Origin: an uncultured Pelagibacteraceae bacterium
GTDB lineage: Bacteria; Pseudomonadota; Alphaproteobacteria; Pelagibacterales; Pelagibacteraceae
NCBI GenBank assembly: GCA_902622795.1
Contig: CACNRD010000007.1
Location: 1 to 58,266 of the forward strand
Reading direction: 5' to 3'
DNA length: 58,266 bases
The translations under genes were made by a program, and so were the position numbers. The notes beneath the pieces are model-generated. The model was not told where the DNA came from, searched no databases, and saw nothing but the letters and a program-made list of their open reading frames with translations. This document shows positions 1 to 58,266 of the stretch, in pieces; positions within the stretch are counted from its first letter, which is position 1; each line of letters begins with the position of its first letter.

Positions 1-520
1 CGCACCTAGAAAGATAAACAAATTTAAGATCAGAAATTTTAAAAAAAAATATGAAAATGAGGTTAAAAAGTTGCTATCTAAATTGGTTTTAAAAAACAAT
101 ACTTTTGTTCACAGAGATTTTCACGTATCAAATTTAATATATGTTAAAAATAATATTGCAGTTATTGATAGCCAAGATGCTTTAATCGGTAATAAAGCTT
201 ATGATTTAGCTTCACTAGTTGATGATGTAAGATTTAAAACATCTAATAAACTTAAAAATAAAATTTTAAAAAATTACTTTAAGAAATTAAAAAAAACTGA
301 AATTAATAAATTTATAAATGACTTTGAAATTTTATCTGTTCTTAGAAATTTAAAGATCATAGGAATTTTTATGCGTTTAGCGTTAAGAGATAAAAAAAAA
401 AAATACATCAAAATGATACCCTATGCCTGGGAGATGATTAACTATAGGATGAAAAGAAATAGGGAATTTGTTAATTTAAAATTGATACTAAAAAGTAATT
501 TTCCTAAACTAGTTAAATAA
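1..520 (+). CDS. Sugar kinase-like phosphotransferase (APH fold, AmgK-type), 5'-truncated by the window edge
   Basis: The frame is open from base 2, so this is the C-terminal ~172 residues of a gene that begins before the window; the TTG at 71 is internal. It carries the aminoglycoside-phosphotransferase catalytic loop HRDFHVSN (H-x-D-x4-N) and then the metal-binding segment VIDSQDA, followed by the family's YDLASLVDD element. The stop lies 3 bases before a MurU-like nucleotidyltransferase. This pairing is the known arrangement of AmgK (anomeric MurNAc/GlcNAc kinase) with MurU, which recycle cell-wall sugars to UDP-MurNAc in some proteobacteria. The kinase fold is seen directly. The exact substrate is inferred from the neighbour, and another small sugar or a choline-like substrate is possible. 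The N-lobe cannot be checked here. Confidence 0.8.
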   Translation, partial: APRKINKFKIRNFKKKYENEVKKLLSKLVLKNNTFVHRDFHVSNLIYVKNNIAVIDSQDALIGNKAYDLASLVDDVRFKTSNKLKNKILKNYFKKLKKTEINKFINDFEILSVLRNLKIIGIFMRLALRDKKKKYIKMIPYAWEMINYRMKRNREFVNLKLILKSNFPKLVK

Positions 521-523
521 ATT

Positions 524-1213
524 GTGAAAATAAATACTGCTTTAATATTATGTGCTGGTTTTGGAAAACGGTTAAATCCAATTACTTTAAAAACACCTAA
601 ACCTTTAATAGAAATTAAAGATATTACCATGCTTGAGAAAAGCATAAACTTAATTAAAGAGATGCATATTAGTAAAATTTTTATTAATACTTTCTATTTA
701 AAAGAACATTTTTCAGAGTTTATTAAAAATAAAAATTTTAATTTAGATATTCATATAGTTGAGGATGGAGGAAGTATTTTAGATACTGGAGGCGGTATAT
801 TAAATATGATCAATCATTCTGGTGAAGATGATTTTATAGTGTTAAATCCTGATACAATTTGGTCAAATGAATATCGAGACGAAATTATAAAAATGGAAGC
901 AATTTATTTTGCAAAAAAATTAGAAAATATACTTTTATTAGTTAATAAAAAATTAAGTTTTGATCAAAATTTAACTGGAGATTTTAATCTTTCAAATAAT
1001 TTAATCTCCAAAAAAGATAACCTAGATTTTATTTATACTGGTTGCCAAATTTTAAACAAAAAAATTTTAATGAATCAAACCATAAATAAATTCTCAATTT
1101 TAAATATTTGGAATAAATTAATAGATGAAAAAAAATTATATGGGTTTGAAAGTAAAAAAAAATTTTATCACTTAACAAACTTAAACATTTTTAATAAACT
1201 AAAAGATCTTTAG
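524..1213 (+). CDS. murU: NTP-transferase family nucleotidyltransferase, MurU-like
   Basis: The 229-residue protein starts with GTG three bases after the upstream kinase stop. The N-terminus has the sugar-nucleotidyltransferase signature LxAGxGxRLxPxT followed by TPKPLIEI. NPDT near residue 107 supplies the metal-binding aspartate. Length and motifs fit MurNAc-1-phosphate uridylyltransferase (MurU) or a related GlmU/RfbA-type enzyme making an NDP-sugar. Coupling to the APH-fold kinase favours MurU, a cytoplasmic step of peptidoglycan sugar recycling. The C-terminus lacks any left-handed beta-helix acyltransferase domain, so it is not full GlmU. Its last 23 bases overlap the convergent gpmA. 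The general function is secure; the MurU assignment is inferred. Confidence 0.75.
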   Translation: MKINTALILCAGFGKRLNPITLKTPKPLIEIKDITMLEKSINLIKEMHISKIFINTFYLKEHFSEFIKNKNFNLDIHIVEDGGSILDTGGGILNMINHSGEDDFIVLNPDTIWSNEYRDEIIKMEAIYFAKKLENILLLVNKKLSFDQNLTGDFNLSNNLISKKDNLDFIYTGCQILNKKILMNQTINKFSILNIWNKLIDEKKLYGFESKKKFYHLTNLNIFNKLKDL

Positions 1214-1904
1214 CTCGTTCAGTGTCAAGATATTCACAATTTAATATCTTATTGTCTTCATTAAATTCTATAAACAACGGATTGCCAGTTGGTATTTCTA
1301 GTTTAGCAATCTTGTTGTTATCTAGTTTAAAAAGATATTTACATAGAGACCTTAGGGAATTTCCGTGAGCAGAAATTAAAATATTTTTGTTTTTAAAATT
1401 ATTTTCAACATATTTAACATAATATTTGATCACTCTTTCATAAGTATCTTTTAAAGATTCAGTATCTGGAATTTTATCAGCAGGTATATCTTTATATGCA
1501 CTAATATTTATTGGGTGATAAGCACTATTTTTATCCAATGGATCTGGTCTTAGATCCCATGACCTTCTAAATTGATGAACTTTCTCTTCCCCAAGTTCTT
1601 TTTTCATTTCATCTTTATTCAAACCTGTAAGAGATCCATAATGCCTTTCATTAAGTTGCCAAGCAGATTTAATATTTTTATAGTCATTTAATTGTTCCTG
1701 TATAATTTTCAGAGTATTGATGGCTCTCAATTGAAATGATGAGTAATATAAATCTATATTTATTTGTTTCTCCTTGATGAGTTTACCTGATTTTTTTGCT
1801 TGAGCTCTGCCATTATCATTTAAGTCAACATCTACCCATCCTGTGAATCTGTTTTCAAGATTCCACACACTTTGACCATGTCTTATAAGTATTAAATAAC
1901 TCAT
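1191..1904 (-). CDS. gpmA: 2,3-bisphosphoglycerate-dependent phosphoglycerate mutase
   Basis: The 237-residue protein interconverts 3- and 2-phosphoglycerate in lower glycolysis/gluconeogenesis. The catalytic histidine sits in LIRHGQSVWN at the N-terminus. The family motifs FTGWVDVDL, ERHYGSLTGLNK and the second histidine in SAHGNSLRSL are all present. I chose the ATG at 1904 because the protein then begins MSYLILIRHGQS, as GpmA proteins do. A further in-frame extension to 2030 is open but antisense to the start of the neighbouring lipoprotein gene and has no family similarity. It converges on the nucleotidyltransferase with a 23-base overlap and diverges from the lipoprotein gene with a 46-base gap. 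Confidence 0.95.
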   Translation of the reverse strand: MSYLILIRHGQSVWNLENRFTGWVDVDLNDNGRAQAKKSGKLIKEKQINIDLYYSSFQLRAINTLKIIQEQLNDYKNIKSAWQLNERHYGSLTGLNKDEMKKELGEEKVHQFRRSWDLRPDPLDKNSAYHPINISAYKDIPADKIPDTESLKDTYERVIKYYVKYVENNFKNKNILISAHGNSLRSLCKYLFKLDNNKIAKLEIPTGNPLFIEFNEDNKILNCEYLDTERAKDLLVY

Positions 1905-1950
1905 TTGTTTATCTTTTAGAATAATTTGATAAATAAAACTATACTTATTA

Positions 1951-2556
1951 ATGATTAATTTTTTTTTTAAAAATAAAATTTTATTTATAATATTTTTTTT
2001 AATTACAGGCTGTTCTTCAATACCCTCCAATACCTCAAACAGCTGCTCTATTTTTAATGAAAATTATTTGTGGTACAAACACGCAAAAAAAGCTGAAAAA
2101 AAGTGGGATACACCAGTTTATTTACAACTTGCAATAATTAAAATGGAATCTGATTTTGATTGGCTTGCAAAACCACCTAGACAAAAACTTTTTAAAATAG
2201 TTCCATACAAAAGACCTTCTAGTTCATTTGGCTACTCTCAAGCAGTTAAAGGAACATGGAAACAATATAAAACTGAAACAGGAAATAAATTTGCAACCAG
2301 AACAAGATTTAAAGATAGTGTTGATTTCATTGGTTGGTATACAACCAAAACCGAAAAAATTTTAAAAGTTTCAAAAACAGATGTTTTCAAACAATATATT
2401 GCTTACCATGAAGGGTGGGGAAATTATAAAAATTATAAAAATAATAAGAAAGTTATTAATTTAGCAAAGAGAGTAGAAAAACAATCAAATATTTATAAAA
2501 AACAATTATCCGATTGTAAAAATTCTTTATCTACAAATAAATATATTGTTTTTTAA
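1951..2556 (+). CDS. Lipoprotein with SLT-type lytic transglycosylase domain
   Basis: The 201-residue protein has a signal peptide of about 20 residues ending in the lipobox ITGC (Cys21), so it should be lipid-anchored, probably in the outer membrane. The rest resembles a lysozyme-like transglycosylase: IIKMESDFDW carries the likely catalytic Glu66, GYSQAVKGTW (from residue 94) matches the GxxQ motif, and AYHEGWGNY (from 151) matches the conserved tyrosine region. Such enzymes cleave the MurNAc-GlcNAc bond and release anhydro-muropeptides, which fits the recycling-type gene pair 0.7 kb upstream. It diverges from gpmA. Its stop TAA shares the palindrome TTAA with the stop of the convergent RND pump. 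Family call good, physiological role inferred. Confidence 0.8.
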   Translation: MINFFFKNKILFIIFFLITGCSSIPSNTSNSCSIFNENYLWYKHAKKAEKKWDTPVYLQLAIIKMESDFDWLAKPPRQKLFKIVPYKRPSSSFGYSQAVKGTWKQYKTETGNKFATRTRFKDSVDFIGWYTTKTEKILKVSKTDVFKQYIAYHEGWGNYKNYKNNKKVINLAKRVEKQSNIYKKQLSDCKNSLSTNKYIVF

Positions 2557-5500
2557 TTTAATTGTTTTTTAAGTTCTATGTCTACCGCATCAATACGTTT
2601 TGTATTTTTTGCCAATGCTAAGTACATTGTTGGTGTTACGTACAATGTAAAGAAAGTTGATATAATCATCCCTCCAAGAATAGTTCCTCCAACAGCTAAT
2701 CTAGAGCCTTCTCCTGCACCTGGCCCAATATTTCCAATTACCAATGGTAACATGGCAATCATAGTACTTAATGAAGTCATTATAATTGGTCTTATTCTAA
2801 GCTGACATGCTTTTAAGATTGCTTCTTGTAATTTAACACCAGTTGTCCTTATTTGATTTGTATAGTCCACTATCAAAATACTATTCTTTGTTGAGATACC
2901 AATCAGTATTATTAATGCAATTTGTGAGAAAATATTTATCGAACTATTCAAAAATAAAATAAAGACTAATCCACCAAAGACAGCAAGTGGAACTGTTAAA
3001 ATAATTATGAATGGATGAATGAAAGAATTAAATGTTGCTGCCATTACCAAATATGCTGTGATCAATGCCAAAGCAAAGATTAAGTATATTTCATTAGTTG
3101 TTTCTTTTAATTCTTCAGATTTTCCTTTCCATGTAATTTGATTTTCAGGTGCAACTTTTATCATGACATCCTCTAAATAATTTATAGCCTCTGATAATGT
3201 GTAATCTTCTGAAAGGGCTGCAGAAATTGTAACTGCTCTTTGTCGGTTATATCTGGGAAGCACTTCCGCTGTACCTTTTTCTTTAAATTCTACTAAACTT
3301 GCAACAGATACTAGCTTTCCTGTAGTCTCTGATCTAACAAATATTTTTGATAATCCGTCTTTATCACGTCTATCTGCAAGGTATTGTTGTAAAATAATTG
3401 GGTATTCTCTTCCCTCTTTACTGAAAGTGGTAACCCTTTTGCCTCCATATAGTGTTTCTAAAGTTTTTCCAATATTTTCTGTAGACACCCCTAAATCATT
3501 AGCTCTATTTTTATTAGTTATTAATTTAACTTCTGGTTTATTTTTTGTGTAGTCACTCTCTATTCGTGACATATTTCTATTTTTTCTTAATTCACGCAAA
3601 ACATTTTTTTGTATTTCTTCAAGCTCTTCGTAGCTTGTTCCATAAATTACCATTTGAACTGGCTTGTTATAGCTTGAAACTCTAATTGCCTGGGGAGATA
3701 TTGGAAAAGCAAAAGTTTCAGGAACAGAAACGACTTGTCCAATAGCTTCTCTTAATACCGTTTGGCTACTTTTATCTCTATTTTTCCATTCATCTAATAA
3801 AGCAATAATTATGAATGTATTATAAGTTGTTGCTGACTTACCAAATCCTGGAACTCTCATAATAACTCTCTCATATGGACTATCTTTAGCTTGTAATAAT
3901 TTAATTATTCTGTTCTCAATAATTTGAGCTTTCTCTTGAGTATATTCAAATGAGCTTCCTTCATCAGTAGATCCAATTATTAAATAAACACCCCTGTCCT
4001 CTGTTGGAATTAGTTCTTTTTTAGAAAAATCAAACAAAAAAACAGAAGCTGCAATTACTAAAATAATGAATGCAGAAATAGTTTTCTGCTTATTTATCCA
4101 ATATTTTAAAGTATCAATATAAAAGCTAGTAAAAGATTTAAATCCATTATTAAATTTTTTAACAAAAAAATTTATTTTTTCTTTTTTATTTAAAAATTTA
4201 CTTCCTAGCATTGGAGATAATGTTAAAGCTACAAAAGAAGAAACTACTATAGAAAAAGATAAAGCGATTGCGGTTTCTTTAAACAAAGTTCCAGAAATAC
4301 CTTTTATAAAAATTAGAGGTAAAAAAACTGCAACTAAAATTAAAGTTGTTGCAATAATTGCAAAAGTAATTTGTTTTGATCCCTTATATGCAGCAACAAG
4401 CGGAGTTTCACCATTTTCAATTCTAGTATAGATGGCGTCAGTCATTATAACCGAGTCATCTGTTATTATACCTATGGCTAAAATAAAACTTAGTAATACA
4501 AAAATATTAATTGAAAGGTCAAACAAGTATAATCCTAAGAATGATCCTATTAAACTAACTGGTAATGCAACTGCTGGAACTATCACAGCTTTAAGATTAC
4601 CAAGAAATAGATAGATTATTAAAACAACTAAAATAAATGCAATAATCAAACTCTTATAAACTTCTTCAATTGCTGCACCAACATATGTAGCTCTATTAAA
4701 AGCAACCTCTAATTTTAGTCCATCTGGCAAAGATTTATTTAGTTCGCTTATTTTTGCTTTAATTTGGTTTGAAAGTTCAACAGTAGAAGCGCCACTCTTA
4801 GCATAAATTCCAATCCCTACAGTTTTTAAATTAATTGCATTTTTTCTTTGAGCTTTGAATAAAGTTTTTTCAGATACAGGTCCTAATTCAATATTTGCTA
4901 CATCTGACAAGATAATAACTTTGTCCTTATTTTTTTTTAATGGCAATTGTTTAATGCTCTCAATATTAGAATAAGATTTATCAATATTAAGAGTAAGATC
5001 TTTGTTGTTTGCTTCTAAGGTTCCTGCTGGAAGATTAACATTCTCGCTTCTAAATGCTCTTTCAACCTCCTGAATAGTTAGGTTATTTGCGGCTAATTTA
5101 ATTGGATCTATCCAAACTCTAACACTTAATTCTCTTAATCCACCAACTCTTATTCTTCCAACGTTAGGCACACTTGAAAAAGCGTCAATAAGATACCTTT
5201 CTGCATAATCTCCAAGTTCTAAGTCACTCCAGCTTGGGGAGGATAGACCTACCCACATTGTTGTTGTAAAACCTGCAGCCTGTTTCAATATTTGAGGAGG
5301 ACTTGACTCACTCGGCAGATTGTCGACTACTCTAGATACTCTCTCTCGAATATCGTTTGCCGCATCATCTAAATCTATATCTGTATTAAATTGAATATTA
5401 ATTCTACTTCTTCCACTGAGAGAACTTGAATCTATGTTTTTAATTCCTTCTGCTCCACCAATGACATCCTCTATTTTTTGAGTTATTTCCTCGTCTACAA

Positions 5501-5675
5501 TTTCTGCTGAGGCAGACTTGTATTCTGTTTGTACCTGAACGACAGGTGGCTGTATACCATCTGGTAATTCTCTTACTGGTAATTCTGCAAAAACAAAAAA
5601 ACCAAAAATAATTAATATTAAAGACATTACCCAGGCGACCACAGGTCTTTTTATGCTAACTTCAGTAATATACAT
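2553..5675 (-). CDS. RND multidrug efflux permease (HAE-1/AcrB-like)
   Basis: This inner-membrane proton antiporter of 1040 residues has the usual AcrB/MexB size. The N-terminus IKRPVVAWVM followed by a membrane span is typical of hydrophobe/amphiphile exporters. Two large periplasmic loops separate two groups of transmembrane helices. The paired aspartates of the proton relay are present in IGIITDDSVIMTDAI (around residue 405), as is the late GISTKNSILIVDY segment of the second half. It starts directly after the stop of its adaptor gene, the last gene of a four-gene leftward operon with msrA and a sulfurtransferase. No TolC-like outer-membrane gene is adjacent, so the channel must be encoded elsewhere. 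Substrate unknown. Confidence 0.95.
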   Translation of the reverse strand: MYITEVSIKRPVVAWVMSLILIIFGFFVFAELPVRELPDGIQPPVVQVQTEYKSASAEIVDEEITQKIEDVIGGAEGIKNIDSSSLSGRSRINIQFNTDIDLDDAANDIRERVSRVVDNLPSESSPPQILKQAAGFTTTMWVGLSSPSWSDLELGDYAERYLIDAFSSVPNVGRIRVGGLRELSVRVWIDPIKLAANNLTIQEVERAFRSENVNLPAGTLEANNKDLTLNIDKSYSNIESIKQLPLKKNKDKVIILSDVANIELGPVSEKTLFKAQRKNAINLKTVGIGIYAKSGASTVELSNQIKAKISELNKSLPDGLKLEVAFNRATYVGAAIEEVYKSLIIAFILVVLIIYLFLGNLKAVIVPAVALPVSLIGSFLGLYLFDLSINIFVLLSFILAIGIITDDSVIMTDAIYTRIENGETPLVAAYKGSKQITFAIIATTLILVAVFLPLIFIKGISGTLFKETAIALSFSIVVSSFVALTLSPMLGSKFLNKKEKINFFVKKFNNGFKSFTSFYIDTLKYWINKQKTISAFIILVIAASVFLFDFSKKELIPTEDRGVYLIIGSTDEGSSFEYTQEKAQIIENRIIKLLQAKDSPYERVIMRVPGFGKSATTYNTFIIIALLDEWKNRDKSSQTVLREAIGQVVSVPETFAFPISPQAIRVSSYNKPVQMVIYGTSYEELEEIQKNVLRELRKNRNMSRIESDYTKNKPEVKLITNKNRANDLGVSTENIGKTLETLYGGKRVTTFSKEGREYPIILQQYLADRRDKDGLSKIFVRSETTGKLVSVASLVEFKEKGTAEVLPRYNRQRAVTISAALSEDYTLSEAINYLEDVMIKVAPENQITWKGKSEELKETTNEIYLIFALALITAYLVMAATFNSFIHPFIIILTVPLAVFGGLVFILFLNSSINIFSQIALIILIGISTKNSILIVDYTNQIRTTGVKLQEAILKACQLRIRPIIMTSLSTMIAMLPLVIGNIGPGAGEGSRLAVGGTILGGMIISTFFTLYVTPTMYLALAKNTKRIDAVDIELKKQLN

Positions 5676-6602
5676 TTAATTATTAGACTTATCTTTTTTT
5701 CCCCAGCTAGAATTTCCTTGTTTTTGTTTAGAACCTTTTTCTATTGGTCTGATAGTTAAATTTGGTCTCACTTTTTTTGTACCTTCAGCAACAATTTTAT
5801 CACCACTATTTAGACCATTTAAAACTTCTACAAAGCCAATGTATCGATCACCAGTAGTAATTTTTGTTTTTAATACTTTATTTTTCTCATCAACTTTATA
5901 AATAAAGACATTTTCACCTTCAACAATTGTACTTGTATCTGGAATACTTAAATTTTCTCTAACATCATATTTAATTGATATTTCTAAAAATGAACCTGGG
6001 AGTATTTCACCTGAAAGATTATCCATCTTAATCCTGGTAGCCAAAGATCTTGTATCCTCGCTTATTCTGCTTGCAAATGAATCAACATTTCCTTTATATA
6101 TTTTATCTTTATATCCAGAAAATTTTATGTCTACAGGTAAACCAACCTTGATAAAAGGGACAAATATTTCTGGTATATCCACATCACAATAAATTGAGCT
6201 ATTATCTTCTACATTAATAAGTATTGATGATTTTGAAACTTCTAAATCTTCGGAAAATTCTCTTTTTCCAATTGTTCCATCAAATTGAGCTATAATTTTT
6301 CTATTTTTAAGAACAGCAACAACATCACCTTTCTTCACTTTTTGATTGTAATTAATCGGTTTAAGAATTTCATATTTTTCAACTTTAAAAGATTGTGTCT
6401 GAACTGGAGCAGCTGTTCCATAGGTGCTTATAATATTTTCGAATACTCTTTCTTTAGCAGCTGTAACAATTATTCCTGGTGGAGGCCTTTTACTAAATTT
6501 TTTTTTAAAATGATTTCCGATCATAGTCCTTCCGACAATTACAGTTGTAATGACTAGAAAAAATATAATTACTATACTTGTTATTTTTGTTGATCTTTTC
6601 AT
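5676..6602 (-). CDS. RND efflux periplasmic adaptor (membrane fusion protein)
   Basis: The 308-residue protein has one N-terminal membrane anchor (about residues 8-27) followed by the parts of a HlyD/AcrA-type adaptor. These are a lipoyl/barrel-sandwich half-motif with VKKGDVVAVLKNRKI, then the beta-barrel with LPVDIKFSGYKDKIYKGNV, then a membrane-proximal domain ending in GLNSGDKIVAEGTKKVRPN. It is shorter than AcrA and shows no long alpha-helical hairpin, so it may need a partner or a channel with a long reach. It lies 3 bases after the sulfurtransferase stop and directly before the pump, and would link the pump to an outer-membrane channel. Confidence 0.9.
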   Translation of the reverse strand: MKRSTKITSIVIIFFLVITTVIVGRTMIGNHFKKKFSKRPPPGIIVTAAKERVFENIISTYGTAAPVQTQSFKVEKYEILKPINYNQKVKKGDVVAVLKNRKIIAQFDGTIGKREFSEDLEVSKSSILINVEDNSSIYCDVDIPEIFVPFIKVGLPVDIKFSGYKDKIYKGNVDSFASRISEDTRSLATRIKMDNLSGEILPGSFLEISIKYDVRENLSIPDTSTIVEGENVFIYKVDEKNKVLKTKITTGDRYIGFVEVLNGLNSGDKIVAEGTKKVRPNLTIRPIEKGSKQKQGNSSWGKKDKSNN

Positions 6603-6605
6603 ATC

Positions 6606-7418
6606 CTAGATTTTGCCATACTCAGCCCAAGAACCATCATATATGACAGGCAGATAATTAGCGTTTACCAAAGAATATGCAAGGGCTAAAACACAAGCAG
6701 TAACACCAGACCCACATGAAAAGACAGGTTTATCCATTGAATTTCTAAATGTATTTTTAAACAAATTTTTTAACTCCTCTACATTTTTAAATGAAAAATC
6801 TTTGTTTATAACTTCCACAAAGGGCAAACAAATAGAATTAGGAATAGATCCACTTCTAACATTTTTTCTTGGATCGGGTACTTTTCCCTCAAATCTTTCT
6901 TTACTTCTTGCATCAACAACAACAAAGTCTTTTTCTGAAATATTTAAATTAATTTTATATTTGTCTTTTACTAATGAAATTAATTCTTTGCCTTCATAAC
7001 TTGTTTTTGAAAATTTAACTATTTCATTGGTTATCTTTTTATTTTCTTTTTTCCATTTTCTCAATCCACCATTGAGCACACTAACAAGCTTAGGATTATG
7101 TCCAAAATAAATAAAGTTATACCAACATCTACAAGAACTTATTACATTAGAATTATCATAGATAATTATTTGATCGTCTTTTGAAACTCCTAAGTTTGAA
7201 ACTATTTTATTCCATTCTTCCAAGGTTGGAAGCATATGTGGAAGATCTGTATCATTTTTAGAATTCTTGTCTAAATCAAAAAAAATTGCGTTTGGAATAT
7301 GCTCATTTTTAAATTCTTCTCCAGCATTTCTGTTTTCAGCTGGCATATGCCAAGAACAATCTATAACTTTTACTTTATTAATATTTTTCTCTAACCAATC
7401 TGTATCCACTAAAGACAT
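6606..7418 (-). CDS. sseA: Sulfurtransferase, 3-mercaptopyruvate/thiosulfate type (two rhodanese domains)
   Basis: The 270-residue protein has an inactive N-terminal rhodanese domain (about 1-125) and a catalytic C-terminal domain whose loop is CGSGVT with Cys235. CG[ST]GV is the signature of mercaptopyruvate sulfurtransferases, against CRxG in thiosulfate sulfurtransferases. The enzyme moves sulfane sulfur from 3-mercaptopyruvate to thiols or cyanide in the cytoplasm. VVVDARSKERFEG and the GSIPNSICLPF segment mark the second domain. It lies 1 base after msrA and 3 bases before the RND adaptor, so co-expression with methionine-sulfoxide repair and efflux is likely. Substrate preference is inferred from the loop. 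Confidence 0.9.
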   Translation of the reverse strand: MSLVDTDWLEKNINKVKVIDCSWHMPAENRNAGEEFKNEHIPNAIFFDLDKNSKNDTDLPHMLPTLEEWNKIVSNLGVSKDDQIIIYDNSNVISSCRCWYNFIYFGHNPKLVSVLNGGLRKWKKENKKITNEIVKFSKTSYEGKELISLVKDKYKINLNISEKDFVVVDARSKERFEGKVPDPRKNVRSGSIPNSICLPFVEVINKDFSFKNVEELKNLFKNTFRNSMDKPVFSCGSGVTACVLALAYSLVNANYLPVIYDGSWAEYGKI

Positions 7419-7419
7419 T

Positions 7420-7863
7420 CTACCTTTTTTCTAAGTATCTTTGGTGGTATTCTTCAGCTACACAATAATTTTTTACTTGCGATAATTTAGTTACAACTTT
7501 TCCAGAAAGTCTTTCGTTTTCTTTATTTATTATATTTTCTGCAATTACTTTCTGGTTGTCATTTAAATAAAAAATTTCACTTCTATATTGTGTGCCAAAA
7601 TCTGGACCTTGAGAATTAAGAGTTGTTGGGTCATGAATTTTAAAAAAAAATTCAAGGATTTTTTCATAAGATATTATTTTTGGATCAAAATCTAATTTAA
7701 CAACTTCTGCATGATTTGTTGAACCAGTACATACTTCTTTGTAAGTTGTTTCTGCATTATGACCTCCACAATATCCAACTTCAGTTTTGATAACCCCATC
7801 AAGTTTGCTAAACTTAATTTCTGGTCCCCAAAAACATCCCAAACCTAAAATTGCTATTTCCAT
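7420..7863 (-). CDS. msrA: Peptide methionine (S)-S-oxide reductase MsrA
   Basis: This enzyme reduces methionine-S-sulfoxide in proteins using thioredoxin. The GCFWGPE motif with catalytic Cys10 lies at the very N-terminus. EVGYCGGHNAETTYKEVC, HAEVVKLDFDP and FFKIHDPTTLNSQGPDFGTQYRS are all diagnostic. At 147 residues it is a minimal MsrA without N-terminal extension. The C-terminal region keeps CVAEEYHQRYLEK; the cysteine there may act in resolution. It heads the leftward operon with the sulfurtransferase and RND genes. It is separated by only 34 bases from a divergent DMT transporter whose start is wrapped in an inverted repeat. Confidence 0.95.
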   Translation of the reverse strand: MEIAILGLGCFWGPEIKFSKLDGVIKTEVGYCGGHNAETTYKEVCTGSTNHAEVVKLDFDPKIISYEKILEFFFKIHDPTTLNSQGPDFGTQYRSEIFYLNDNQKVIAENIINKENERLSGKVVTKLSQVKNYCVAEEYHQRYLEKR

Positions 7864-7873
7864 TGATAATTAA

Positions 7874-7920
7874 CCTAATTGATTTAAAGTTATCCTTATG
7901 CTGTCAAAAAATCAATTAGG
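7874..7920 (+). promoter_or_regulatory. Perfect 12-bp inverted repeat around the start codon of the DMT transporter
   Basis: The arms CCTAATTGATTT (7874-7885) and AAATCAATTAGG (7909-7920) are exact reverse complements. The 23-base loop holds the leader and the ATG at 7898, and the right arm is followed by C and seven Ts. In RNA this would be a 12-bp hairpin with the start codon in the loop and a terminator-like U-run. In DNA it could be an operator in the 34-base msrA/transporter divergent spacer. The symmetry is seen directly; the function is inference. Confidence 0.55.
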
Positions 7921-8779
7921 CTTTTTTTACATGTTCATTTCTGTATGTGCCTTTTCATTAATGGACGTATTGGTAAAGTGGTCTAATGCATATCCTGTAG
8001 GACAAGTTTTATTTTTCAGGGGTTTTTGTGGAATAATTCCAATTTTGTTTCTTATTCCTAGAGATAGATTTTTAGATTTTTACAAAACAACAAGACCCCT
8101 TCTTCATTTTAAGAGATGTTTATCAGGTTTAATTGCTTTAGTTTCTATTTTTATAGCTTTGAGAAATTTACCATTAGCAACAGTAGTAAGCATTACATTT
8201 GCTGCACCAATTTTTACAACAATTTTCTCAATATTTTTATTGAACGAAAAAGTTGGTTTATATAGATGGCTAGCGGTCTTAGTGGGTTTTGTAGGGATAA
8301 TTGTGATTACAGAGCCAGGTTTTAGTTCTTTGAATTTTTACTACATATATCCAATAATTTTTTGTCTTGGCTTATCATATGTTGCTATAGCAATAAGAAA
8401 ATTATCTACAACAGAACCAGTATGGCTGATAAGTTTTTTCTTTTCTTTTTCAATTGCAATCTTGGGTCTTTTGTCTTTATTTCAGGGCTGGGTTATGCCC
8501 AATTTTTTAGATTTATTTTTATTATCTATGGTAGGAATTTTAGGCGGTCTTGCAAATCTATGGTTGTCACAATCATATAAATATTCTGAAGTAAGTTTAG
8601 TCACACCTCTGAAATATTTAGCTTTGGTATTTGCTATAATATTTGGATATTTTATTTGGAATGAAGTTCCAACATTGAAAACATTATTGGGAGCTTTATT
8701 AGTAATATTATCTTCATTTATAATTTTTAGAAGAGAAATGACATTGAAGAATCGACTAGCAGCTTCACAACATGAGTAA
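7898..8779 (+). CDS. DMT superfamily transporter (two EamA domains)
   Basis: The 293-residue inner-membrane protein has about ten hydrophobic segments arranged as two EamA repeats. The first repeat contains FRGFCGIIPILFLIPRDRF and LPLATVVSITFAAPIFTTIF, the second FGYFIWNEVPTLKTLLGALL. S-adenosylmethionine/drug exporters and amino acid effluxers share this fold, and no residue pattern here fixes the substrate. The ATG at 7898 is kept because a later start would cut into the first transmembrane helix. The start codon lies inside a perfect inverted repeat. The last 8 bases overlap the glycosylase gene, so the two are probably translationally coupled. Confidence 0.88.
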   Translation: MLSKNQLGFFYMFISVCAFSLMDVLVKWSNAYPVGQVLFFRGFCGIIPILFLIPRDRFLDFYKTTRPLLHFKRCLSGLIALVSIFIALRNLPLATVVSITFAAPIFTTIFSIFLLNEKVGLYRWLAVLVGFVGIIVITEPGFSSLNFYYIYPIIFCLGLSYVAIAIRKLSTTEPVWLISFFFSFSIAILGLLSLFQGWVMPNFLDLFLLSMVGILGGLANLWLSQSYKYSEVSLVTPLKYLALVFAIIFGYFIWNEVPTLKTLLGALLVILSSFIIFRREMTLKNRLAASQHE

Positions 8780-9407
8780 TTCTCCACGATACTGGAACAC
8801 AGCAAAAAAATATTTATCCAAGAAGGATAAAAAAATGTTTGCTTTGATAAAAAAGTACAAATCACCTTCAGAGACGATCTTGACCTCCAGAAAAGATGTC
8901 TTTTTCTCATTATGTAAAAGTATTATTGGCCAACAAATAAGTGTTGCTGCTGCAAATGCAGTTTTTTTAAAATTTAAAAAAAAATGCAAAAATAAAATTA
9001 CAGCCAAGATAGTAAATAAGTTAACAACCTCCCAAATTAAAAGCTGTGGTCTAAGTAGGCAGAAGGTAAAAGGAATCAAAAGTTTAGCTAAACAAGTAAT
9101 TGATAAAACATTTAATCCAAAACTTATTCCTAAAATGTCTGATGAGGAGGCGATAATTTATTTATCTGAATTGAGACAAATTGGAAGATGGTCTGCAGAA
9201 ATGATCTTATTATTTACTTACAATCGACCTAATATTTGGCCAATTCAAGATATTGGTTTATTAAGGGCGATTTCAAAAAATTATAAAAAAAAATACTTAC
9301 CACCAGAAAATTTTGTCAAATTGTTGAATAAAAAATTCTCACCTTATTGCTCAGTTGCAACTTGGTATTTATGGAGAAGTATAGATCCGGAGCCTATTCA
9401 ATACTAA
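8772..9407 (+). CDS. DNA-3-methyladenine glycosylase II (AlkA-like, HhH-GPD)
   Basis: This 211-residue base-excision-repair enzyme belongs to the helix-hairpin-helix superfamily. IIGQQISVAAANAVFLKF (about 51-68) is typical of AlkA-like proteins. The HhH element is LRQIGRWSAEMILL (134-147), and the catalytic aspartate is Asp160 in WPIQDIGL. No cysteine quartet for an iron-sulfur cluster follows, which argues against endonuclease III or MutY. It would remove alkylated purines from DNA. It overlaps the upstream transporter by 8 bases and the convergent DUF1330 gene by 14 bases. Confidence 0.88.
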   Translation: MSNSPRYWNTAKKYLSKKDKKMFALIKKYKSPSETILTSRKDVFFSLCKSIIGQQISVAAANAVFLKFKKKCKNKITAKIVNKLTTSQIKSCGLSRQKVKGIKSLAKQVIDKTFNPKLIPKMSDEEAIIYLSELRQIGRWSAEMILLFTYNRPNIWPIQDIGLLRAISKNYKKKYLPPENFVKLLNKKFSPYCSVATWYLWRSIDPEPIQY

Positions 9408-9690
9408 ATCCTTCTACTATTTGCATATGTCTGGTAGTTGTATTTTTTGCAATATTCCAACCATCTAAATATTCTTTTGAATTATGGCATTGTACAGCCT
9501 TTTCATAATTTGGAAATTCCCAGATAACGGTTCTAAAAAAATCATCCCCGTCATATGTTATGTGTTTTCCACCTCTTACAAGAGGAATTCCTCCGTAACT
9601 CATTATTATTGGAGTTACCACCTCAGCATATTTTTTTAAATTTTCTTGGTTTTCAACTTCCTTATAAACACTTATCCAGTAGGCTTTCAT
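9394..9690 (-). CDS. DUF1330 family protein
   Basis: The small 98-residue protein has a ferredoxin-like dimeric alpha-beta barrel pattern. The family marks are the N-terminal KAYWISVYKEVEN, the GGIPLVRGGKH segment, VIWEFPNYEKAVQCHNSKEY and the terminal MQIVEGF. DUF1330 members are common in alphaproteobacteria and have no agreed function. An aaggag Shine-Dalgarno-like sequence lies just upstream of the ATG. It converges with and overlaps the glycosylase gene by 14 bases and is divergent from the phosphoribosyltransferase gene. Confidence 0.85.
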   Translation of the reverse strand: MKAYWISVYKEVENQENLKKYAEVVTPIIMSYGGIPLVRGGKHITYDGDDFFRTVIWEFPNYEKAVQCHNSKEYLDGWNIAKNTTTRHMQIVEGFSIE

Positions 9691-9733
9691 GATTTCTCCT
9701 TTTTAAATTATTTTAGTTATGATAATAAATTTC

Positions 9734-10252
9734 ATGGCTGATAAATTAATTGTCTCTTTTGAAGAATATATAAAAATAGTTGAGAAATTAGCAATACAAA
9801 TTCATAAAGAATATAAACCTACGGTTCTTGTTGGTATTATGAGAGGCGCAGCACCAATATTAGATATTCTCTCAAGAATTTTAAAATTACCAATAGCTTA
9901 CATTGTAATTCAAAGTTATTCAGGAAAAGGAACGGAAGACCAGCAAGGGCAATTAATGTTTGCAAGAGAAATAAGTTCTTTAGCTGAAAACAAAGATTTT
10001 CAAAGAGTACTATTAATAGATGATCTTTCTGATACTGGATTAACTTTAAATAAGAGTATTGAATGGCTAAAAAATTATGCACAAACTAAAAATTATATTA
10101 AAGAGGTGAAAACAGCCTGTTTGTGGAAGAAAAAATCCTCAACCTTTGAACCTGACTTTTGTCCTGTTAGACTAGAGTCTGATCCTTGGATAGTTCAACC
10201 AACTGAGCATTACGAAGAATTGACTATCAGTGAAATTATTAAAAGAAATTAA
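9734..10252 (+). CDS. Purine phosphoribosyltransferase (hypoxanthine/xanthine-guanine type)
   Basis: A type I phosphoribosyltransferase of about 172 residues. The PRPP-binding loop is VLLIDDLSDTGLTL. An N-terminal VGIMRGAAPILDILSRIL segment forms the pyrophosphate-binding loop. The C-terminal DPWIVQP resembles the base-binding hood of Gpt-like enzymes. It salvages a purine base to its nucleotide. A nucleobase permease lies convergent to it across a shared terminator, which supports a purine substrate. The start is uncertain: ATG at 9719 adds MIINF, and neither start has a clear ribosome-binding site. I prefer 9734 (MADKLIVSFEEY). Xanthine versus hypoxanthine/guanine cannot be told. Confidence 0.82.
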   Translation: MADKLIVSFEEYIKIVEKLAIQIHKEYKPTVLVGIMRGAAPILDILSRILKLPIAYIVIQSYSGKGTEDQQGQLMFAREISSLAENKDFQRVLLIDDLSDTGLTLNKSIEWLKNYAQTKNYIKEVKTACLWKKKSSTFEPDFCPVRLESDPWIVQPTEHYEELTISEIIKRN

Positions 10253-10254
10253 TA

Positions 10255-10280
10255 AACAGGGCTAGATTACTAGCCCTGTT
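10255..10280. terminator. Bidirectional hairpin terminator between the phosphoribosyltransferase and purine permease genes
   Basis: A perfect 11-bp stem (AACAGGGCTAG / CTAGCCCTGTT) with an ATTA loop lies exactly between two convergent genes. Its G+C-rich core stands out in this AT-rich DNA. The tails are only moderately U-rich on either strand. Confidence 0.8.
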
Positions 10281-10289
10281 AAAGCTTGT

Positions 10290-11600
10290 TTAGCCAACTG
10301 CAAAACTTACAACACTAAGTATTGCAATCACCCATATTGCTGGAGAAGTGCTTGAAAACTTTCCAGTAAATATTTTTATTAAAGCATACGAAACAAATGC
10401 CAATGCGATACCATTACTAATACTGTAAGTTAATGGCATTGCTATCATTGCAAGAATTGCTGGAGCGGACTCCGAAATATCATTCCACTCTATATCTGTT
10501 ATATTTCTTATAAAAAGAACAGATACAAAAAGTAGAGCAGCACCATCAATTTGTTTAGGTAGACTAGTTGCAAGGGGCGCAAAAAATATACATGCCAAAA
10601 ACAACAAACCAATTACTAAAGAAGTCATTCCAGTTTTTCCACCTGCTTTAACTCCAGCACCAGACTCAACATAACTTGTTACTGTTGTTGTTCCCATCAT
10701 TGCACCAGCAACTGTTCCAACACTGTCTGATAGCATTGCCTTATTAATATCCTGAACTTTCCCATCTTTACCAACTTTTCCAGCCACATTAGCAACAGAA
10801 GTCAAGGTTCCAGCAGTATCAAAAAAATCAATGAACAATAATGTAAATATTACTGTAGACATTCCAGCTGTCATTGCAGCGGATAAATCAAATTCAAAAA
10901 GATATGTCATTGGTGGAGGTGCACTTGCAATTCCATTAAATTTTGCAAGTCCGGTTGCCCATGCAATTATACTGAATGCTAAAATACCAATTATAATATT
11001 TCCTTTTACATTCATTTTATCTAAAACAATTATTGCTATAAATGTTGCACATCCTAAAAGAACTAATGGATCACCTAAATTACCAAGCTGAACTAAAGTT
11101 ACAGGGTTATCTACAACAACTTCCATTATCTGAAGACCAATGATTGCAAGAAATAATCCTATTCCAGCACCTATTCCTAATTTTAGACTCTTTGGTATTG
11201 AGTTAATTAACCAAGCTCTAATTGGAGTAAGAGATATAATTAAGAACAATACACCTGCAACTAAGACTGCGCCCAAAGCTTCTTGTGGCGTATAGCCCAT
11301 ACCAGCACAAACGCCAAAAGCAACGAAGGCATTGATACCCATCCCTGGTGCCAGTCCAATTGGCCAAGTTTTTCCATAAAAAGCCATTATGAAACAAGCT
11401 AATGCGGTTGCTAATATTGTTGCAGTATAAACTGCGCCGAAATCAAAGAAACCTTTTTCGGGTCCGGCAAATTCTCCCGATAAGATAAATGGATTTAAAA
11501 ACATTATATATGCCATAGTCAAAAACGTTGTAGTTCCAGCTATTACTTCAGTTTTAAAATCAGTTTTGTGTTTTTTATAATTAAAATAATTGTCAAGCAT
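10290..11600 (-). CDS. NCS2/AzgA family purine permease (guanine/hypoxanthine type)
   Basis: The 436-residue, roughly 12-helix inner-membrane transporter resembles the AzgA/GhxP/PbuG branch. Diagnostic segments are the N-terminal FKTEVIAGTTTFLTMAYI, GLAPGMGINAFVAFGVC, and the second pseudo-repeat FIDFFDTAGTLTSVAN with GTTTVTSYVESGAGVKAGGKTG. It should import a purine base with protons. The start is set at 11600 because AGGAGG lies 4 bases upstream of that ATG; an in-frame ATG at 11624 lies before the Shine-Dalgarno and is unlikely. It pairs functionally with the convergent phosphoribosyltransferase. An 8-bp inverted repeat lies about 50 bases upstream. Confidence 0.93.
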   Translation of the reverse strand: MLDNYFNYKKHKTDFKTEVIAGTTTFLTMAYIMFLNPFILSGEFAGPEKGFFDFGAVYTATILATALACFIMAFYGKTWPIGLAPGMGINAFVAFGVCAGMGYTPQEALGAVLVAGVLFLIISLTPIRAWLINSIPKSLKLGIGAGIGLFLAIIGLQIMEVVVDNPVTLVQLGNLGDPLVLLGCATFIAIIVLDKMNVKGNIIIGILAFSIIAWATGLAKFNGIASAPPPMTYLFEFDLSAAMTAGMSTVIFTLLFIDFFDTAGTLTSVANVAGKVGKDGKVQDINKAMLSDSVGTVAGAMMGTTTVTSYVESGAGVKAGGKTGMTSLVIGLLFLACIFFAPLATSLPKQIDGAALLFVSVLFIRNITDIEWNDISESAPAILAMIAMPLTYSISNGIALAFVSYALIKIFTGKFSSTSPAIWVIAILSVVSFAVG

Positions 11601-11604
11601 TTGT

Positions 11605-11610
11605 CCTCCT
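11605..11610 (-). promoter_or_regulatory. Strong Shine-Dalgarno AGGAGG that fixes the permease start
   Basis: Reading leftward, AGGAGG is followed by ACAA and then ATG at 11600. Most genes in this window have no such strong site, so it decides between the two candidate starts and suggests efficient translation. Confidence 0.85.
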
Positions 11611-11650
11611 AATACTGCAGACATATTTGATTCTATTAATTATTTCTTTA

Positions 11651-11692
11651 ATAAACCTTAGTTTATTCACAACATTCAACTTAGAGGTTTAT
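11651..11692. promoter_or_regulatory. Inverted repeat upstream of the purine permease
   Basis: ATAAACCT (11651-11658) and AGGTTTAT (11685-11692) form a perfect 8-bp inverted repeat enclosing 26 bases. It sits between the permease and the divergent lipoprotein gene. It could be the closing stem of a leader RNA or a regulator site. The conserved bases of the purine riboswitch core were not found. Confidence 0.35.
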
Positions 11693-11725
11693 ATTTATGC
11701 CATAATTCGGTTTTAATAGTGAATA

Positions 11726-12031
11726 ATGCATAAATTTATATTTATTTTCACTCTTGTAATATTGTGTTTTGCGGTTAGTGGCTGTCAAACTGTTAAGGAA
11801 AAGACAGATGCTATTGTAGAAAAAGAGAACGAAAAATTGAGTGAGTTTATTGGAAAATCTGCAAGTAAACTTCAAATGGAGTTGGGAAAACCTGATGAGG
11901 ATTTTACAAATGCAAAAGGTAACTTTGAGTTTGTATACAATACAAAAAAATATTTGATACCTTGTGAAAGAAGATTTGAGATAAATTCAGAAAATATTGT
12001 TGTTGGTTTTGTATCTAACGGCTGTTTTTAA
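11726..12031 (+). CDS. Small lipoprotein, SmpA/OmlA-like
   Basis: The 101-residue protein has a 19-residue signal sequence and lipobox AVSGC (Cys20). After a short charged linker, ASKLQMELGKPDEDFTNAKGN and the strand FEFVYNTKKY recall the SmpA/OmlA (BamE-like) fold, in which a GxPxx element precedes a W/F-x-Y strand. Two cysteines (in IPCERR and the terminal NGCF) could form a disulfide. It stands alone between the permease and the heat-shock gene, with its own 3' hairpin shared with the latter. Envelope location is well supported. The fold match is weak and the function unknown. Confidence 0.72.
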   Translation: MHKFIFIFTLVILCFAVSGCQTVKEKTDAIVEKENEKLSEFIGKSASKLQMELGKPDEDFTNAKGNFEFVYNTKKYLIPCERRFEINSENIVVGFVSNGCF

Positions 12032-12037
12032 ATCAAA

Positions 12038-12062
12038 CTTGCGAGGATAAAATCCCCGCAAG
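12038..12062 (-). terminator. Hairpin terminator downstream of the small heat-shock gene
   Basis: CTTGCGAGGA and TCCCCGCAAG pair around TAAAA. On the leftward transcript all ten positions pair if one G-U is allowed, and the hairpin is followed by TTTGATTT. On the rightward transcript one A-C mismatch remains. It probably ends hsp20 transcription and may also serve the convergent lipoprotein gene. Confidence 0.7.
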
Positions 12063-12073
12063 CAAGGTTAAAC

Positions 12074-12520
12074 TTATTTAATTTCTATAAGTTTTTTCTT
12101 TTTATGTTCTGGAATAATTCTTTCACAAGATATTGTCAAAAGACCATCTTTAAGCTCAGCACTATTTACCTTTACGTCGTCAGCAATAGTGAATGATCTT
12201 GCAAATTGTCTTTGAGAAATACCTTTATGAATGATTTCTCCATCAACTTCACTGTTTTCAGATTTATTAACTTGTTTAGTTCTAACCGTTAATAAATTAT
12301 CCTCGAACTCAACCTCAACATCTTTTTTATTAAATCCAGCTAAAGCAACCTCAATTGCGTAGTTGTCCTTACCTGTTTTTCGAATGTTGTAAGGTGGGTA
12401 ATTTGACTGCATTGTCAAATTTCCGTTCCCTAACATATTTTCAAATTGATCAAACATGTCATCAAAACCAATTGAAAACGGTCTTAGTGAGTTAAATATA
12501 GATAGATCCTTACTTGTCAT
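12074..12520 (-). CDS. Small heat-shock protein, Hsp20/alpha-crystallin family (IbpA-like)
   Basis: The 148-residue ATP-independent holdase has an N-terminal arm with the IbpA-like FDDMFDQFENML segment. The alpha-crystallin domain runs from about 45 to 130 (YNIRKTGKDNYAIEVALAGF, VEVEFEDNLLTVRT, GISQRQFARSFTIADDVKV, AELKDGLLTISCERIIPE). It ends in the oligomerisation-type tail KKLIEIK. It would bind unfolding proteins and hand them to DnaK/ClpB. Regulation is visible in the DNA: a heat-shock sigma factor-type promoter about 65-90 bases upstream, and a hairpin that could mask the Shine-Dalgarno as in ROSE RNA thermometers. Confidence 0.93.
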   Translation of the reverse strand: MTSKDLSIFNSLRPFSIGFDDMFDQFENMLGNGNLTMQSNYPPYNIRKTGKDNYAIEVALAGFNKKDVEVEFEDNLLTVRTKQVNKSENSEVDGEIIHKGISQRQFARSFTIADDVKVNSAELKDGLLTISCERIIPEHKKKKLIEIK

Positions 12521-12526
12521 AATATT

Positions 12527-12543
12527 CTCCTTTGTTAAGCAAG
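12527..12543 (-). promoter_or_regulatory. Candidate ROSE-like RNA thermometer hairpin over the hsp20 Shine-Dalgarno
   Basis: On the leftward transcript the sequence is CTTGCT-TAACAA-AGGAG. TTGCT can pair with the Shine-Dalgarno AGGA leaving the G bulged, and the flanking C pairs with the final G. This is the U(U/C)GCU/anti-Shine-Dalgarno arrangement of ROSE elements found upstream of small heat-shock genes. The sequence match is seen; temperature control is inferred. Confidence 0.5.
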
Positions 12544-12582
12544 TTTATATTTAGCAAGCCCCATTAGGCGACTTACAATCGT

Positions 12583-12611
12583 TATTTAGGAATTATTTTT
12601 GATATTTCAAG
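12583..12611 (-). promoter_or_regulatory. RpoH (sigma-32)-type promoter of hsp20
   Basis: On the minus strand CTTGAAA (12611-12605) is followed after 14 bases by CCTAAATA (12590-12583). This agrees with the heat-shock consensus CTTGAAA / CCxxATxT in sequence and spacing. It gives a leader of about 55-60 bases and matches the groESL promoter in this window. Confidence 0.7.
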
Positions 12612-12620
12612 ATCAAAAAT
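12595..12620 (-). terminator. AT-rich hairpin abutting the oligopeptidase B stop, enclosing the hsp20 -35 element
   Basis: ATTTTTGAT and ATCAAAAAT form a perfect 9-bp stem starting directly after the stop codon at 12621. The 8-base loop contains the CTTGAAA of the hsp20 promoter. The stem is weak and has no U-run, so termination is only possible. Read-through from oligopeptidase B into hsp20 is the alternative. Confidence 0.4.
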
Positions 12621-14696
12621 TTAGATTTTTTTTGAAATTTTTAATGCAAACGCATAGTCGATTGCAATTTCTTCAATGGCACCATCTCGACCAGATTTAC
12701 CACCATGACCAGCATTCATTTCTGTTTTTAATAAGAGCAAATTATTATCAGTTTTATATTCTCTTAATTTTGCTGTAAATTTAGCAGGTTCATCAAACAA
12801 AACTCGATTATCGCTTAGACTAGTTGTTATTAACATGTGAGGATAATCTTTTTTTTTTATATTATTGTACGGAGCATATGAAAAAATATAATCAAAGTGT
12901 TCCTTGTTATCTTTCGCATTTCCGAATTCGTCAAACTCTCCAACCGTTAAAGGTAAAGAATGATCCAGATTTGTTGTTAAAGAGTCTACAAATGGAACAG
13001 CCATTATAATACCTAAAAATAATTCTGGAGACTGATTTACAACTGCGCCCATGAGTAATCCACCTGCCGATCCACCCATGCCAATGATTTTACCTCTAGA
13101 GGTATAATTATTATCTATTAAATACTTACCTGCATGAATATAATCCTCAAAGGTATTTTTTTTATTCGTTAGTTTTCCTTCTTTCCACCACTTCATTCCT
13201 TTTTCCATGCCACCTCTTATATGGGCAGTTGCCCAAATGATATCTCTATCTATTAAACTTAATCTTGTTGATGAAAAACTTGGGCTCATGGAGTTTCCAT
13301 AAGACCCATAACCATAAAGAAGTAAGTTTGCAGACCCATCTGTTTTTGTTTTTTTATGACGTGTAATTGTCAAAGGAACTAATCTTCCATCATGTGATTT
13401 GAACTCCACTCTTTCCACAATATAATTTTCTGTATCGTGCCCTGATGGTATCTCTTGCTCTTTAACAAGAATTTTGGATTTATTTGATAAATTATACTTA
13501 TAAACTCTCGAAGGTGTTTTAGGTGAAGAATATCCAAGATAAACTTCATCAGTGTCTCTATCTCTTTGAACAAGTGATACTCCAGGAACATATATAGTTT
13601 CATCAGAAAATATTAATTCTTGCTCAATATTTGTAGAGATATTTCTAACAAATAATTTATCTAAAGCATTAGATGTTTCAGATCTAATAATCCAATTCTT
13701 TAGAAAAGTTAGACCTCCTATTAAAACCTCTTTCTTAGGTAAAATAAAAGGTTTCCAGTTTTGTTTTTCTAAACTATCTGTAATTTCAATTTTAAAATCT
13801 TCTGCATTTTTATTTGTATGATTATAAAATTTACCATCCCATGAGTTTGTTGAGTATAGAACACCCCTATCTCTTTTCATTATAAGTTTTGGAAGGGGGT
13901 TTGACTCATCTACATTAAAATAATATTGTTCTGAGGTGTTATGATCAGATGTATTTATGAAATAATACTTTTCGTCTGAACTTAATCCAATACTAACTGT
14001 AAAAGCCTCACTTTTTTCTTCAAAAATTAACTTATCTTCATCTTTGAAATTTCCTATATCGTGTCTATAAATTTTTCTTGCTCTGTGATTTTTATCTAGT
14101 TTTGAGTAAAAGATATATTTATCATCTAAACTAAAAGTAATAACCCCAGATGTTTCTGCAATTTCTTTAGAAATAATTTTATTTGTTTTTATATCCCTTA
14201 TATAAATAGTGTAATATTCAGAACCTTTGAGGTCTAATGAATAGCCAAGATATTTATCGTTGTTACTTACCTCTAAGTCACCAACACCAAAGTACTCAGT
14301 TTTAAGTTGTTCTTTTTCCTTATCTCCATTCCAAATTTCTTCAACTTTACTTGTTCCAATTTTTTTTCTAAGTTTAATTGAATAGTTTCCTTTAGCTGTT
14401 GTTTTTGTCCAATATTCATAAGTATGATCTTTGTAAGGCAAAGACTCATCATCTAATTTTATTCTTCCCTTGATTTCGTCAAATAATTTTTTTTGTAATT
14501 TTTTAGTGTCTTTTAAATGATGCTCTGCATAAGAATTTTCCTGATCTAAATATTTTTTTACTTCAGGGTTTAATTTAGATTTATCTTTTAAAACTTCTAA
14601 GATATTTTTCTGATGGATCCAGCTATAATTATCTTCCCACTCGACATTGTGACAAGATTTTATCTCTGGTTTTTTTTTTAGATATGGTACTTTCAT
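12621..14696 (-). CDS. ptrB: Oligopeptidase B (S9A prolyl oligopeptidase family)
   Basis: The 691-residue cytoplasmic serine peptidase cleaves short peptides after Arg/Lys. The N-terminal PYLKKKPE...ENSYAEHHL region and the seven-bladed propeller are followed by the alpha/beta-hydrolase domain from about residue 440. The triad is visible: Ser543 in GMGGSAGGLLMG, Asp629 in SLSDNRV and His664 in AGHGGKSGR. Family marks ATAHIRGGMEKGMKWWKEGK and LITTSLSDNRV are intact. It is the gene upstream of hsp20 in the same direction and starts 16 bases from the divergent J-domain gene. Oligopeptidase B is favoured over prolyl oligopeptidase by length and the ENSYAEH motif. Confidence 0.93.
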   Translation of the reverse strand: MKVPYLKKKPEIKSCHNVEWEDNYSWIHQKNILEVLKDKSKLNPEVKKYLDQENSYAEHHLKDTKKLQKKLFDEIKGRIKLDDESLPYKDHTYEYWTKTTAKGNYSIKLRKKIGTSKVEEIWNGDKEKEQLKTEYFGVGDLEVSNNDKYLGYSLDLKGSEYYTIYIRDIKTNKIISKEIAETSGVITFSLDDKYIFYSKLDKNHRARKIYRHDIGNFKDEDKLIFEEKSEAFTVSIGLSSDEKYYFINTSDHNTSEQYYFNVDESNPLPKLIMKRDRGVLYSTNSWDGKFYNHTNKNAEDFKIEITDSLEKQNWKPFILPKKEVLIGGLTFLKNWIIRSETSNALDKLFVRNISTNIEQELIFSDETIYVPGVSLVQRDRDTDEVYLGYSSPKTPSRVYKYNLSNKSKILVKEQEIPSGHDTENYIVERVEFKSHDGRLVPLTITRHKKTKTDGSANLLLYGYGSYGNSMSPSFSSTRLSLIDRDIIWATAHIRGGMEKGMKWWKEGKLTNKKNTFEDYIHAGKYLIDNNYTSRGKIIGMGGSAGGLLMGAVVNQSPELFLGIIMAVPFVDSLTTNLDHSLPLTVGEFDEFGNAKDNKEHFDYIFSYAPYNNIKKKDYPHMLITTSLSDNRVLFDEPAKFTAKLREYKTDNNLLLLKTEMNAGHGGKSGRDGAIEEIAIDYAFALKISKKI

Positions 14697-14712
14697 TTGC
14701 TCTAGGAAATAT

Positions 14713-15216
14713 ATGAATATTATAATTTATACACTCTTAATTTTAATTATTTTATATTTTTTATTAAGATGGTTCTCTAATGCTGCTCTTAATAAGATGT
14801 CAAGGGGACTAAGATTACTATCAATTCTACTATTGGTGATTTTCGCAGTATTATTTGCTATTGGAGGAAAATTTTTACTAACATTACCCTTAACATTAGC
14901 AAGTCTAGCTCTTGTAAAGCTTAAAGGTTTGTCCTTAATTCAAATGCTTTCACTTTATAGACTTATTAAAACTTTAAGAAATTCTGGAAGATTTTCTTTT
15001 AACCAATCTACGAGCAATAATTCATCATCATTATCTGTTTCAGAAGCATATAAAATATTAAATTTAGATATTACAAAGAAACCTACTAAAGAAATTGTTA
15101 ATAAAGCTTATTTAAAAATTCAAAAAAAAATTCATCCTGATGTCTCTCCAGAGACTGCAAGATTATCAACTATAGTAAATGAAGCTAAAGAAATTGTTCT
15201 TCAAGATATTTCTTAA
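14713..15216 (+). CDS. Membrane-anchored J-domain protein, TIM14/Pam18-like
   Basis: The 167-residue protein has an N-terminal membrane helix (about 3-19), a second hydrophobic stretch (about 35-70), a linker, and a C-terminal J-like domain (about 108-165). The HPD tripeptide that stimulates DnaK-type ATPases is at 141-143 (KKIHPDVSPE). SEAYKILNLDITKKPTKEIVNKAYLK matches the compact J domain of mitochondrial TIM14/Pam18 better than canonical DnaJ, with no Gly/Phe or zinc regions. Alphaproteobacterial proteins of this form have been discussed as ancestors of the mitochondrial import motor. It would recruit DnaK to the membrane; the client is unknown. It converges with the glycosyltransferase gene with a 4-base overlap. 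Confidence 0.82.
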   Translation: MNIIIYTLLILIILYFLLRWFSNAALNKMSRGLRLLSILLLVIFAVLFAIGGKFLLTLPLTLASLALVKLKGLSLIQMLSLYRLIKTLRNSGRFSFNQSTSNNSSSLSVSEAYKILNLDITKKPTKEIVNKAYLKIQKKIHPDVSPETARLSTIVNEAKEIVLQDIS

Positions 15217-16202
15217 GATAATATTGATAAAAATTTACTGACTATTTTTTCTGAATTTATTTTATCTTTACCCAATGTATTATGAGAGACCATTTTCTCA
15301 CCGTCAGGTATAATTGGGTACATGTTTGTTGAATAAGATCCATAAATTAAAGGAGAGTCAGCCATTAATGTAATAGTTTTAACGCCAAGGGCTGAGGATA
15401 AATGCGCAAAGCTAGTATCATTACAAATTGCTATATTACAATTTTTTATCAATGGTAAAGTTTCTTTAATTGAATAATTATCTAATGCAACACATTGGTC
15501 TTTGAACTCAGTATTTAAGATTTCATTTAAAATTTTCTGTTCACCTTCATCTTTACCAGTAGCCAGAAAAAATCTGCATTTTTTCATATTTTTAATTTTT
15601 TTCATAAATTCCAAAAAAGTTTTTGCAGGAATTCTTTTTGTTGGTCCAGATCCACCAATAGCAAGCAGGATATTAATTTCATCTGGTTTGATATTTAACT
15701 TTTCAGATGTTTCTCTAATTAAGTTTTTATTAATTTGAATTTCAGGATTTTCATTAACATCAACATCCAAATTATCTTTGATTAATTTTTTTGCAGCACC
15801 AATGATATGCTGATTTTTTTTCTCAAAAAGAGGATATTGATAAATTTTTTTAATACCTGCTAATCTTGAGATTAAATTAAATCTTAACGAGGAATTAAAA
15901 ATAAAAACTTTTTCAAAATTATATTTATTTAGCTCTCCTGCTAATTTGATGGAACCTAATATTCCATCATTTTTTTTTTGGTAAATTACTTGATCGATAT
16001 AGGTTGTTTGATTTAAAAATTCCTCAGCTTTTGAGCTTGTTTTTGTGAGTAAACTAACTGGAGATTTAAACTTTCTTGATATTCCTTTGATAAATGGAAG
16101 ATAAATTACCGTATCACCAATACCCATCTTATTTTGAATAGCTAATATTTTCACAAGTAATTTATAAACTTTACTAATTGGTTTTTTTATATAAATTTTC
16201 AA
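15213..16202 (-). CDS. Glycosyltransferase family 9 (heptosyltransferase-like)
   Basis: The GT-B enzyme has the GT9 N-terminal loop KMGIGDTVIYLPF and the C-terminal acceptor/donor motif ICNDTSFAHLSSALGVKTI, where the Asp/His pair of heptosyltransferases lies. It would transfer a sugar, probably a heptose or relative, to lipopolysaccharide core at the cytoplasmic membrane face. The start is unclear. I use TTG at 16202, two bases from the divergent aldolase start. GTG at 16154 (giving a KILAIQNKMGIGD N-terminus) fits the family equally well. The longer in-frame extension to 16286 is antisense to the aldolase gene and rejected. Donor and acceptor sugars are not determined by the sequence. Confidence 0.85.
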   Translation of the reverse strand: MKIYIKKPISKVYKLLVKILAIQNKMGIGDTVIYLPFIKGISRKFKSPVSLLTKTSSKAEEFLNQTTYIDQVIYQKKNDGILGSIKLAGELNKYNFEKVFIFNSSLRFNLISRLAGIKKIYQYPLFEKKNQHIIGAAKKLIKDNLDVDVNENPEIQINKNLIRETSEKLNIKPDEINILLAIGGSGPTKRIPAKTFLEFMKKIKNMKKCRFFLATGKDEGEQKILNEILNTEFKDQCVALDNYSIKETLPLIKNCNIAICNDTSFAHLSSALGVKTITLMADSPLIYGSYSTNMYPIIPDGEKMVSHNTLGKDKINSEKIVSKFLSILS

Positions 16203-16203
16203 T

Positions 16204-17088
16204 ATGAGCAAAATTAGTGGGATATATGCTGCTTCTATGTCAATTTTAAATGATGATTTGACATTAAATATTAAAAAAACCATCAAACATGCGGAAATGG
16301 TTATAGATAATGGTTGTCATGGGGCTGCAATTTTTGGAAGCACTGGGCAGGCTCAGTTAATTCCTGTTTCAGAAAAAATAGGTCTTTTAAATCAATTGGC
16401 ACAAAGCAAATATAAAGAAAAATACATGATTGGTACTGGATTAAATTCATTAGGAGAAACTATAAATTTAATGAGAGTTGCAAAATCTTTAAATTTTAAA
16501 AAATTTTTAATAATGCCTCCAGCTTATTATAAATACGGTGATAAAGAAGTGATAGAATTTTATAGTAAAATAGCCGAAGCAATTCCTGAGAGTGAAATAA
16601 TTCTTTATAATTTTGAAAAATTATGTGGTTATAAATTTAGTATGGAGTGTGTTGAAAAGCTTGTGTCAAAATATCCAAAAAATATTGTTGGAGTTAAAGA
16701 TAGTTCGTATAATTTGTTTGAAAATTTAAAAATAGATAATTTTTCAGTTTTACCAGGATCAGAGTCGAAATTATTAAAAGGGCTTGAATTAGGCTGCTCA
16801 GGTATCATTACTGCGACTTGTAATGTAACATCAAAATTAGCAAGAAAAGTATACGATGATTTTCAAAATGGAAATGAGCAAAAAGCCAATCATAAATTAT
16901 GTGATGTTAGAAGTGTTTTTGAAAAATATAATTTAATATCAGGACTACACACATACTTTGGAAAAAATAATGCATCTTACAAAAATTTATTACCTCCTCT
17001 AAGTATTTTAAATTCTGGAGAGGCAGAAGAATTAAATATTAATTTGGAAAGTTTAAATTTTTCAATCAATTCATCTTTGGCAGCTTGA
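16204..17088 (+). CDS. Dihydrodipicolinate synthase/N-acetylneuraminate lyase family aldolase, not classical DapA
   Basis: The 294-residue TIM-barrel class I aldolase uses a Schiff-base lysine, here Lys165 in VGVKDSSYN. The catalytic tyrosine is Tyr135 in LYNFEKLCGY, and the substrate-carboxylate loop is GSTGQ (45-49) instead of the usual GTTGE. The arginine that follows YNVPSR in true dihydrodipicolinate synthases is replaced by leucine, so lysine biosynthesis is doubtful. A 2-keto acid aldolase or dehydratase of a sugar acid or hydroxyproline-type compound is more likely. It begins one base from the glycosyltransferase start on the other strand and lies one base before the cyclopropane synthase gene. 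Family certain, substrate unknown. Confidence 0.85.
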   Translation: MSKISGIYAASMSILNDDLTLNIKKTIKHAEMVIDNGCHGAAIFGSTGQAQLIPVSEKIGLLNQLAQSKYKEKYMIGTGLNSLGETINLMRVAKSLNFKKFLIMPPAYYKYGDKEVIEFYSKIAEAIPESEIILYNFEKLCGYKFSMECVEKLVSKYPKNIVGVKDSSYNLFENLKIDNFSVLPGSESKLLKGLELGCSGIITATCNVTSKLARKVYDDFQNGNEQKANHKLCDVRSVFEKYNLISGLHTYFGKNNASYKNLLPPLSILNSGEAEELNINLESLNFSINSSLAA

Positions 17089-17089
17089 T

Positions 17090-18280
17090 ATGCAACTTGC
17101 AAGATTTTTAAATAGCGTTTTTAAGAAAGATGGTTTTATATTAATTGATGCAAATTCAAAAAGTTACATCATTGGAAATCCAAAAAAAGAAAATCCTATT
17201 AAACTTAAAATATTAAATAAAAAGCTGCACTATAAGTTATTACTTCATCCTGATCTTTATTTTGGTGAAGCATATACTGATGGAGAAGTTGTAATCGAAA
17301 ATGGAAGTCTTACAGATTTTTTAGATCTTGCACTTATGAATTTTGGAAGAGGAGATCTTAATTTCTTTAGTTATTTAATGAATAGATTAAGAGGATCTTA
17401 CAGATATCTAACAAATTTTAATTTTATAAAGAAATCAAAAATGAATGTTTCCCATCACTACGATATTTCAGATGATTTATATGATTTATTTTTAGATCCA
17501 AAAAGACAATACTCATGTGCTTATTTTAAAAATGAGAATGATACATTAGAGGATGCTCAAAATAACAAAATACAACACATCATAAAAAAATTAAACATTA
17601 AGCCAAATCAAAAAGTTTTAGATATTGGTTGTGGCTGGGGATCACTTGCAATTGACATAGCTAAAAGTACTAATTGTGAGGTAACGGGAATAACATTATC
17701 TGAAAATCAATTTAATTATTGTAAAAAAAAAGCAAAAGAGCTTAATCTTGAAAATCAACTCAACTTTAAGTTAATTGATTACAGAGAGCTTAATGAAAAA
17801 TTTGACAGAATAGTTAGCGTTGGAATGTTTGAACATGTAGGCAGAAAATTTTATCGTAAATTTTTCTCCCAGGTCGAAAAAATGCTGAAAGACGATGGGA
17901 TTTCACTCATACATACGATTGGATCAGTAAATCCACCCCGGGATCCTCATCCATGGATTACAAAATATATTTTTCCAGGTGGATATACGCCAAGTTTAAG
18001 CGAGGTTACTACCCCAATTGAAAAAGCTGGATTGATTGTTGCGGATATTGAAGTTTTAAGACTTCATTACTCTCATACTCTGAGACATTGGAAAGAAAAC
18101 TGTCTTAGAAATAAAGATAAAATAATTCAAATGTTTGATGAAAGATTTTTTAGGATGTGGGAATTCTATCTTGCAGGTTGTGAGATGGCATTTAAATGGG
18201 GCGATCAAGTTGTTTATCAATTTCAACTAACAAAAAATTACAGATCTACTCCAGTTACAAGAGACTATATTTATCAATAA
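17090..18280 (+). CDS. cfa: Cyclopropane-fatty-acyl-phospholipid synthase family methyltransferase
   Basis: The 396-residue protein has an N-terminal lipid-binding domain (about 1-110) and a class I SAM-dependent methyltransferase domain with VLDIGCGWGSLAIDIA (about 176-191). Further motifs are NVSHHYDISDDLYDLFLD, YSCAYF, the bicarbonate-site region VSVGMFEHVGRKFYRKFF and the C-terminal FRMWEFYLAGCEMAF. It adds a methylene bridge to unsaturated phospholipid acyl chains at the inner membrane. Some homologues make other branched or unsaturated lipids, so the exact product is not certain. It is cotranscribed with the aldolase and the lysine-rich gene downstream. Confidence 0.92.
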   Translation: MQLARFLNSVFKKDGFILIDANSKSYIIGNPKKENPIKLKILNKKLHYKLLLHPDLYFGEAYTDGEVVIENGSLTDFLDLALMNFGRGDLNFFSYLMNRLRGSYRYLTNFNFIKKSKMNVSHHYDISDDLYDLFLDPKRQYSCAYFKNENDTLEDAQNNKIQHIIKKLNIKPNQKVLDIGCGWGSLAIDIAKSTNCEVTGITLSENQFNYCKKKAKELNLENQLNFKLIDYRELNEKFDRIVSVGMFEHVGRKFYRKFFSQVEKMLKDDGISLIHTIGSVNPPRDPHPWITKYIFPGGYTPSLSEVTTPIEKAGLIVADIEVLRLHYSHTLRHWKENCLRNKDKIIQMFDERFFRMWEFYLAGCEMAFKWGDQVVYQFQLTKNYRSTPVTRDYIYQ

Positions 18281-18308
18281 ATTATTGATAGATATAAATC
18301 TTCTTGAA

Positions 18309-19520
18309 ATGAAAAAAAAATCAAAAAAATCAAAAAAATCAAAAAAAATTAAAAAAAAGGTTAAACTTAAAAATGTCAGAAATACCAAAACATTAAGAAA
18401 AAAAGTAAAAAAAAATATTTCTAAAATAAAAAATAAACCTAAAATAAAAAATAAATTAAAAAAAAATAAAGTTAAGAGTTATAAAAAAATTAAAAAATCT
18501 ATTACTGTCAAAGTAAAAAAAAAAGATAGTTTTATTTTAAAACTAATTAATTTTCAAAATTCACTTAAGCCTGAATTTAAAATAAAATTAAATTTAAATT
18601 TTGAAAAATATATTCAAGGTTTTTTTGACAAAATTGCTAATACTATCGATCAGTACAGAGTAATTAAAAAAGATGAAGCCAGAAGAATAAAAGTAGAAAA
18701 ACAAGAAAACGAAAGAATAGAAAAAATTAAGAGAGAAGAGGAAAAACAAAAACAAGAAGATTTAAAATTTAAATTAAAAGAAGAGACATTAAAAGAAGAA
18801 ATCAAAATTGAAAAACAAAGAACAAAAGACATAAAATTATTCTTACGAAAAGAGCAAGCATTATTAAGAATTGAACAGGCTGAGAAACAAAAACAATTTT
18901 TACAAAAATTAAGATTAGATAAACAAATTGAAAAATTTAGAGTTAGAGAAGTTAAAGAATTAGAAAAACTTGAAAAAATTTCTTTAAAAGAGAAAAGGGA
19001 GGATTATGCTGGTCTTCAACAAAGAATAGAAAAATTAAAAGAGAAATATCGAGTAATAAGAGACCAAAAAATTAAGGAAAGGGTGGAGGCTCTAGGAGTA
19101 AAAATTCAAGGAGACGAAGATAGAGAAACGCTTCTTCAAAAAGAAAAAGAATACACAATAGCAAGACAAAAAATAGAATTCTCTTTGGAAAGTTTTTATA
19201 GAAGTGCAAGTAGTTTAGTTTTCCAATTAAACAAAAGACACGTAACAAGACATATGTCGATTTTCAGGTGTATCGATAGAAGATTTGAGACAGGTGAGAT
19301 TTTTGTTAAATGGGATGAAGCAGCTGATGATGAATGGTTATTATTGATATACATTAAAAATAATTCACCAGACGAAGGTATAGTTATTGAAGACAAAACA
19401 AATCCTGAAAAAAATATTTCTCATGAATTCAAAAATAATGAAATTTTCAAGGCATCAGACACTATGGTAGACTCCTTAACTCAGCTTATTGGGAGAAAAA
19501 GAGCCAAAAATGTCAATTAA
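18309..19520 (+). CDS. Lysine-rich coiled-coil protein of unknown function with a C-terminal globular domain
   Basis: I do not recognise this 403-residue protein. Residues 1-75 are extremely lysine-rich (histone-tail-like) and begin with three KKS repeats. Residues about 75-110 contain short hydrophobic patches (FILKLINFQNS, FEKYIQGFFDKI). About 115-300 form a long, highly charged, probably coiled-coil helix of alternating K/E blocks. The last ~110 residues are a compact non-repetitive domain with ITLQ-free aromatic and acidic motifs (RHMSIFRCIDRRFETGEIFVKW, trimmed here: RCIDRRFETGEIFVKWDE). There is no signal peptide or clear membrane span, so binding to nucleic acid, ribosomes or membrane phosphates through the tail is a guess. 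The ATG at 18309 follows ttcttgaa; a TTG at 18285 adds eight residues. It lies 28 bases after cfa and 30 bases before a small membrane protein. Confidence 0.75.
   Translation: MKKKSKKSKKSKKIKKKVKLKNVRNTKTLRKKVKKNISKIKNKPKIKNKLKKNKVKSYKKIKKSITVKVKKKDSFILKLINFQNSLKPEFKIKLNLNFEKYIQGFFDKIANTIDQYRVIKKDEARRIKVEKQENERIEKIKREEEKQKQEDLKFKLKEETLKEEIKIEKQRTKDIKLFLRKEQALLRIEQAEKQKQFLQKLRLDKQIEKFRVREVKELEKLEKISLKEKREDYAGLQQRIEKLKEKYRVIRDQKIKERVEALGVKIQGDEDRETLLQKEKEYTIARQKIEFSLESFYRSASSLVFQLNKRHVTRHMSIFRCIDRRFETGEIFVKWDEAADDEWLLLIYIKNNSPDEGIVIEDKTNPEKNISHEFKNNEIFKASDTMVDSLTQLIGRKRAKNVN
18321..18347 (+). repeat. Three tandem 9-bp repeats (TCAAAAAAA) at the start of the lysine-rich gene
   Basis: Three head-to-tail copies of TCAAAAAAA encode three S-K-K units. 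Each unit keeps the reading frame, so slippage would change tail length by three residues, whereas slippage within an A-run would shift frame. Confidence 0.8.
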
Positions 19521-19550
19521 TAGAACTAAATACATTTGGTAGTATTAACA

Positions 19551-19844
19551 ATGCTTTTTGGAATTATTTTAATGGTTACTCTCTTCATAATTTTAACTTA
19601 CGTTCTTTCATGGATAAAGTATTTTAATAGTCTGGATCCTAGACTAGGTCAATCAACTTGGCGGTGGAGCTATGATTACCCAGTAATTGGAGTAAGAGAC
19701 TTTTCAGATTTAGATGATAGAGAGTTTGTTAAGTTAAGAAGAAAAAGAAATAGAATAATAACATTGATGTACTCTATTGTATTAATAATGTTTATGCTCT
19801 CAATGTCATTACTAAGTGAAATAATGATATTTTTTTTAGCTTAG
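19551..19844 (+). CDS. Small two-helix membrane protein of unknown function
   Basis: The 97-residue protein has one hydrophobic helix at each end (about 1-20 and 73-97). Between them is a polar loop with a WRWSYDYPVIGVRDFSDLDDREFVKLRRKRNR stretch, of which the tryptophans, the DFSDLDD acidic run and the KLRRKRNR basic run are the visible features. I do not recognise the family. The ATG at 19551 is chosen over a TTG at 19536. It follows the lysine-rich coiled-coil gene by 30 bases in the same direction, so the two may work together, and converges with the DUF393 gene through a 4-base TTAG overlap of stop codons. Confidence 0.7.
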   Translation: MLFGIILMVTLFIILTYVLSWIKYFNSLDPRLGQSTWRWSYDYPVIGVRDFSDLDDREFVKLRRKRNRIITLMYSIVLIMFMLSMSLLSEIMIFFLA

Positions 19845-20188
19845 TTTCTCAATTGTTTCTTATTTTTGAGATATAGAAAATAAGCAACAATCTCATATAC
19901 ATAATTAAAAATTGTAAAAATTATTGGAAGTTTAAAAAATTTATATAAAAATCTATATTTAGGTATTTTCTGCCAAACATACAAAAAAGCTTCAGCTCCC
20001 TCTAAAACTTTATCGTTATCTCTCACATGTAAACGTCTCAAAAGCTGCTTATTATTTTTGTTTGTCTCTTTTTCTGCCATTTCATTGTTAGTGATATCTA
20101 TCCAATCTATTTCCTCTACTTTTTCTTTTTTATATAAATTTATTTCAGATCTACAAATTTTACAGGAATTGTTGAAATATACTTTCAT
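19841..20188 (-). CDS. DCC-family (DUF393) thiol-disulfide oxidoreductase-like protein
   Basis: The 115-residue protein opens with YFNNSCKICRSEI, placing a CxxC pair (Cys9, Cys12) at the end of the first strand as in the thioredoxin-like DCC family. The later GAEAFLYVWQKIPKYRFLYKF segment is also typical of DUF393. A C-terminal hydrophobic helix (IFNYVYEIVAYFLYL) may associate with the membrane. Redox activity is inferred from the motif; partners are unknown. The ATG at 20188 is chosen because the family begins directly with this strand; an in-frame ATG at 20224 adds 12 residues with no family likeness. It diverges from tldD. Confidence 0.85.
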   Translation of the reverse strand: MKVYFNNSCKICRSEINLYKKEKVEEIDWIDITNNEMAEKETNKNNKQLLRRLHVRDNDKVLEGAEAFLYVWQKIPKYRFLYKFFKLPIIFTIFNYVYEIVAYFLYLKNKKQLRN

Positions 20189-20273
20189 ATTAAAATAATT
20201 ATCCTTTAACAGGCTTTTGTACATGTGTAAAAAGAGCAGTTGAAAAGAGAATATAAACCTTTATGTAATTCTT

Positions 20274-21686
20274 ATGAGTAATTTCTTTGATAAATCAGAT
20301 TTGGCAAGAAAAGATGCTGAAAATATAGTCTCAGATACTTTAAAAAATTGTGACGATGGAGAGTTGTATTTAGAGGACTCAAAGTCAGAGTCAATAATCT
20401 TAGATGACAATAAAATTAAGAGCTCGAATTATAGTTCAGACTTAGGTTTTGGATTTAGGGCTGTCTCAGAGGAAGTAGTTGCTTACTCCTACTCAAATGA
20501 AATATCAAAGGAATCTTTGAAAAATTCAGCAGAAAATCTTCAGTCAACACTTAAATCAATTAAAGGTACTTATAAGAGTGAGATACCAAAATCTAATAAA
20601 AAATTTTATGATGATATAAATCCCATAGAACAAAAAACTTTAAATTCAAAGCTGGAAGTTTTAAATAAAGTTAACGATTATTTAAGAAAAAAAGATGGAG
20701 CTGTAAAACAGGTTACAGCAAATTTTTTAGGTGAACATAAATCAATTGAAATAATCAGATCAGGTGGTGAGGCAATTACGGACATTAGACCATTAATTAG
20801 ATTTAATGTTTCAGTAATGCTTGAAAAAAATGGCAGAAAAGAAACAGGTGTGTATGGCATTGGAGGCAGACAGTCTTATGATGATTATCTAAAAAATGAT
20901 AATTGGAAAAGTGTGTGTGAAGAGGCTTTTAGAATTGCTTCAGTAAATTTAGAAAGTAAACCCGCACCAGCTGGTGAAATGAAAGTTGTTTTAGGACCAG
21001 GTTGGCCAGCAATACTTATTCATGAAGCTATAGGACATGGTTTAGAGGGTGATTTTAATAGAAAAAAAACTTCAGCATTTCATAACCTTATGGGGCAAAA
21101 AGTTGCAAGTGAAGGGGTCACAATTGTTGATGATGGCACGATAGATAATAGAAGAGGTAGTCTTACTATAGATGACGAAGGTACACCAACTGAAAAAACT
21201 GTTTTAATTGAAAACGGAATTTTGAAAAATTTTATGCAAGACCGACTGAATGCTCGTTTAATGAAAACAAGATCAACTGGCTCAGGAAGAAGAGAAAACT
21301 ACAGACACGTAGTTCTACCGAGAATGAGAAATACAATGATGTTAAGTGGAAAGCAAACTCAAGATGAGATGATCAAATCTGTTGATAAAGGTATTTTTGC
21401 AGTTAGCTTTGGGGGTGGACAAGTAGATATTACCTCAGGAAAATTTGTTTTTAATTGTACAGAGGCCTATGAAATTTTTAATGGAAAAATTGGTTCACCA
21501 ATAAAGGGAGCAACATTAATAGGAGATGGCCCATCAATTTTAAAGGAAGTTTCAATGGTTGGTAATGACATGAAAATGGATCCAGGAATTGGAACTTGTG
21601 GAAAAGCAGGTCAAGGAGTTCCAGTCGGTGTAGCGCAGCCATCCATACTAATTGATAAGATGACAGTTGGTGGAACAAAGCTTTAA
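20274..21686 (+). CDS. tldD: TldD metalloprotease subunit
   Basis: The 470-residue partner of TldE/PmbA carries the catalytic HEAIGHGLEGD, a HExxxH zinc motif at 250-255. GPGWPAILIHEAIGHG, NGILKNFMQDRLNARL, TGSGRRENYRHVVLPRMRN and the late KGATLIGDGPSIL block are standard. The TldD-TldE heterodimer degrades unfolded peptides and helps mature microcin B17-like or other peptides and CcdA antitoxin in Escherichia coli. In an organism without such targets a general peptidase role is likely. The next gene, pmbA, starts after a 3-base gap, so the complex is made from one transcript. Confidence 0.95.
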   Translation: MSNFFDKSDLARKDAENIVSDTLKNCDDGELYLEDSKSESIILDDNKIKSSNYSSDLGFGFRAVSEEVVAYSYSNEISKESLKNSAENLQSTLKSIKGTYKSEIPKSNKKFYDDINPIEQKTLNSKLEVLNKVNDYLRKKDGAVKQVTANFLGEHKSIEIIRSGGEAITDIRPLIRFNVSVMLEKNGRKETGVYGIGGRQSYDDYLKNDNWKSVCEEAFRIASVNLESKPAPAGEMKVVLGPGWPAILIHEAIGHGLEGDFNRKKTSAFHNLMGQKVASEGVTIVDDGTIDNRRGSLTIDDEGTPTEKTVLIENGILKNFMQDRLNARLMKTRSTGSGRRENYRHVVLPRMRNTMMLSGKQTQDEMIKSVDKGIFAVSFGGGQVDITSGKFVFNCTEAYEIFNGKIGSPIKGATLIGDGPSILKEVSMVGNDMKMDPGIGTCGKAGQGVPVGVAQPSILIDKMTVGGTKL

Positions 21687-21689
21687 GTA

Positions 21690-23006
21690 ATGATTAAAGA
21701 TCACAAGTTTTTAAATGCTAAAGCTTCTTTTTGTTTAGATATAGCAAAAAAACTTGGAGCAACTGATGCTAGTGTAACGATAGGACATGGAGTCTCAGAA
21801 ACTGTTAACTTTAGAAACAAAAAATTAGATGAGTCTAATAGATCTGACGATTTAGCATTTAGTATTGATATTTACATAGGTAAAAAAAAATCTTCAATTT
21901 CTTCCTCAAACTTATTAGATGATAATTTAAAAAATCTTATTGAAAAATGTTTTGAAACTACAAAAAATACACCAGAGGATGAATTTAATTCGTTGCCAGA
22001 TAAAAATCTATTAGCAAAAAACATAAAAAATTTAAATTTATTTGATGAAACTCACGTAAAAAATGAAAAAAAAATTAGTTATTTAAAAGAGCTAGAAGAT
22101 ACAGCGTCTGAAGATAAAAAAATAATTAATACAGAGTCCAGTTTTACTGAAAATAAATCAAATTATCTTTTAGCAAATAGTGATGGCTTTTGTGGGAGTT
22201 TTAAAAAATCATCATTTTCAGCTTCATGTGTAACAGTTGCTAAAGATGAGAAAAGTATGGAGAGAGACTATGAATATTCCAGTAAAAGATTTTTTAGTGA
22301 AATAAAAGATCCAAAAGTTCTTGGTAAATTAGCAAGTCATCAAACAATAAGAAAACTTGGTCCAGATAAAATAGGAAGCGAAAAATTAAGTATAATTTTT
22401 GATAAAAGAATCGCTAAAAATATTTTAAATGCTTTTGCAGGTGCGATATCATCTTCAGCTATTGCAAGAGGAACATCATTCCTTAAGGACAAAGTGAATA
22501 AACAGGTATTTTCTGACCGAATAAATATTGTTGATAAGCCAGATATTATCAAAGGTTTAGGGTCCCGAAATTTTGATGCAGAGGGAGTAAAATCTGAAAC
22601 CTTAAATCTGGTGGAACAGGGCATTTTAAAAAATTATCTTTTAGACACTTATAATGGCAAAAAATTAAACTTAAAATCTAATGGAAGAGCAGGAGGAACT
22701 ACAAATTTATACTTAGAAAATGGAAAAGTAACTTTTGAGGAATTGTTAAAGAGTAATTCAAAAAGTATTTATGTTACTGAAACTATAGGTCATGGAAGTA
22801 ACTTAGTAACTGGAGACTACTCAGTAGGTGCAACAGGTTTTTTGGTTGAAGATGGTGAATTTAAATATCCTGTTAGTGAAATAACAATTGCAGGAAATTT
22901 TAAGGATATGTTTAAAAATATATTTTTAGCAAATGATTTAGATTTTGAATATTCTACGAACTCACCAACCATGATGATTGAAGGCATGACAGTTGCTGGT
23001 AAATGA
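21690..23006 (+). CDS. pmbA: TldE/PmbA metalloprotease partner subunit
   Basis: The 438-residue protein has the U62/TldE fold but no HExxxH motif, as expected for the non-catalytic half of the complex. Recognisable segments are the AFAGAISSSAIARGTSFL stretch, GSRNFDAEGVKSETLNLVE, LDTYNGKKLNLKSNGRA and VTETIGHGSNLVTGDYSVGA. It lies 3 bases after tldD and its stop TGA overlaps the ATG of the following flavoprotein gene (ATGA). The pairing with tldD is the common arrangement and supports both calls. Confidence 0.94.
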   Translation: MIKDHKFLNAKASFCLDIAKKLGATDASVTIGHGVSETVNFRNKKLDESNRSDDLAFSIDIYIGKKKSSISSSNLLDDNLKNLIEKCFETTKNTPEDEFNSLPDKNLLAKNIKNLNLFDETHVKNEKKISYLKELEDTASEDKKIINTESSFTENKSNYLLANSDGFCGSFKKSSFSASCVTVAKDEKSMERDYEYSSKRFFSEIKDPKVLGKLASHQTIRKLGPDKIGSEKLSIIFDKRIAKNILNAFAGAISSSAIARGTSFLKDKVNKQVFSDRINIVDKPDIIKGLGSRNFDAEGVKSETLNLVEQGILKNYLLDTYNGKKLNLKSNGRAGGTTNLYLENGKVTFEELLKSNSKSIYVTETIGHGSNLVTGDYSVGATGFLVEDGEFKYPVSEITIAGNFKDMFKNIFLANDLDFEYSTNSPTMMIEGMTVAGK

Positions 23007-23974
23007 GAAATTTTTGTGTAATTGGCTCAGGAATTTCTGGAGCGACTATCGCTAATCTTCTAAGCAAAAAACACTCTGTAGATTTGTATGATAAGGCAAG
23101 AGGACCTGGTGGCAGATCTTCATTCAAAAGAATAGATGAAAAGAGAGGATTTGACCATGGGGCTCAATATTTTTCTCCAAAAAGTGTGGAGTTTAAGAAG
23201 TTTACAAAAATGCTTATAGAGAAAAAAATACTAAAACTTTGGGGTGGAAATCATAAATTTTTAAGTGACAAAAAAAAAGAAAACAAAAAGCACATCAAGA
23301 TTATTGGCACAAAAGGAAATAGCGATATTAGCAAATATCTATTAAAGGATATTAAGTGTAATTTTCAGACTGAGCTTAAAAAAATAAGTTTTTCAAATAA
23401 AAAATGGAATTTAACATTTAGCGATGGAATGATTAAGACTTACGAAAATTTAATTTTAACTTGTCCATTTCCTCAATTAAAAAAATTATCTAAAAAATAT
23501 ATTCAAAATTCTTTCATCAGAGAAAAAATTAAGATGGATGCTAATATCACTGTTTTAATAGAAATAAAAAAAACTAATTTAAATTTAAGTAGTTTTTTAT
23601 TTAATGATAAAATTTTAGGTTGGGCTGGTTATGAAAATAGCAAGAAAAGATTTAAGAGTAAAACTGATCTTTGGACTTTACAAAGTACTTTTAATTGGGC
23701 AAATAAAAAAATAAAACAAAATAAAGTAAATAAAAAAATTAATTCCAAAATTTTGATCAATAAATTTTTTCAATTATCAGGAATAAAGAGAACAAAAATA
23801 CTTTTTTCATTAAATCATGGATGGATGTATTCTTCAAATTCAAACCCTTTAAAATTAAAAAGTTATTGGAATTCTAAATTAAATCTAGGTGTATGTGCAG
23901 ATTGGTTTAATGGACCAAGATTTGAGTCAGGATGGATAAGTGCAAATGATCTATATAAGAAAATAAATAGGTAA
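23003..23974 (+). CDS. FAD/NAD(P)-dependent amine-oxidase-like oxidoreductase (renalase-type, COG3380-like)
   Basis: The 323-residue flavoprotein has an N-terminal Rossmann dinucleotide motif VIGSGISGATIANLL, the acidic ribose-binding end YDKARGPGGRSSF, and DHGAQYF. These are typical of renalase and COG3380 oxidoreductases. C-terminal GVCADWFNGPRFESGWISANDL closes the FAD site. Substrate unknown; bacterial renalase-like enzymes oxidise off-pathway isomers of NAD(P)H, which is one option. Very lysine-rich in its middle third, like other long proteins here. It is translationally coupled to pmbA by an ATGA overlap and converges on the DUF6134-like gene with one base between the stops. Confidence 0.85.
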   Translation: MRNFCVIGSGISGATIANLLSKKHSVDLYDKARGPGGRSSFKRIDEKRGFDHGAQYFSPKSVEFKKFTKMLIEKKILKLWGGNHKFLSDKKKENKKHIKIIGTKGNSDISKYLLKDIKCNFQTELKKISFSNKKWNLTFSDGMIKTYENLILTCPFPQLKKLSKKYIQNSFIREKIKMDANITVLIEIKKTNLNLSSFLFNDKILGWAGYENSKKRFKSKTDLWTLQSTFNWANKKIKQNKVNKKINSKILINKFFQLSGIKRTKILFSLNHGWMYSSNSNPLKLKSYWNSKLNLGVCADWFNGPRFESGWISANDLYKKINR

Positions 23975-23975
23975 A

Positions 23976-24656
23976 TTACTCGTAATTTTTTAATCTATAT
24001 TCCCAATTTCCCATTCTTTGATAAGTAACTTTTACTATTAAAGAAGTTTTTTTATCCAACCAAATATCAAAATTTAATCTTTTATCATCTGGAAGAGTCA
24101 TATTTTTGGAGGTTAATTTGAAATGATCAGTCTCATATTCTTTACCATAAATTATAATTTTTTCTTTTCCAACGAAAGTAACTATCTGTTCTTTTATACT
24201 ACCTGATATTGGGCTTATTTGGCTACTAGCTTGCAATATTTTATGACTCCACCAGTTTCCAATAGCATTTTCAAGTGGAGCCTCACCAGAGAAAGAGGAG
24301 CCCACAATATCAAATTTTTTGGTTTTTTTATTTAAGGTTAAGTTTACAAATTTTTCTTTTTTATTCTGTAGGGTTTTTGAGTTAAAAGAAATTAATTGAT
24401 CTTTTAAATATTTTTCTTCTCCAATACCCTCTACTTCGAAAACTTTTGCTCCCAAAAGTTTTACCACAAATTTGAACTGGTTAGTTACCAGAGTAATATT
24501 GTTTTTTTGTGAAAAAAAGTAATAATTATAACCAATCAATTCATTATTTCTTAAAATTTCCATCTCAATTTTTTTATAGTTACTGTAATGACCAACATGA
24601 GCATATGAGGTAAAACAAATAAAAATAAATATGATGCTGAGACTGATCTTTTTCAT
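23976..24656 (-). CDS. Secreted periplasmic protein, DUF6134-like
   Basis: The 226-residue protein starts with a signal peptide (MKKISLSIIFIFICFTSYAH, cleavage probably near SYA-H). The body is mostly beta strands: YYFFSQKNNITLVTNQFKFVV, FNIWLD-type repeats ending in FDIWLDKKTSLIVKVTY, and GNWEYRL at the end. The layout resembles DUF6134 and other lipid-binding/beta-sandwich envelope proteins, whose function is unknown. An in-frame ATG three codons earlier is possible. It is divergent from the YczE-like gene 40 bases away. Periplasmic location is well supported; the family assignment rests on recollection of the motif pattern only. Confidence 0.7.
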   Translation of the reverse strand: MKKISLSIIFIFICFTSYAHVGHYSNYKKIEMEILRNNELIGYNYYFFSQKNNITLVTNQFKFVVKLLGAKVFEVEGIGEEKYLKDQLISFNSKTLQNKKEKFVNLTLNKKTKKFDIVGSSFSGEAPLENAIGNWWSHKILQASSQISPISGSIKEQIVTFVGKEKIIIYGKEYETDHFKLTSKNMTLPDDKRLNFDIWLDKKTSLIVKVTYQRMGNWEYRLKNYE

Positions 24657-24696
24657 TATAAGCAAGTATTAATAATTTTATAAGTAGCAGTATAAT

Positions 24697-25344
24697 ATGT
24701 TTTTATCTATTAAAAATATCCCCAAAGTATATTGGAGCTCAGATAAAAGCTTTAACTTCAAACCAAAATTTTCAACCTCATTTTTTTTAATTTTTGGTTT
24801 AATTATATTTGGTTTCGGAGAGGGATTATTAATATTGTCAACTACAGGAAATTCTCCCTGGTCTGTACTAGCAGAGGGAATATCAAAAAATTCTAAATTG
24901 TCTATAGGTGCAGCAACATTTCTAGTTAGCGTAAGTGTTCTTTTTTTGTGGATATTTCTTAGACAGAAGCCAGGCTTAGGTACAATTTTTAACATAATTA
25001 TTATTTCTGGAATGATAGATGTTACCTTATATTTTTTTGATCCACCTTCATCAAATTTATTAAAATATCTATTAGCAATATTTTCGGTAATGTTAGTTGG
25101 TTTAGGTAGTGGTATTTATTTAGTAGCAAATCTTGGACCAGGTCCAAGAGATGGATTGATGACTGGTCTAACAAAATTAACAAACTTACCTATTGCTTTA
25201 GTCAGAGCATGTTTAGAAATTTCAGTTGTAATAGCTGGATGGTATCTAGGTGGAACGGTAGGTGTTGGAACTTTGATTTTTGCTTTTGGAATCGGTCCCT
25301 GTGTTGCTTTTGGATTATTTATTGTTAATAAAATTTTTAGTTAG
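24697..25344 (+). CDS. YczE/YitT-like multi-pass membrane protein
   Basis: The 215-residue inner-membrane protein has five to six transmembrane helices. It contains FGFGEGLLILSTTGNSPWSVL, QKPGLGTIFNIIIISGMIDV, GSGIYLVANLGPGPRDGLMTGL and VGVGTLIFAFGIGPCVAFGL. The repeated small-residue loops with LGPGPRDGLM are characteristic of the YczE/YyaS/YitT group, for which transport is assumed but unproven. It begins with a polar N-terminal stretch of about 25 residues. Its stop TAG interleaves with the typA stop (TTAG, 4-base overlap). Confidence 0.85.
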   Translation: MFLSIKNIPKVYWSSDKSFNFKPKFSTSFFLIFGLIIFGFGEGLLILSTTGNSPWSVLAEGISKNSKLSIGAATFLVSVSVLFLWIFLRQKPGLGTIFNIIIISGMIDVTLYFFDPPSSNLLKYLLAIFSVMLVGLGSGIYLVANLGPGPRDGLMTGLTKLTNLPIALVRACLEISVVIAGWYLGGTVGVGTLIFAFGIGPCVAFGLFIVNKIFS

Positions 25345-27167
25345 GCTGCTGCCCCAGATTTTTCACTTCTTTTCCTTTCATGGGGATCAAGAATAGATTT
25401 TCTTAGTCTACAAGATTCAGGAGTAATTTCTAATGCTTCATCTGTATTAAGCATACTAAGTTGCTCCGCAATAGACATTTTTCTCACTGGAGTGAGAACA
25501 ACGTTTTCGTCAGTTCCCTGTGTTCTCATATTTGTTAATTTTTTCCCCTTCATCACATTGATTATCATATCGCCTGGTTTTGGAGACAATCCAACTATCA
25601 TTCCAGGATAAACAGGATCATTATGTGTTACGAACATCTCTCCTCTGGCCTGTAAGTTAAATATAGCAAAAGCTACTGCTTTACCCTGCTCCATTGCAAT
25701 TAAAGCCCCGTTTCTTCTTCCCTCCATTTCACCTTCAAAAGGTCCATAGCTATGAAAAATTCTATTAATAACTCCGTTACCTTTGGTTAGGGTTAAAAAT
25801 CTACTTGTGTAACCCATTAAACCTCTCGTTGGTGCGTGAAAAATAAGTCTTTTTTTATCTTTCCCGGTATCTTTTAAATCTATTAGTTTACCTTTTCTTC
25901 TGTTCATCGAGTCTATTACTTTTGAGGAGTATTCTTCGTCTAAATCCATCGTAATTTCTTCTATAGGTTCAAGTTTTTTTCCACTTTCATCTGTTTGATA
26001 AAGAACTTTAGGAGGACTAACTGTCATTTCAAATCCTTCTCGTCTCATTTGGGTAAGTAAAATTTCTAACATAAGCTCACCTCTACCACTTACAACAAAC
26101 GAGTCGTTACCGTCATTTTCAGCAAAAGTAATTCCAACATTATTTTGAGCTTCCAGAAGAAGTCTATCTCTTATTTGAGTGCTCGTAAGTTTTTTACCTT
26201 CTTTACCCGCAAGAGGAGATGTATTAACTGTTATAGTTATAGACATTGTAGGTGGATCTATTGGTGTTGCTGAAATAGGTTCATTTACATCTAAATCACA
26301 AATAGTGTCTGCAACATTAGCCTTTTCTAATCCAGCTATTACTACAATATCCCCAGCCTCACCAACTTCAATTGGTACTTTTTTAGTTCCCTCATATCTA
26401 AAAATTTTAGTCAGTTTCCCTTCATCTACTTTTTCACCTTTTAAATTAATTGCTTTTATTGACTGATTAGCTTTAGCAGTTCCTTGGGTAATTCTGCCTA
26501 CTAAGCTTCTTCCTAAAAAACTATCTGCATAAAGAAGTGTGGACAACATTGCAAAAGGTTTTTCTTTTTCAAATTTTGCTGGTTTTACATGATTAAGAAT
26601 TAAATCCAGAAGTGGATTTAAATTCTCCCTAGGTCCGTTCACTTCTGTGTCCGCCCATCCAGATCTACCACTTGCATATAAAACTGGAAAATCTAGTTGC
26701 TCCTCATTTGCATCTAGGCTTACAAATAAATCAAATGTTTCATCTAGAACTTCATTAGCTCTTTGATCAGCCTTATCAAGTTTGTTAATTACAACAATTG
26801 GTTTTAGTCCTTGTTTTAAAGCCTTAGATAAAACAAATTTTGTTTGAGGCATCACTCCTTCTGCTGAGTCTATAAGGAGCAGAGCACCATCAGCCATACT
26901 TAAAACTCTTTCAACTTCTGCTGCAAAGTCTCTGTGACCTGGTGTATCAATTATGTTAATTCTCGTATCTTTCCAATTAATTGAAGCAGGTTTAGCTAAA
27001 ATTGTAATTCCTCTTTCTTTTTCTAATTCACCAGAGTCCATTAATCTTTCATCAACCACTTCGTTTTCTCTAAATGATCCACTTTGCTTCATTAAATTAT
27101 CAATCAAAGTAGTTTTGCCATGGTCTACATGAGCAATAATTGTGATGTTTCGAATATCATTTTTCAT
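25341..27167 (-). CDS. typA: Ribosome-associated GTPase TypA/BipA
   Basis: The 608-residue translational GTPase has G1 AHVDHGKT, G2 RGITI, G3 DTPGH, G4 NKLDKAD and the effector-domain order of EF-G without domain IV. The BipA-specific C-terminal domain contains LTPVRKMSIAEQLSMLNTDEALEITP. It binds the ribosome and supports 50S assembly and stress or cold adaptation. An unannotated 38-codon basic ORF lies 87 bases upstream on the same strand and could share its transcript. Confidence 0.97.
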   Translation of the reverse strand: MKNDIRNITIIAHVDHGKTTLIDNLMKQSGSFRENEVVDERLMDSGELEKERGITILAKPASINWKDTRINIIDTPGHRDFAAEVERVLSMADGALLLIDSAEGVMPQTKFVLSKALKQGLKPIVVINKLDKADQRANEVLDETFDLFVSLDANEEQLDFPVLYASGRSGWADTEVNGPRENLNPLLDLILNHVKPAKFEKEKPFAMLSTLLYADSFLGRSLVGRITQGTAKANQSIKAINLKGEKVDEGKLTKIFRYEGTKKVPIEVGEAGDIVVIAGLEKANVADTICDLDVNEPISATPIDPPTMSITITVNTSPLAGKEGKKLTSTQIRDRLLLEAQNNVGITFAENDGNDSFVVSGRGELMLEILLTQMRREGFEMTVSPPKVLYQTDESGKKLEPIEEITMDLDEEYSSKVIDSMNRRKGKLIDLKDTGKDKKRLIFHAPTRGLMGYTSRFLTLTKGNGVINRIFHSYGPFEGEMEGRRNGALIAMEQGKAVAFAIFNLQARGEMFVTHNDPVYPGMIVGLSPKPGDMIINVMKGKKLTNMRTQGTDENVVLTPVRKMSIAEQLSMLNTDEALEITPESCRLRKSILDPHERKRSEKSGAAA

Positions 27168-27254
27168 AAAATGTGGTTCTTATACCTATTTAATTATTTT
27201 TTGAAACTTAAAAAAAACTAATGTTTAGTGAAGATTTTATTAAATTTTTTATGT

Positions 27255-27371
27255 TTAGTTTACTTTTTTTTGCTTTTCTTTTTTAAGTTTTCTTTTTTCT
27301 TTAAAACTTAATTTTGCTTTTTTTTTTATACTAGAGTCTTTAAATGATTTCCCACTATATCGCTTTGACAC
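27255..27371 (-). CDS. Candidate small basic protein (38 aa) upstream of typA
   Basis: A GTG-initiated frame runs 38 codons to TAA. The product begins MSKRYSGKSFKDSSIKKK and continues LSFKEKRKLKKEKQ, a strongly basic, probably helical peptide with about 40% lysine or arginine. The N-terminal part is not homopolymeric, it has a possible AGG site 9-12 bases upstream of the GTG, and it shares orientation with typA. These points favour a real gene over chance. Basic peptides of this type bind ribosomes or RNA, but I recognise no family and the AT-rich DNA makes short lysine-rich frames common. It occupies part of the 397-base space between typA and the next gene. Confidence 0.45.
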   Translation of the reverse strand: MSKRYSGKSFKDSSIKKKAKLSFKEKRKLKKEKQKKVN

Positions 27372-27537
27372 AATATCTACCTATAATAATTTTTAAAATA
27401 AAGATATAATTATCTTTCTTATAAATAATATATTGATTTTTTTTTTCATTTATTAATAATTAGATTATACCGGCTAGATGTATATAAAAGTTTTTGTTAT
27501 AAAATCACGTATTTTATATATATAACTTAATACAATT
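27372..27537. other. AT-rich spacer between the small ORF and the orphan membrane protein
   Basis: Together with the small ORF this is the longest non-coding stretch in the window. Apart from a candidate promoter near 27494-27522 I see only A/T runs and short palindromes (for example AAAGAT-ATAATT-ATCTTT near 27411-27428). No tRNA, hairpin terminator or riboswitch is recognisable. Confidence 0.6.
27494..27522 (+). promoter_or_regulatory. Candidate sigma-70 promoter of the orphan membrane protein
   Basis: TTGTTA (27494-27499) and TATATA (27517-27522) are separated by 17 bases. Transcription would start near 27529, some 36 bases before the ATG at 27565. In such AT-rich DNA chance matches are frequent. 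Confidence 0.35.
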
Positions 27538-27564
27538 TTGATAATTAATACGATTAATTACCTT

Positions 27565-29379
27565 ATGTTATTGAACAAAAAAAAAATTAATAAGTTTGTA
27601 TTATTTTTTATAATTTTTTTTGTTCATCAGTTTATCTTTCAAAAATTTTTTCCAAATAACAAAGAGCTTTTAGGACATGATTATGAATATTTTTTACCAA
27701 ATTTCATGTTTGGTAAAATTTGGTTTGCAAATAATTTATTAAGTATTCCTTGGTTTACTCCAAGTTTTTGTTGCGGAATACCTTTTTACCCTGATCCGCA
27801 GACAATGTTTTATTCTTTACAACAATTATTTTACATTATTTTTGAACCTATATTTGCAACAAAAATATTATTTTTTTATTTTTCTCTGGTTGCTTATGTT
27901 GGAATGTTTTTGCTTTTGAAGAAGAGTTTTCATTTTAATTATTACCTGTCTTTGTTGGGTGCAACATTATTTTTTTTTAACGGTTTTTTTGTTTATAGAA
28001 CGATTATTGGTCATCTTGGGTATGTAAATTTTATATTTGTTCCATTTTATTGTTTTCTTTTAATTTCAAGTATTACTCATTTAAATATTAATCTTAGAAA
28101 AATTTATTTATTCTCATCTGCAATAATATTAAGTTCCTTATTCTATTCAGGCACTGGTTCTTTAATATTTGTAATTATTTTTTGTATAATCACTACATTA
28201 TTAATTTTTAGTATTAAAAATAAAAATTTTTATTTATTATTTGTAGGACTTTCAAAATCTTTGTTTTTAACTTTTTTACTTTCCTTGTCTAAAATAAGTG
28301 CAAGTTTTTTTTTTTTAAAAAATTTTGAACGAATAAATCAGCCTTTGTTTTTTGAAAACACATATGATTATATCTATTCAACATTGAAATCCTTATTTTT
28401 TTTCCCAGACAGTGTACATTTTAATGAAACAGTAACAAATAAAGTCATTTCTTCAATTGGAGTTCATGAACTGGAATTCGGTATAACAATTGTTCCATTA
28501 CTAGCTATTCTTTTGTTGTTTATTAATTTTAAAAAAATAATTAACTTACAGTATATTTATAAATTAATTTTATTATCCATTTTTATTATTATAATACCCC
28601 TATCTTTAAATGCAGGATATTTTTCAATAAATAAAATTTGGAGTTCCATCCCTGTTATTGGAAGCACTTGGGTTCAGATAAGATGGAATATTTTATATAT
28701 TGTTCCATTAATTATTTTTTCATTAGTAATTTTTAACTCAACTTCCTTTATTAAAAAAAATAATTATTTTGTGGTTATTTTAATTTTTGTAGTTGTTATT
28801 CAAAATATTATATACGATAAAAAATATTACCATAATCAATTTTATAATCCTAAAAATATGATACAGTTTTCAAAGGTGATTAATGGTGACGATATTAGTA
28901 ATTATTCAATTAAAAAAATATCAACTTATATCAATAAAAATAACAAAATTATTCGAAAACAAAGAAATGATCATTTTAAAAATGGGGCTTCATCTTACTT
29001 TTGTTATCAACCAATTTTTGGATATGGATTACAAAAATTTCCCAAAAATAATTTAATTTTTGATAAAAAAGTCAATATTTCAAATGATATTTCGTTACTG
29101 ACCGGTGATGTTCAGCTTAACAAGAGTAAAGAGAATTTTAATTTTCTTAATCCTTCCTGTTTTTTATTCCCTAATGAAAATGAATGTAAACCAGGCGATT
29201 TATTCAGAAAAGATCAAGAGAATAATTTATTTAATTTTCTTAAATATAAAAAAATAATTTTTAAGAAAAATATTTTACAAAATATATCTGATTATATTAG
29301 CTTAATAACTTTTTTAATTTTATTATTTTTTTTAATGTTAAATTTGTATTTTTTTATTCACAAAGAAAATATAAAATAA
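27565..29379 (+). CDS. Orphan multi-pass membrane protein, GT-C/YfhO-like
   Basis: This 604-residue protein has about a dozen transmembrane helices, rich in Phe, Ile and Lys. The first extracytoplasmic loop contains LLGHDYEYFLPNF, followed by a CGIPFYPDPQTMFY segment. An acidic residue in the first loop and a 'PDPQ' after the second helix are common in GT-C glycosyltransferases and YfhO-type proteins, which use polyprenyl-phosphate sugars. A C-terminal soluble portion with several cysteines (SSYFCYQPIFGYG, NPSCFLFPNENECKPGD) precedes a last helix. No close family is recognised. The start could be TTG at 27538. It sits alone between typA and groEL, is more AT-rich than its neighbours, and may be acquired DNA for surface polysaccharide modification. 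Confidence 0.72.
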   Translation: MLLNKKKINKFVLFFIIFFVHQFIFQKFFPNNKELLGHDYEYFLPNFMFGKIWFANNLLSIPWFTPSFCCGIPFYPDPQTMFYSLQQLFYIIFEPIFATKILFFYFSLVAYVGMFLLLKKSFHFNYYLSLLGATLFFFNGFFVYRTIIGHLGYVNFIFVPFYCFLLISSITHLNINLRKIYLFSSAIILSSLFYSGTGSLIFVIIFCIITTLLIFSIKNKNFYLLFVGLSKSLFLTFLLSLSKISASFFFLKNFERINQPLFFENTYDYIYSTLKSLFFFPDSVHFNETVTNKVISSIGVHELEFGITIVPLLAILLLFINFKKIINLQYIYKLILLSIFIIIIPLSLNAGYFSINKIWSSIPVIGSTWVQIRWNILYIVPLIIFSLVIFNSTSFIKKNNYFVVILIFVVVIQNIIYDKKYYHNQFYNPKNMIQFSKVINGDDISNYSIKKISTYINKNNKIIRKQRNDHFKNGASSYFCYQPIFGYGLQKFPKNNLIFDKKVNISNDISLLTGDVQLNKSKENFNFLNPSCFLFPNENECKPGDLFRKDQENNLFNFLKYKKIIFKKNILQNISDYISLITFLILLFFLMLNLYFFIHKENIK

Positions 29380-29424
29380 TTTTATTAGTGACTAATATTA
29401 AAAATGTATGGTTTAAGCTAAAAA

Positions 29425-29454
29425 AAACCCCCGAAAGATTAATTCCGAGGGTTT
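29425..29454 (-). terminator. Intrinsic terminator of groESL
   Basis: On the leftward transcript AAACCCTCGG pairs with the CCGGGGGTTT-like strand TTCGGGGGTTT around AATTAATCT. The 3' arm runs into seven Ts (AAAAAAA on the plus strand from 29421). It lies 37 bases after the groEL stop and is the clearest intrinsic terminator in the window. Confidence 0.88.
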
Positions 29455-29490
29455 AAATTTTTCTAGGTAACTAGACAGTTTGGAATGGTT

Positions 29491-31176
<1,686 letters not shown>

Positions 31177-31467
31177 TTACTTACCTGAAATACCCATAAT
31201 GTCTGACTCTTTCATTATGCTGTATTCTTTACCATCAATTTTGACTTCAGTTCCAGACCATTTGCCAAATAAAACTTTGTCACCAACTTTAACATCCATT
31301 GGAATTAACTTTCCATCTTCTGTTTTAGCACCACCACCAATTGCAACCACTTTTCCTTCTTGAGGTTTTTCTTGAGCTGTATCTGGAATGATAATTCCAC
31401 CAGCAGTTTTTTCACTGCTATCTAAAACTTCTATTAGCACTCTGTCGTGTAACGGTTTAAACTTCAT
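31177..31467 (-). CDS. groES: Co-chaperonin GroES (10 kDa)
   Basis: The 96-residue lid of the GroEL chamber starts [12 protein letters not shown]. It contains the mobile loop [20 protein letters not shown] (about 17-36), the [14 protein letters not shown] segment, and ends [13 protein letters not shown]. It is the first gene of the groESL operon, preceded by AAAGGAG and, 35-64 bases upstream of its ATG, a sigma-32-type promoter. No CIRCE inverted repeat (TTAGCACTC-N9-GAGTGCTAA) is present in the leader. Confidence 0.98.
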
Positions 31468-31501
31468 AAATCTCCTTTATAATTCTATATAAATATGGAC
31501 C

Positions 31502-31531
31502 TCATATAGATATTACGCTGTCTATTTCAAG
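31502..31531 (-). promoter_or_regulatory. RpoH (sigma-32)-type promoter of groESL
   Basis: On the minus strand CTTGAAA (31531-31525) and CTATATGA (31509-31502) are separated by 15 bases, matching the alphaproteobacterial heat-shock promoter pattern. Transcription would start near 31495 and give a leader of about 25-30 bases. Confidence 0.72.
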
Positions 31532-31598
31532 ATTAGATATTTGATTAGGCGCTAATAATCCTAGGAAATTGTGGATTTTATGGTTTATACCTTAATTA

Positions 31599-32417
31599 AT
31601 GACTAAAAATTTAGATTCTGTTGGTCTTAGTTCAATTGCCCATAATTATGATCTATTTTATATAGATTTATGGGGAGTTATTCATAATGGCATAAAACTG
31701 TATGAGGGTGCGATTAACACTCTTAAGGAGCTTAAAAAAAAAAATAAAGATTTTGTTCTATTAACTAATGCACCTAGACCAAATGAAACTGTAAAAAATT
31801 TTTTAGAAAAAATGGGTATGGAAGAACAGTTTAGAAATCATGTTTTTACATCGGGAGAAGCTGCACTAAATTATCTAAAAAAATCATATTTATCCAAAAA
31901 ATTTTTTCATATCGGGCCACCAAGAGACTTTGATTTATTTAACCCTTTTAAAAAAAACAAATCAAGTGATCTAGCTGAAAGTGAATATTTATTATGCACT
32001 GGACTATTTGATAATCATAATAAAGATTTAAATCATTATAAAAATATACTTGAGGCGCATACTCATAAAGAGATGATATGCACCAACCCTGATTTGATTG
32101 TCGATCGAGGCAATGTCAGAGAATTATGCGCAGGTTCTGTTGCTATGGTCTTTGAAAAGATGGGTGGAAAGGTAGTATATTTTGGAAAACCATATGCTGA
32201 AGTTTATAATCAATCAATTAATAACTTTAAAAAAAAAACTCTAGCTATAGGAGATAATTTAAATACTGATATTAAAGGTGCTAATTTATTGAATTACGAC
32301 TCTTTGTTAATTTCTAATGGTATTCATAAATTAGAAATTTTTAATAAAGGTATTTTAGAGGTTTCTAAAGAATATGAAACAGTTGTAAACTTTACTCAGT
32401 CGGATCTTAAATGGTAA
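31599..32417 (+). CDS. HAD-superfamily class IIA hydrolase (TIGR01459-type)
   Basis: The 272-residue phosphatase has the HAD motif I as FYIDLWGVIHNG (Asp-x-Trp-Gly, the NagD/CECR5-type class IIA form), motif II in VLLTNAPRP, and motif III/IV around FGKPYAEVYNQ and LAIGDNLNTDIKGANLL. This subfamily is nearly restricted to alphaproteobacteria and usually precedes ribF, as here. The substrate is unknown; FMN or phosphosugar phosphatase activity would fit the neighbour but is inference. Its last 7 bases overlap ribF. Confidence 0.9.
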   Translation: MTKNLDSVGLSSIAHNYDLFYIDLWGVIHNGIKLYEGAINTLKELKKKNKDFVLLTNAPRPNETVKNFLEKMGMEEQFRNHVFTSGEAALNYLKKSYLSKKFFHIGPPRDFDLFNPFKKNKSSDLAESEYLLCTGLFDNHNKDLNHYKNILEAHTHKEMICTNPDLIVDRGNVRELCAGSVAMVFEKMGGKVVYFGKPYAEVYNQSINNFKKKTLAIGDNLNTDIKGANLLNYDSLLISNGIHKLEIFNKGILEVSKEYETVVNFTQSDLKW

Positions 32418-33334
32418 AATTATATAAAAATTTTAATATAAAAAAAAACCATAAAAATTCATTAATTTTAATAGGAAATTTTGATGGTGTTCATTCAGGA
32501 CATCAAAAATTATTTAAATTAGCTAAATTATATAAAAAAAAATATAAGATAAAAATTGGAGTAGTTAACTTTGACCCCATGCCTAAGATGTTTTTTAATA
32601 AATTACTTAAAAATTTTAGGATAACTAGTATTAATCAAAAAATTGAATTGCTAAGTAAACTCAAAGTAGATTTTATTATAACTAAGAAATTTGATAAACA
32701 GTTTTCTAAAACCAAGTCACTTAGTTTCATTAAAGAAATTTTAAATAAAAAATTAAAATCAAAGTTTATATTTGTTAGTAATAATTTTAGATTTGGTAAT
32801 AAAAGAGAAGGAAATGTAAATTTATTAATTGAAAATGAAAAAAAATTCAATTTTAAAGTTGTAAAACCAGAACCATTAATTAAACAACAAAAAATAATTT
32901 CATCTACATTAATTAGGAGTCTTTTAGAAAAAGGATATTTAAAAAAAGCAAATAAGCTTTTAGATAGAAACTGGACTATTGATGGAAAAGTTCAGAAAGG
33001 AAGACAGATTGGTAAAAAAATTGGTTTTCCAACATGCAACATAGATATTAAAGATTATGTTTTAGCTAAACCTGGTGTTTATGCAGTAAGAGTATTAAAA
33101 CCTAATAATTCTAATTATTTAAGAGGAATAGCAAATCTTGGATATAGACCAACATTTAATCAGAAAAAAATCTTATTAGAGGTCCATTTATTTAATTATT
33201 CTGGAAATCTATATAATAAACACTTATCAGTGGAGTTTTTAAAGTTTATTAGAAAAGAAAAAAAATTTAAAAATGTTAATCAATTAAAGTCTCAAATTAA
33301 AAAAGATTTAAATATTGCTAAAAAAACTAGATGA
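32411..33334 (+). CDS. ribF: Bifunctional riboflavin kinase/FMN adenylyltransferase
   Basis: The 307-residue enzyme makes FMN from riboflavin and then FAD. The N-terminal nucleotidyltransferase domain has IGNFDGVHSGHQKLF (about 20-34), FVSNNFRFGNKREGN and SSTLIRSLLEKG. The C-terminal flavokinase domain has GRQIGKKIGFPTCNI and the strand GIANLGYRPTF. Overlaps on both sides (7 bases with the HAD gene, ATGA with ileS) indicate a translationally coupled operon. Confidence 0.96.
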   Translation: MVKLYKNFNIKKNHKNSLILIGNFDGVHSGHQKLFKLAKLYKKKYKIKIGVVNFDPMPKMFFNKLLKNFRITSINQKIELLSKLKVDFIITKKFDKQFSKTKSLSFIKEILNKKLKSKFIFVSNNFRFGNKREGNVNLLIENEKKFNFKVVKPEPLIKQQKIISSTLIRSLLEKGYLKKANKLLDRNWTIDGKVQKGRQIGKKIGFPTCNIDIKDYVLAKPGVYAVRVLKPNNSNYLRGIANLGYRPTFNQKKILLEVHLFNYSGNLYNKHLSVEFLKFIRKEKKFKNVNQLKSQIKKDLNIAKKTR

Positions 33335-36060
33335 GTAATTCTCAAATAAACCTTCCTAAAACAGCTTTTTCAATGAAAGCTAATTTGCCTGTAAGAGAGC
33401 CAGAAATTTTAGAATATTGGCAAAAGATTAATCTTTATAAAGAATTAAGAAATTCAAGCAAAGGAAAAGAAAAATTTGTTCTCCACGATGGTCCTCCATA
33501 TGCAAATGGTAATATACATATGGGAACTGCTCTAAACAAAATTTTAAAAGACATTATCGTAAAATTCCATCAAATGGATGGCAAAGACTCTATTTATGTT
33601 CCTGGTTGGGATTGCCATGGTTTACCGATTGAGTGGAAAATAGAGGAGCAATACAAAAAAAATAAAAAAAATAAGAATGATGTTCCCATAGTAGAGTTTC
33701 GAAAAGAATGCAGATCATTTGCAGAAAAATGGATCGAGGTACATAAAGGTCAATTTAAACGTTTAGGAGTAGTGGGTGATTGGGAAAATTATTATTCAAC
33801 TATGAGTTTTGATGCTGAAGCTCAAATTGTAAGAGAGCTTGGAAAGTTTTTAAAAGAAGGAAGTCTATATAGGGGTTTTAAGCCAGTATTATGGTCTACT
33901 GTTGAAAAGACTGCTTTAGCAGATGCTGAAGTTGAATATCAAGATCATAAGTCAGATACTATTTATACGTCTTTCCCTATCAAAACATCTAACTTAAAAG
34001 ATCTTGTGGGTAGTGAGATAATTATTTGGACTACAACCCCTTGGACAATTCCAGCAAATAAGGCGTTAGCTTACAATGAAGCTCTTGACTACATTCAGTT
34101 GGAATTAAAAGACGATAGTGACTTTAAAAATAGAAAAATTATAGTTGCTGAAGCTTTACTGCAGTCGGTAATTAATGACTGTAAAATAAAAAATTATAAA
34201 AAAATAAAAATATTTAAAGGTAAGGAATTAAAAGAAACTATCTGTAATCACCCTTTTTTAGATCTAGGTTATGATTATGATATCCCAATGTTAGAAGCTA
34301 GGTTTGTAACAACTGAGCAGGGAACCGGCATTGTTCATTGCGCTCCAAGTCATGGACCTGATGATTTTAATTTATGTTTAAATAACGGAATTAAAGCAAT
34401 TGAAACAGTTGATGGAGATGGAAAATATACAAAACATGTAAGCTTATTTGAAGGTATTCATATTTTTAAAGCAAACCCAATAGTAATTGAAAAACTTAAA
34501 GAGCAAAAAAAATTACTATCAAATGGGGAGCTTATGCACTCCTATCCACATTCTTGGAGATCAAAAGCTCCACTAGTTCATAGAGCCACTCCTCAATGGT
34601 TTATATCCATGGAAAGCCATAAGTTGAGAGATAAAGCTTTGAAAGCAATTAATGATACAACTTTTTATCCTAGCAAGGGAAAAGAGAGATTAAAATCAAT
34701 GATAGAGACTAGACCAGATTGGTGTGTATCAAGACAAAGAGTGTGGGGCGTTCCTCTTCCAATTTTTGTTAATAAAAAAACCAAAGAAATCTTAGTAGAT
34801 GATAAAGTTAATGAAAATATTGCATCTATTTACGAAAAAGAGGGTTCAGATTGTTGGTTTTCAGATGATCCTCAAAGATTTTTAGGAAACAAATACAAAG
34901 CTGAGGATTATGAAAAGCTGAGCGATATTGTTGAGGTTTGGTTTGATAGTGGATCCACGCACTCATTTGTTCTTGAAAAAAGAGAAGACTTAAAGTGGCC
35001 AGCATCCATGTATTTAGAAGGATCAGATCAACATAGAGGCTGGTTTCATTCTTCTTTATTAGAGTCGTGTGGCACTAGAGGAAGAGCACCATTTGAAAAT
35101 ATTTTATCCCATGGATTTGTAGTGGACGGCAAAGGATTAAAAATGTCAAAATCTCTAGGAAATGTAATTGCTCCAGAAGATATTTTAAAAAAATATGGTG
35201 CAGATATTTTAAGAATTTGGGTAGCATCATCAAACTATTCGGAGGATCTAAGAATCGACTATTCAATTCTTGACCAACATGCTGAATCTTATAGAAAAAT
35301 AAGAAACACATTCAGGTACTTGCTTGGGAATATTAAAGATAATTTTGAAGAAATAGATTTTAAAAAAGTAGATTTAAATGAATTACCTGAACTGGAACAA
35401 TTTATGTTGCATAAGCTGTATTCTTTGGATGTTAAATTTAAAAAATATTTTAAAAATTACGATTTTCATAATTTATATAAAGAGTTGCTTAATTTTTGTA
35501 CAGTAGATTTATCTGCATTTTATTTCGATATAAGAAAAGACTCATTATATTGCGACCTCATAGACTCAAAAAATAGAAAATCTACTATACTATTGTTAAA
35601 CATTATTTTGAATTCATTATTAAAATGGTTTGCACCAATTTTATCTTTTACAACTGAAGAAATATATAGATTAATATTTAAAGATAGCAAAAGCATTCAT
35701 TTAGAAAAATTTTTAAATTTCCCAAATAATTTTGAGAATGAAAAATTGTATCAAAAATGGTTAGAGCTTATTAAAATTAGAAATATTTGTAATATCAGTA
35801 TTGAAGAAAAACGAGCTAATAAAGAAATTGGATCAAGTTTAGAGGCAGACTTAAATATACATCTAGACAAAAAATTAGAAGAAATTACTAAAAACATAGA
35901 TTTTTCAGAACTATGTATAACATCGAAAGCTCAAATTTCTTTTAAGGAAAAAATTGAAACAAGTGCACAAACTACAAAAGCTAAAGGAAAAAAGTGTACT
36001 TTGTGTTGGAAAATTGTTGAAAATGCTTGTGATAGAACTAATTGCCCCAAAAATAATTGA
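33331..36060 (+). CDS. ileS: Isoleucyl-tRNA synthetase
   Basis: The 909-residue class I aminoacyl-tRNA synthetase has the HIGH-type motif in PYANGNIHMGTALN, the KMSKS motif in GLKMSKSLGN, the editing-domain WTTTPWTIPANKALAY and threonine-rich site. The C-terminal zinc-type cysteines are in KCTLCWKIVENACDRTNCPK. Length is typical of bacterial (type 1) IleS. It charges tRNA-Ile with isoleucine. Start and stop both overlap neighbours by ATGA, between ribF and lspA. Confidence 0.98.
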   Translation: MSNSQINLPKTAFSMKANLPVREPEILEYWQKINLYKELRNSSKGKEKFVLHDGPPYANGNIHMGTALNKILKDIIVKFHQMDGKDSIYVPGWDCHGLPIEWKIEEQYKKNKKNKNDVPIVEFRKECRSFAEKWIEVHKGQFKRLGVVGDWENYYSTMSFDAEAQIVRELGKFLKEGSLYRGFKPVLWSTVEKTALADAEVEYQDHKSDTIYTSFPIKTSNLKDLVGSEIIIWTTTPWTIPANKALAYNEALDYIQLELKDDSDFKNRKIIVAEALLQSVINDCKIKNYKKIKIFKGKELKETICNHPFLDLGYDYDIPMLEARFVTTEQGTGIVHCAPSHGPDDFNLCLNNGIKAIETVDGDGKYTKHVSLFEGIHIFKANPIVIEKLKEQKKLLSNGELMHSYPHSWRSKAPLVHRATPQWFISMESHKLRDKALKAINDTTFYPSKGKERLKSMIETRPDWCVSRQRVWGVPLPIFVNKKTKEILVDDKVNENIASIYEKEGSDCWFSDDPQRFLGNKYKAEDYEKLSDIVEVWFDSGSTHSFVLEKREDLKWPASMYLEGSDQHRGWFHSSLLESCGTRGRAPFENILSHGFVVDGKGLKMSKSLGNVIAPEDILKKYGADILRIWVASSNYSEDLRIDYSILDQHAESYRKIRNTFRYLLGNIKDNFEEIDFKKVDLNELPELEQFMLHKLYSLDVKFKKYFKNYDFHNLYKELLNFCTVDLSAFYFDIRKDSLYCDLIDSKNRKSTILLLNIILNSLLKWFAPILSFTTEEIYRLIFKDSKSIHLEKFLNFPNNFENEKLYQKWLELIKIRNICNISIEEKRANKEIGSSLEADLNIHLDKKLEEITKNIDFSELCITSKAQISFKEKIETSAQTTKAKGKKCTLCWKIVENACDRTNCPKNN

Positions 36061-36557
36061 TGAGCATTATTAGGAATAGTAAAGCAATTTATATTAATTT
36101 AATAATTATTTTTCTAATTTTTATTTTAGACAGATTAACCAAGATTTATATAATTTACTTAGATAAAATAAATAGTGGTTCTGAAATATATTTATCAAAA
36201 TATGTAAATATCTATCTAATTTGGAATGAGGGAATAGCGTTTGGACTTTTTTCTTTGGATGAAAAAAATCTTTATAACTATTTAACAATATTCATATTCA
36301 TCATAGTACTTTTAATACTTTTTTGGATAATTAAAAGTAAGGGTATTCAAAAGTATGCATTATTGATGATTTTTGGAGGTGCACTGGGAAATTTATATGA
36401 TCGAATTTTTTATAGAGCTGTACCTGATTTTATAGATTTACATATAAATAATTTTCACTGGTTCATATTTAATATCGCTGATATATTTATAACAAGTGGT
36501 GTGTTTCTTATGATTTTATCAGAATTTATTGTTAAAGGTAGACATGAAAAAATTTAA
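36060..36557 (+). CDS. lspA: Prolipoprotein signal peptidase LspA
   Basis: The 165-residue inner-membrane aspartyl protease has four transmembrane helices. The catalytic aspartates lie in GGALGNLYDRI...PDFIDLH and NIADIFI. IWNEGIAFGLF is the conserved N-x-G-x-x-F-x element. It removes signal peptides from diacylglyceryl-modified prolipoproteins. The ATG at 36060 overlaps the ileS stop. Its end overlaps by 14 bases the start of a lipoprotein gene that is likely one of its own substrates. Confidence 0.96.
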   Translation: MSIIRNSKAIYINLIIIFLIFILDRLTKIYIIYLDKINSGSEIYLSKYVNIYLIWNEGIAFGLFSLDEKNLYNYLTIFIFIIVLLILFWIIKSKGIQKYALLMIFGGALGNLYDRIFYRAVPDFIDLHINNFHWFIFNIADIFITSGVFLMILSEFIVKGRHEKI

Positions 36558-36867
36558 AATAATTTTTTTTATTATATTTGTTACATATTTTTTTTATGGT
36601 TGTGCTACTATGAAAAAAGGCTTTGAATCTCAAAGAAAAAATAGCACTGATGAGTTTTTAGTTGAAAAAAAACAACCGTTAGTAATGCCACCAGATTTTG
36701 AAAAATTGCCTATTCCAAGCCAAAACCAGAAAATTAGTCAACAAGAAAATATCAATCAGATAGAGGAACTTATAGTTACAGATAATTCTGTAGACACAAA
36801 TGCTCAAAATTCTGTTAATTCAAATCAAAAAACTGAAAACTTTATTTTAGATAAAATTAAAAAATAA
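36544..36867 (+). CDS. Small lipoprotein, DUF3035/BamF-like
   Basis: The 107-residue protein has a very hydrophobic signal segment and a short lipobox-like FFYGC (Cys20). EFLVEKKQPLVMPPDFEKLPIPS matches the DUF3035 core (DEFxVxxxxPLxxPPDFxLPxP) of the alphaproteobacterial BamF lipoprotein, a BAM-complex subunit described in Caulobacter. The remainder is low-complexity Asn/Gln/Ser-rich. Gene order (ileS-lspA-DUF3035) is the usual alphaproteobacterial one. BAM association is inferred from that family. Start at 36544 (MKKFK) is preferred over an upstream TTG. Confidence 0.8.
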   Translation: MKKFKIIFFIIFVTYFFYGCATMKKGFESQRKNSTDEFLVEKKQPLVMPPDFEKLPIPSQNQKISQQENINQIEELIVTDNSVDTNAQNSVNSNQKTENFILDKIKK

Positions 36868-36870
36868 AAG

Positions 36871-38022
36871 ATGAATCATAAAAATATTCTTTTTAAGAAT
36901 TTTAAGCTTAATAAAAAAACTTTAAATACCAAAAAAATATTATCTAAACTTTTAAAAGAAGATAACAAAATTTTACAATCACTAAGTGCCAATTATAGTG
37001 ATAGTTATACTAAAAAAAGTTTATCAAAATATAAAAATTTCAAAAACATTAGAATTATAGGTATGGGAGGTTCCAGCTTAGGAACCAAAGCGATATATAG
37101 TTTTCTAAAACATAAAATAAAAAAAAAACTCATATTTTTTGATAATCTTCAAGCTAACAGAATAAAAGATAACAAAAAACATCTTAACTTAATTGTTTCT
37201 AAATCAGGCAATACTTTAGAAACAATTGTTAACTCGAATATTTACATAAACAAATTTGATCAAAATATCTTTATTACGGAAAATAAAAAAAATTATCTCA
37301 ATATATTAGCAAATAAATTAAAATCAGAAATAATTCACCACAATAATTATATAGGAGGTAGATATTCGGTTCTTTCAGAAGTAGGTATGTTACCTGCTGA
37401 TTTAATGGGACTTAAGCCAGATCATTTTCGTCAATTTAATCTGCTAATAAAAAATAAAAGGTTTCTTAATAATTTGATACAAAATGTTACAGCAACGATT
37501 GGTTTTTTAAAAAACAAAAAAATAAACTCTATAATTTTAAATTATGATGAGAAAGCTCAAAATCTCTTTGATTGGTATCAACAATTGATAGCTGAAAGCT
37601 TAGGAAAAAAGGGCAAAGGACTGCTTCCAATTATTTCAACTTTACCGAAAGATAACCATAGCGTTATGCAACTTTATCTTGATGGATTTAAAAATAATTT
37701 TTTTACCTTTTTTTATACTCATGAAAATAAATTATTAAAAATAAAAAATAGTAAAATTTTATCCTCACAAAAGTATTTGAAAAATAGAAATTTATCTGAG
37801 GTCATTTATGCTCAAAAAAAAGCCACAGAGAATGTTTTCATTAAAAAAAATATCCCATTTCGAAGTTTTGAAATAAAAAAAAGAGATGAGAAAACATTAG
37901 GAGAATTATTTTGTTTCTTTATTTTGGAAACTATTTTGATTGGTAAATCCTTAAACCTAAATCCATATGATCAGCCAGCTGTTGAATTAATTAAGGTAGA
38001 AACCAAAAGAATATTAACTTAA
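36871..38022 (+). CDS. pgi: Glucose-6-phosphate isomerase, short form
   Basis: The 383-residue enzyme interconverts glucose-6-phosphate and fructose-6-phosphate. Two sugar isomerase (SIS) domains are visible. IGMGGSSLGTKAIYSF and VSKSGNTLETIVN bind the phosphate. IAESLGKKGKGLLP carries the catalytic glutamate, DNHSVMQLYLDGF the histidine, and the C-terminal QPAVELIKVETKR the lysine. It is about 165 residues shorter than the E. coli enzyme, with trimmed loops but all catalytic residues. It lies 3 bases after the BamF-like gene and overlaps the convergent rsmD by 9 bases. Confidence 0.92.
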   Translation: MNHKNILFKNFKLNKKTLNTKKILSKLLKEDNKILQSLSANYSDSYTKKSLSKYKNFKNIRIIGMGGSSLGTKAIYSFLKHKIKKKLIFFDNLQANRIKDNKKHLNLIVSKSGNTLETIVNSNIYINKFDQNIFITENKKNYLNILANKLKSEIIHHNNYIGGRYSVLSEVGMLPADLMGLKPDHFRQFNLLIKNKRFLNNLIQNVTATIGFLKNKKINSIILNYDEKAQNLFDWYQQLIAESLGKKGKGLLPIISTLPKDNHSVMQLYLDGFKNNFFTFFYTHENKLLKIKNSKILSSQKYLKNRNLSEVIYAQKKATENVFIKKNIPFRSFEIKKRDEKTLGELFCFFILETILIGKSLNLNPYDQPAVELIKVETKRILT

Positions 38023-38580
38023 AAGACTTATATAATTTATTTTTGAAATTCCATATTGTTTTTGTTCAACAATTTTAAATTTCGGTAGAATTAAATCTTT
38101 TTCTTTTTTATGTCGATGCAAAATAATTACTCCATTCTTCTTTAAAATATTCCCTTTTACAATTGTTTCAAAAATCTTATCTAGATTTTTGTCTTTATAA
38201 GGTGGATCTAAAAAAATAATTTCAAAAAATTCATTTAGCATCAATAGGGTATTTTCTTTATAAATATCTTTTTCAAGTATTTCGTAACTATCCTTGCATT
38301 TAAGATTAATTAAGTTCTTTTTTAAAACTGGAAGAACCCCTATATAATTTTCAGCAAAAATAACCTTATTTGCACCTCTCGAGAGACACTCTATTCCAAA
38401 AGAACCAACACCCGAAAATAAATCTAATACTTTAGCCCCAGTAAGCTGTACCTTAAATTTATTTGAATGATTAATTATATTGAAAATAGACTCTTTTGTT
38501 AAATCTTTTAAAGGCCTAGTTTTAGTATCTTTAGGTTCTAATATTTTCTTACCTTTATAAGAGCCCGATATTATCCTCAT
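38014..38580 (-). CDS. rsmD: 16S rRNA (guanine966-N2)-methyltransferase RsmD
   Basis: The 188-residue SAM-dependent methyltransferase starts MRIISGSYKGKKI. It has the family's TRPLKDLTKESIFNI, SAM motif VLDLFSGVGSFGIECLSRGA and catalytic FLDPPYKDK. It methylates G966 of 16S rRNA in the 30S head. The start overlaps the purD stop by four bases (ATGA) and its end overlaps pgi by nine bases in convergent orientation. Confidence 0.95.
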   Translation of the reverse strand: MRIISGSYKGKKILEPKDTKTRPLKDLTKESIFNIINHSNKFKVQLTGAKVLDLFSGVGSFGIECLSRGANKVIFAENYIGVLPVLKKNLINLKCKDSYEILEKDIYKENTLLMLNEFFEIIFLDPPYKDKNLDKIFETIVKGNILKKNGVIILHRHKKEKDLILPKFKIVEQKQYGISKINYISLLS

Positions 38581-39842
38581 TTATCAATGACCTTATACCC
38601 AATGTCTTTTCTGTAAAATCCACCTGACCAATTTAATTTTTCTAAATTTTGCATAATATTATCCCTTGCTGATCTAAGATTTTCAGAAAGAGTAACAAAA
38701 TTTAATACACGCCCACCCACTGCATAAGTCTTATCATTCTTATTTATGGTACCTGCATGAAATAAAAAATCATCTTCTTTTAAAATAATTTTACTAATAT
38801 TTTTAATTTCGATATTTTTATCAAAGTCTTCTGGGTATCCCTTTGAGCAAACTACAACACATAAACTTTTTTTATTTAACCAATTAATTTCTAATTTATC
38901 CAACCTTCCTTCACAACAAGCCAACAATATTTCACTTAAATTAGTTTTAAGTTTTGGAAGTATTGTTTGACACTCTGGGTCACCCATTCGCACATTATAT
39001 TCTATCAAAAAAGGTTCATTCTTTACAATCATCAAACCTGTATATAAAAATCCTTTATATTTAGTCCCAAGCTCACCCAATCCAATAAGTGTTGGTTTAA
39101 TAATTTTATTAATAATTTTATTTTTCAATTCTTCGTTAATTAATCTTGAAGGAGAATATGCACCCATGCCTCCTGTATTTTTTCCCCTGTCTCCTTCCAA
39201 AACTCTTTTATGATCCTGTGCAGTTTCAAAACTTTTAAAAGTATTCCCATCATGAATAGTAAAGAAACTCATTTCCTCACCCTCCAAAAATTCCTCTATC
39301 AGCAAATTACTTGCCTTTCCAAATTTACCACCAAATATTTCGTCAATAGCAATTATTGCTTCATTCTCGTCATTACAAATATAGACACCTTTGCCTGAAG
39401 CTAAATTGTCTGCCTTAACGACTGTAGGAAAATTAGTTTTTTTTAAAAATTCTTTAGCACTATCTTTATCTTTAAAAATTCCAAATTTAGCTGTTGGTAT
39501 TTGAAATTTTTCACAAAGTTTTTTTGTAAATATTTTTGAACCCTCTAGTTGAGAAGCAACTTTATTCGGACCAAATACTTTAATTTTGAAATTCTCTAAA
39601 TAATCTACTAGTCCATCTACTAAGGGTTTTTCTGGGCCTACAACAATTAAGTCAATTTTTTTATCAAAAATAAAACTTTTAAGACTTTCGAAGTTCTCTA
39701 AATCTAGATTTATATTTTCTGCAATTTCTTTAGTGCCTGCATTACCCGGAAAACAGAATATTTTATCTGTTTTATTTGAGTTTTTTAAACTTTGACAAAT
39801 AGCATGTTCTCTTCCACCACTTCCTATTATTCCAACTTTCAT
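38577..39842 (-). CDS. purD: Phosphoribosylamine-glycine ligase
   Basis: The 421-residue ATP-grasp enzyme of purine biosynthesis joins glycine to phosphoribosylamine. It begins MKVGIIGSGGREHAICQSL. The ATP-grasp centre has FPTVVKADNLASGKGVYI, EEFLEGEEMSFFTIHDG, and the DHKRVLEGDRGKNTGGMGAYSP loop. MGDPECQTILP carries the metal ligands. It is coupled to rsmD downstream and starts 22 bases from the divergent DUF2093 gene. Confidence 0.97.
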   Translation of the reverse strand: MKVGIIGSGGREHAICQSLKNSNKTDKIFCFPGNAGTKEIAENINLDLENFESLKSFIFDKKIDLIVVGPEKPLVDGLVDYLENFKIKVFGPNKVASQLEGSKIFTKKLCEKFQIPTAKFGIFKDKDSAKEFLKKTNFPTVVKADNLASGKGVYICNDENEAIIAIDEIFGGKFGKASNLLIEEFLEGEEMSFFTIHDGNTFKSFETAQDHKRVLEGDRGKNTGGMGAYSPSRLINEELKNKIINKIIKPTLIGLGELGTKYKGFLYTGLMIVKNEPFLIEYNVRMGDPECQTILPKLKTNLSEILLACCEGRLDKLEINWLNKKSLCVVVCSKGYPEDFDKNIEIKNISKIILKEDDFLFHAGTINKNDKTYAVGGRVLNFVTLSENLRSARDNIMQNLEKLNWSGGFYRKDIGYKVIDK

Positions 39843-39863
39843 ATAAAACTATATAAACTAAAA

Positions 39864-40061
39864 ATGACAAAAAAATTAGCAAAAATAAAATATTTACCAA
39901 ATAATTTTGAAATTATTGATCCAGGTGATTATGTGGTGTGCGCTGTATCTGGAAAGAAAATAGATTTAGAGAATTTAACTTATTGGAATGTAGAGTTACA
40001 AGAACCATATTATTCATATCAAGAAGCTTTTATTAAAAGAGAAGAAAATATTAAAAAATAA
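39864..40061 (+). CDS. DUF2093 family protein
   Basis: The 65-residue protein contains YLPNNFEIIDPGDYVVCAVSG, then KIDLENLTYWNVELQEPYYS, the whole signature of DUF2093, a small alphaproteobacterial family of unknown function. The single cysteine in VVCAVSG is conserved in the family, though a second metal ligand is not obvious. The ATG at 39864 is used because it starts the family-like sequence; an upstream TTG/ATG frame is antisense to purD. It ends one base before the convergent acyltransferase stop. Confidence 0.88.
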   Translation: MTKKLAKIKYLPNNFEIIDPGDYVVCAVSGKKIDLENLTYWNVELQEPYYSYQEAFIKREENIKK

Positions 40062-40922
40062 TTATTTCCAACGATTGTGAGACCATATCCATTGTTCAGG
40101 TTTTTTTAATATCATTGTCTCAAGAATTTGATTTAATTTCAAAGTAATATTTTCAACCGAATCCTCTTTTGAAAAATTTATAGGATTATTTATTGATATT
40201 TTAAAATTTAAATCTTTAATCCTTTCAATATAAACTGGTACGACGGGAATGTTAAATTTCCTTACTAATTGAGCTGGTATAGTTGTGGTTAATGCATCTT
40301 GATTAAATAAATTACACAAAATCCCCTCAGAAACTCTCTGGTCTATCATTAAAGCTGTTGAATAATTATTTTTTTTAAGAGAAATTAATTTTTTAAGTCC
40401 TCCAATACCTTTTTTAATTTGATGCTTACAAATAAATTTTTTTCTTATCCCTTCCATAATCTCATTTAAAAAAATATTATTTAAAGGTCTGTATATTGCA
40501 GACAATTTAATACCTGTTTTCTCCAAATACATTGCCATAAGTTCAAAGTTACTAAAATGACCTGAAATAAAAATAACTTTTTTTTCAGATCTTTTGATTT
40601 CATTTAGTATCTCTTGTCCTTCAACCTGAATTTTGTTCTCAAGCTTTCCATATCTAAAATCTTTAATAAACATGTACTCTGCAAATAATCTTCCATAGTT
40701 ATTCCACATCAACCTTGTTATATTTTTTAAGTTTTCAGAACTTATATCTGGAACGCCCCTTTTAATATTTGAATGAATTATTTGTCTTGATCTAAAGAAT
40801 GGCCCAATTAATTCAAAGATCTTTCCACTAAGTTTTGAAGATAAATTAGGTCCTAAAATTTTAAATATTAAAAAGCTGAAAATTGTTAAACAAAATTGTA
40901 TAAAATATTTAAAATTTTTCAT
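40062..40922 (-). CDS. Lipid A acyltransferase, LpxL/HtrB-like
   Basis: The 286-residue inner-membrane acyltransferase has the H-x4-[DE] catalytic motif as SGHFSNFELM, plus the later MIDQRVSEGI (binding-pocket) and WIWSHNRWK at the C-terminus, characteristic of LpxL/LpxM. It adds a secondary acyl chain to Kdo2-lipid IVA. It is the last gene of the leftward ubiA-msbA-waaA-lpxK-lpxL run. Which acyl position it serves cannot be told from sequence. Confidence 0.92.
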   Translation of the reverse strand: MKNFKYFIQFCLTIFSFLIFKILGPNLSSKLSGKIFELIGPFFRSRQIIHSNIKRGVPDISSENLKNITRLMWNNYGRLFAEYMFIKDFRYGKLENKIQVEGQEILNEIKRSEKKVIFISGHFSNFELMAMYLEKTGIKLSAIYRPLNNIFLNEIMEGIRKKFICKHQIKKGIGGLKKLISLKKNNYSTALMIDQRVSEGILCNLFNQDALTTTIPAQLVRKFNIPVVPVYIERIKDLNFKISINNPINFSKEDSVENITLKLNQILETMILKKPEQWIWSHNRWK

Positions 40923-40923
40923 C

Positions 40924-41850
40924 TCAGATTATTGATTTAATTAATTTATCTTCATCTATTATTTTCAATTCTGCTTTCATTATTTTTATTCCACTTACAT
41001 TATAATTATTTAATCTTAAAAAATCTTTTTCTGTCGTTATTATTTCACAGTTTAAATTACCTGCTTCATTCAAAATTTTATCTATATCTTTTTTTGTGTA
41101 TGCATAATGATCAGAGAACTCAAGATCTTTTAATATCTCTAAGCCGTTTTTTTTAATCATTGAAACAAATGTTTGGTGGTTACCAATTCCAGAAAACACT
41201 AAATATTTTTTATTTTTCTCAAATTCATCTAAATTAATTGGTTCGTATTTGCCAATATGAATATTAATATCTGAACTGATTTTATGTATTTCTTGCGTTA
41301 AATAGTCAATATTCTCTAAATTCCCATTTAAGAAAATATGATCATAATTTTTAATTTTGTTGATATTTTCCCTTAATGGACCAGCAGGAAGTATCATTCC
41401 ATTTCCGATCCAATTTATATTATTAAAACAAACAAAACTGATATCGTAATCAATTGTCTTATCCTGAAGACCATCGTCCATTATTGCAATATCATAATTT
41501 TGATTTTCAGCTTGTTCTATAGCATCAATCCTTCTGGAAGATAAAAAAAGTCTACCATTTTTTTTAAGAAGTTTTTGTTCGTCAATTTGTTTTTTATAAT
41601 ATTTCTTTATAAAGCAAGATTTTATATTTCTATCATTTAAAAGTTTATTTAATTTAATGCTCAGCGATGTCTTTCCAGTACCTCCCAGGTAGATATTGCC
41701 AATACATACAGTCTTAATTTTAAATTTTTTTTTATTTAATTTTGGAAATAATTTTTTTGTGGTTTGAATAAAAAAAGCTATTGGATAAAGCAAATATGCG
41801 TTTAAGTTTGGCTTTTTATAATCCCAAAACTTAGGTTTTTTTAAATTCAT
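40924..41850 (-). CDS. lpxK: Tetraacyldisaccharide 4'-kinase
   Basis: The 308-residue inner-membrane-associated kinase phosphorylates the 4' position of the lipid A disaccharide. The P-loop is GNIYLGGTGKTSL. MDDGLQDKTI and LPAGPLREN are conserved LpxK motifs, and the C-terminal FSDHYAYTKKDI carries the conserved histidine. The ATG at 41850 is preceded by an in-frame TTG that some callers would use. It overlaps waaA by about 20 bases and precedes the acyltransferase by one base. Confidence 0.95.
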   Translation of the reverse strand: MNLKKPKFWDYKKPNLNAYLLYPIAFFIQTTKKLFPKLNKKKFKIKTVCIGNIYLGGTGKTSLSIKLNKLLNDRNIKSCFIKKYYKKQIDEQKLLKKNGRLFLSSRRIDAIEQAENQNYDIAIMDDGLQDKTIDYDISFVCFNNINWIGNGMILPAGPLRENINKIKNYDHIFLNGNLENIDYLTQEIHKISSDINIHIGKYEPINLDEFEKNKKYLVFSGIGNHQTFVSMIKKNGLEILKDLEFSDHYAYTKKDIDKILNEAGNLNCEIITTEKDFLRLNNYNVSGIKIMKAELKIIDEDKLIKSII

Positions 41851-43081
41851 CAATAATAAAATAGTCTAACTCTTTTATAGTTTTTTTTAAAATATTTTGT
41901 CCAATATCTTTGATTTTATTACCTATTATTTTATTCTTTCTAAAAGTTATCGAGGAGGCTAACTTTTTTGGAGTTAGGATTTTTTTTGATACATTTAATG
42001 ATTTTAATAATTTATAAACATCTTTAAAGTTGTCTGTATTTGGTCCATGTAATATTTTTGCTCCAAATCTTGCTGCTTCCAATGGATTTTGTCCTCCCCT
42101 ATCAATTATGGAACCACCCAAAAACACTGAAGAGCCAATTTTGTGAAATTTTTTGGTCTCACCAAATGTATCGACAATGTAAATATCAGTATCTTTCAAA
42201 CTTCTTGGTTTAGAGCTGTATTTTGAAACCTTAAGGCCTAGATTTTTTATCTCCAAAGTTATTTCTTCTGACCTGTGAATATGTCTTGGAATGATTATAG
42301 TAATTAAATTTTTTACTTTTTTTCTTAGCTGAATATGTGCTTTTGCACAGAACACTTCTTCACTTCTATGAGTGCTAGACGCAACCCAAATTTTTTTTTT
42401 TGTAAGTTCTTTTTTTAAGTTAATGTTTATTTTTTCTAAGTTTTCCTGAAAATTTTCAGCAAATTTTAAATTTCCCAGATGACTTATTTTATTCACCTTA
42501 AGTATTTTTAAATATTTGGCTGTTTCAAGATTTTGAGGGTAGGCAATTGTTATCTTATTAAAAATAGATCTTGCAAAATATCTTAAAGCCATCCATCTTT
42601 TAAATGTTTTTTTTGTTATTCTCGCGTTTAGTAAAATTAATGGAATTTTTTTATCATTGATATTATTATACATGCATGGCCAAATTTCAGAGTCTACAAA
42701 GACAGCCATACAAGGTTTCCAAAATCTTAAAAATTTATTTGTAAAAAATAAATTATCTATAGGATAGAACTGATGAATAGTTTTTTTAAATTTAAATTTT
42801 TGAAGTACCTTTGATGAACTTAATGTACTAGATGTTACAAGTATTTGTGCAATTGAGTTATTTTTTTCATAATTTTTAATAAGTGGTACGATACTTAATA
42901 TTTCACCTACACTTGCACCATGAAACCAAATAAGTTTTCCTTTAGCTCTTTTTTTTGAGGTAATACTAAATTTTTCTACATATCTTTTTTTATCTTCTTT
43001 ATTTTTTAAAATTCTGTAAAAAATTATTATTGGAGAAAATATTGTAATAGTAAAAATAATTATATGGTATAAAAATAACAT
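41831..43081 (-). CDS. waaA: 3-deoxy-D-manno-octulosonic acid transferase (Kdo transferase)
   Basis: The 416-residue GT-B enzyme has an N-terminal membrane anchor (about 3-20). The catalytic acceptor motif is LIWFHGASVGEILSIVPL, and the C-terminal donor-binding motif is FLGGSIIDRGGQNPLEAARFG. It transfers one or two Kdo residues to lipid IVA at the inner membrane. It lies between msbA (2-base gap) and lpxK (overlap), so lipid A maturation genes are coupled. Confidence 0.96.
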   Translation of the reverse strand: MLFLYHIIIFTITIFSPIIIFYRILKNKEDKKRYVEKFSITSKKRAKGKLIWFHGASVGEILSIVPLIKNYEKNNSIAQILVTSSTLSSSKVLQKFKFKKTIHQFYPIDNLFFTNKFLRFWKPCMAVFVDSEIWPCMYNNINDKKIPLILLNARITKKTFKRWMALRYFARSIFNKITIAYPQNLETAKYLKILKVNKISHLGNLKFAENFQENLEKININLKKELTKKKIWVASSTHRSEEVFCAKAHIQLRKKVKNLITIIIPRHIHRSEEITLEIKNLGLKVSKYSSKPRSLKDTDIYIVDTFGETKKFHKIGSSVFLGGSIIDRGGQNPLEAARFGAKILHGPNTDNFKDVYKLLKSLNVSKKILTPKKLASSITFRKNKIIGNKIKDIGQNILKKTIKELDYFIIDEFKKT

Positions 43082-43083
43082 AA

Positions 43084-44820
43084 TTATTTCTGAATCTGTT
43101 TATCATAAAAACTTCTGTATAATTCAGATTTATGCATTAAATCTTCATGTTTACCGTTTTCGATTACTTTTCCTGAGTCAATAAGATAAATATTATTAGA
43201 GTTCAAAATTGTCGATAATCGATGTGCTATTACTATTGTAGTTTTATTTTTGGTAAGAATATTTAAAGCCTCTTGAATTTTGGTTTCAGTCTCCGAGTCT
43301 AAAGATGAAGTTGCTTCGTCAAGGAGTATTACTGAACTTTTTTTAAGCATTGCTCTTGCAATAGAGAGCCTTTGTTTTTCACCACCTGATAATCTAACAC
43401 CATTTTCTCCTATTAATGTTTCGTATTTATTCGGCAGATTGTTAATGAATTCCTCACAAAAAGACAATTTCGCAACATGGTATATTTCATCATCTGTAGC
43501 ATTATCTTTAGCATATTTAATATTATTTTTAATTGTATCATCAAACAAAGTTGTTTCTTGACTCACCATAGAAATTTGCTCTCTAAGTGATTTTATTGTT
43601 AATTTATTTACTGATTGATCGTCAATAAATATTTCACCTGACTGCACATCATAAAATCTTGGTATTAAATTCATGATGGTTGATTTTCCAGATCCACTAT
43701 GCCCCACTAAAGATGTCATTTTCCCACCTTCAAATTCTAGATTTATTGAATCAAGAGTTTTTCCTTCACTTATTTCGTATGAAAAATTTACATTTTGAAA
43801 TTTGATATTTGAATTTTTTACTCGAATTAATTCTGCATTAGATGAATCATTAATATTATTTTTTTGATCTATAATTGGTAAAATTCTTGATGCCGCAGAA
43901 AGACCCTGATTCAAAACCATATTAAGGGTTGATAAAGATCTTACTGGTTGGTAAGCCAACATCATTGCAGCAAGAAAAGAGAAGAAATTATTAATATCTA
44001 ATTCACCTCTTGACATTAATATACCTGAGTAAAAAATCAAAACTGCAATCATTATTCCTGTTAAAGTCTCCATTATAGGAGACATTCTTACAAAAACTGT
44101 TTGAATTTTTTGATTTTTTTCTTTTAGTTGTGATAAATAACTTTCAGCTCTTTTTTTCTCATATTCTTCTTTTTGGAAAATTTTTATTAATTTATGATTT
44201 TTAAATAACTCAACTAAATAAGTTGTTAAAAAACCTGATTTCTGTTGTGCTTCGGTAGTAACTTTACTTATTCTTTTACCTAATGTTTTTGCAGAAAAAC
44301 TTGCCAATGGAATCATAACAATTGAAATAAGAGCTAACTTCCAATTTTGTAAAAACATTACAATCAAAAGACCCATCAATGTTAAAGAGTCTTTAAATAA
44401 TGTTAATATTGCATTACTAAGAAGGTTGGTAACATGAGTAACATCATAAGTAAGGTTAGAAATAAATTTACCAGAGTGTTTCTTGTCAATAATCTGTGTG
44501 TCAGCTCCCACCAATGTATTTACCATATCAATTTGAAGCTTTTTTTTTATTGCCTCTCCAACTCCTATCATTGTTGCTTTTGCATAGTACAAAGATAAGC
44601 CTTTTGTGGTAAATGCTACAATAATCATTAATGGAATAAAAATTATGAGTGATTGATCTTTTTCAATAAAAAGCTTTTTTATCGCAGGATCTAAAAGCCA
44701 AGCAATTGCAGAAGTGCTTCCAGCAACTAATATAGAAAAAAAAGCAGATAAAATAATTTTATCTAAATATTTTTTTGAATAATTTTTATACAGTCTTTTA
44801 TAGATTATAGAATTTTCCAT
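43084..44820 (-). CDS. msbA: ABC transporter MsbA (lipid A flippase type)
   Basis: The 578-residue half-transporter has six transmembrane helices and a C-terminal ATPase domain. The ATPase carries Walker A LVGHSGSGKSTIMNL, the Q-loop, signature RLSGGEKQRLSIARA, and Walker B VILLDEATSSLD, with the H-loop in IVIAHRLSTI. The size and location among waaA, lpxK and lpxL indicate flipping of core-lipid A across the inner membrane. It shares one base with the end of ubiA. A general multidrug exporter is the alternative, but the context favours MsbA. Confidence 0.93.
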   Translation of the reverse strand: MENSIIYKRLYKNYSKKYLDKIILSAFFSILVAGSTSAIAWLLDPAIKKLFIEKDQSLIIFIPLMIIVAFTTKGLSLYYAKATMIGVGEAIKKKLQIDMVNTLVGADTQIIDKKHSGKFISNLTYDVTHVTNLLSNAILTLFKDSLTLMGLLIVMFLQNWKLALISIVMIPLASFSAKTLGKRISKVTTEAQQKSGFLTTYLVELFKNHKLIKIFQKEEYEKKRAESYLSQLKEKNQKIQTVFVRMSPIMETLTGIMIAVLIFYSGILMSRGELDINNFFSFLAAMMLAYQPVRSLSTLNMVLNQGLSAASRILPIIDQKNNINDSSNAELIRVKNSNIKFQNVNFSYEISEGKTLDSINLEFEGGKMTSLVGHSGSGKSTIMNLIPRFYDVQSGEIFIDDQSVNKLTIKSLREQISMVSQETTLFDDTIKNNIKYAKDNATDDEIYHVAKLSFCEEFINNLPNKYETLIGENGVRLSGGEKQRLSIARAMLKKSSVILLDEATSSLDSETETKIQEALNILTKNKTTIVIAHRLSTILNSNNIYLIDSGKVIENGKHEDLMHKSELYRSFYDKQIQK

Positions 44821-45686
44821 TATAAAGTTTTAACTATTAAGATATTTATAAGAATTATAAGACCAAAAAAATTATTACTTTTGAAGGCTTTCAAACAACT
44901 GGCAGGTTCATTTAAATTAAATATTTTCATTTGATAAATAAATAAGTGAATAAATGGAATTATAGAAAGCAAATAGTAGCTTAAATGAAATTTCATTTCG
45001 TAACCTCCGATTAGTAGGAAACATAATAAAAATAAATAACATACAAATAAAAATTTTTTAGCTTTCCCTTTGAATTTTATTGATGTTGATTTTAATCCTA
45101 TTATTTCGTCATCTTTGATATCTTGGTATCCATAAATTGTGTCATAGCCCAGTGTCCAAAATATGGCTCCAACGTAGAATAGAATAGGTGCTAAGCTAAT
45201 TTCACCTTTAACAGCAGTCCATCCGAGTATTAACCCATAATTAAAAGTGATACCTAAGAATAATTGTGGCCAATAAGTAAACCTTTTCATTAATGGATAA
45301 GTAAAAGCAAGAGGCATAGAGGCAAAAGCAAGAATTATTGTAAACAAATTGAAATTAATCAAAACTAAAAAAGCCAAAAAACAGAGCACGAGGGCATAAA
45401 GTGAAGCAAGCTTAATAGATACTTTTCCTGAAGCGATTGGACGATTTTTGGTGCGCAAAACTTTTGCATCAAACTCTTTGTCCAAGATATCATTCACTAT
45501 ACAGCCGGCAGATCTCATAAACACTGATCCCAAAAAAAATAGAATTAAATAAAAAAAATAGTTATCTAAGCTTGAGGAAAAATCGTAAGCTAAAGTTAAT
45601 CCCCAAGCACATGGCCAGAATAGAAGCATAAAACCAATAGGCTTTTTTAATCTTGTAAGTTCGATAAATAAGTTTAATTGGTTCAT
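44820..45686 (-). CDS. ubiA: 4-hydroxybenzoate polyprenyltransferase
   Basis: The 288-residue integral membrane enzyme attaches a polyprenyl tail to 4-hydroxybenzoate in ubiquinone biosynthesis. The first Asp-rich motif is NDILDKEFDAKVLRTKNRP and the second is YQDIKDDEIIG. About eight transmembrane helices surround these, and LFWPCAWGLTLAY is typical of UbiA. It is the 5'-most gene of the leftward operon and lies upstream of msbA with a one-base overlap. It feeds the quinone pool used by the respiratory genes of the region. Confidence 0.95.
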   Translation of the reverse strand: MNQLNLFIELTRLKKPIGFMLLFWPCAWGLTLAYDFSSSLDNYFFYLILFFLGSVFMRSAGCIVNDILDKEFDAKVLRTKNRPIASGKVSIKLASLYALVLCFLAFLVLINFNLFTIILAFASMPLAFTYPLMKRFTYWPQLFLGITFNYGLILGWTAVKGEISLAPILFYVGAIFWTLGYDTIYGYQDIKDDEIIGLKSTSIKFKGKAKKFLFVCYLFLLCFLLIGGYEMKFHLSYYLLSIIPFIHLFIYQMKIFNLNEPASCLKAFKSNNFFGLIILINILIVKTL

Positions 45687-45735
45687 AATTTACTTGTAAA
45701 TAACAAAGGCTAGTTTCATAATCAAATTGATTCGT

Positions 45736-46137
45736 ATGAATATAGATTATACCGTTACAGCATTAATGTTTCCTGCAATACCTTTGTTAATGGGTGTTTA
45801 CAGTAATAGGTTCCATACATTGAGTGCTCTAATTAGAAAAATACATGATGCCCATGTCTTTGAAAAACATACTCCACCTGAATGGAAGGCTCAATTTATA
45901 AATCTTAATAAAAGAATAAGTCTTCTAAAATTTTCAATGGTATTTGCAGCATTTGGGTTTTTATTTAACATGCTAACTGTTTTTGGTCTTTATTTAAGTG
46001 AGATTTTTATCGCCAGAATTATTTTTGGATCATGTTGTTTGTCTATGATTATTTCTATTATTTTTTTTATCGTTGAAATTCAAGTCTCTACTAATGCTTT
46101 GAAACTTCACATGTCAGATATGGATATTTATGAATAA
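45736..46137 (+). CDS. DUF2721 family membrane protein
   Basis: The 133-residue protein has three transmembrane helices. LMFPAIPLLMGVYSNRFHTLSALIRKIHDAH is the DUF2721 mark, of which the RFHTLSALIRKIHDAH part is clearest. A cytoplasmic loop with basic residues (NLNKRISLLKFS) follows. The function is unknown; the family is common in proteobacteria. The ATG at 45736 is chosen over a TTG at 45727. It is monocistronic, diverging from ubiA and converging on the oxidoreductase gene. Confidence 0.85.
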   Translation: MNIDYTVTALMFPAIPLLMGVYSNRFHTLSALIRKIHDAHVFEKHTPPEWKAQFINLNKRISLLKFSMVFAAFGFLFNMLTVFGLYLSEIFIARIIFGSCCLSMIISIIFFIVEIQVSTNALKLHMSDMDIYE

Positions 46138-46146
46138 ATTGTCTGT

Positions 46147-47118
46147 TTAAGGCTTTATAACAGCTGGACCAGTAAGCAATCTGCCCTCTAAATCTTCATG
46201 AGCTTGTTTAACTTCATCAAGAGAATATTTTTTTGAAATCTCGATTTTAAATTTTCCATCTAAAACAGCATCAAAAACTTTTTTTGCTGACTCTAACAAT
46301 TCTTCTCTCTCAATAGTGTAATGAGCAATGGAAGGTCTTGTAAAAAATAAACCTTTAGCATTAATATGTTTTTTTACATCAATAGTATCGACATAACCCG
46401 AAGCATTTCCAAAAGCTACCATCATCCCCCTAATTTTAAGCACTTCAATTGAACCTTCAAAAGTTTTTAAACCCACACCATCATACACTACGTCAATTCC
46501 ATTTTTTCCAACAATTTTTTCTACTTCTTCTACAAAGTTTTTATCAGTGTAGTTTATTACTTGATGACAGCCGTTTTTCTTTGCAATTTCTTCTTTTTCT
46601 TTAGAGCCAACAGTGCCAATGATTTCTGCACCAATTGAATTAGCCCATGGACATAAAATTTGACCTAGCGCTCCAGCTGCTGCATGATAAAGAACTTTGT
46701 CTCCTTTTTTTAATGGATAAGCTCTATGTAATAAATATTCTGCAGTAATTCCTTTTAAAGTGACGCATGAAGCGACTTCATCTGAAACTCCATCTGGAAC
46801 TGGAACTAGTTTATTTTCTGGCATAATATGCTTTTCTGAATATGCACCAATAGGCATAGAAGCATGGGAAACTCTATCTCCAACTTTAAATAATTTAACC
46901 TCAGGACCAACTTCTTCGATAACACCACATGCTTCAAGGCCAATTCCGCTAGGAAGTGGAATAGGATAGAGCCCTGTTCGGTGATATGTATCAATATAAT
47001 TTATACCAATAGATAAGTTTTTAATTAAGACTTCATTGGATTTAGGTTTGCCGATTTCAATATTTTCAACTTTTAGTACATCAGGACTTCCAAATTTTTC
47101 TATTTTTACAGCTTTCAT
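46147..47118 (-). CDS. NADPH:quinone oxidoreductase, zinc-free MDR family
   Basis: The 323-residue medium-chain dehydrogenase/reductase has an N-terminal GroES-like domain and a Rossmann domain. The quinone oxidoreductase marks are NYIDTYHRTGLYPIPLPSGIG, VYDGVG, and the nucleotide-binding YHAAAGALGQILCPWA. No catalytic or structural zinc ligands are evident, which fits the quinone reductase (QOR) group and not alcohol dehydrogenases. It would reduce quinones with NADPH in one electron steps. It is followed by the pirin gene upstream in the same direction (3-base gap). Confidence 0.9.
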   Translation of the reverse strand: MKAVKIEKFGSPDVLKVENIEIGKPKSNEVLIKNLSIGINYIDTYHRTGLYPIPLPSGIGLEACGVIEEVGPEVKLFKVGDRVSHASMPIGAYSEKHIMPENKLVPVPDGVSDEVASCVTLKGITAEYLLHRAYPLKKGDKVLYHAAAGALGQILCPWANSIGAEIIGTVGSKEKEEIAKKNGCHQVINYTDKNFVEEVEKIVGKNGIDVVYDGVGLKTFEGSIEVLKIRGMMVAFGNASGYVDTIDVKKHINAKGLFFTRPSIAHYTIEREELLESAKKVFDAVLDGKFKIEISKKYSLDEVKQAHEDLEGRLLTGPAVIKP

Positions 47119-47121
47119 AAT

Positions 47122-47958
47122 TTATTTTACAAATGTACCACTATGATAATCCTGAACTGCTTGCAAGATTTCTGCTTTAGTATTCATCACAAATGGACCA
47201 CCTCTAGCTATTTCCTCATTAATAGGCTTACCTGAAACCACCAAGAACTTAGCATTTGATTTAGCTTTGACTGTTAAATCTTCACCTCGAGTTAAAATTA
47301 TTAAAGTACTATCTTTAACATCATCGTGTTTATTTTTTCCAATTTCAATTTCACCATTTATTAGATAAATAAAAGTGTTATGAGTTGAAGGTAATTTATA
47401 GTTAAATAATTTATCTTTGGTCAGCTCAATATCAAAATAGATTGGCTCAACATTATGACCTTTAACAGGGCCTTCAGCATTTTCAAAATTTCCAGCTATA
47501 ACTTTAACCTGTTTCTCTTTATCTTTATGAACACTCATTTTATCTGAATCTATGTAAATATATTCAGGCTTACTCATCTTTAATTTAGCAGGCATATTAA
47601 TCCATAATTGAAATCCATGAAGTTTACCTTCTTTCATTGCGGGCATTTCAGAATGAATTATTCCACTTCCGGTTTTCATCCACTGAACATCTCCTGCCGT
47701 CATTCTTCCTTCACCCCCGGTGCTATCTTTATGCTCAAAATCTCCGGCTAACATATAGGTTACTGTTTCAATTCCTCGATGAGGATGGGGTGGAAAACCA
47801 GCAATGTAATCCTCACTATTCTCTGATCCAAACTCATCTAACATCAAAAATGGATCAAAATAATTTGGTTCTACACCAATACTTCTTTTTAGTTTAACTC
47901 CCGCACCATCAGATGCAAGGATAGGGTCAATAATTTTACTGATTTCAATATTTTTCAT
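47122..47958 (-). CDS. Pirin family bicupin protein
   Basis: The 278-residue protein has the pirin N-terminal cupin: FPPHPHRGIETVTYMLAG, with the metal-binding histidines, and MTAGDVQWMKTGSGIIHSEMP. The second cupin is less conserved and ends RGGPFVMNTKAEI, the pirin signature. Pirins are iron proteins and some have quercetinase-like dioxygenase activity, but the role in this organism is unknown. It is between the quinone reductase and the haloacid dehalogenase genes in one leftward set, which may point to quinone or aromatic-compound detoxification. Confidence 0.93.
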   Translation of the reverse strand: MKNIEISKIIDPILASDGAGVKLKRSIGVEPNYFDPFLMLDEFGSENSEDYIAGFPPHPHRGIETVTYMLAGDFEHKDSTGGEGRMTAGDVQWMKTGSGIIHSEMPAMKEGKLHGFQLWINMPAKLKMSKPEYIYIDSDKMSVHKDKEKQVKVIAGNFENAEGPVKGHNVEPIYFDIELTKDKLFNYKLPSTHNTFIYLINGEIEIGKNKHDDVKDSTLIILTRGEDLTVKAKSNAKFLVVSGKPINEEIARGGPFVMNTKAEILQAVQDYHSGTFVK

Positions 47959-47978
47959 TTTATCGATATAAGAATTTA

Positions 47979-48641
47979 TTAGAGTATATCAAGTAAATCT
48001 CCAAGTTGTTTAATTTGATGTTTAGGCGAATAGTCAAGTTTATCAAAAATATTGTTATTTCTATTTACCCAAACAGAATTGTATCCATAATTTCCACCAC
48101 CTGATACATCCCAAGTGTTAGCACTTAAAAAAGCAACTTCATTTTTTTGAATATTATATTTTTTAATTGGTATATCGTAAACTTTAGAGTCTGGTTTATA
48201 AATACCAACTTCTTCTATTGAAAAAAGATCATCAAATAAATTATCTAAATTATTGCTTTTAACTAATTGATTAAGAAGGGTAGGTGTACCATTTGAAAGA
48301 ATAGCAAGTTTTAAATCTTTTTCTTTAAGTGATTTTAAAACTGTAGGCACTTCCTTAAATGGTGAAAGAATTTTATAAAGGTCTAATAATTCATTTCTCA
48401 ATGAAGAATCTATTTTATGAGCTTTCATAGATTTATCTAAACTATCTTCAGTTACTTGCCAAAAATCTTTATGTCTTTTCATTAAACTTCTAAGCCAAGT
48501 ATATTCTAGCTGAGTAGTTCTCCAGTAATTTGCAAAACCTTCCCACTTATCACCAATTTTATCTTTGCATTTCTCAGCAGCTGAATTCACATCAAATAAA
48601 GTTCCATATGCATCAAAAATTATTGCTTTAATATTTTTCAT
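47979..48641 (-). CDS. Haloacid dehalogenase type II-like hydrolase
   Basis: The 220-residue HAD hydrolase has motif I IIFDAYGTLFDVNSA (nucleophile Asp10), motif II ILSNGTPTLL, Lys in the YKPDSKVYDIPI segment, and SANTWDVSGGGNYGYNSVWVNR, which is specific for type II haloacid dehalogenases. Such enzymes hydrolyse 2-haloacids to 2-hydroxyacids. In an oligotroph the natural substrate may be a different phosphate or halide, so the activity is inferred. It is first in the leftward dehalogenase-pirin-quinone reductase set and diverges from rsmE with a 16-base gap. Confidence 0.9.
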   Translation of the reverse strand: MKNIKAIIFDAYGTLFDVNSAAEKCKDKIGDKWEGFANYWRTTQLEYTWLRSLMKRHKDFWQVTEDSLDKSMKAHKIDSSLRNELLDLYKILSPFKEVPTVLKSLKEKDLKLAILSNGTPTLLNQLVKSNNLDNLFDDLFSIEEVGIYKPDSKVYDIPIKKYNIQKNEVAFLSANTWDVSGGGNYGYNSVWVNRNNNIFDKLDYSPKHQIKQLGDLLDIL

Positions 48642-48657
48642 AAACTAATTTGTCTAC

Positions 48658-49359
48658 ATGAGTAACATTAGATTATTTTTTCCAAAAAGTTTATCACTTA
48701 ATTTAACTGCCACACTTGATATATCACAATCTCATTATGTAAGTAAGGTTATGAGAATTAAAGAAAATGAAGTTTTCTCTTTATTTAATACTAGTGGTGA
48801 GTGGGAGGCAAAAATTTTAGGTATTTCAAAAAGTATTGTTGAGTTTAATGTTACAAAACAATTAAGACAAAAAGAGAATTTTAAAGAGCTATGGTTAGCT
48901 TTTTCACCTATCAAATCTAATTACTTTAATTTCATGATTCAAAAAGCAACTGAGTTAGGAGTTACAAAGTTTTTGCCTATTATTTTTGATCGAACAATTG
49001 TTAGGAAGATAAATAAAGAAAGATTAGAAAAAGTTATTATAGAAGCAGCAGAACAATCGAATAGAATTCAGGTTCCTAATATTGAAGACCCACAAAATCT
49101 TAGAGATTTTCTAAATAAGAATGATGTCGATTTGATTTTCACAGATCTTAATTCAAAAAATAATAAAGTAGATTTAAAAAAACTTACTAGCAAGCCAATC
49201 TGTATCGTTGTAGGTCCTGAAGGAGACTTTTCTGAGAGTGAAAGAGACGAGATTCTCTCATATAAAGGTGTTCAGGCTATAAAAATTAATGAAAACATCC
49301 TAAGATCTGAAACAGCTGTAATTTCTGCCATATCGATCATAAATTACGCCATTAATTGA
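48658..49359 (+). CDS. rsmE: 16S rRNA (uracil1498-N3)-methyltransferase RsmE
   Basis: The 233-residue SPOUT-fold methyltransferase has the N-terminal PUA-like domain. The knotted SAM site has FSPIKSNYFNFMIQKATELGV, IIEAAEQSNRIQVPNIE, VVGPEGDFSESERDEI and ILRSETAVISAI. It methylates U1498 of 16S rRNA. It is followed after 60 bases by the cytochrome oxidase operon. Confidence 0.95.
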   Translation: MSNIRLFFPKSLSLNLTATLDISQSHYVSKVMRIKENEVFSLFNTSGEWEAKILGISKSIVEFNVTKQLRQKENFKELWLAFSPIKSNYFNFMIQKATELGVTKFLPIIFDRTIVRKINKERLEKVIIEAAEQSNRIQVPNIEDPQNLRDFLNKNDVDLIFTDLNSKNNKVDLKKLTSKPICIVVGPEGDFSESERDEILSYKGVQAIKINENILRSETAVISAISIINYAIN

Positions 49360-49419
49360 TATTTTGTCGCGAAAAGTAAAGTGTAATTTTTCTAAAGAGG
49401 ATTTATATAGTGTCTAAAA

Positions 49420-51869
<2,450 letters not shown>

Positions 51870-51901
51870 GTATTAATTTAGATTTTTTAAACATAAAATT
51901 A

Positions 51902-52813
51902 ATGATCAAGTCTAAATTAAAAAATAGAAATTTAAGTCAGGAAGACGTATTTAATTTATCTGAATTATTTAAACTAATGAAGCCAAGAGTGATGTCATTA
52001 GTTATCTTTACTTGTGCTGTAGGTTTATTGATGGCACCAAATATTATTCCTACAAAAGATGCAATCATTGGTATTATTTTAGTTTCAATAGGTGCAGGAG
52101 CGGCAGGTGCACTTAACATGTGGTACGAATCTGATTTAGATGCACTTATGTCTAGGACTTGTTTGAGGCCAATACCAACTGGAAAAGTAAATAAAAATCA
52201 GGCATTAGTATTTGGTATTACCTTATCAATATTTTCTGTAATAGCATTAGACTATTTTGCTAATAGAATATCTGCTGGCTTATTGTTATCTACGATCTTG
52301 TTTTATGTTTTCGTCTATACAATCTGGCTGAAGAGAAAAACTCCACAAAATATAGTAATTGGAGGTGCTGCTGGCGCTTTGCCACCAGTAATTGGTTGGA
52401 CAATTGCTACTAATTCACTTTCATTAGAGCCAATAACATTTTTTCTAATAATTTTTTTTTGGACCCCATCTCATTTCTGGGCTTTAAGCTTATATAAATC
52501 TGATGATTATAAAAAGGCAAAAATTCCAATGCTACCATTAACTAATGGAGTAGAGAGTACAAAATTAAATATATTAATTTATTCATTATTAATGTTACCA
52601 GTCATTGTTTTGCCTTATGCTATCGGTTTTGTAAGTCTAGTTTTTTTACTACCATCATTAATTTTAACACTTTATTATAACTTTCTATGTTTGGAACTTT
52701 ACAAATTTAAGAAAAATAAATTTAACTCAAAGAAAGCAAAAATTATTTTTGGTTATTCAATTTTATATTTATTTCTGATATTCGTTCTTTTTTTGATCGA
52801 TAAAATTTTATGA
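51902..52813 (+). CDS. ctaB: Protoheme IX farnesyltransferase (heme O synthase)
   Basis: The 303-residue UbiA-superfamily membrane enzyme adds a farnesyl group to heme b to make heme O, the precursor of heme A. The Asp-rich motif NMWYESDLDALMSRTCLRP and the second IPMLPLTNG with KKAKIPML are visible, along with the LMKPRVMSLVIFT start. It is inside the oxidase operon, where it serves cofactor maturation. Its stop TGA overlaps the ATG of the small downstream gene (ATGA). Confidence 0.97.
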   Translation: MIKSKLKNRNLSQEDVFNLSELFKLMKPRVMSLVIFTCAVGLLMAPNIIPTKDAIIGIILVSIGAGAAGALNMWYESDLDALMSRTCLRPIPTGKVNKNQALVFGITLSIFSVIALDYFANRISAGLLLSTILFYVFVYTIWLKRKTPQNIVIGGAAGALPPVIGWTIATNSLSLEPITFFLIIFFWTPSHFWALSLYKSDDYKKAKIPMLPLTNGVESTKLNILIYSLLMLPVIVLPYAIGFVSLVFLLPSLILTLYYNFLCLELYKFKKNKFNSKKAKIIFGYSILYLFLIFVLFLIDKIL

Positions 52814-52935
52814 TTACACCTGATAAAAAAACAAAAAAAAAGAATATTCTAACTGCTGTAGCAATTTTAGCTTTTATGGTTTTCTTGTTTGTGTTTACTT
52901 TATATAACGTTGGAGTTTTTGATAGACAGATATGA
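52810..52935 (+). CDS. Small single-helix membrane protein in the oxidase operon (CoxF-like)
   Basis: This 41-residue gene is below common annotation length. It starts on ATGA at the ctaB stop and ends on ATGA at the ctaG start, so it is translationally coupled on both sides. A lysine-rich head (TPDKKTKKKN) precedes one hydrophobic helix, ILTAVAILAFMVFLFVFTL, and a short polar end YNVGVFDRQI. A small membrane protein between ctaB and ctaG is common in alphaproteobacteria and is often called CoxF, an oxidase accessory factor of unclear role. The overlap geometry makes it very likely real. Confidence 0.82.
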   Translation: MITPDKKTKKKNILTAVAILAFMVFLFVFTLYNVGVFDRQI

Positions 52936-53465
52936 TGAAGAAAAAAACTTTAACCCCAATACTACTTGCTGGTATATTCTGCTTAATGCTTGGCCTGTCT
53001 TTTGCCGCTGTACCACTTTATGATTTATTTTGTAGAGTGACTGGTTTTGGAGGAACAACACAAGTTTCTAAAGAACCACCAAAAATGGTTTTAGATAAAA
53101 TTGTAAGTGTTAGATTTGATACTAATGTTAATAATCTTACCTGGGATTTTAAAGCAAAATCTAATGTAATGGATGTTAAAGTTGGTCAAGTTAACAAAAT
53201 AGAATTTGAAGTAGAAAATTATGGTGATGAGACCACTTATGGAGTTGCTAGCTTTAACGTTTCACCTTCAAGTTTTGGAAAATACTATAGTAAATTAGGT
53301 TGTTTTTGTTTTGAAAAACAGGAGCTGAAAGCTGGAGAAAAAGCAACTTATGTTATGACTTTTTATTTAGACCCAGAACTTGTAAATGATCCAACCGTAA
53401 AAAATTTACAGGATGTAACTATGTCGTATACTTTTTTCTCGACAGATTACTATAAACAATCATAA
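52932..53465 (+). CDS. ctaG: Cytochrome c oxidase assembly protein CtaG (Cox11)
   Basis: The 177-residue protein has an N-terminal transmembrane anchor and a periplasmic immunoglobulin-like domain that delivers copper to the CuB site. The copper-binding CFCFEKQ motif and the conserved PLYDLFCRVTGFGGTTQ region are intact. PLYDLFCRVTG is a family signature. The start is ATG at 52932 or 52935 (Met-Met). It is coupled upstream by ATGA to the small CoxF-like gene and precedes ctaE by 9 bases. Confidence 0.96.
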   Translation: MMKKKTLTPILLAGIFCLMLGLSFAAVPLYDLFCRVTGFGGTTQVSKEPPKMVLDKIVSVRFDTNVNNLTWDFKAKSNVMDVKVGQVNKIEFEVENYGDETTYGVASFNVSPSSFGKYYSKLGCFCFEKQELKAGEKATYVMTFYLDPELVNDPTVKNLQDVTMSYTFFSTDYYKQS

Positions 53466-53474
53466 TCACAAAAA

Positions 53475-54263
53475 ATGTCAGCTGAAAAAAAACACGACTA
53501 TCACTTAGTAGACCCAAGTCCTTGGCCTATCTATGTATCTTTTTCATGTTTAGTATTAGCCATAGGTACAATTTTTTATATGCATAACGATGTTTCCTGG
53601 GGAATGTATCTTGGGTTAGCACTAGTTATTTATGGAGCCTATATGTGGTTCAGAGATGTTGTCATTGAAGCAGAACATCAAGGTCATCATACCCCTGTTG
53701 TGCAAATTCATCACCGATATGGAATGACATTATTTATTGCATCAGAAGTGATGTTCTTTGTAGCTTGGTTCTGGGCATATTTTGATATCAGTTTATTTCC
53801 AAATGAATTTGTTGGAAATGTTTGGCCTCCAAAAGATATTGAAACATTTGATCCATGGGATATCCCTCTAATTAATACTTTAGTATTATTGTTATCTGGA
53901 ACTACAGTTACATGGTCTCACCATTCTTTACTTGAAGGTGATAGAAAAGGATTTATTCAAGGATTAACTGCAACAGTTGTTCTTGGTTTCTTTTTTACAT
54001 TACTACAAGCATATGAATATCATCATGCCACTTTTGATTATTCAGGTCACATTTATGGAGCAGTTTTTTATATGGCTACGGGTTTCCACGGATTTCACGT
54101 AATAGTTGGAACAATATTTTTAGCTGTTTGTTTGTGGCGAGGAAAATTAGGTCACTTTACTAAAGACCATCATTTTGGTTTTGAAGCAGCAGCTTGGTAC
54201 TGGCATTTTGTTGATGTAGTTTGGTTATTCTTATTTGCTGCCATTTATATTTGGGGAAGTTAA
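53475..54263 (+). CDS. ctaE: Cytochrome c oxidase subunit III
   Basis: The 262-residue protein has seven transmembrane helices: HDYHLVDPSPWPIYVSF is the conserved N-terminus, RYGMTLFIASEVMFFVAWFWAYFD and FHGFHVIVGTIFLAVCLWR are diagnostic helices, and YWHFVDVVWLFLFAAIYIWG is the C-terminal helix. It stabilises the aa3 oxidase core and proton uptake. It ends 10 bases before the preferred SURF1 start. Confidence 0.98.
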   Translation: MSAEKKHDYHLVDPSPWPIYVSFSCLVLAIGTIFYMHNDVSWGMYLGLALVIYGAYMWFRDVVIEAEHQGHHTPVVQIHHRYGMTLFIASEVMFFVAWFWAYFDISLFPNEFVGNVWPPKDIETFDPWDIPLINTLVLLLSGTTVTWSHHSLLEGDRKGFIQGLTATVVLGFFFTLLQAYEYHHATFDYSGHIYGAVFYMATGFHGFHVIVGTIFLAVCLWRGKLGHFTKDHHFGFEAAAWYWHFVDVVWLFLFAAIYIWGS

Positions 54264-54273
54264 TTTACAACTC

Positions 54274-54927
54274 TTGAAGAATAAATTTTTATTTTCAGTA
54301 TTTGTTTGGTTTATAATTCTTGTTCTTCTCTCATTAGGTTTTTGGCAAATTTATAGACTAAATTGGAAGCTAGATTTAATAAATCAAATTGAAAATTCTC
54401 TAAAAAATGATCCTGTAGAATTAACTCAAACCAATAAAAAAAACTATTTAAGAATAAAAACCTCAGGTCAAATTGATTTTGATAATCAAATTTACTTATA
54501 TAATTTGAATGAAAAAGGAAAACCTGGGTTTGAAGTAGTGAACCCAATATTGATTGAAAATGAAAACTTTTTAATTAATAGAGGCTGGATACCTTTTGAT
54601 AAAAAAGATCTACCAGAAATCAATCAAATCAATCAAAATGAAATACTTGGAACTTTAATGTTACAATCTAAATCAAGTATGTTTAAGCCTCAAAATGAAA
54701 CTAAAAAAAATTATTGGTTCACCCTTGATAGAGATGACATTTTTAATCAGACTGGAAGAAAATTTTCTAATTATATTATTTATTTAAATGGAAACTATAA
54801 AATTCCAAAACCAAGAGTGATCACTGCAAAAATTTCAAACAATCATAAAAAGTATGCAATTACTTGGTTTTCAATGGCGATTTCAATTCTTTTAATATAT
54901 CTATATTTTAGAAAAAAAAATTATTAG
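54274..54927 (+). CDS. SURF1 family oxidase assembly protein
   Basis: The 217-residue protein has two transmembrane helices, one at each end, and a periplasmic domain. LGFWQIYRLNWKLDLI at the first helix end, GKPGFEVVNPILIEN, NRGWIPFDKK and the C-terminal YAITWFSMAISILLIYLYF are SURF1 marks. It aids heme a insertion into subunit I. The TTG at 54274, 10 bases after the ctaE stop, gives a sensible N-terminus; the frame is open back to 54235 inside ctaE. Start is uncertain; identity is good. It ends directly before thrC. Confidence 0.9.
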   Translation: MKNKFLFSVFVWFIILVLLSLGFWQIYRLNWKLDLINQIENSLKNDPVELTQTNKKNYLRIKTSGQIDFDNQIYLYNLNEKGKPGFEVVNPILIENENFLINRGWIPFDKKDLPEINQINQNEILGTLMLQSKSSMFKPQNETKKNYWFTLDRDDIFNQTGRKFSNYIIYLNGNYKIPKPRVITAKISNNHKKYAITWFSMAISILLIYLYFRKKNY

Positions 54928-56310
54928 ATGAAGTATATAAGCACAAGAGACAAATCAAAAAACTTTGAATTTAAAGATGTTTTTATTAAAGGCCTTGCTG
55001 ATGATGGCGGTCTTTTTATCCCAGAGACTTTACACAAATATTCAAAGTCAGAAATTAGTGATTTTAAAAAACTAAGTTATTCAGATTTAGCAAAAAAAAT
55101 TATTCATCCATTTATTGGTAATTTTACTTCAGAAGGTGAGTTAAGTAAAATAATAGAAAAATCCTACTCAGTTTTCAGAAAAGATAATGTTATTGATCTT
55201 ATTAAGGTGGGTGACCGTTACGTGCTTGAATTGTTTCATGGTCCAACCTTAGCTTTTAAAGATGTCGCAATGCAACTCTTGGGTAATTTTTATGAATTTT
55301 ATTTAAATAATGAAAATGAAAAGATTAATATTGTAGTTGCTACATCAGGAGATACTGGTGCAGCTGCCATAGATGCAATTAAAGGAAAAAAAAACTTAAA
55401 TATATTTGTTCTACATCCTCATAACCGTATTTCACCTGTTCAAAGAAAATTAATGACAACTGGAAAAGATGAGAATGTATTCAATATTGCTGTAAAAGGT
55501 AACTTTGATGATTGTCAAAATTTAGTTAAATCCATGTTTTCAGATAAAGAATTTTCTAATCAGATAAACATGTCTGGTGTTAATTCAATTAATTGGGCCC
55601 GAATTATTGCGCAAAGTGTATATTATTTTTATTGTTATTTTTTAGCTGAGGATGATAATCAGCCAATAAATTTTTCAGTACCAACTGGAAATTTTGGAGA
55701 TGTATATGCAGGTTATTTGGCAAAGAAGTTGGGTCTTCCAATTAATAAATTAATAGTAGCCACAAATCAAAACGACATTTTACATAGAGCTATTTCAAAA
55801 GGTAAATATGAGGCTGAACATGTCTCTGAAACTATTTCGCCAAGTATGGACATTCAAATTGCAAGTAATTTTGAGAGATTAATTTATGATTTAAATAATC
55901 ATGATAGTTCACAAACTTTAGATGATATGAAAACCATTAAACAGAATGGTAAATATTCAATCGACAATGAGAAATTAAAAAAAATTAATCAAGATTTTTT
56001 GTCGGCAAGAATGAGTGAGCAGGAAACACTTGATGTGATAAAAAATATTTATGAAAAATTTAATATGGTTTTAGATCCACACACCGCTATAGGGTATGGA
56101 GCTTTTGATAAACATGACTTAAAAGGAAACAATATTGTTCTTGCAACTGCACACCCATGTAAATTTCCAGATGCAATTTTAAAGGCTATAAACTTGAAAT
56201 CTGATTTACCAAATGAATTAAAGTTTATTTTGGATGAGAAAGAAAATTATGGTATAATTGAAAATAATCTCAAAGTAATTAAACAATATATTTTAGGAAA
56301 AATTAAATGA
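54928..56310 (+). CDS. thrC: Threonine synthase
   Basis: The 460-residue PLP enzyme forms threonine from O-phosphohomoserine. The PLP lysine lies in HGPTLAFKDVAMQLLGNF. VATSGDTGAAAIDAIKG, the SINWARIIAQSVYYF helix and SVPTGNFGDVYAGYLAKKLGLPI are all standard for the longer, bacterial and fungal type. Its ATG follows the SURF1 stop immediately, the common alphaproteobacterial order. Homoserine kinase (thrB), the preceding pathway step, is 0.9 kb downstream on the other strand. Confidence 0.97.
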   Translation: MKYISTRDKSKNFEFKDVFIKGLADDGGLFIPETLHKYSKSEISDFKKLSYSDLAKKIIHPFIGNFTSEGELSKIIEKSYSVFRKDNVIDLIKVGDRYVLELFHGPTLAFKDVAMQLLGNFYEFYLNNENEKINIVVATSGDTGAAAIDAIKGKKNLNIFVLHPHNRISPVQRKLMTTGKDENVFNIAVKGNFDDCQNLVKSMFSDKEFSNQINMSGVNSINWARIIAQSVYYFYCYFLAEDDNQPINFSVPTGNFGDVYAGYLAKKLGLPINKLIVATNQNDILHRAISKGKYEAEHVSETISPSMDIQIASNFERLIYDLNNHDSSQTLDDMKTIKQNGKYSIDNEKLKKINQDFLSARMSEQETLDVIKNIYEKFNMVLDPHTAIGYGAFDKHDLKGNNIVLATAHPCKFPDAILKAINLKSDLPNELKFILDEKENYGIIENNLKVIKQYILGKIK

Positions 56311-56795
56311 AAATTAAAGAGGGAGATAAAATTCCAAATTCAGAATTTTACTATTTAGACGAAACTGGTGCTCCAAAAAAAATATCTACATCTGAGTTGT
56401 TTAATAATAATAAAACAATAGTTATAGGGGTTCCTGGGGCTTTTACTAAAGTTTGCTCTGCTAAACATTTGCCAGGTTATGTTAACAATTTTGAAGCTGC
56501 TAAAAAAAAGGGGATTACCAAAATTATTTGTGTTTCAGTAAATGATCCAAATGTAATGAAAGCTTGGGGTGATAGTCAAAAGGTAGAGGACAAGATTTTT
56601 ATGGCAGCAGATCCATACTGTGAATTTACTAAATTAATTGGTGCAGATATTGATAGATTTGACAGAGGTCAAGGAACCCGATCAGCAAGATATACTATGC
56701 TGGTTGAAAATAATATTGCAATTAAGATAAAAGCTGAAGAAGATACAGCGACCTGTGAGTTGTCAGCTGCAGAGAATTTTTTAGTTTCAATTTAA
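56307..56795 (+). CDS. Peroxiredoxin, Prx5-like
   Basis: The 162-residue thiol peroxidase has the peroxidatic Cys50 in VPGAFTKVCSAKHLPGY, the Prx5 signature PGAFTxxCSxxHLPGY. The resolving cysteine is probably Cys150 (TATCELSAAENFL). GTRSARYTMLVENN marks the conserved arginine region. It reduces hydrogen peroxide and alkyl peroxides with thioredoxin or glutaredoxin. The start overlaps the thrC stop (ATGA), so it is translationally coupled to a biosynthetic gene. It overlaps the convergent rnhA by 9 bases. Confidence 0.93.
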   Translation: MKIKEGDKIPNSEFYYLDETGAPKKISTSELFNNNKTIVIGVPGAFTKVCSAKHLPGYVNNFEAAKKKGITKIICVSVNDPNVMKAWGDSQKVEDKIFMAADPYCEFTKLIGADIDRFDRGQGTRSARYTMLVENNIAIKIKAEEDTATCELSAAENFLVSI

Positions 56796-57212
56796 ATTAG
56801 CTGCTTTTTTAGCCAACATATCCACTTCTTCATTTAGGGGGTCTCCGGCGTGTGCTTTAACCCAATTCCATTTTACGTTTAAGGATTGGTTTAGTTTGTG
56901 TAATTCAAGCCATAAATCTTTGTTCTTAACATTCTCTTTTTTTGATGTTTTCCAGTTATTTAATACCCAAGTATTAATCCACTCAGTAATTCCATTTTTT
57001 ACATATTTTGAATCTGTAAATATCTCTATTGGATCTTTTAAGTTTATATTTTTTAAGGCTTTAATTGGAGCCATAAGTTCCATTCTGTTATTTGTCGTAT
57101 TTTTTTCATTTCCACTAATTTTTTTAATTTCTCCATTGATATTGATTATTGCAGCCCATCCACCATTTCCTGGATTAGACAGGCAGGAACCATCTGTATA
57201 AATTTTAATCAT
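56787..57212 (-). CDS. rnhA: Ribonuclease HI
   Basis: The 141-residue endonuclease removes RNA from RNA-DNA hybrids. The acidic residues are in YTDGSCLSNPGNGGWAAI (Asp), NNRMELMAPIKAL (Glu), FTDSKYVKNGI (Asp) and NEEVDMLAKKAA (Asp). WVKAHAGDPLNE carries the flexible-loop histidine. The start overlaps the thrB stop by four bases (ATGA), so the two leftward genes are coupled. Confidence 0.97.
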   Translation of the reverse strand: MIKIYTDGSCLSNPGNGGWAAIININGEIKKISGNEKNTTNNRMELMAPIKALKNINLKDPIEIFTDSKYVKNGITEWINTWVLNNWKTSKKENVKNKDLWLELHKLNQSLNVKWNWVKAHAGDPLNEEVDMLAKKAANLN

Positions 57213-58177
57213 CTGGGTAAATAATCTTTATAAGAATTTAAGCTATTATGAGTAAGTAGTTTTTGATAATACTCGTTAGGATTTTTTATCTTTATTAAAG
57301 CTGTTTTAGGAGTGTTAGAATAATCATAAAGTCTAGTTAATAAGTAACGCAAAGCTGCCCCTCTACATAAGACATTAATAGCATTTTTTTCTCTAGAGGA
57401 AATTTTCTTAATACTCTCATAGCCTTTAATTAAACTGTTAATTTTTTGTTTATTCATTGAAAATTTTTTACCCTTTAGGTCAAAACATAGGGCATTAATA
57501 CAAATTGCAATCTCATACATAAAATAATCGTTTCCAGCAAAGTAAAAATCTATAATCCCTGAGAGTTTATTTTTTTTGAAAAAGATATTATCAATAAATA
57601 AATCTCCATGAATAATGCCGTTTGGTAATTTTTTTGGCCAATGCTTATTAATATCCTTTAAATTATTTTTCAAAAAAAGATCTATTTTAGAAAATTTATT
57701 GCCTTTAAACTTAATACTTTTTAGTAAAGGATTAATATTTTTTATACCCATTGAGTTTTTGCGATAAAGTTTTAGTTTTTTTGTAACCAAATGCATTTGC
57801 GCAGCAATTTTTCCAACTGAGTAACAATCTTTGATATTAAGTTTTTTTTTATCTTTTCCCTCTAAAAAAGAGACAATACAGGCAGTCTTTTTTTTTAATT
57901 TTATTAGATAACTATCACTTCTGGTTCTCAGAGGTTTCGGACAATCTATTCTAGAGCTATTTAAATTATCCATTAGTTTCATAAAAAAGGGAACCTCTTT
58001 TTCTGAAACTCTTTTTTCAAAAATTGTTAAGATAAATTTTTTATTCTTTGATTTTAATAAATAATTTGTATTTTCAATTCCTTGTTTAATTCCTTGAAAG
58101 CTAATAATTTTTTCTATATCGAACTTAGCATTTATTAGTCTAATATCATCCTTATCTATTTTTGTATAAACAGCCAT
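57209..58177 (-). CDS. thrB: Homoserine kinase, APH-fold type (ThrB)
   Basis: The 322-residue kinase belongs to the aminoglycoside-phosphotransferase fold, the alphaproteobacterial type of ThrB, and not the GHMP-type enzyme of E. coli. The catalytic loop is GIIHGDLFIDNIFF (H-x-D-x4-N) and the metal site is GIIDFYFAGNDYFMYEIAI. FEKRVSEKEVPFFMKLMDNL is the conserved N-lobe part. It phosphorylates homoserine for ThrC. It begins immediately after the stop of ispH and overlaps rnhA by four bases. Confidence 0.93.
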   Translation of the reverse strand: MAVYTKIDKDDIRLINAKFDIEKIISFQGIKQGIENTNYLLKSKNKKFILTIFEKRVSEKEVPFFMKLMDNLNSSRIDCPKPLRTRSDSYLIKLKKKTACIVSFLEGKDKKKLNIKDCYSVGKIAAQMHLVTKKLKLYRKNSMGIKNINPLLKSIKFKGNKFSKIDLFLKNNLKDINKHWPKKLPNGIIHGDLFIDNIFFKKNKLSGIIDFYFAGNDYFMYEIAICINALCFDLKGKKFSMNKQKINSLIKGYESIKKISSREKNAINVLCRGAALRYLLTRLYDYSNTPKTALIKIKNPNEYYQKLLTHNSLNSYKDYLPR

Positions 58178-58266
58178 CTAATTTAATCTGTTGGGAACTT
58201 TAAAAATTACATTTTCTTTTATTATTTCAACTTCATTTATATTTATTATGAATTTATTTTTTAGTG
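58178..58266 (-). CDS. ispH: 4-hydroxy-3-methylbut-2-enyl diphosphate reductase, C-terminal fragment
   Basis: Only the last 28 codons and the stop TAG are in the window; the rest lies to the right. The visible end includes NEVEIIKENVIFKVPNRLN, and the EN-(V/I)-xF-x-(V/L)-P ending is characteristic of IspH. The stop abuts the thrB start and the order ispH-thrB-rnhA is common in alphaproteobacteria. IspH makes isopentenyl and dimethylallyl diphosphate with an iron-sulfur cluster. Identity rests on a short tail plus context. Confidence 0.7.
   Translation of the reverse strand, partial: LKNKFIININEVEIIKENVIFKVPNRLN

Follow-up and report, generated by a model that had tools for sequence, protein, structure and literature searches.

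bTHX is a small lineage-specific ribosomal protein, and it does not stand alone in this respect. The small 30S protein bS22 is found in the ribosomes of Borrelia, Mycobacterium smegmatis and Flavobacterium johnsoniae; in Borrelia it is 61% lysine and arginine, sits in a pocket of the 16S rRNA and, like bL38, remained unannotated until the ribosome structure (PMC10618245). A similar limitation to lineages has been described for the small ribosomal proteins bL37 (mycobacteria) and bL38 (Flavobacterium, Borrelia) (PMC10618245).

Short genes of SAR11 bacteria have also drawn attention: work on SAR11 intergenic regions reported at least three short ORFs of unknown function in HIMB5, and misannotated protein-coding regions have been reported in Ca. 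P. ubique (PMC6429828 / PMC2704228). The gene described here resembles those ORFs in being a short SAR11 ORF, and may be among them in the supplementary lists of these papers, whose main texts mention neither typA nor groEL (yajQ is likewise absent from that of PMC6429828, the one in which it was sought). A literature search of indexed text for the string MSKRYSGKSFK returned no match; earlier notice, in the supplementary lists, is possible.

The gene lies in a window of 58,266 nucleotides from an uncultured Pelagibacteraceae bacterium. Its product shares with bS22, as outlined in the source cited above, a tiny size, a strongly basic composition, a helical structure (predicted for the SAR11 protein) and a patchy distribution over lineages, and with bL37 and bL38 the restriction to certain lineages. 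It differs from bS22 in being less basic (about 45% Lys+Arg versus 61% in Borrelia bS22) and in that its most conserved part is a non-helical N-terminal arm, and from all three proteins in that it has no sequence match in the PDB. In outline only, the SAR11 protein may work like bS22, bL37 and bL38.

Results

The minus-strand ORF 27371..27255 encodes a 38-residue product, MSKRYSGKSFKDSSIKKKAKLSFKEKRKLKKEKQKKVN, with 15 lysines, 2 arginines and three acidic residues (Asp/Glu). A preliminary description had reported a basic 38-codon ORF with a GTG start on the same strand as typA and 87 bases upstream of it, and the locus is as it stated, with the spacer at 27168-27254 (Table 1). The neighbouring product of 27167..25341 was identified as TypA by Pfam (BipA_C, E 4.7e-39; GTP_EFTU, E 2.1e-57), and an Rfam search at gathering thresholds found no RNA element in positions 20000-34000. 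In the interval from groEL to the small gene, the opposite strand encodes a hydrophobic protein of 613 aa that matches no Pfam family (27538-29379); this interval may be an insertion hot spot, since different extra genes occupy it in several relatives.

Table 1 Features of the small gene and its flanks in the window.
Feature	Coordinates	Strand	Remarks
Small protein gene	27255..27371	(-)	38 codons + stop, GTG start; ORF call, homologues, pN/pS 0.19
Near-invariant motif M[S/T]KRYSGKSxKD, codons 1-12	27336..27371	(-)	Alignments; predicted extended
Predicted basic alpha-helical tail, codons 23-37	27261..27305	(-)	Model; length variable between genera
Possible ribosome-binding site AGGTAG	27378..27383	(-)	7-12 bases before GTG; read from sequence
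87-base spacer, small gene stop to typA start	27168..27254	(-)	
typA/bipA, neighbour only	25341..27167	(-)	Pfam; next gene downstream in 67/181 copies

Using the 38-aa sequence as query against 101 genomes (61 of the same genus, that of the window included, and 40 others of the order), matches at E up to 1 were obtained in 48 genomes, every one in the genus, and in none of the 40 same-order genomes outside it. Three weak matches inside long frames (G010, G018, G029) were discounted, and intact homologues without internal stops were present in 45 of the 61 same-genus genomes at E 3.6e-10 or better. When 297 genomes of the order were searched with the profile A1, built from an alignment that excluded one 62-aa homologue (L012), 208 matched with E no higher than 0.1; the matches listed, minus those of G153 and G261, belong to five genera of one family, Pelagibacteraceae. 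The G153 match (another family, f2) was dropped for the stops inside it, and that of G261 for lying within a long DnaK-like frame. The small gene is not universal even within its order.

Within the family, 52 of 60 genomes (59 at ≥95% completeness plus the window's own) matched, among them all 11 single-contig ones, while the eight without a match comprised six of the genus, one g8 genome and the sole g9 genome. Among the genomes listed, 13 of the same genus at ≥90% completeness had no match to profile A1: in six of them typA was likewise not found, and in three (G140, G029, G228) the contig breaks off at typA or just ahead of it, that of G140 beginning in what appear to be the last codons of the small gene. 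No copy lies within 420 bases before typA in G173, G182, G222 and G138, reflecting possibly a true absence or a copy in unassembled DNA; in G182 (96% complete) none was found at the typA site or elsewhere.

Outside the family, no convincing relative was found among 289 genomes of the class: 18 matched at E up to 0.1, three of which are family members, and the other 15 matches, all inspected, were pieces of unrelated ORFs (one of them, we presume, DnaK-like) or interrupted frames. Secondary matches in G311, G315 and G304 (C15) were unrelated sequence and one in G231 was a 12-residue piece within another gene; further weak secondary matches came from G304 (C17), G108 and G249. A DNA-pattern scan of the named genome collection gave at least 119 matching stretches, and 79 of the 80 records listed are titled Pelagibacter, Pelagibacteraceae or Pelagibacterales, the other being 'Alpha proteobacterium SCGC AAA280-B11'. 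The motif pattern had no match in viral contigs, and a phage or viral origin was rejected on this result and on the weakness of the lone PHROG match (E 0.31, 1 of 18 members), which was taken as chance.

The same judgement was passed on a Pfam match to RecA_C (E 0.026, 1 of 18 members). Profile and single-sequence searches of PDB chains gave no match at E up to 10, no NCBIfam family was matched, and no sequence homology to a known ribosomal protein was found in PDB, NCBIfam or Pfam. The gene represents a small protein family absent from the libraries searched (Pfam, NCBIfam, PHROG, PDB).

For comparison of the copies, sequences fitting the motif expression were pooled and exact duplicates removed, leaving 181; many had been found with a DNA pattern requiring the motif, and the conservation of codons 1-12 is thus partly built in. 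The expression dropped the g6 copies (MTKRY; L119, L124, L126), a frameshifted copy in G321 (L108) and the contig-cut L118. In copies of at least 31 codons (175, of which 164 distinct), the ORF frame had a pN of 0.12 and a pS of 0.63, giving a pN/pS of 0.19; the two remaining forward frames had ratios of 1.3 and 2.0, and those of the reverse strand 1.7, 0.43 and 2.7. Pairs with pS <0.35 likewise gave 0.19. The ratio was 0.26 over codons 13-31 and 0.08 over codons 2-12, the latter being partly ascertainment because the copies were gathered by motif. Serine codons swap between TCN and AGY across copies, and an initiating ATG is shared by 180 of the 181, the window's GTG being the lone exception.

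Lack of a conserved frame and frequent stops or indels, which the preliminary description had named as grounds for abandoning the gene, were looked for and did not occur; the broken copies seen were a second, decayed one in G132 and the frameshift in G321. The sequence comparisons it had proposed came out in favour of a real small basic protein gene, with purifying selection on the alignments and conservation in SAR11 genomes (45/61 in the genus, five genera, 52/60 in the family). On these alignments, the ORF is almost certainly a stand-alone protein-coding gene under purifying selection. The G321 copy (C23 8917-9024) loses its frame just past the start codon, possibly through a sequencing error in an A run.

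The N-terminal arm is kept in divergent genera, with threonine at position 2 in three g6 copies. Proteins are usually 36-38 residues long (28-44 among complete copies, plus one of 62), and Lys+Arg averages 45% over 130 distinct proteins. In the AlphaFold2 model (20 rows) the arm is extended, with a mean pLDDT of 66 for residues 1-10, and residues 23-37 form a helix (mean pLDDT 94 over residues 21-30 and 85 from 31 on); as pTM was 0.37, only the local shape of the model is meaningful. The protein is therefore small, highly basic and, by prediction, helical, as are small lineage-specific ribosomal proteins.

The neighbours of the 181 copies, taken as the next ORF of at least 60 aa, are diverse. 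Downstream comes typA in 67, SRAP in 24 and EVE in 12, with the contig ending first in 6; upstream stand GroEL (45), a FabI-like reductase (20), an FAA hydrolase (19), TsaD (17), a 149-aa protein (9) and YajQ (DUF520; 6). TypA, TsaD, EVE, reductase, SRAP, FAA hydrolase and DUF520 were identified by Pfam, while the sequences named GroEL and DEAD-box helicase are ones that we take to be such. There is no ribosomal protein gene among the identified neighbours, a set beside which many small neighbour clusters stand. The preliminary description had suggested a ribosome-associated factor from the nearness of typA; that argument is not supported, since typA comes next in 67 of 181 copies and the gene is also seen at several unrelated sites. 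The link to typA is incidental: the gene follows tsaD, fabI, yajQ and others elsewhere.

Two sequence signals were seen near these genes. A promoter-like TATAAGA (27178-27184) lies a few bases before the typA start and is kept also where the small gene is absent from the site; it is present in 11 of 12 loci displayed (window, L032, L040, L048, L049, L053, L295-L299), the twelfth, L301, being anchored on another gene. Its retention suggests a typA promoter with a very short leader or none. Between groEL and the small gene, a hairpin with a T run (GGCCATC...GATGGCC or close) occurs in L002-L004, L017, L270, L271 and L278; it probably terminates groEL, in which case the small gene would have a promoter of its own at those loci.

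Comparison of occupied and empty sites was clearest between tsaD and EVE. In eight genomes the tsaD stop overlaps the EVE start, as it does by eye in G000 and G101, and in three genomes exactly the 117-base gene stands between the tsaD stop and the EVE start; the EVE gene was not found there in G055, G012 and G034, and G033 and G045 have no row in this comparison. The groEL-typA spacer measures 95-98 bases (G054, G044, G027, G039), 133 (G015), 264 (G031) or 1468 (G004) without a copy, and with one 272-293 in five genomes (G045, G060, G012, G003, G052) and 649-1037, further sequence included, in four others; the values of 264 and 1468 indicate that this spacer varies for other reasons too. The remaining loci of the 30 gave no spacer, because either the groEL end, sought within 1500 bases, or the typA start was not found.

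Mapped on a tree of TypA from 30 genomes, the sites group by clade and require 2 changes over the 25 genomes counted, a count that left out four genomes without a found copy and G027 (site unread), merged the groEL-typA and groEL-helicase-typA arrangements, and labelled G024 from coordinates only; branch support is by SH-aLRT only, with 95 reached by 5 of 27 inner branches. In G132 the copy at the 149-aa site is intact and the one at the groEL-typA site decayed (L286, C1 about 45824-45932). In G277 the 3' half of the gene is partially duplicated, in inverted orientation, directly upstream of an intact gene (C1 242424-242633; L276/L285), and G007 holds two intact copies, each on its own contig, preceded by groEL and followed by a convergent helicase gene. 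These relics and duplicates suggest a unit kept by selection wherever it is sited, which argues against a typA leader.

Discussion

The best overall explanation of these data, to which we give an even chance, is that the gene encodes a small RNA-binding protein, particular to this lineage and unrecognised so far, whose most likely association is with the ribosome. Of its parts, binding to RNA is probable, while association with the ribosome is a tentative proposal that falls just short of even. Composition, size, predicted shape and family-wide conservation, and not typA, make a ribosome or RNA role the likeliest guess. The small basic protein would bind structured RNA much as bS22 and other small lineage-specific ribosomal proteins do: its conserved N-terminal arm would enter a specific pocket and its basic helix would pack against the phosphate backbone; the likeliest target would be the SAR11 ribosome or an assembling subunit. 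Its action does not pass through typA: the gene stands as its own unit at different chromosomal sites and is no typA leader.

Because an ORF of at least 38 aa is present in 22% of simulated spacers (n = 2000, first-order Markov, six frames, each spacer 370 bases and 83% A+T), ORF length alone proves nothing, and a chance ORF in A+T-rich spacer DNA had to be considered; the status of the small gene comes from its conservation, far beyond chance, and with a pN/pS of 0.19, a frame kept over five genera and the same motif at unrelated sites, the probability of a chance ORF is practically negligible. It is also very improbable that the ORF controls typA as a regulatory leader peptide (uORF), since a constant position upstream of that gene was not observed (67/181): the two genes do share a strand, mostly 85-88 bases apart in the window's clade, but of the 175 copies whose downstream gene can be seen 108 have another gene next, copies at unrelated sites keep the amino-acid sequence, and typA keeps its promoter-like TATAAGA before the start codon with or without the small gene.

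Two further alternatives accept a functional protein. A basic composition would suit the binding of DNA or polyphosphate just as well, and a Lys-rich predicted helix with about 45% Lys+Arg, encoded at locations independent of any single neighbour, would suit a small DNA-binding, nucleoid-associated or charge-neutralising protein in place of an RNA or ribosome factor; we nonetheless think this rather unlikely, as the near-invariant N-terminal 12 residues suggest a specific partner over general charge neutralisation and no known nucleoid family was matched in Pfam, NCBIfam or PHROG. The near-invariance of so short an arm could mark a docking motif, by which the product would join one particular protein (a chaperone, RNase, helicase or translation GTPase) as its accessory subunit or its regulator, and groEL (45/181) and typA (67/181) are frequent neighbours. 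Yet none is constant, and no theme obviously unites the tsaD, fabI, FAA-hydrolase/SRAP and yajQ sites, so that we regard such a partner role as unlikely. A narrower form of the ribosomal reading remains doubtful in our view: that the product is a previously unrecognised stoichiometric protein of the ribosome, specific to SAR11, and that its gene moves around the chromosome as a bare ORF-sized cassette set down between existing stop and start codons, the older copies decaying once a new one is in place.

With their streamlined genomes, SAR11 bacteria serve as models of minimal free-living life, and in such genomes a family-wide gene without a family model deserves explaining. Given its near-invariant 12-residue motif, a protein of ~37 residues must have some specific role. 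The clean ORF-sized difference between empty and occupied sites provides a natural system for studying the movement of small genes where no mobile element is visible and, if the protein is ribosomal, SAR11 translation would depart from the textbook set.
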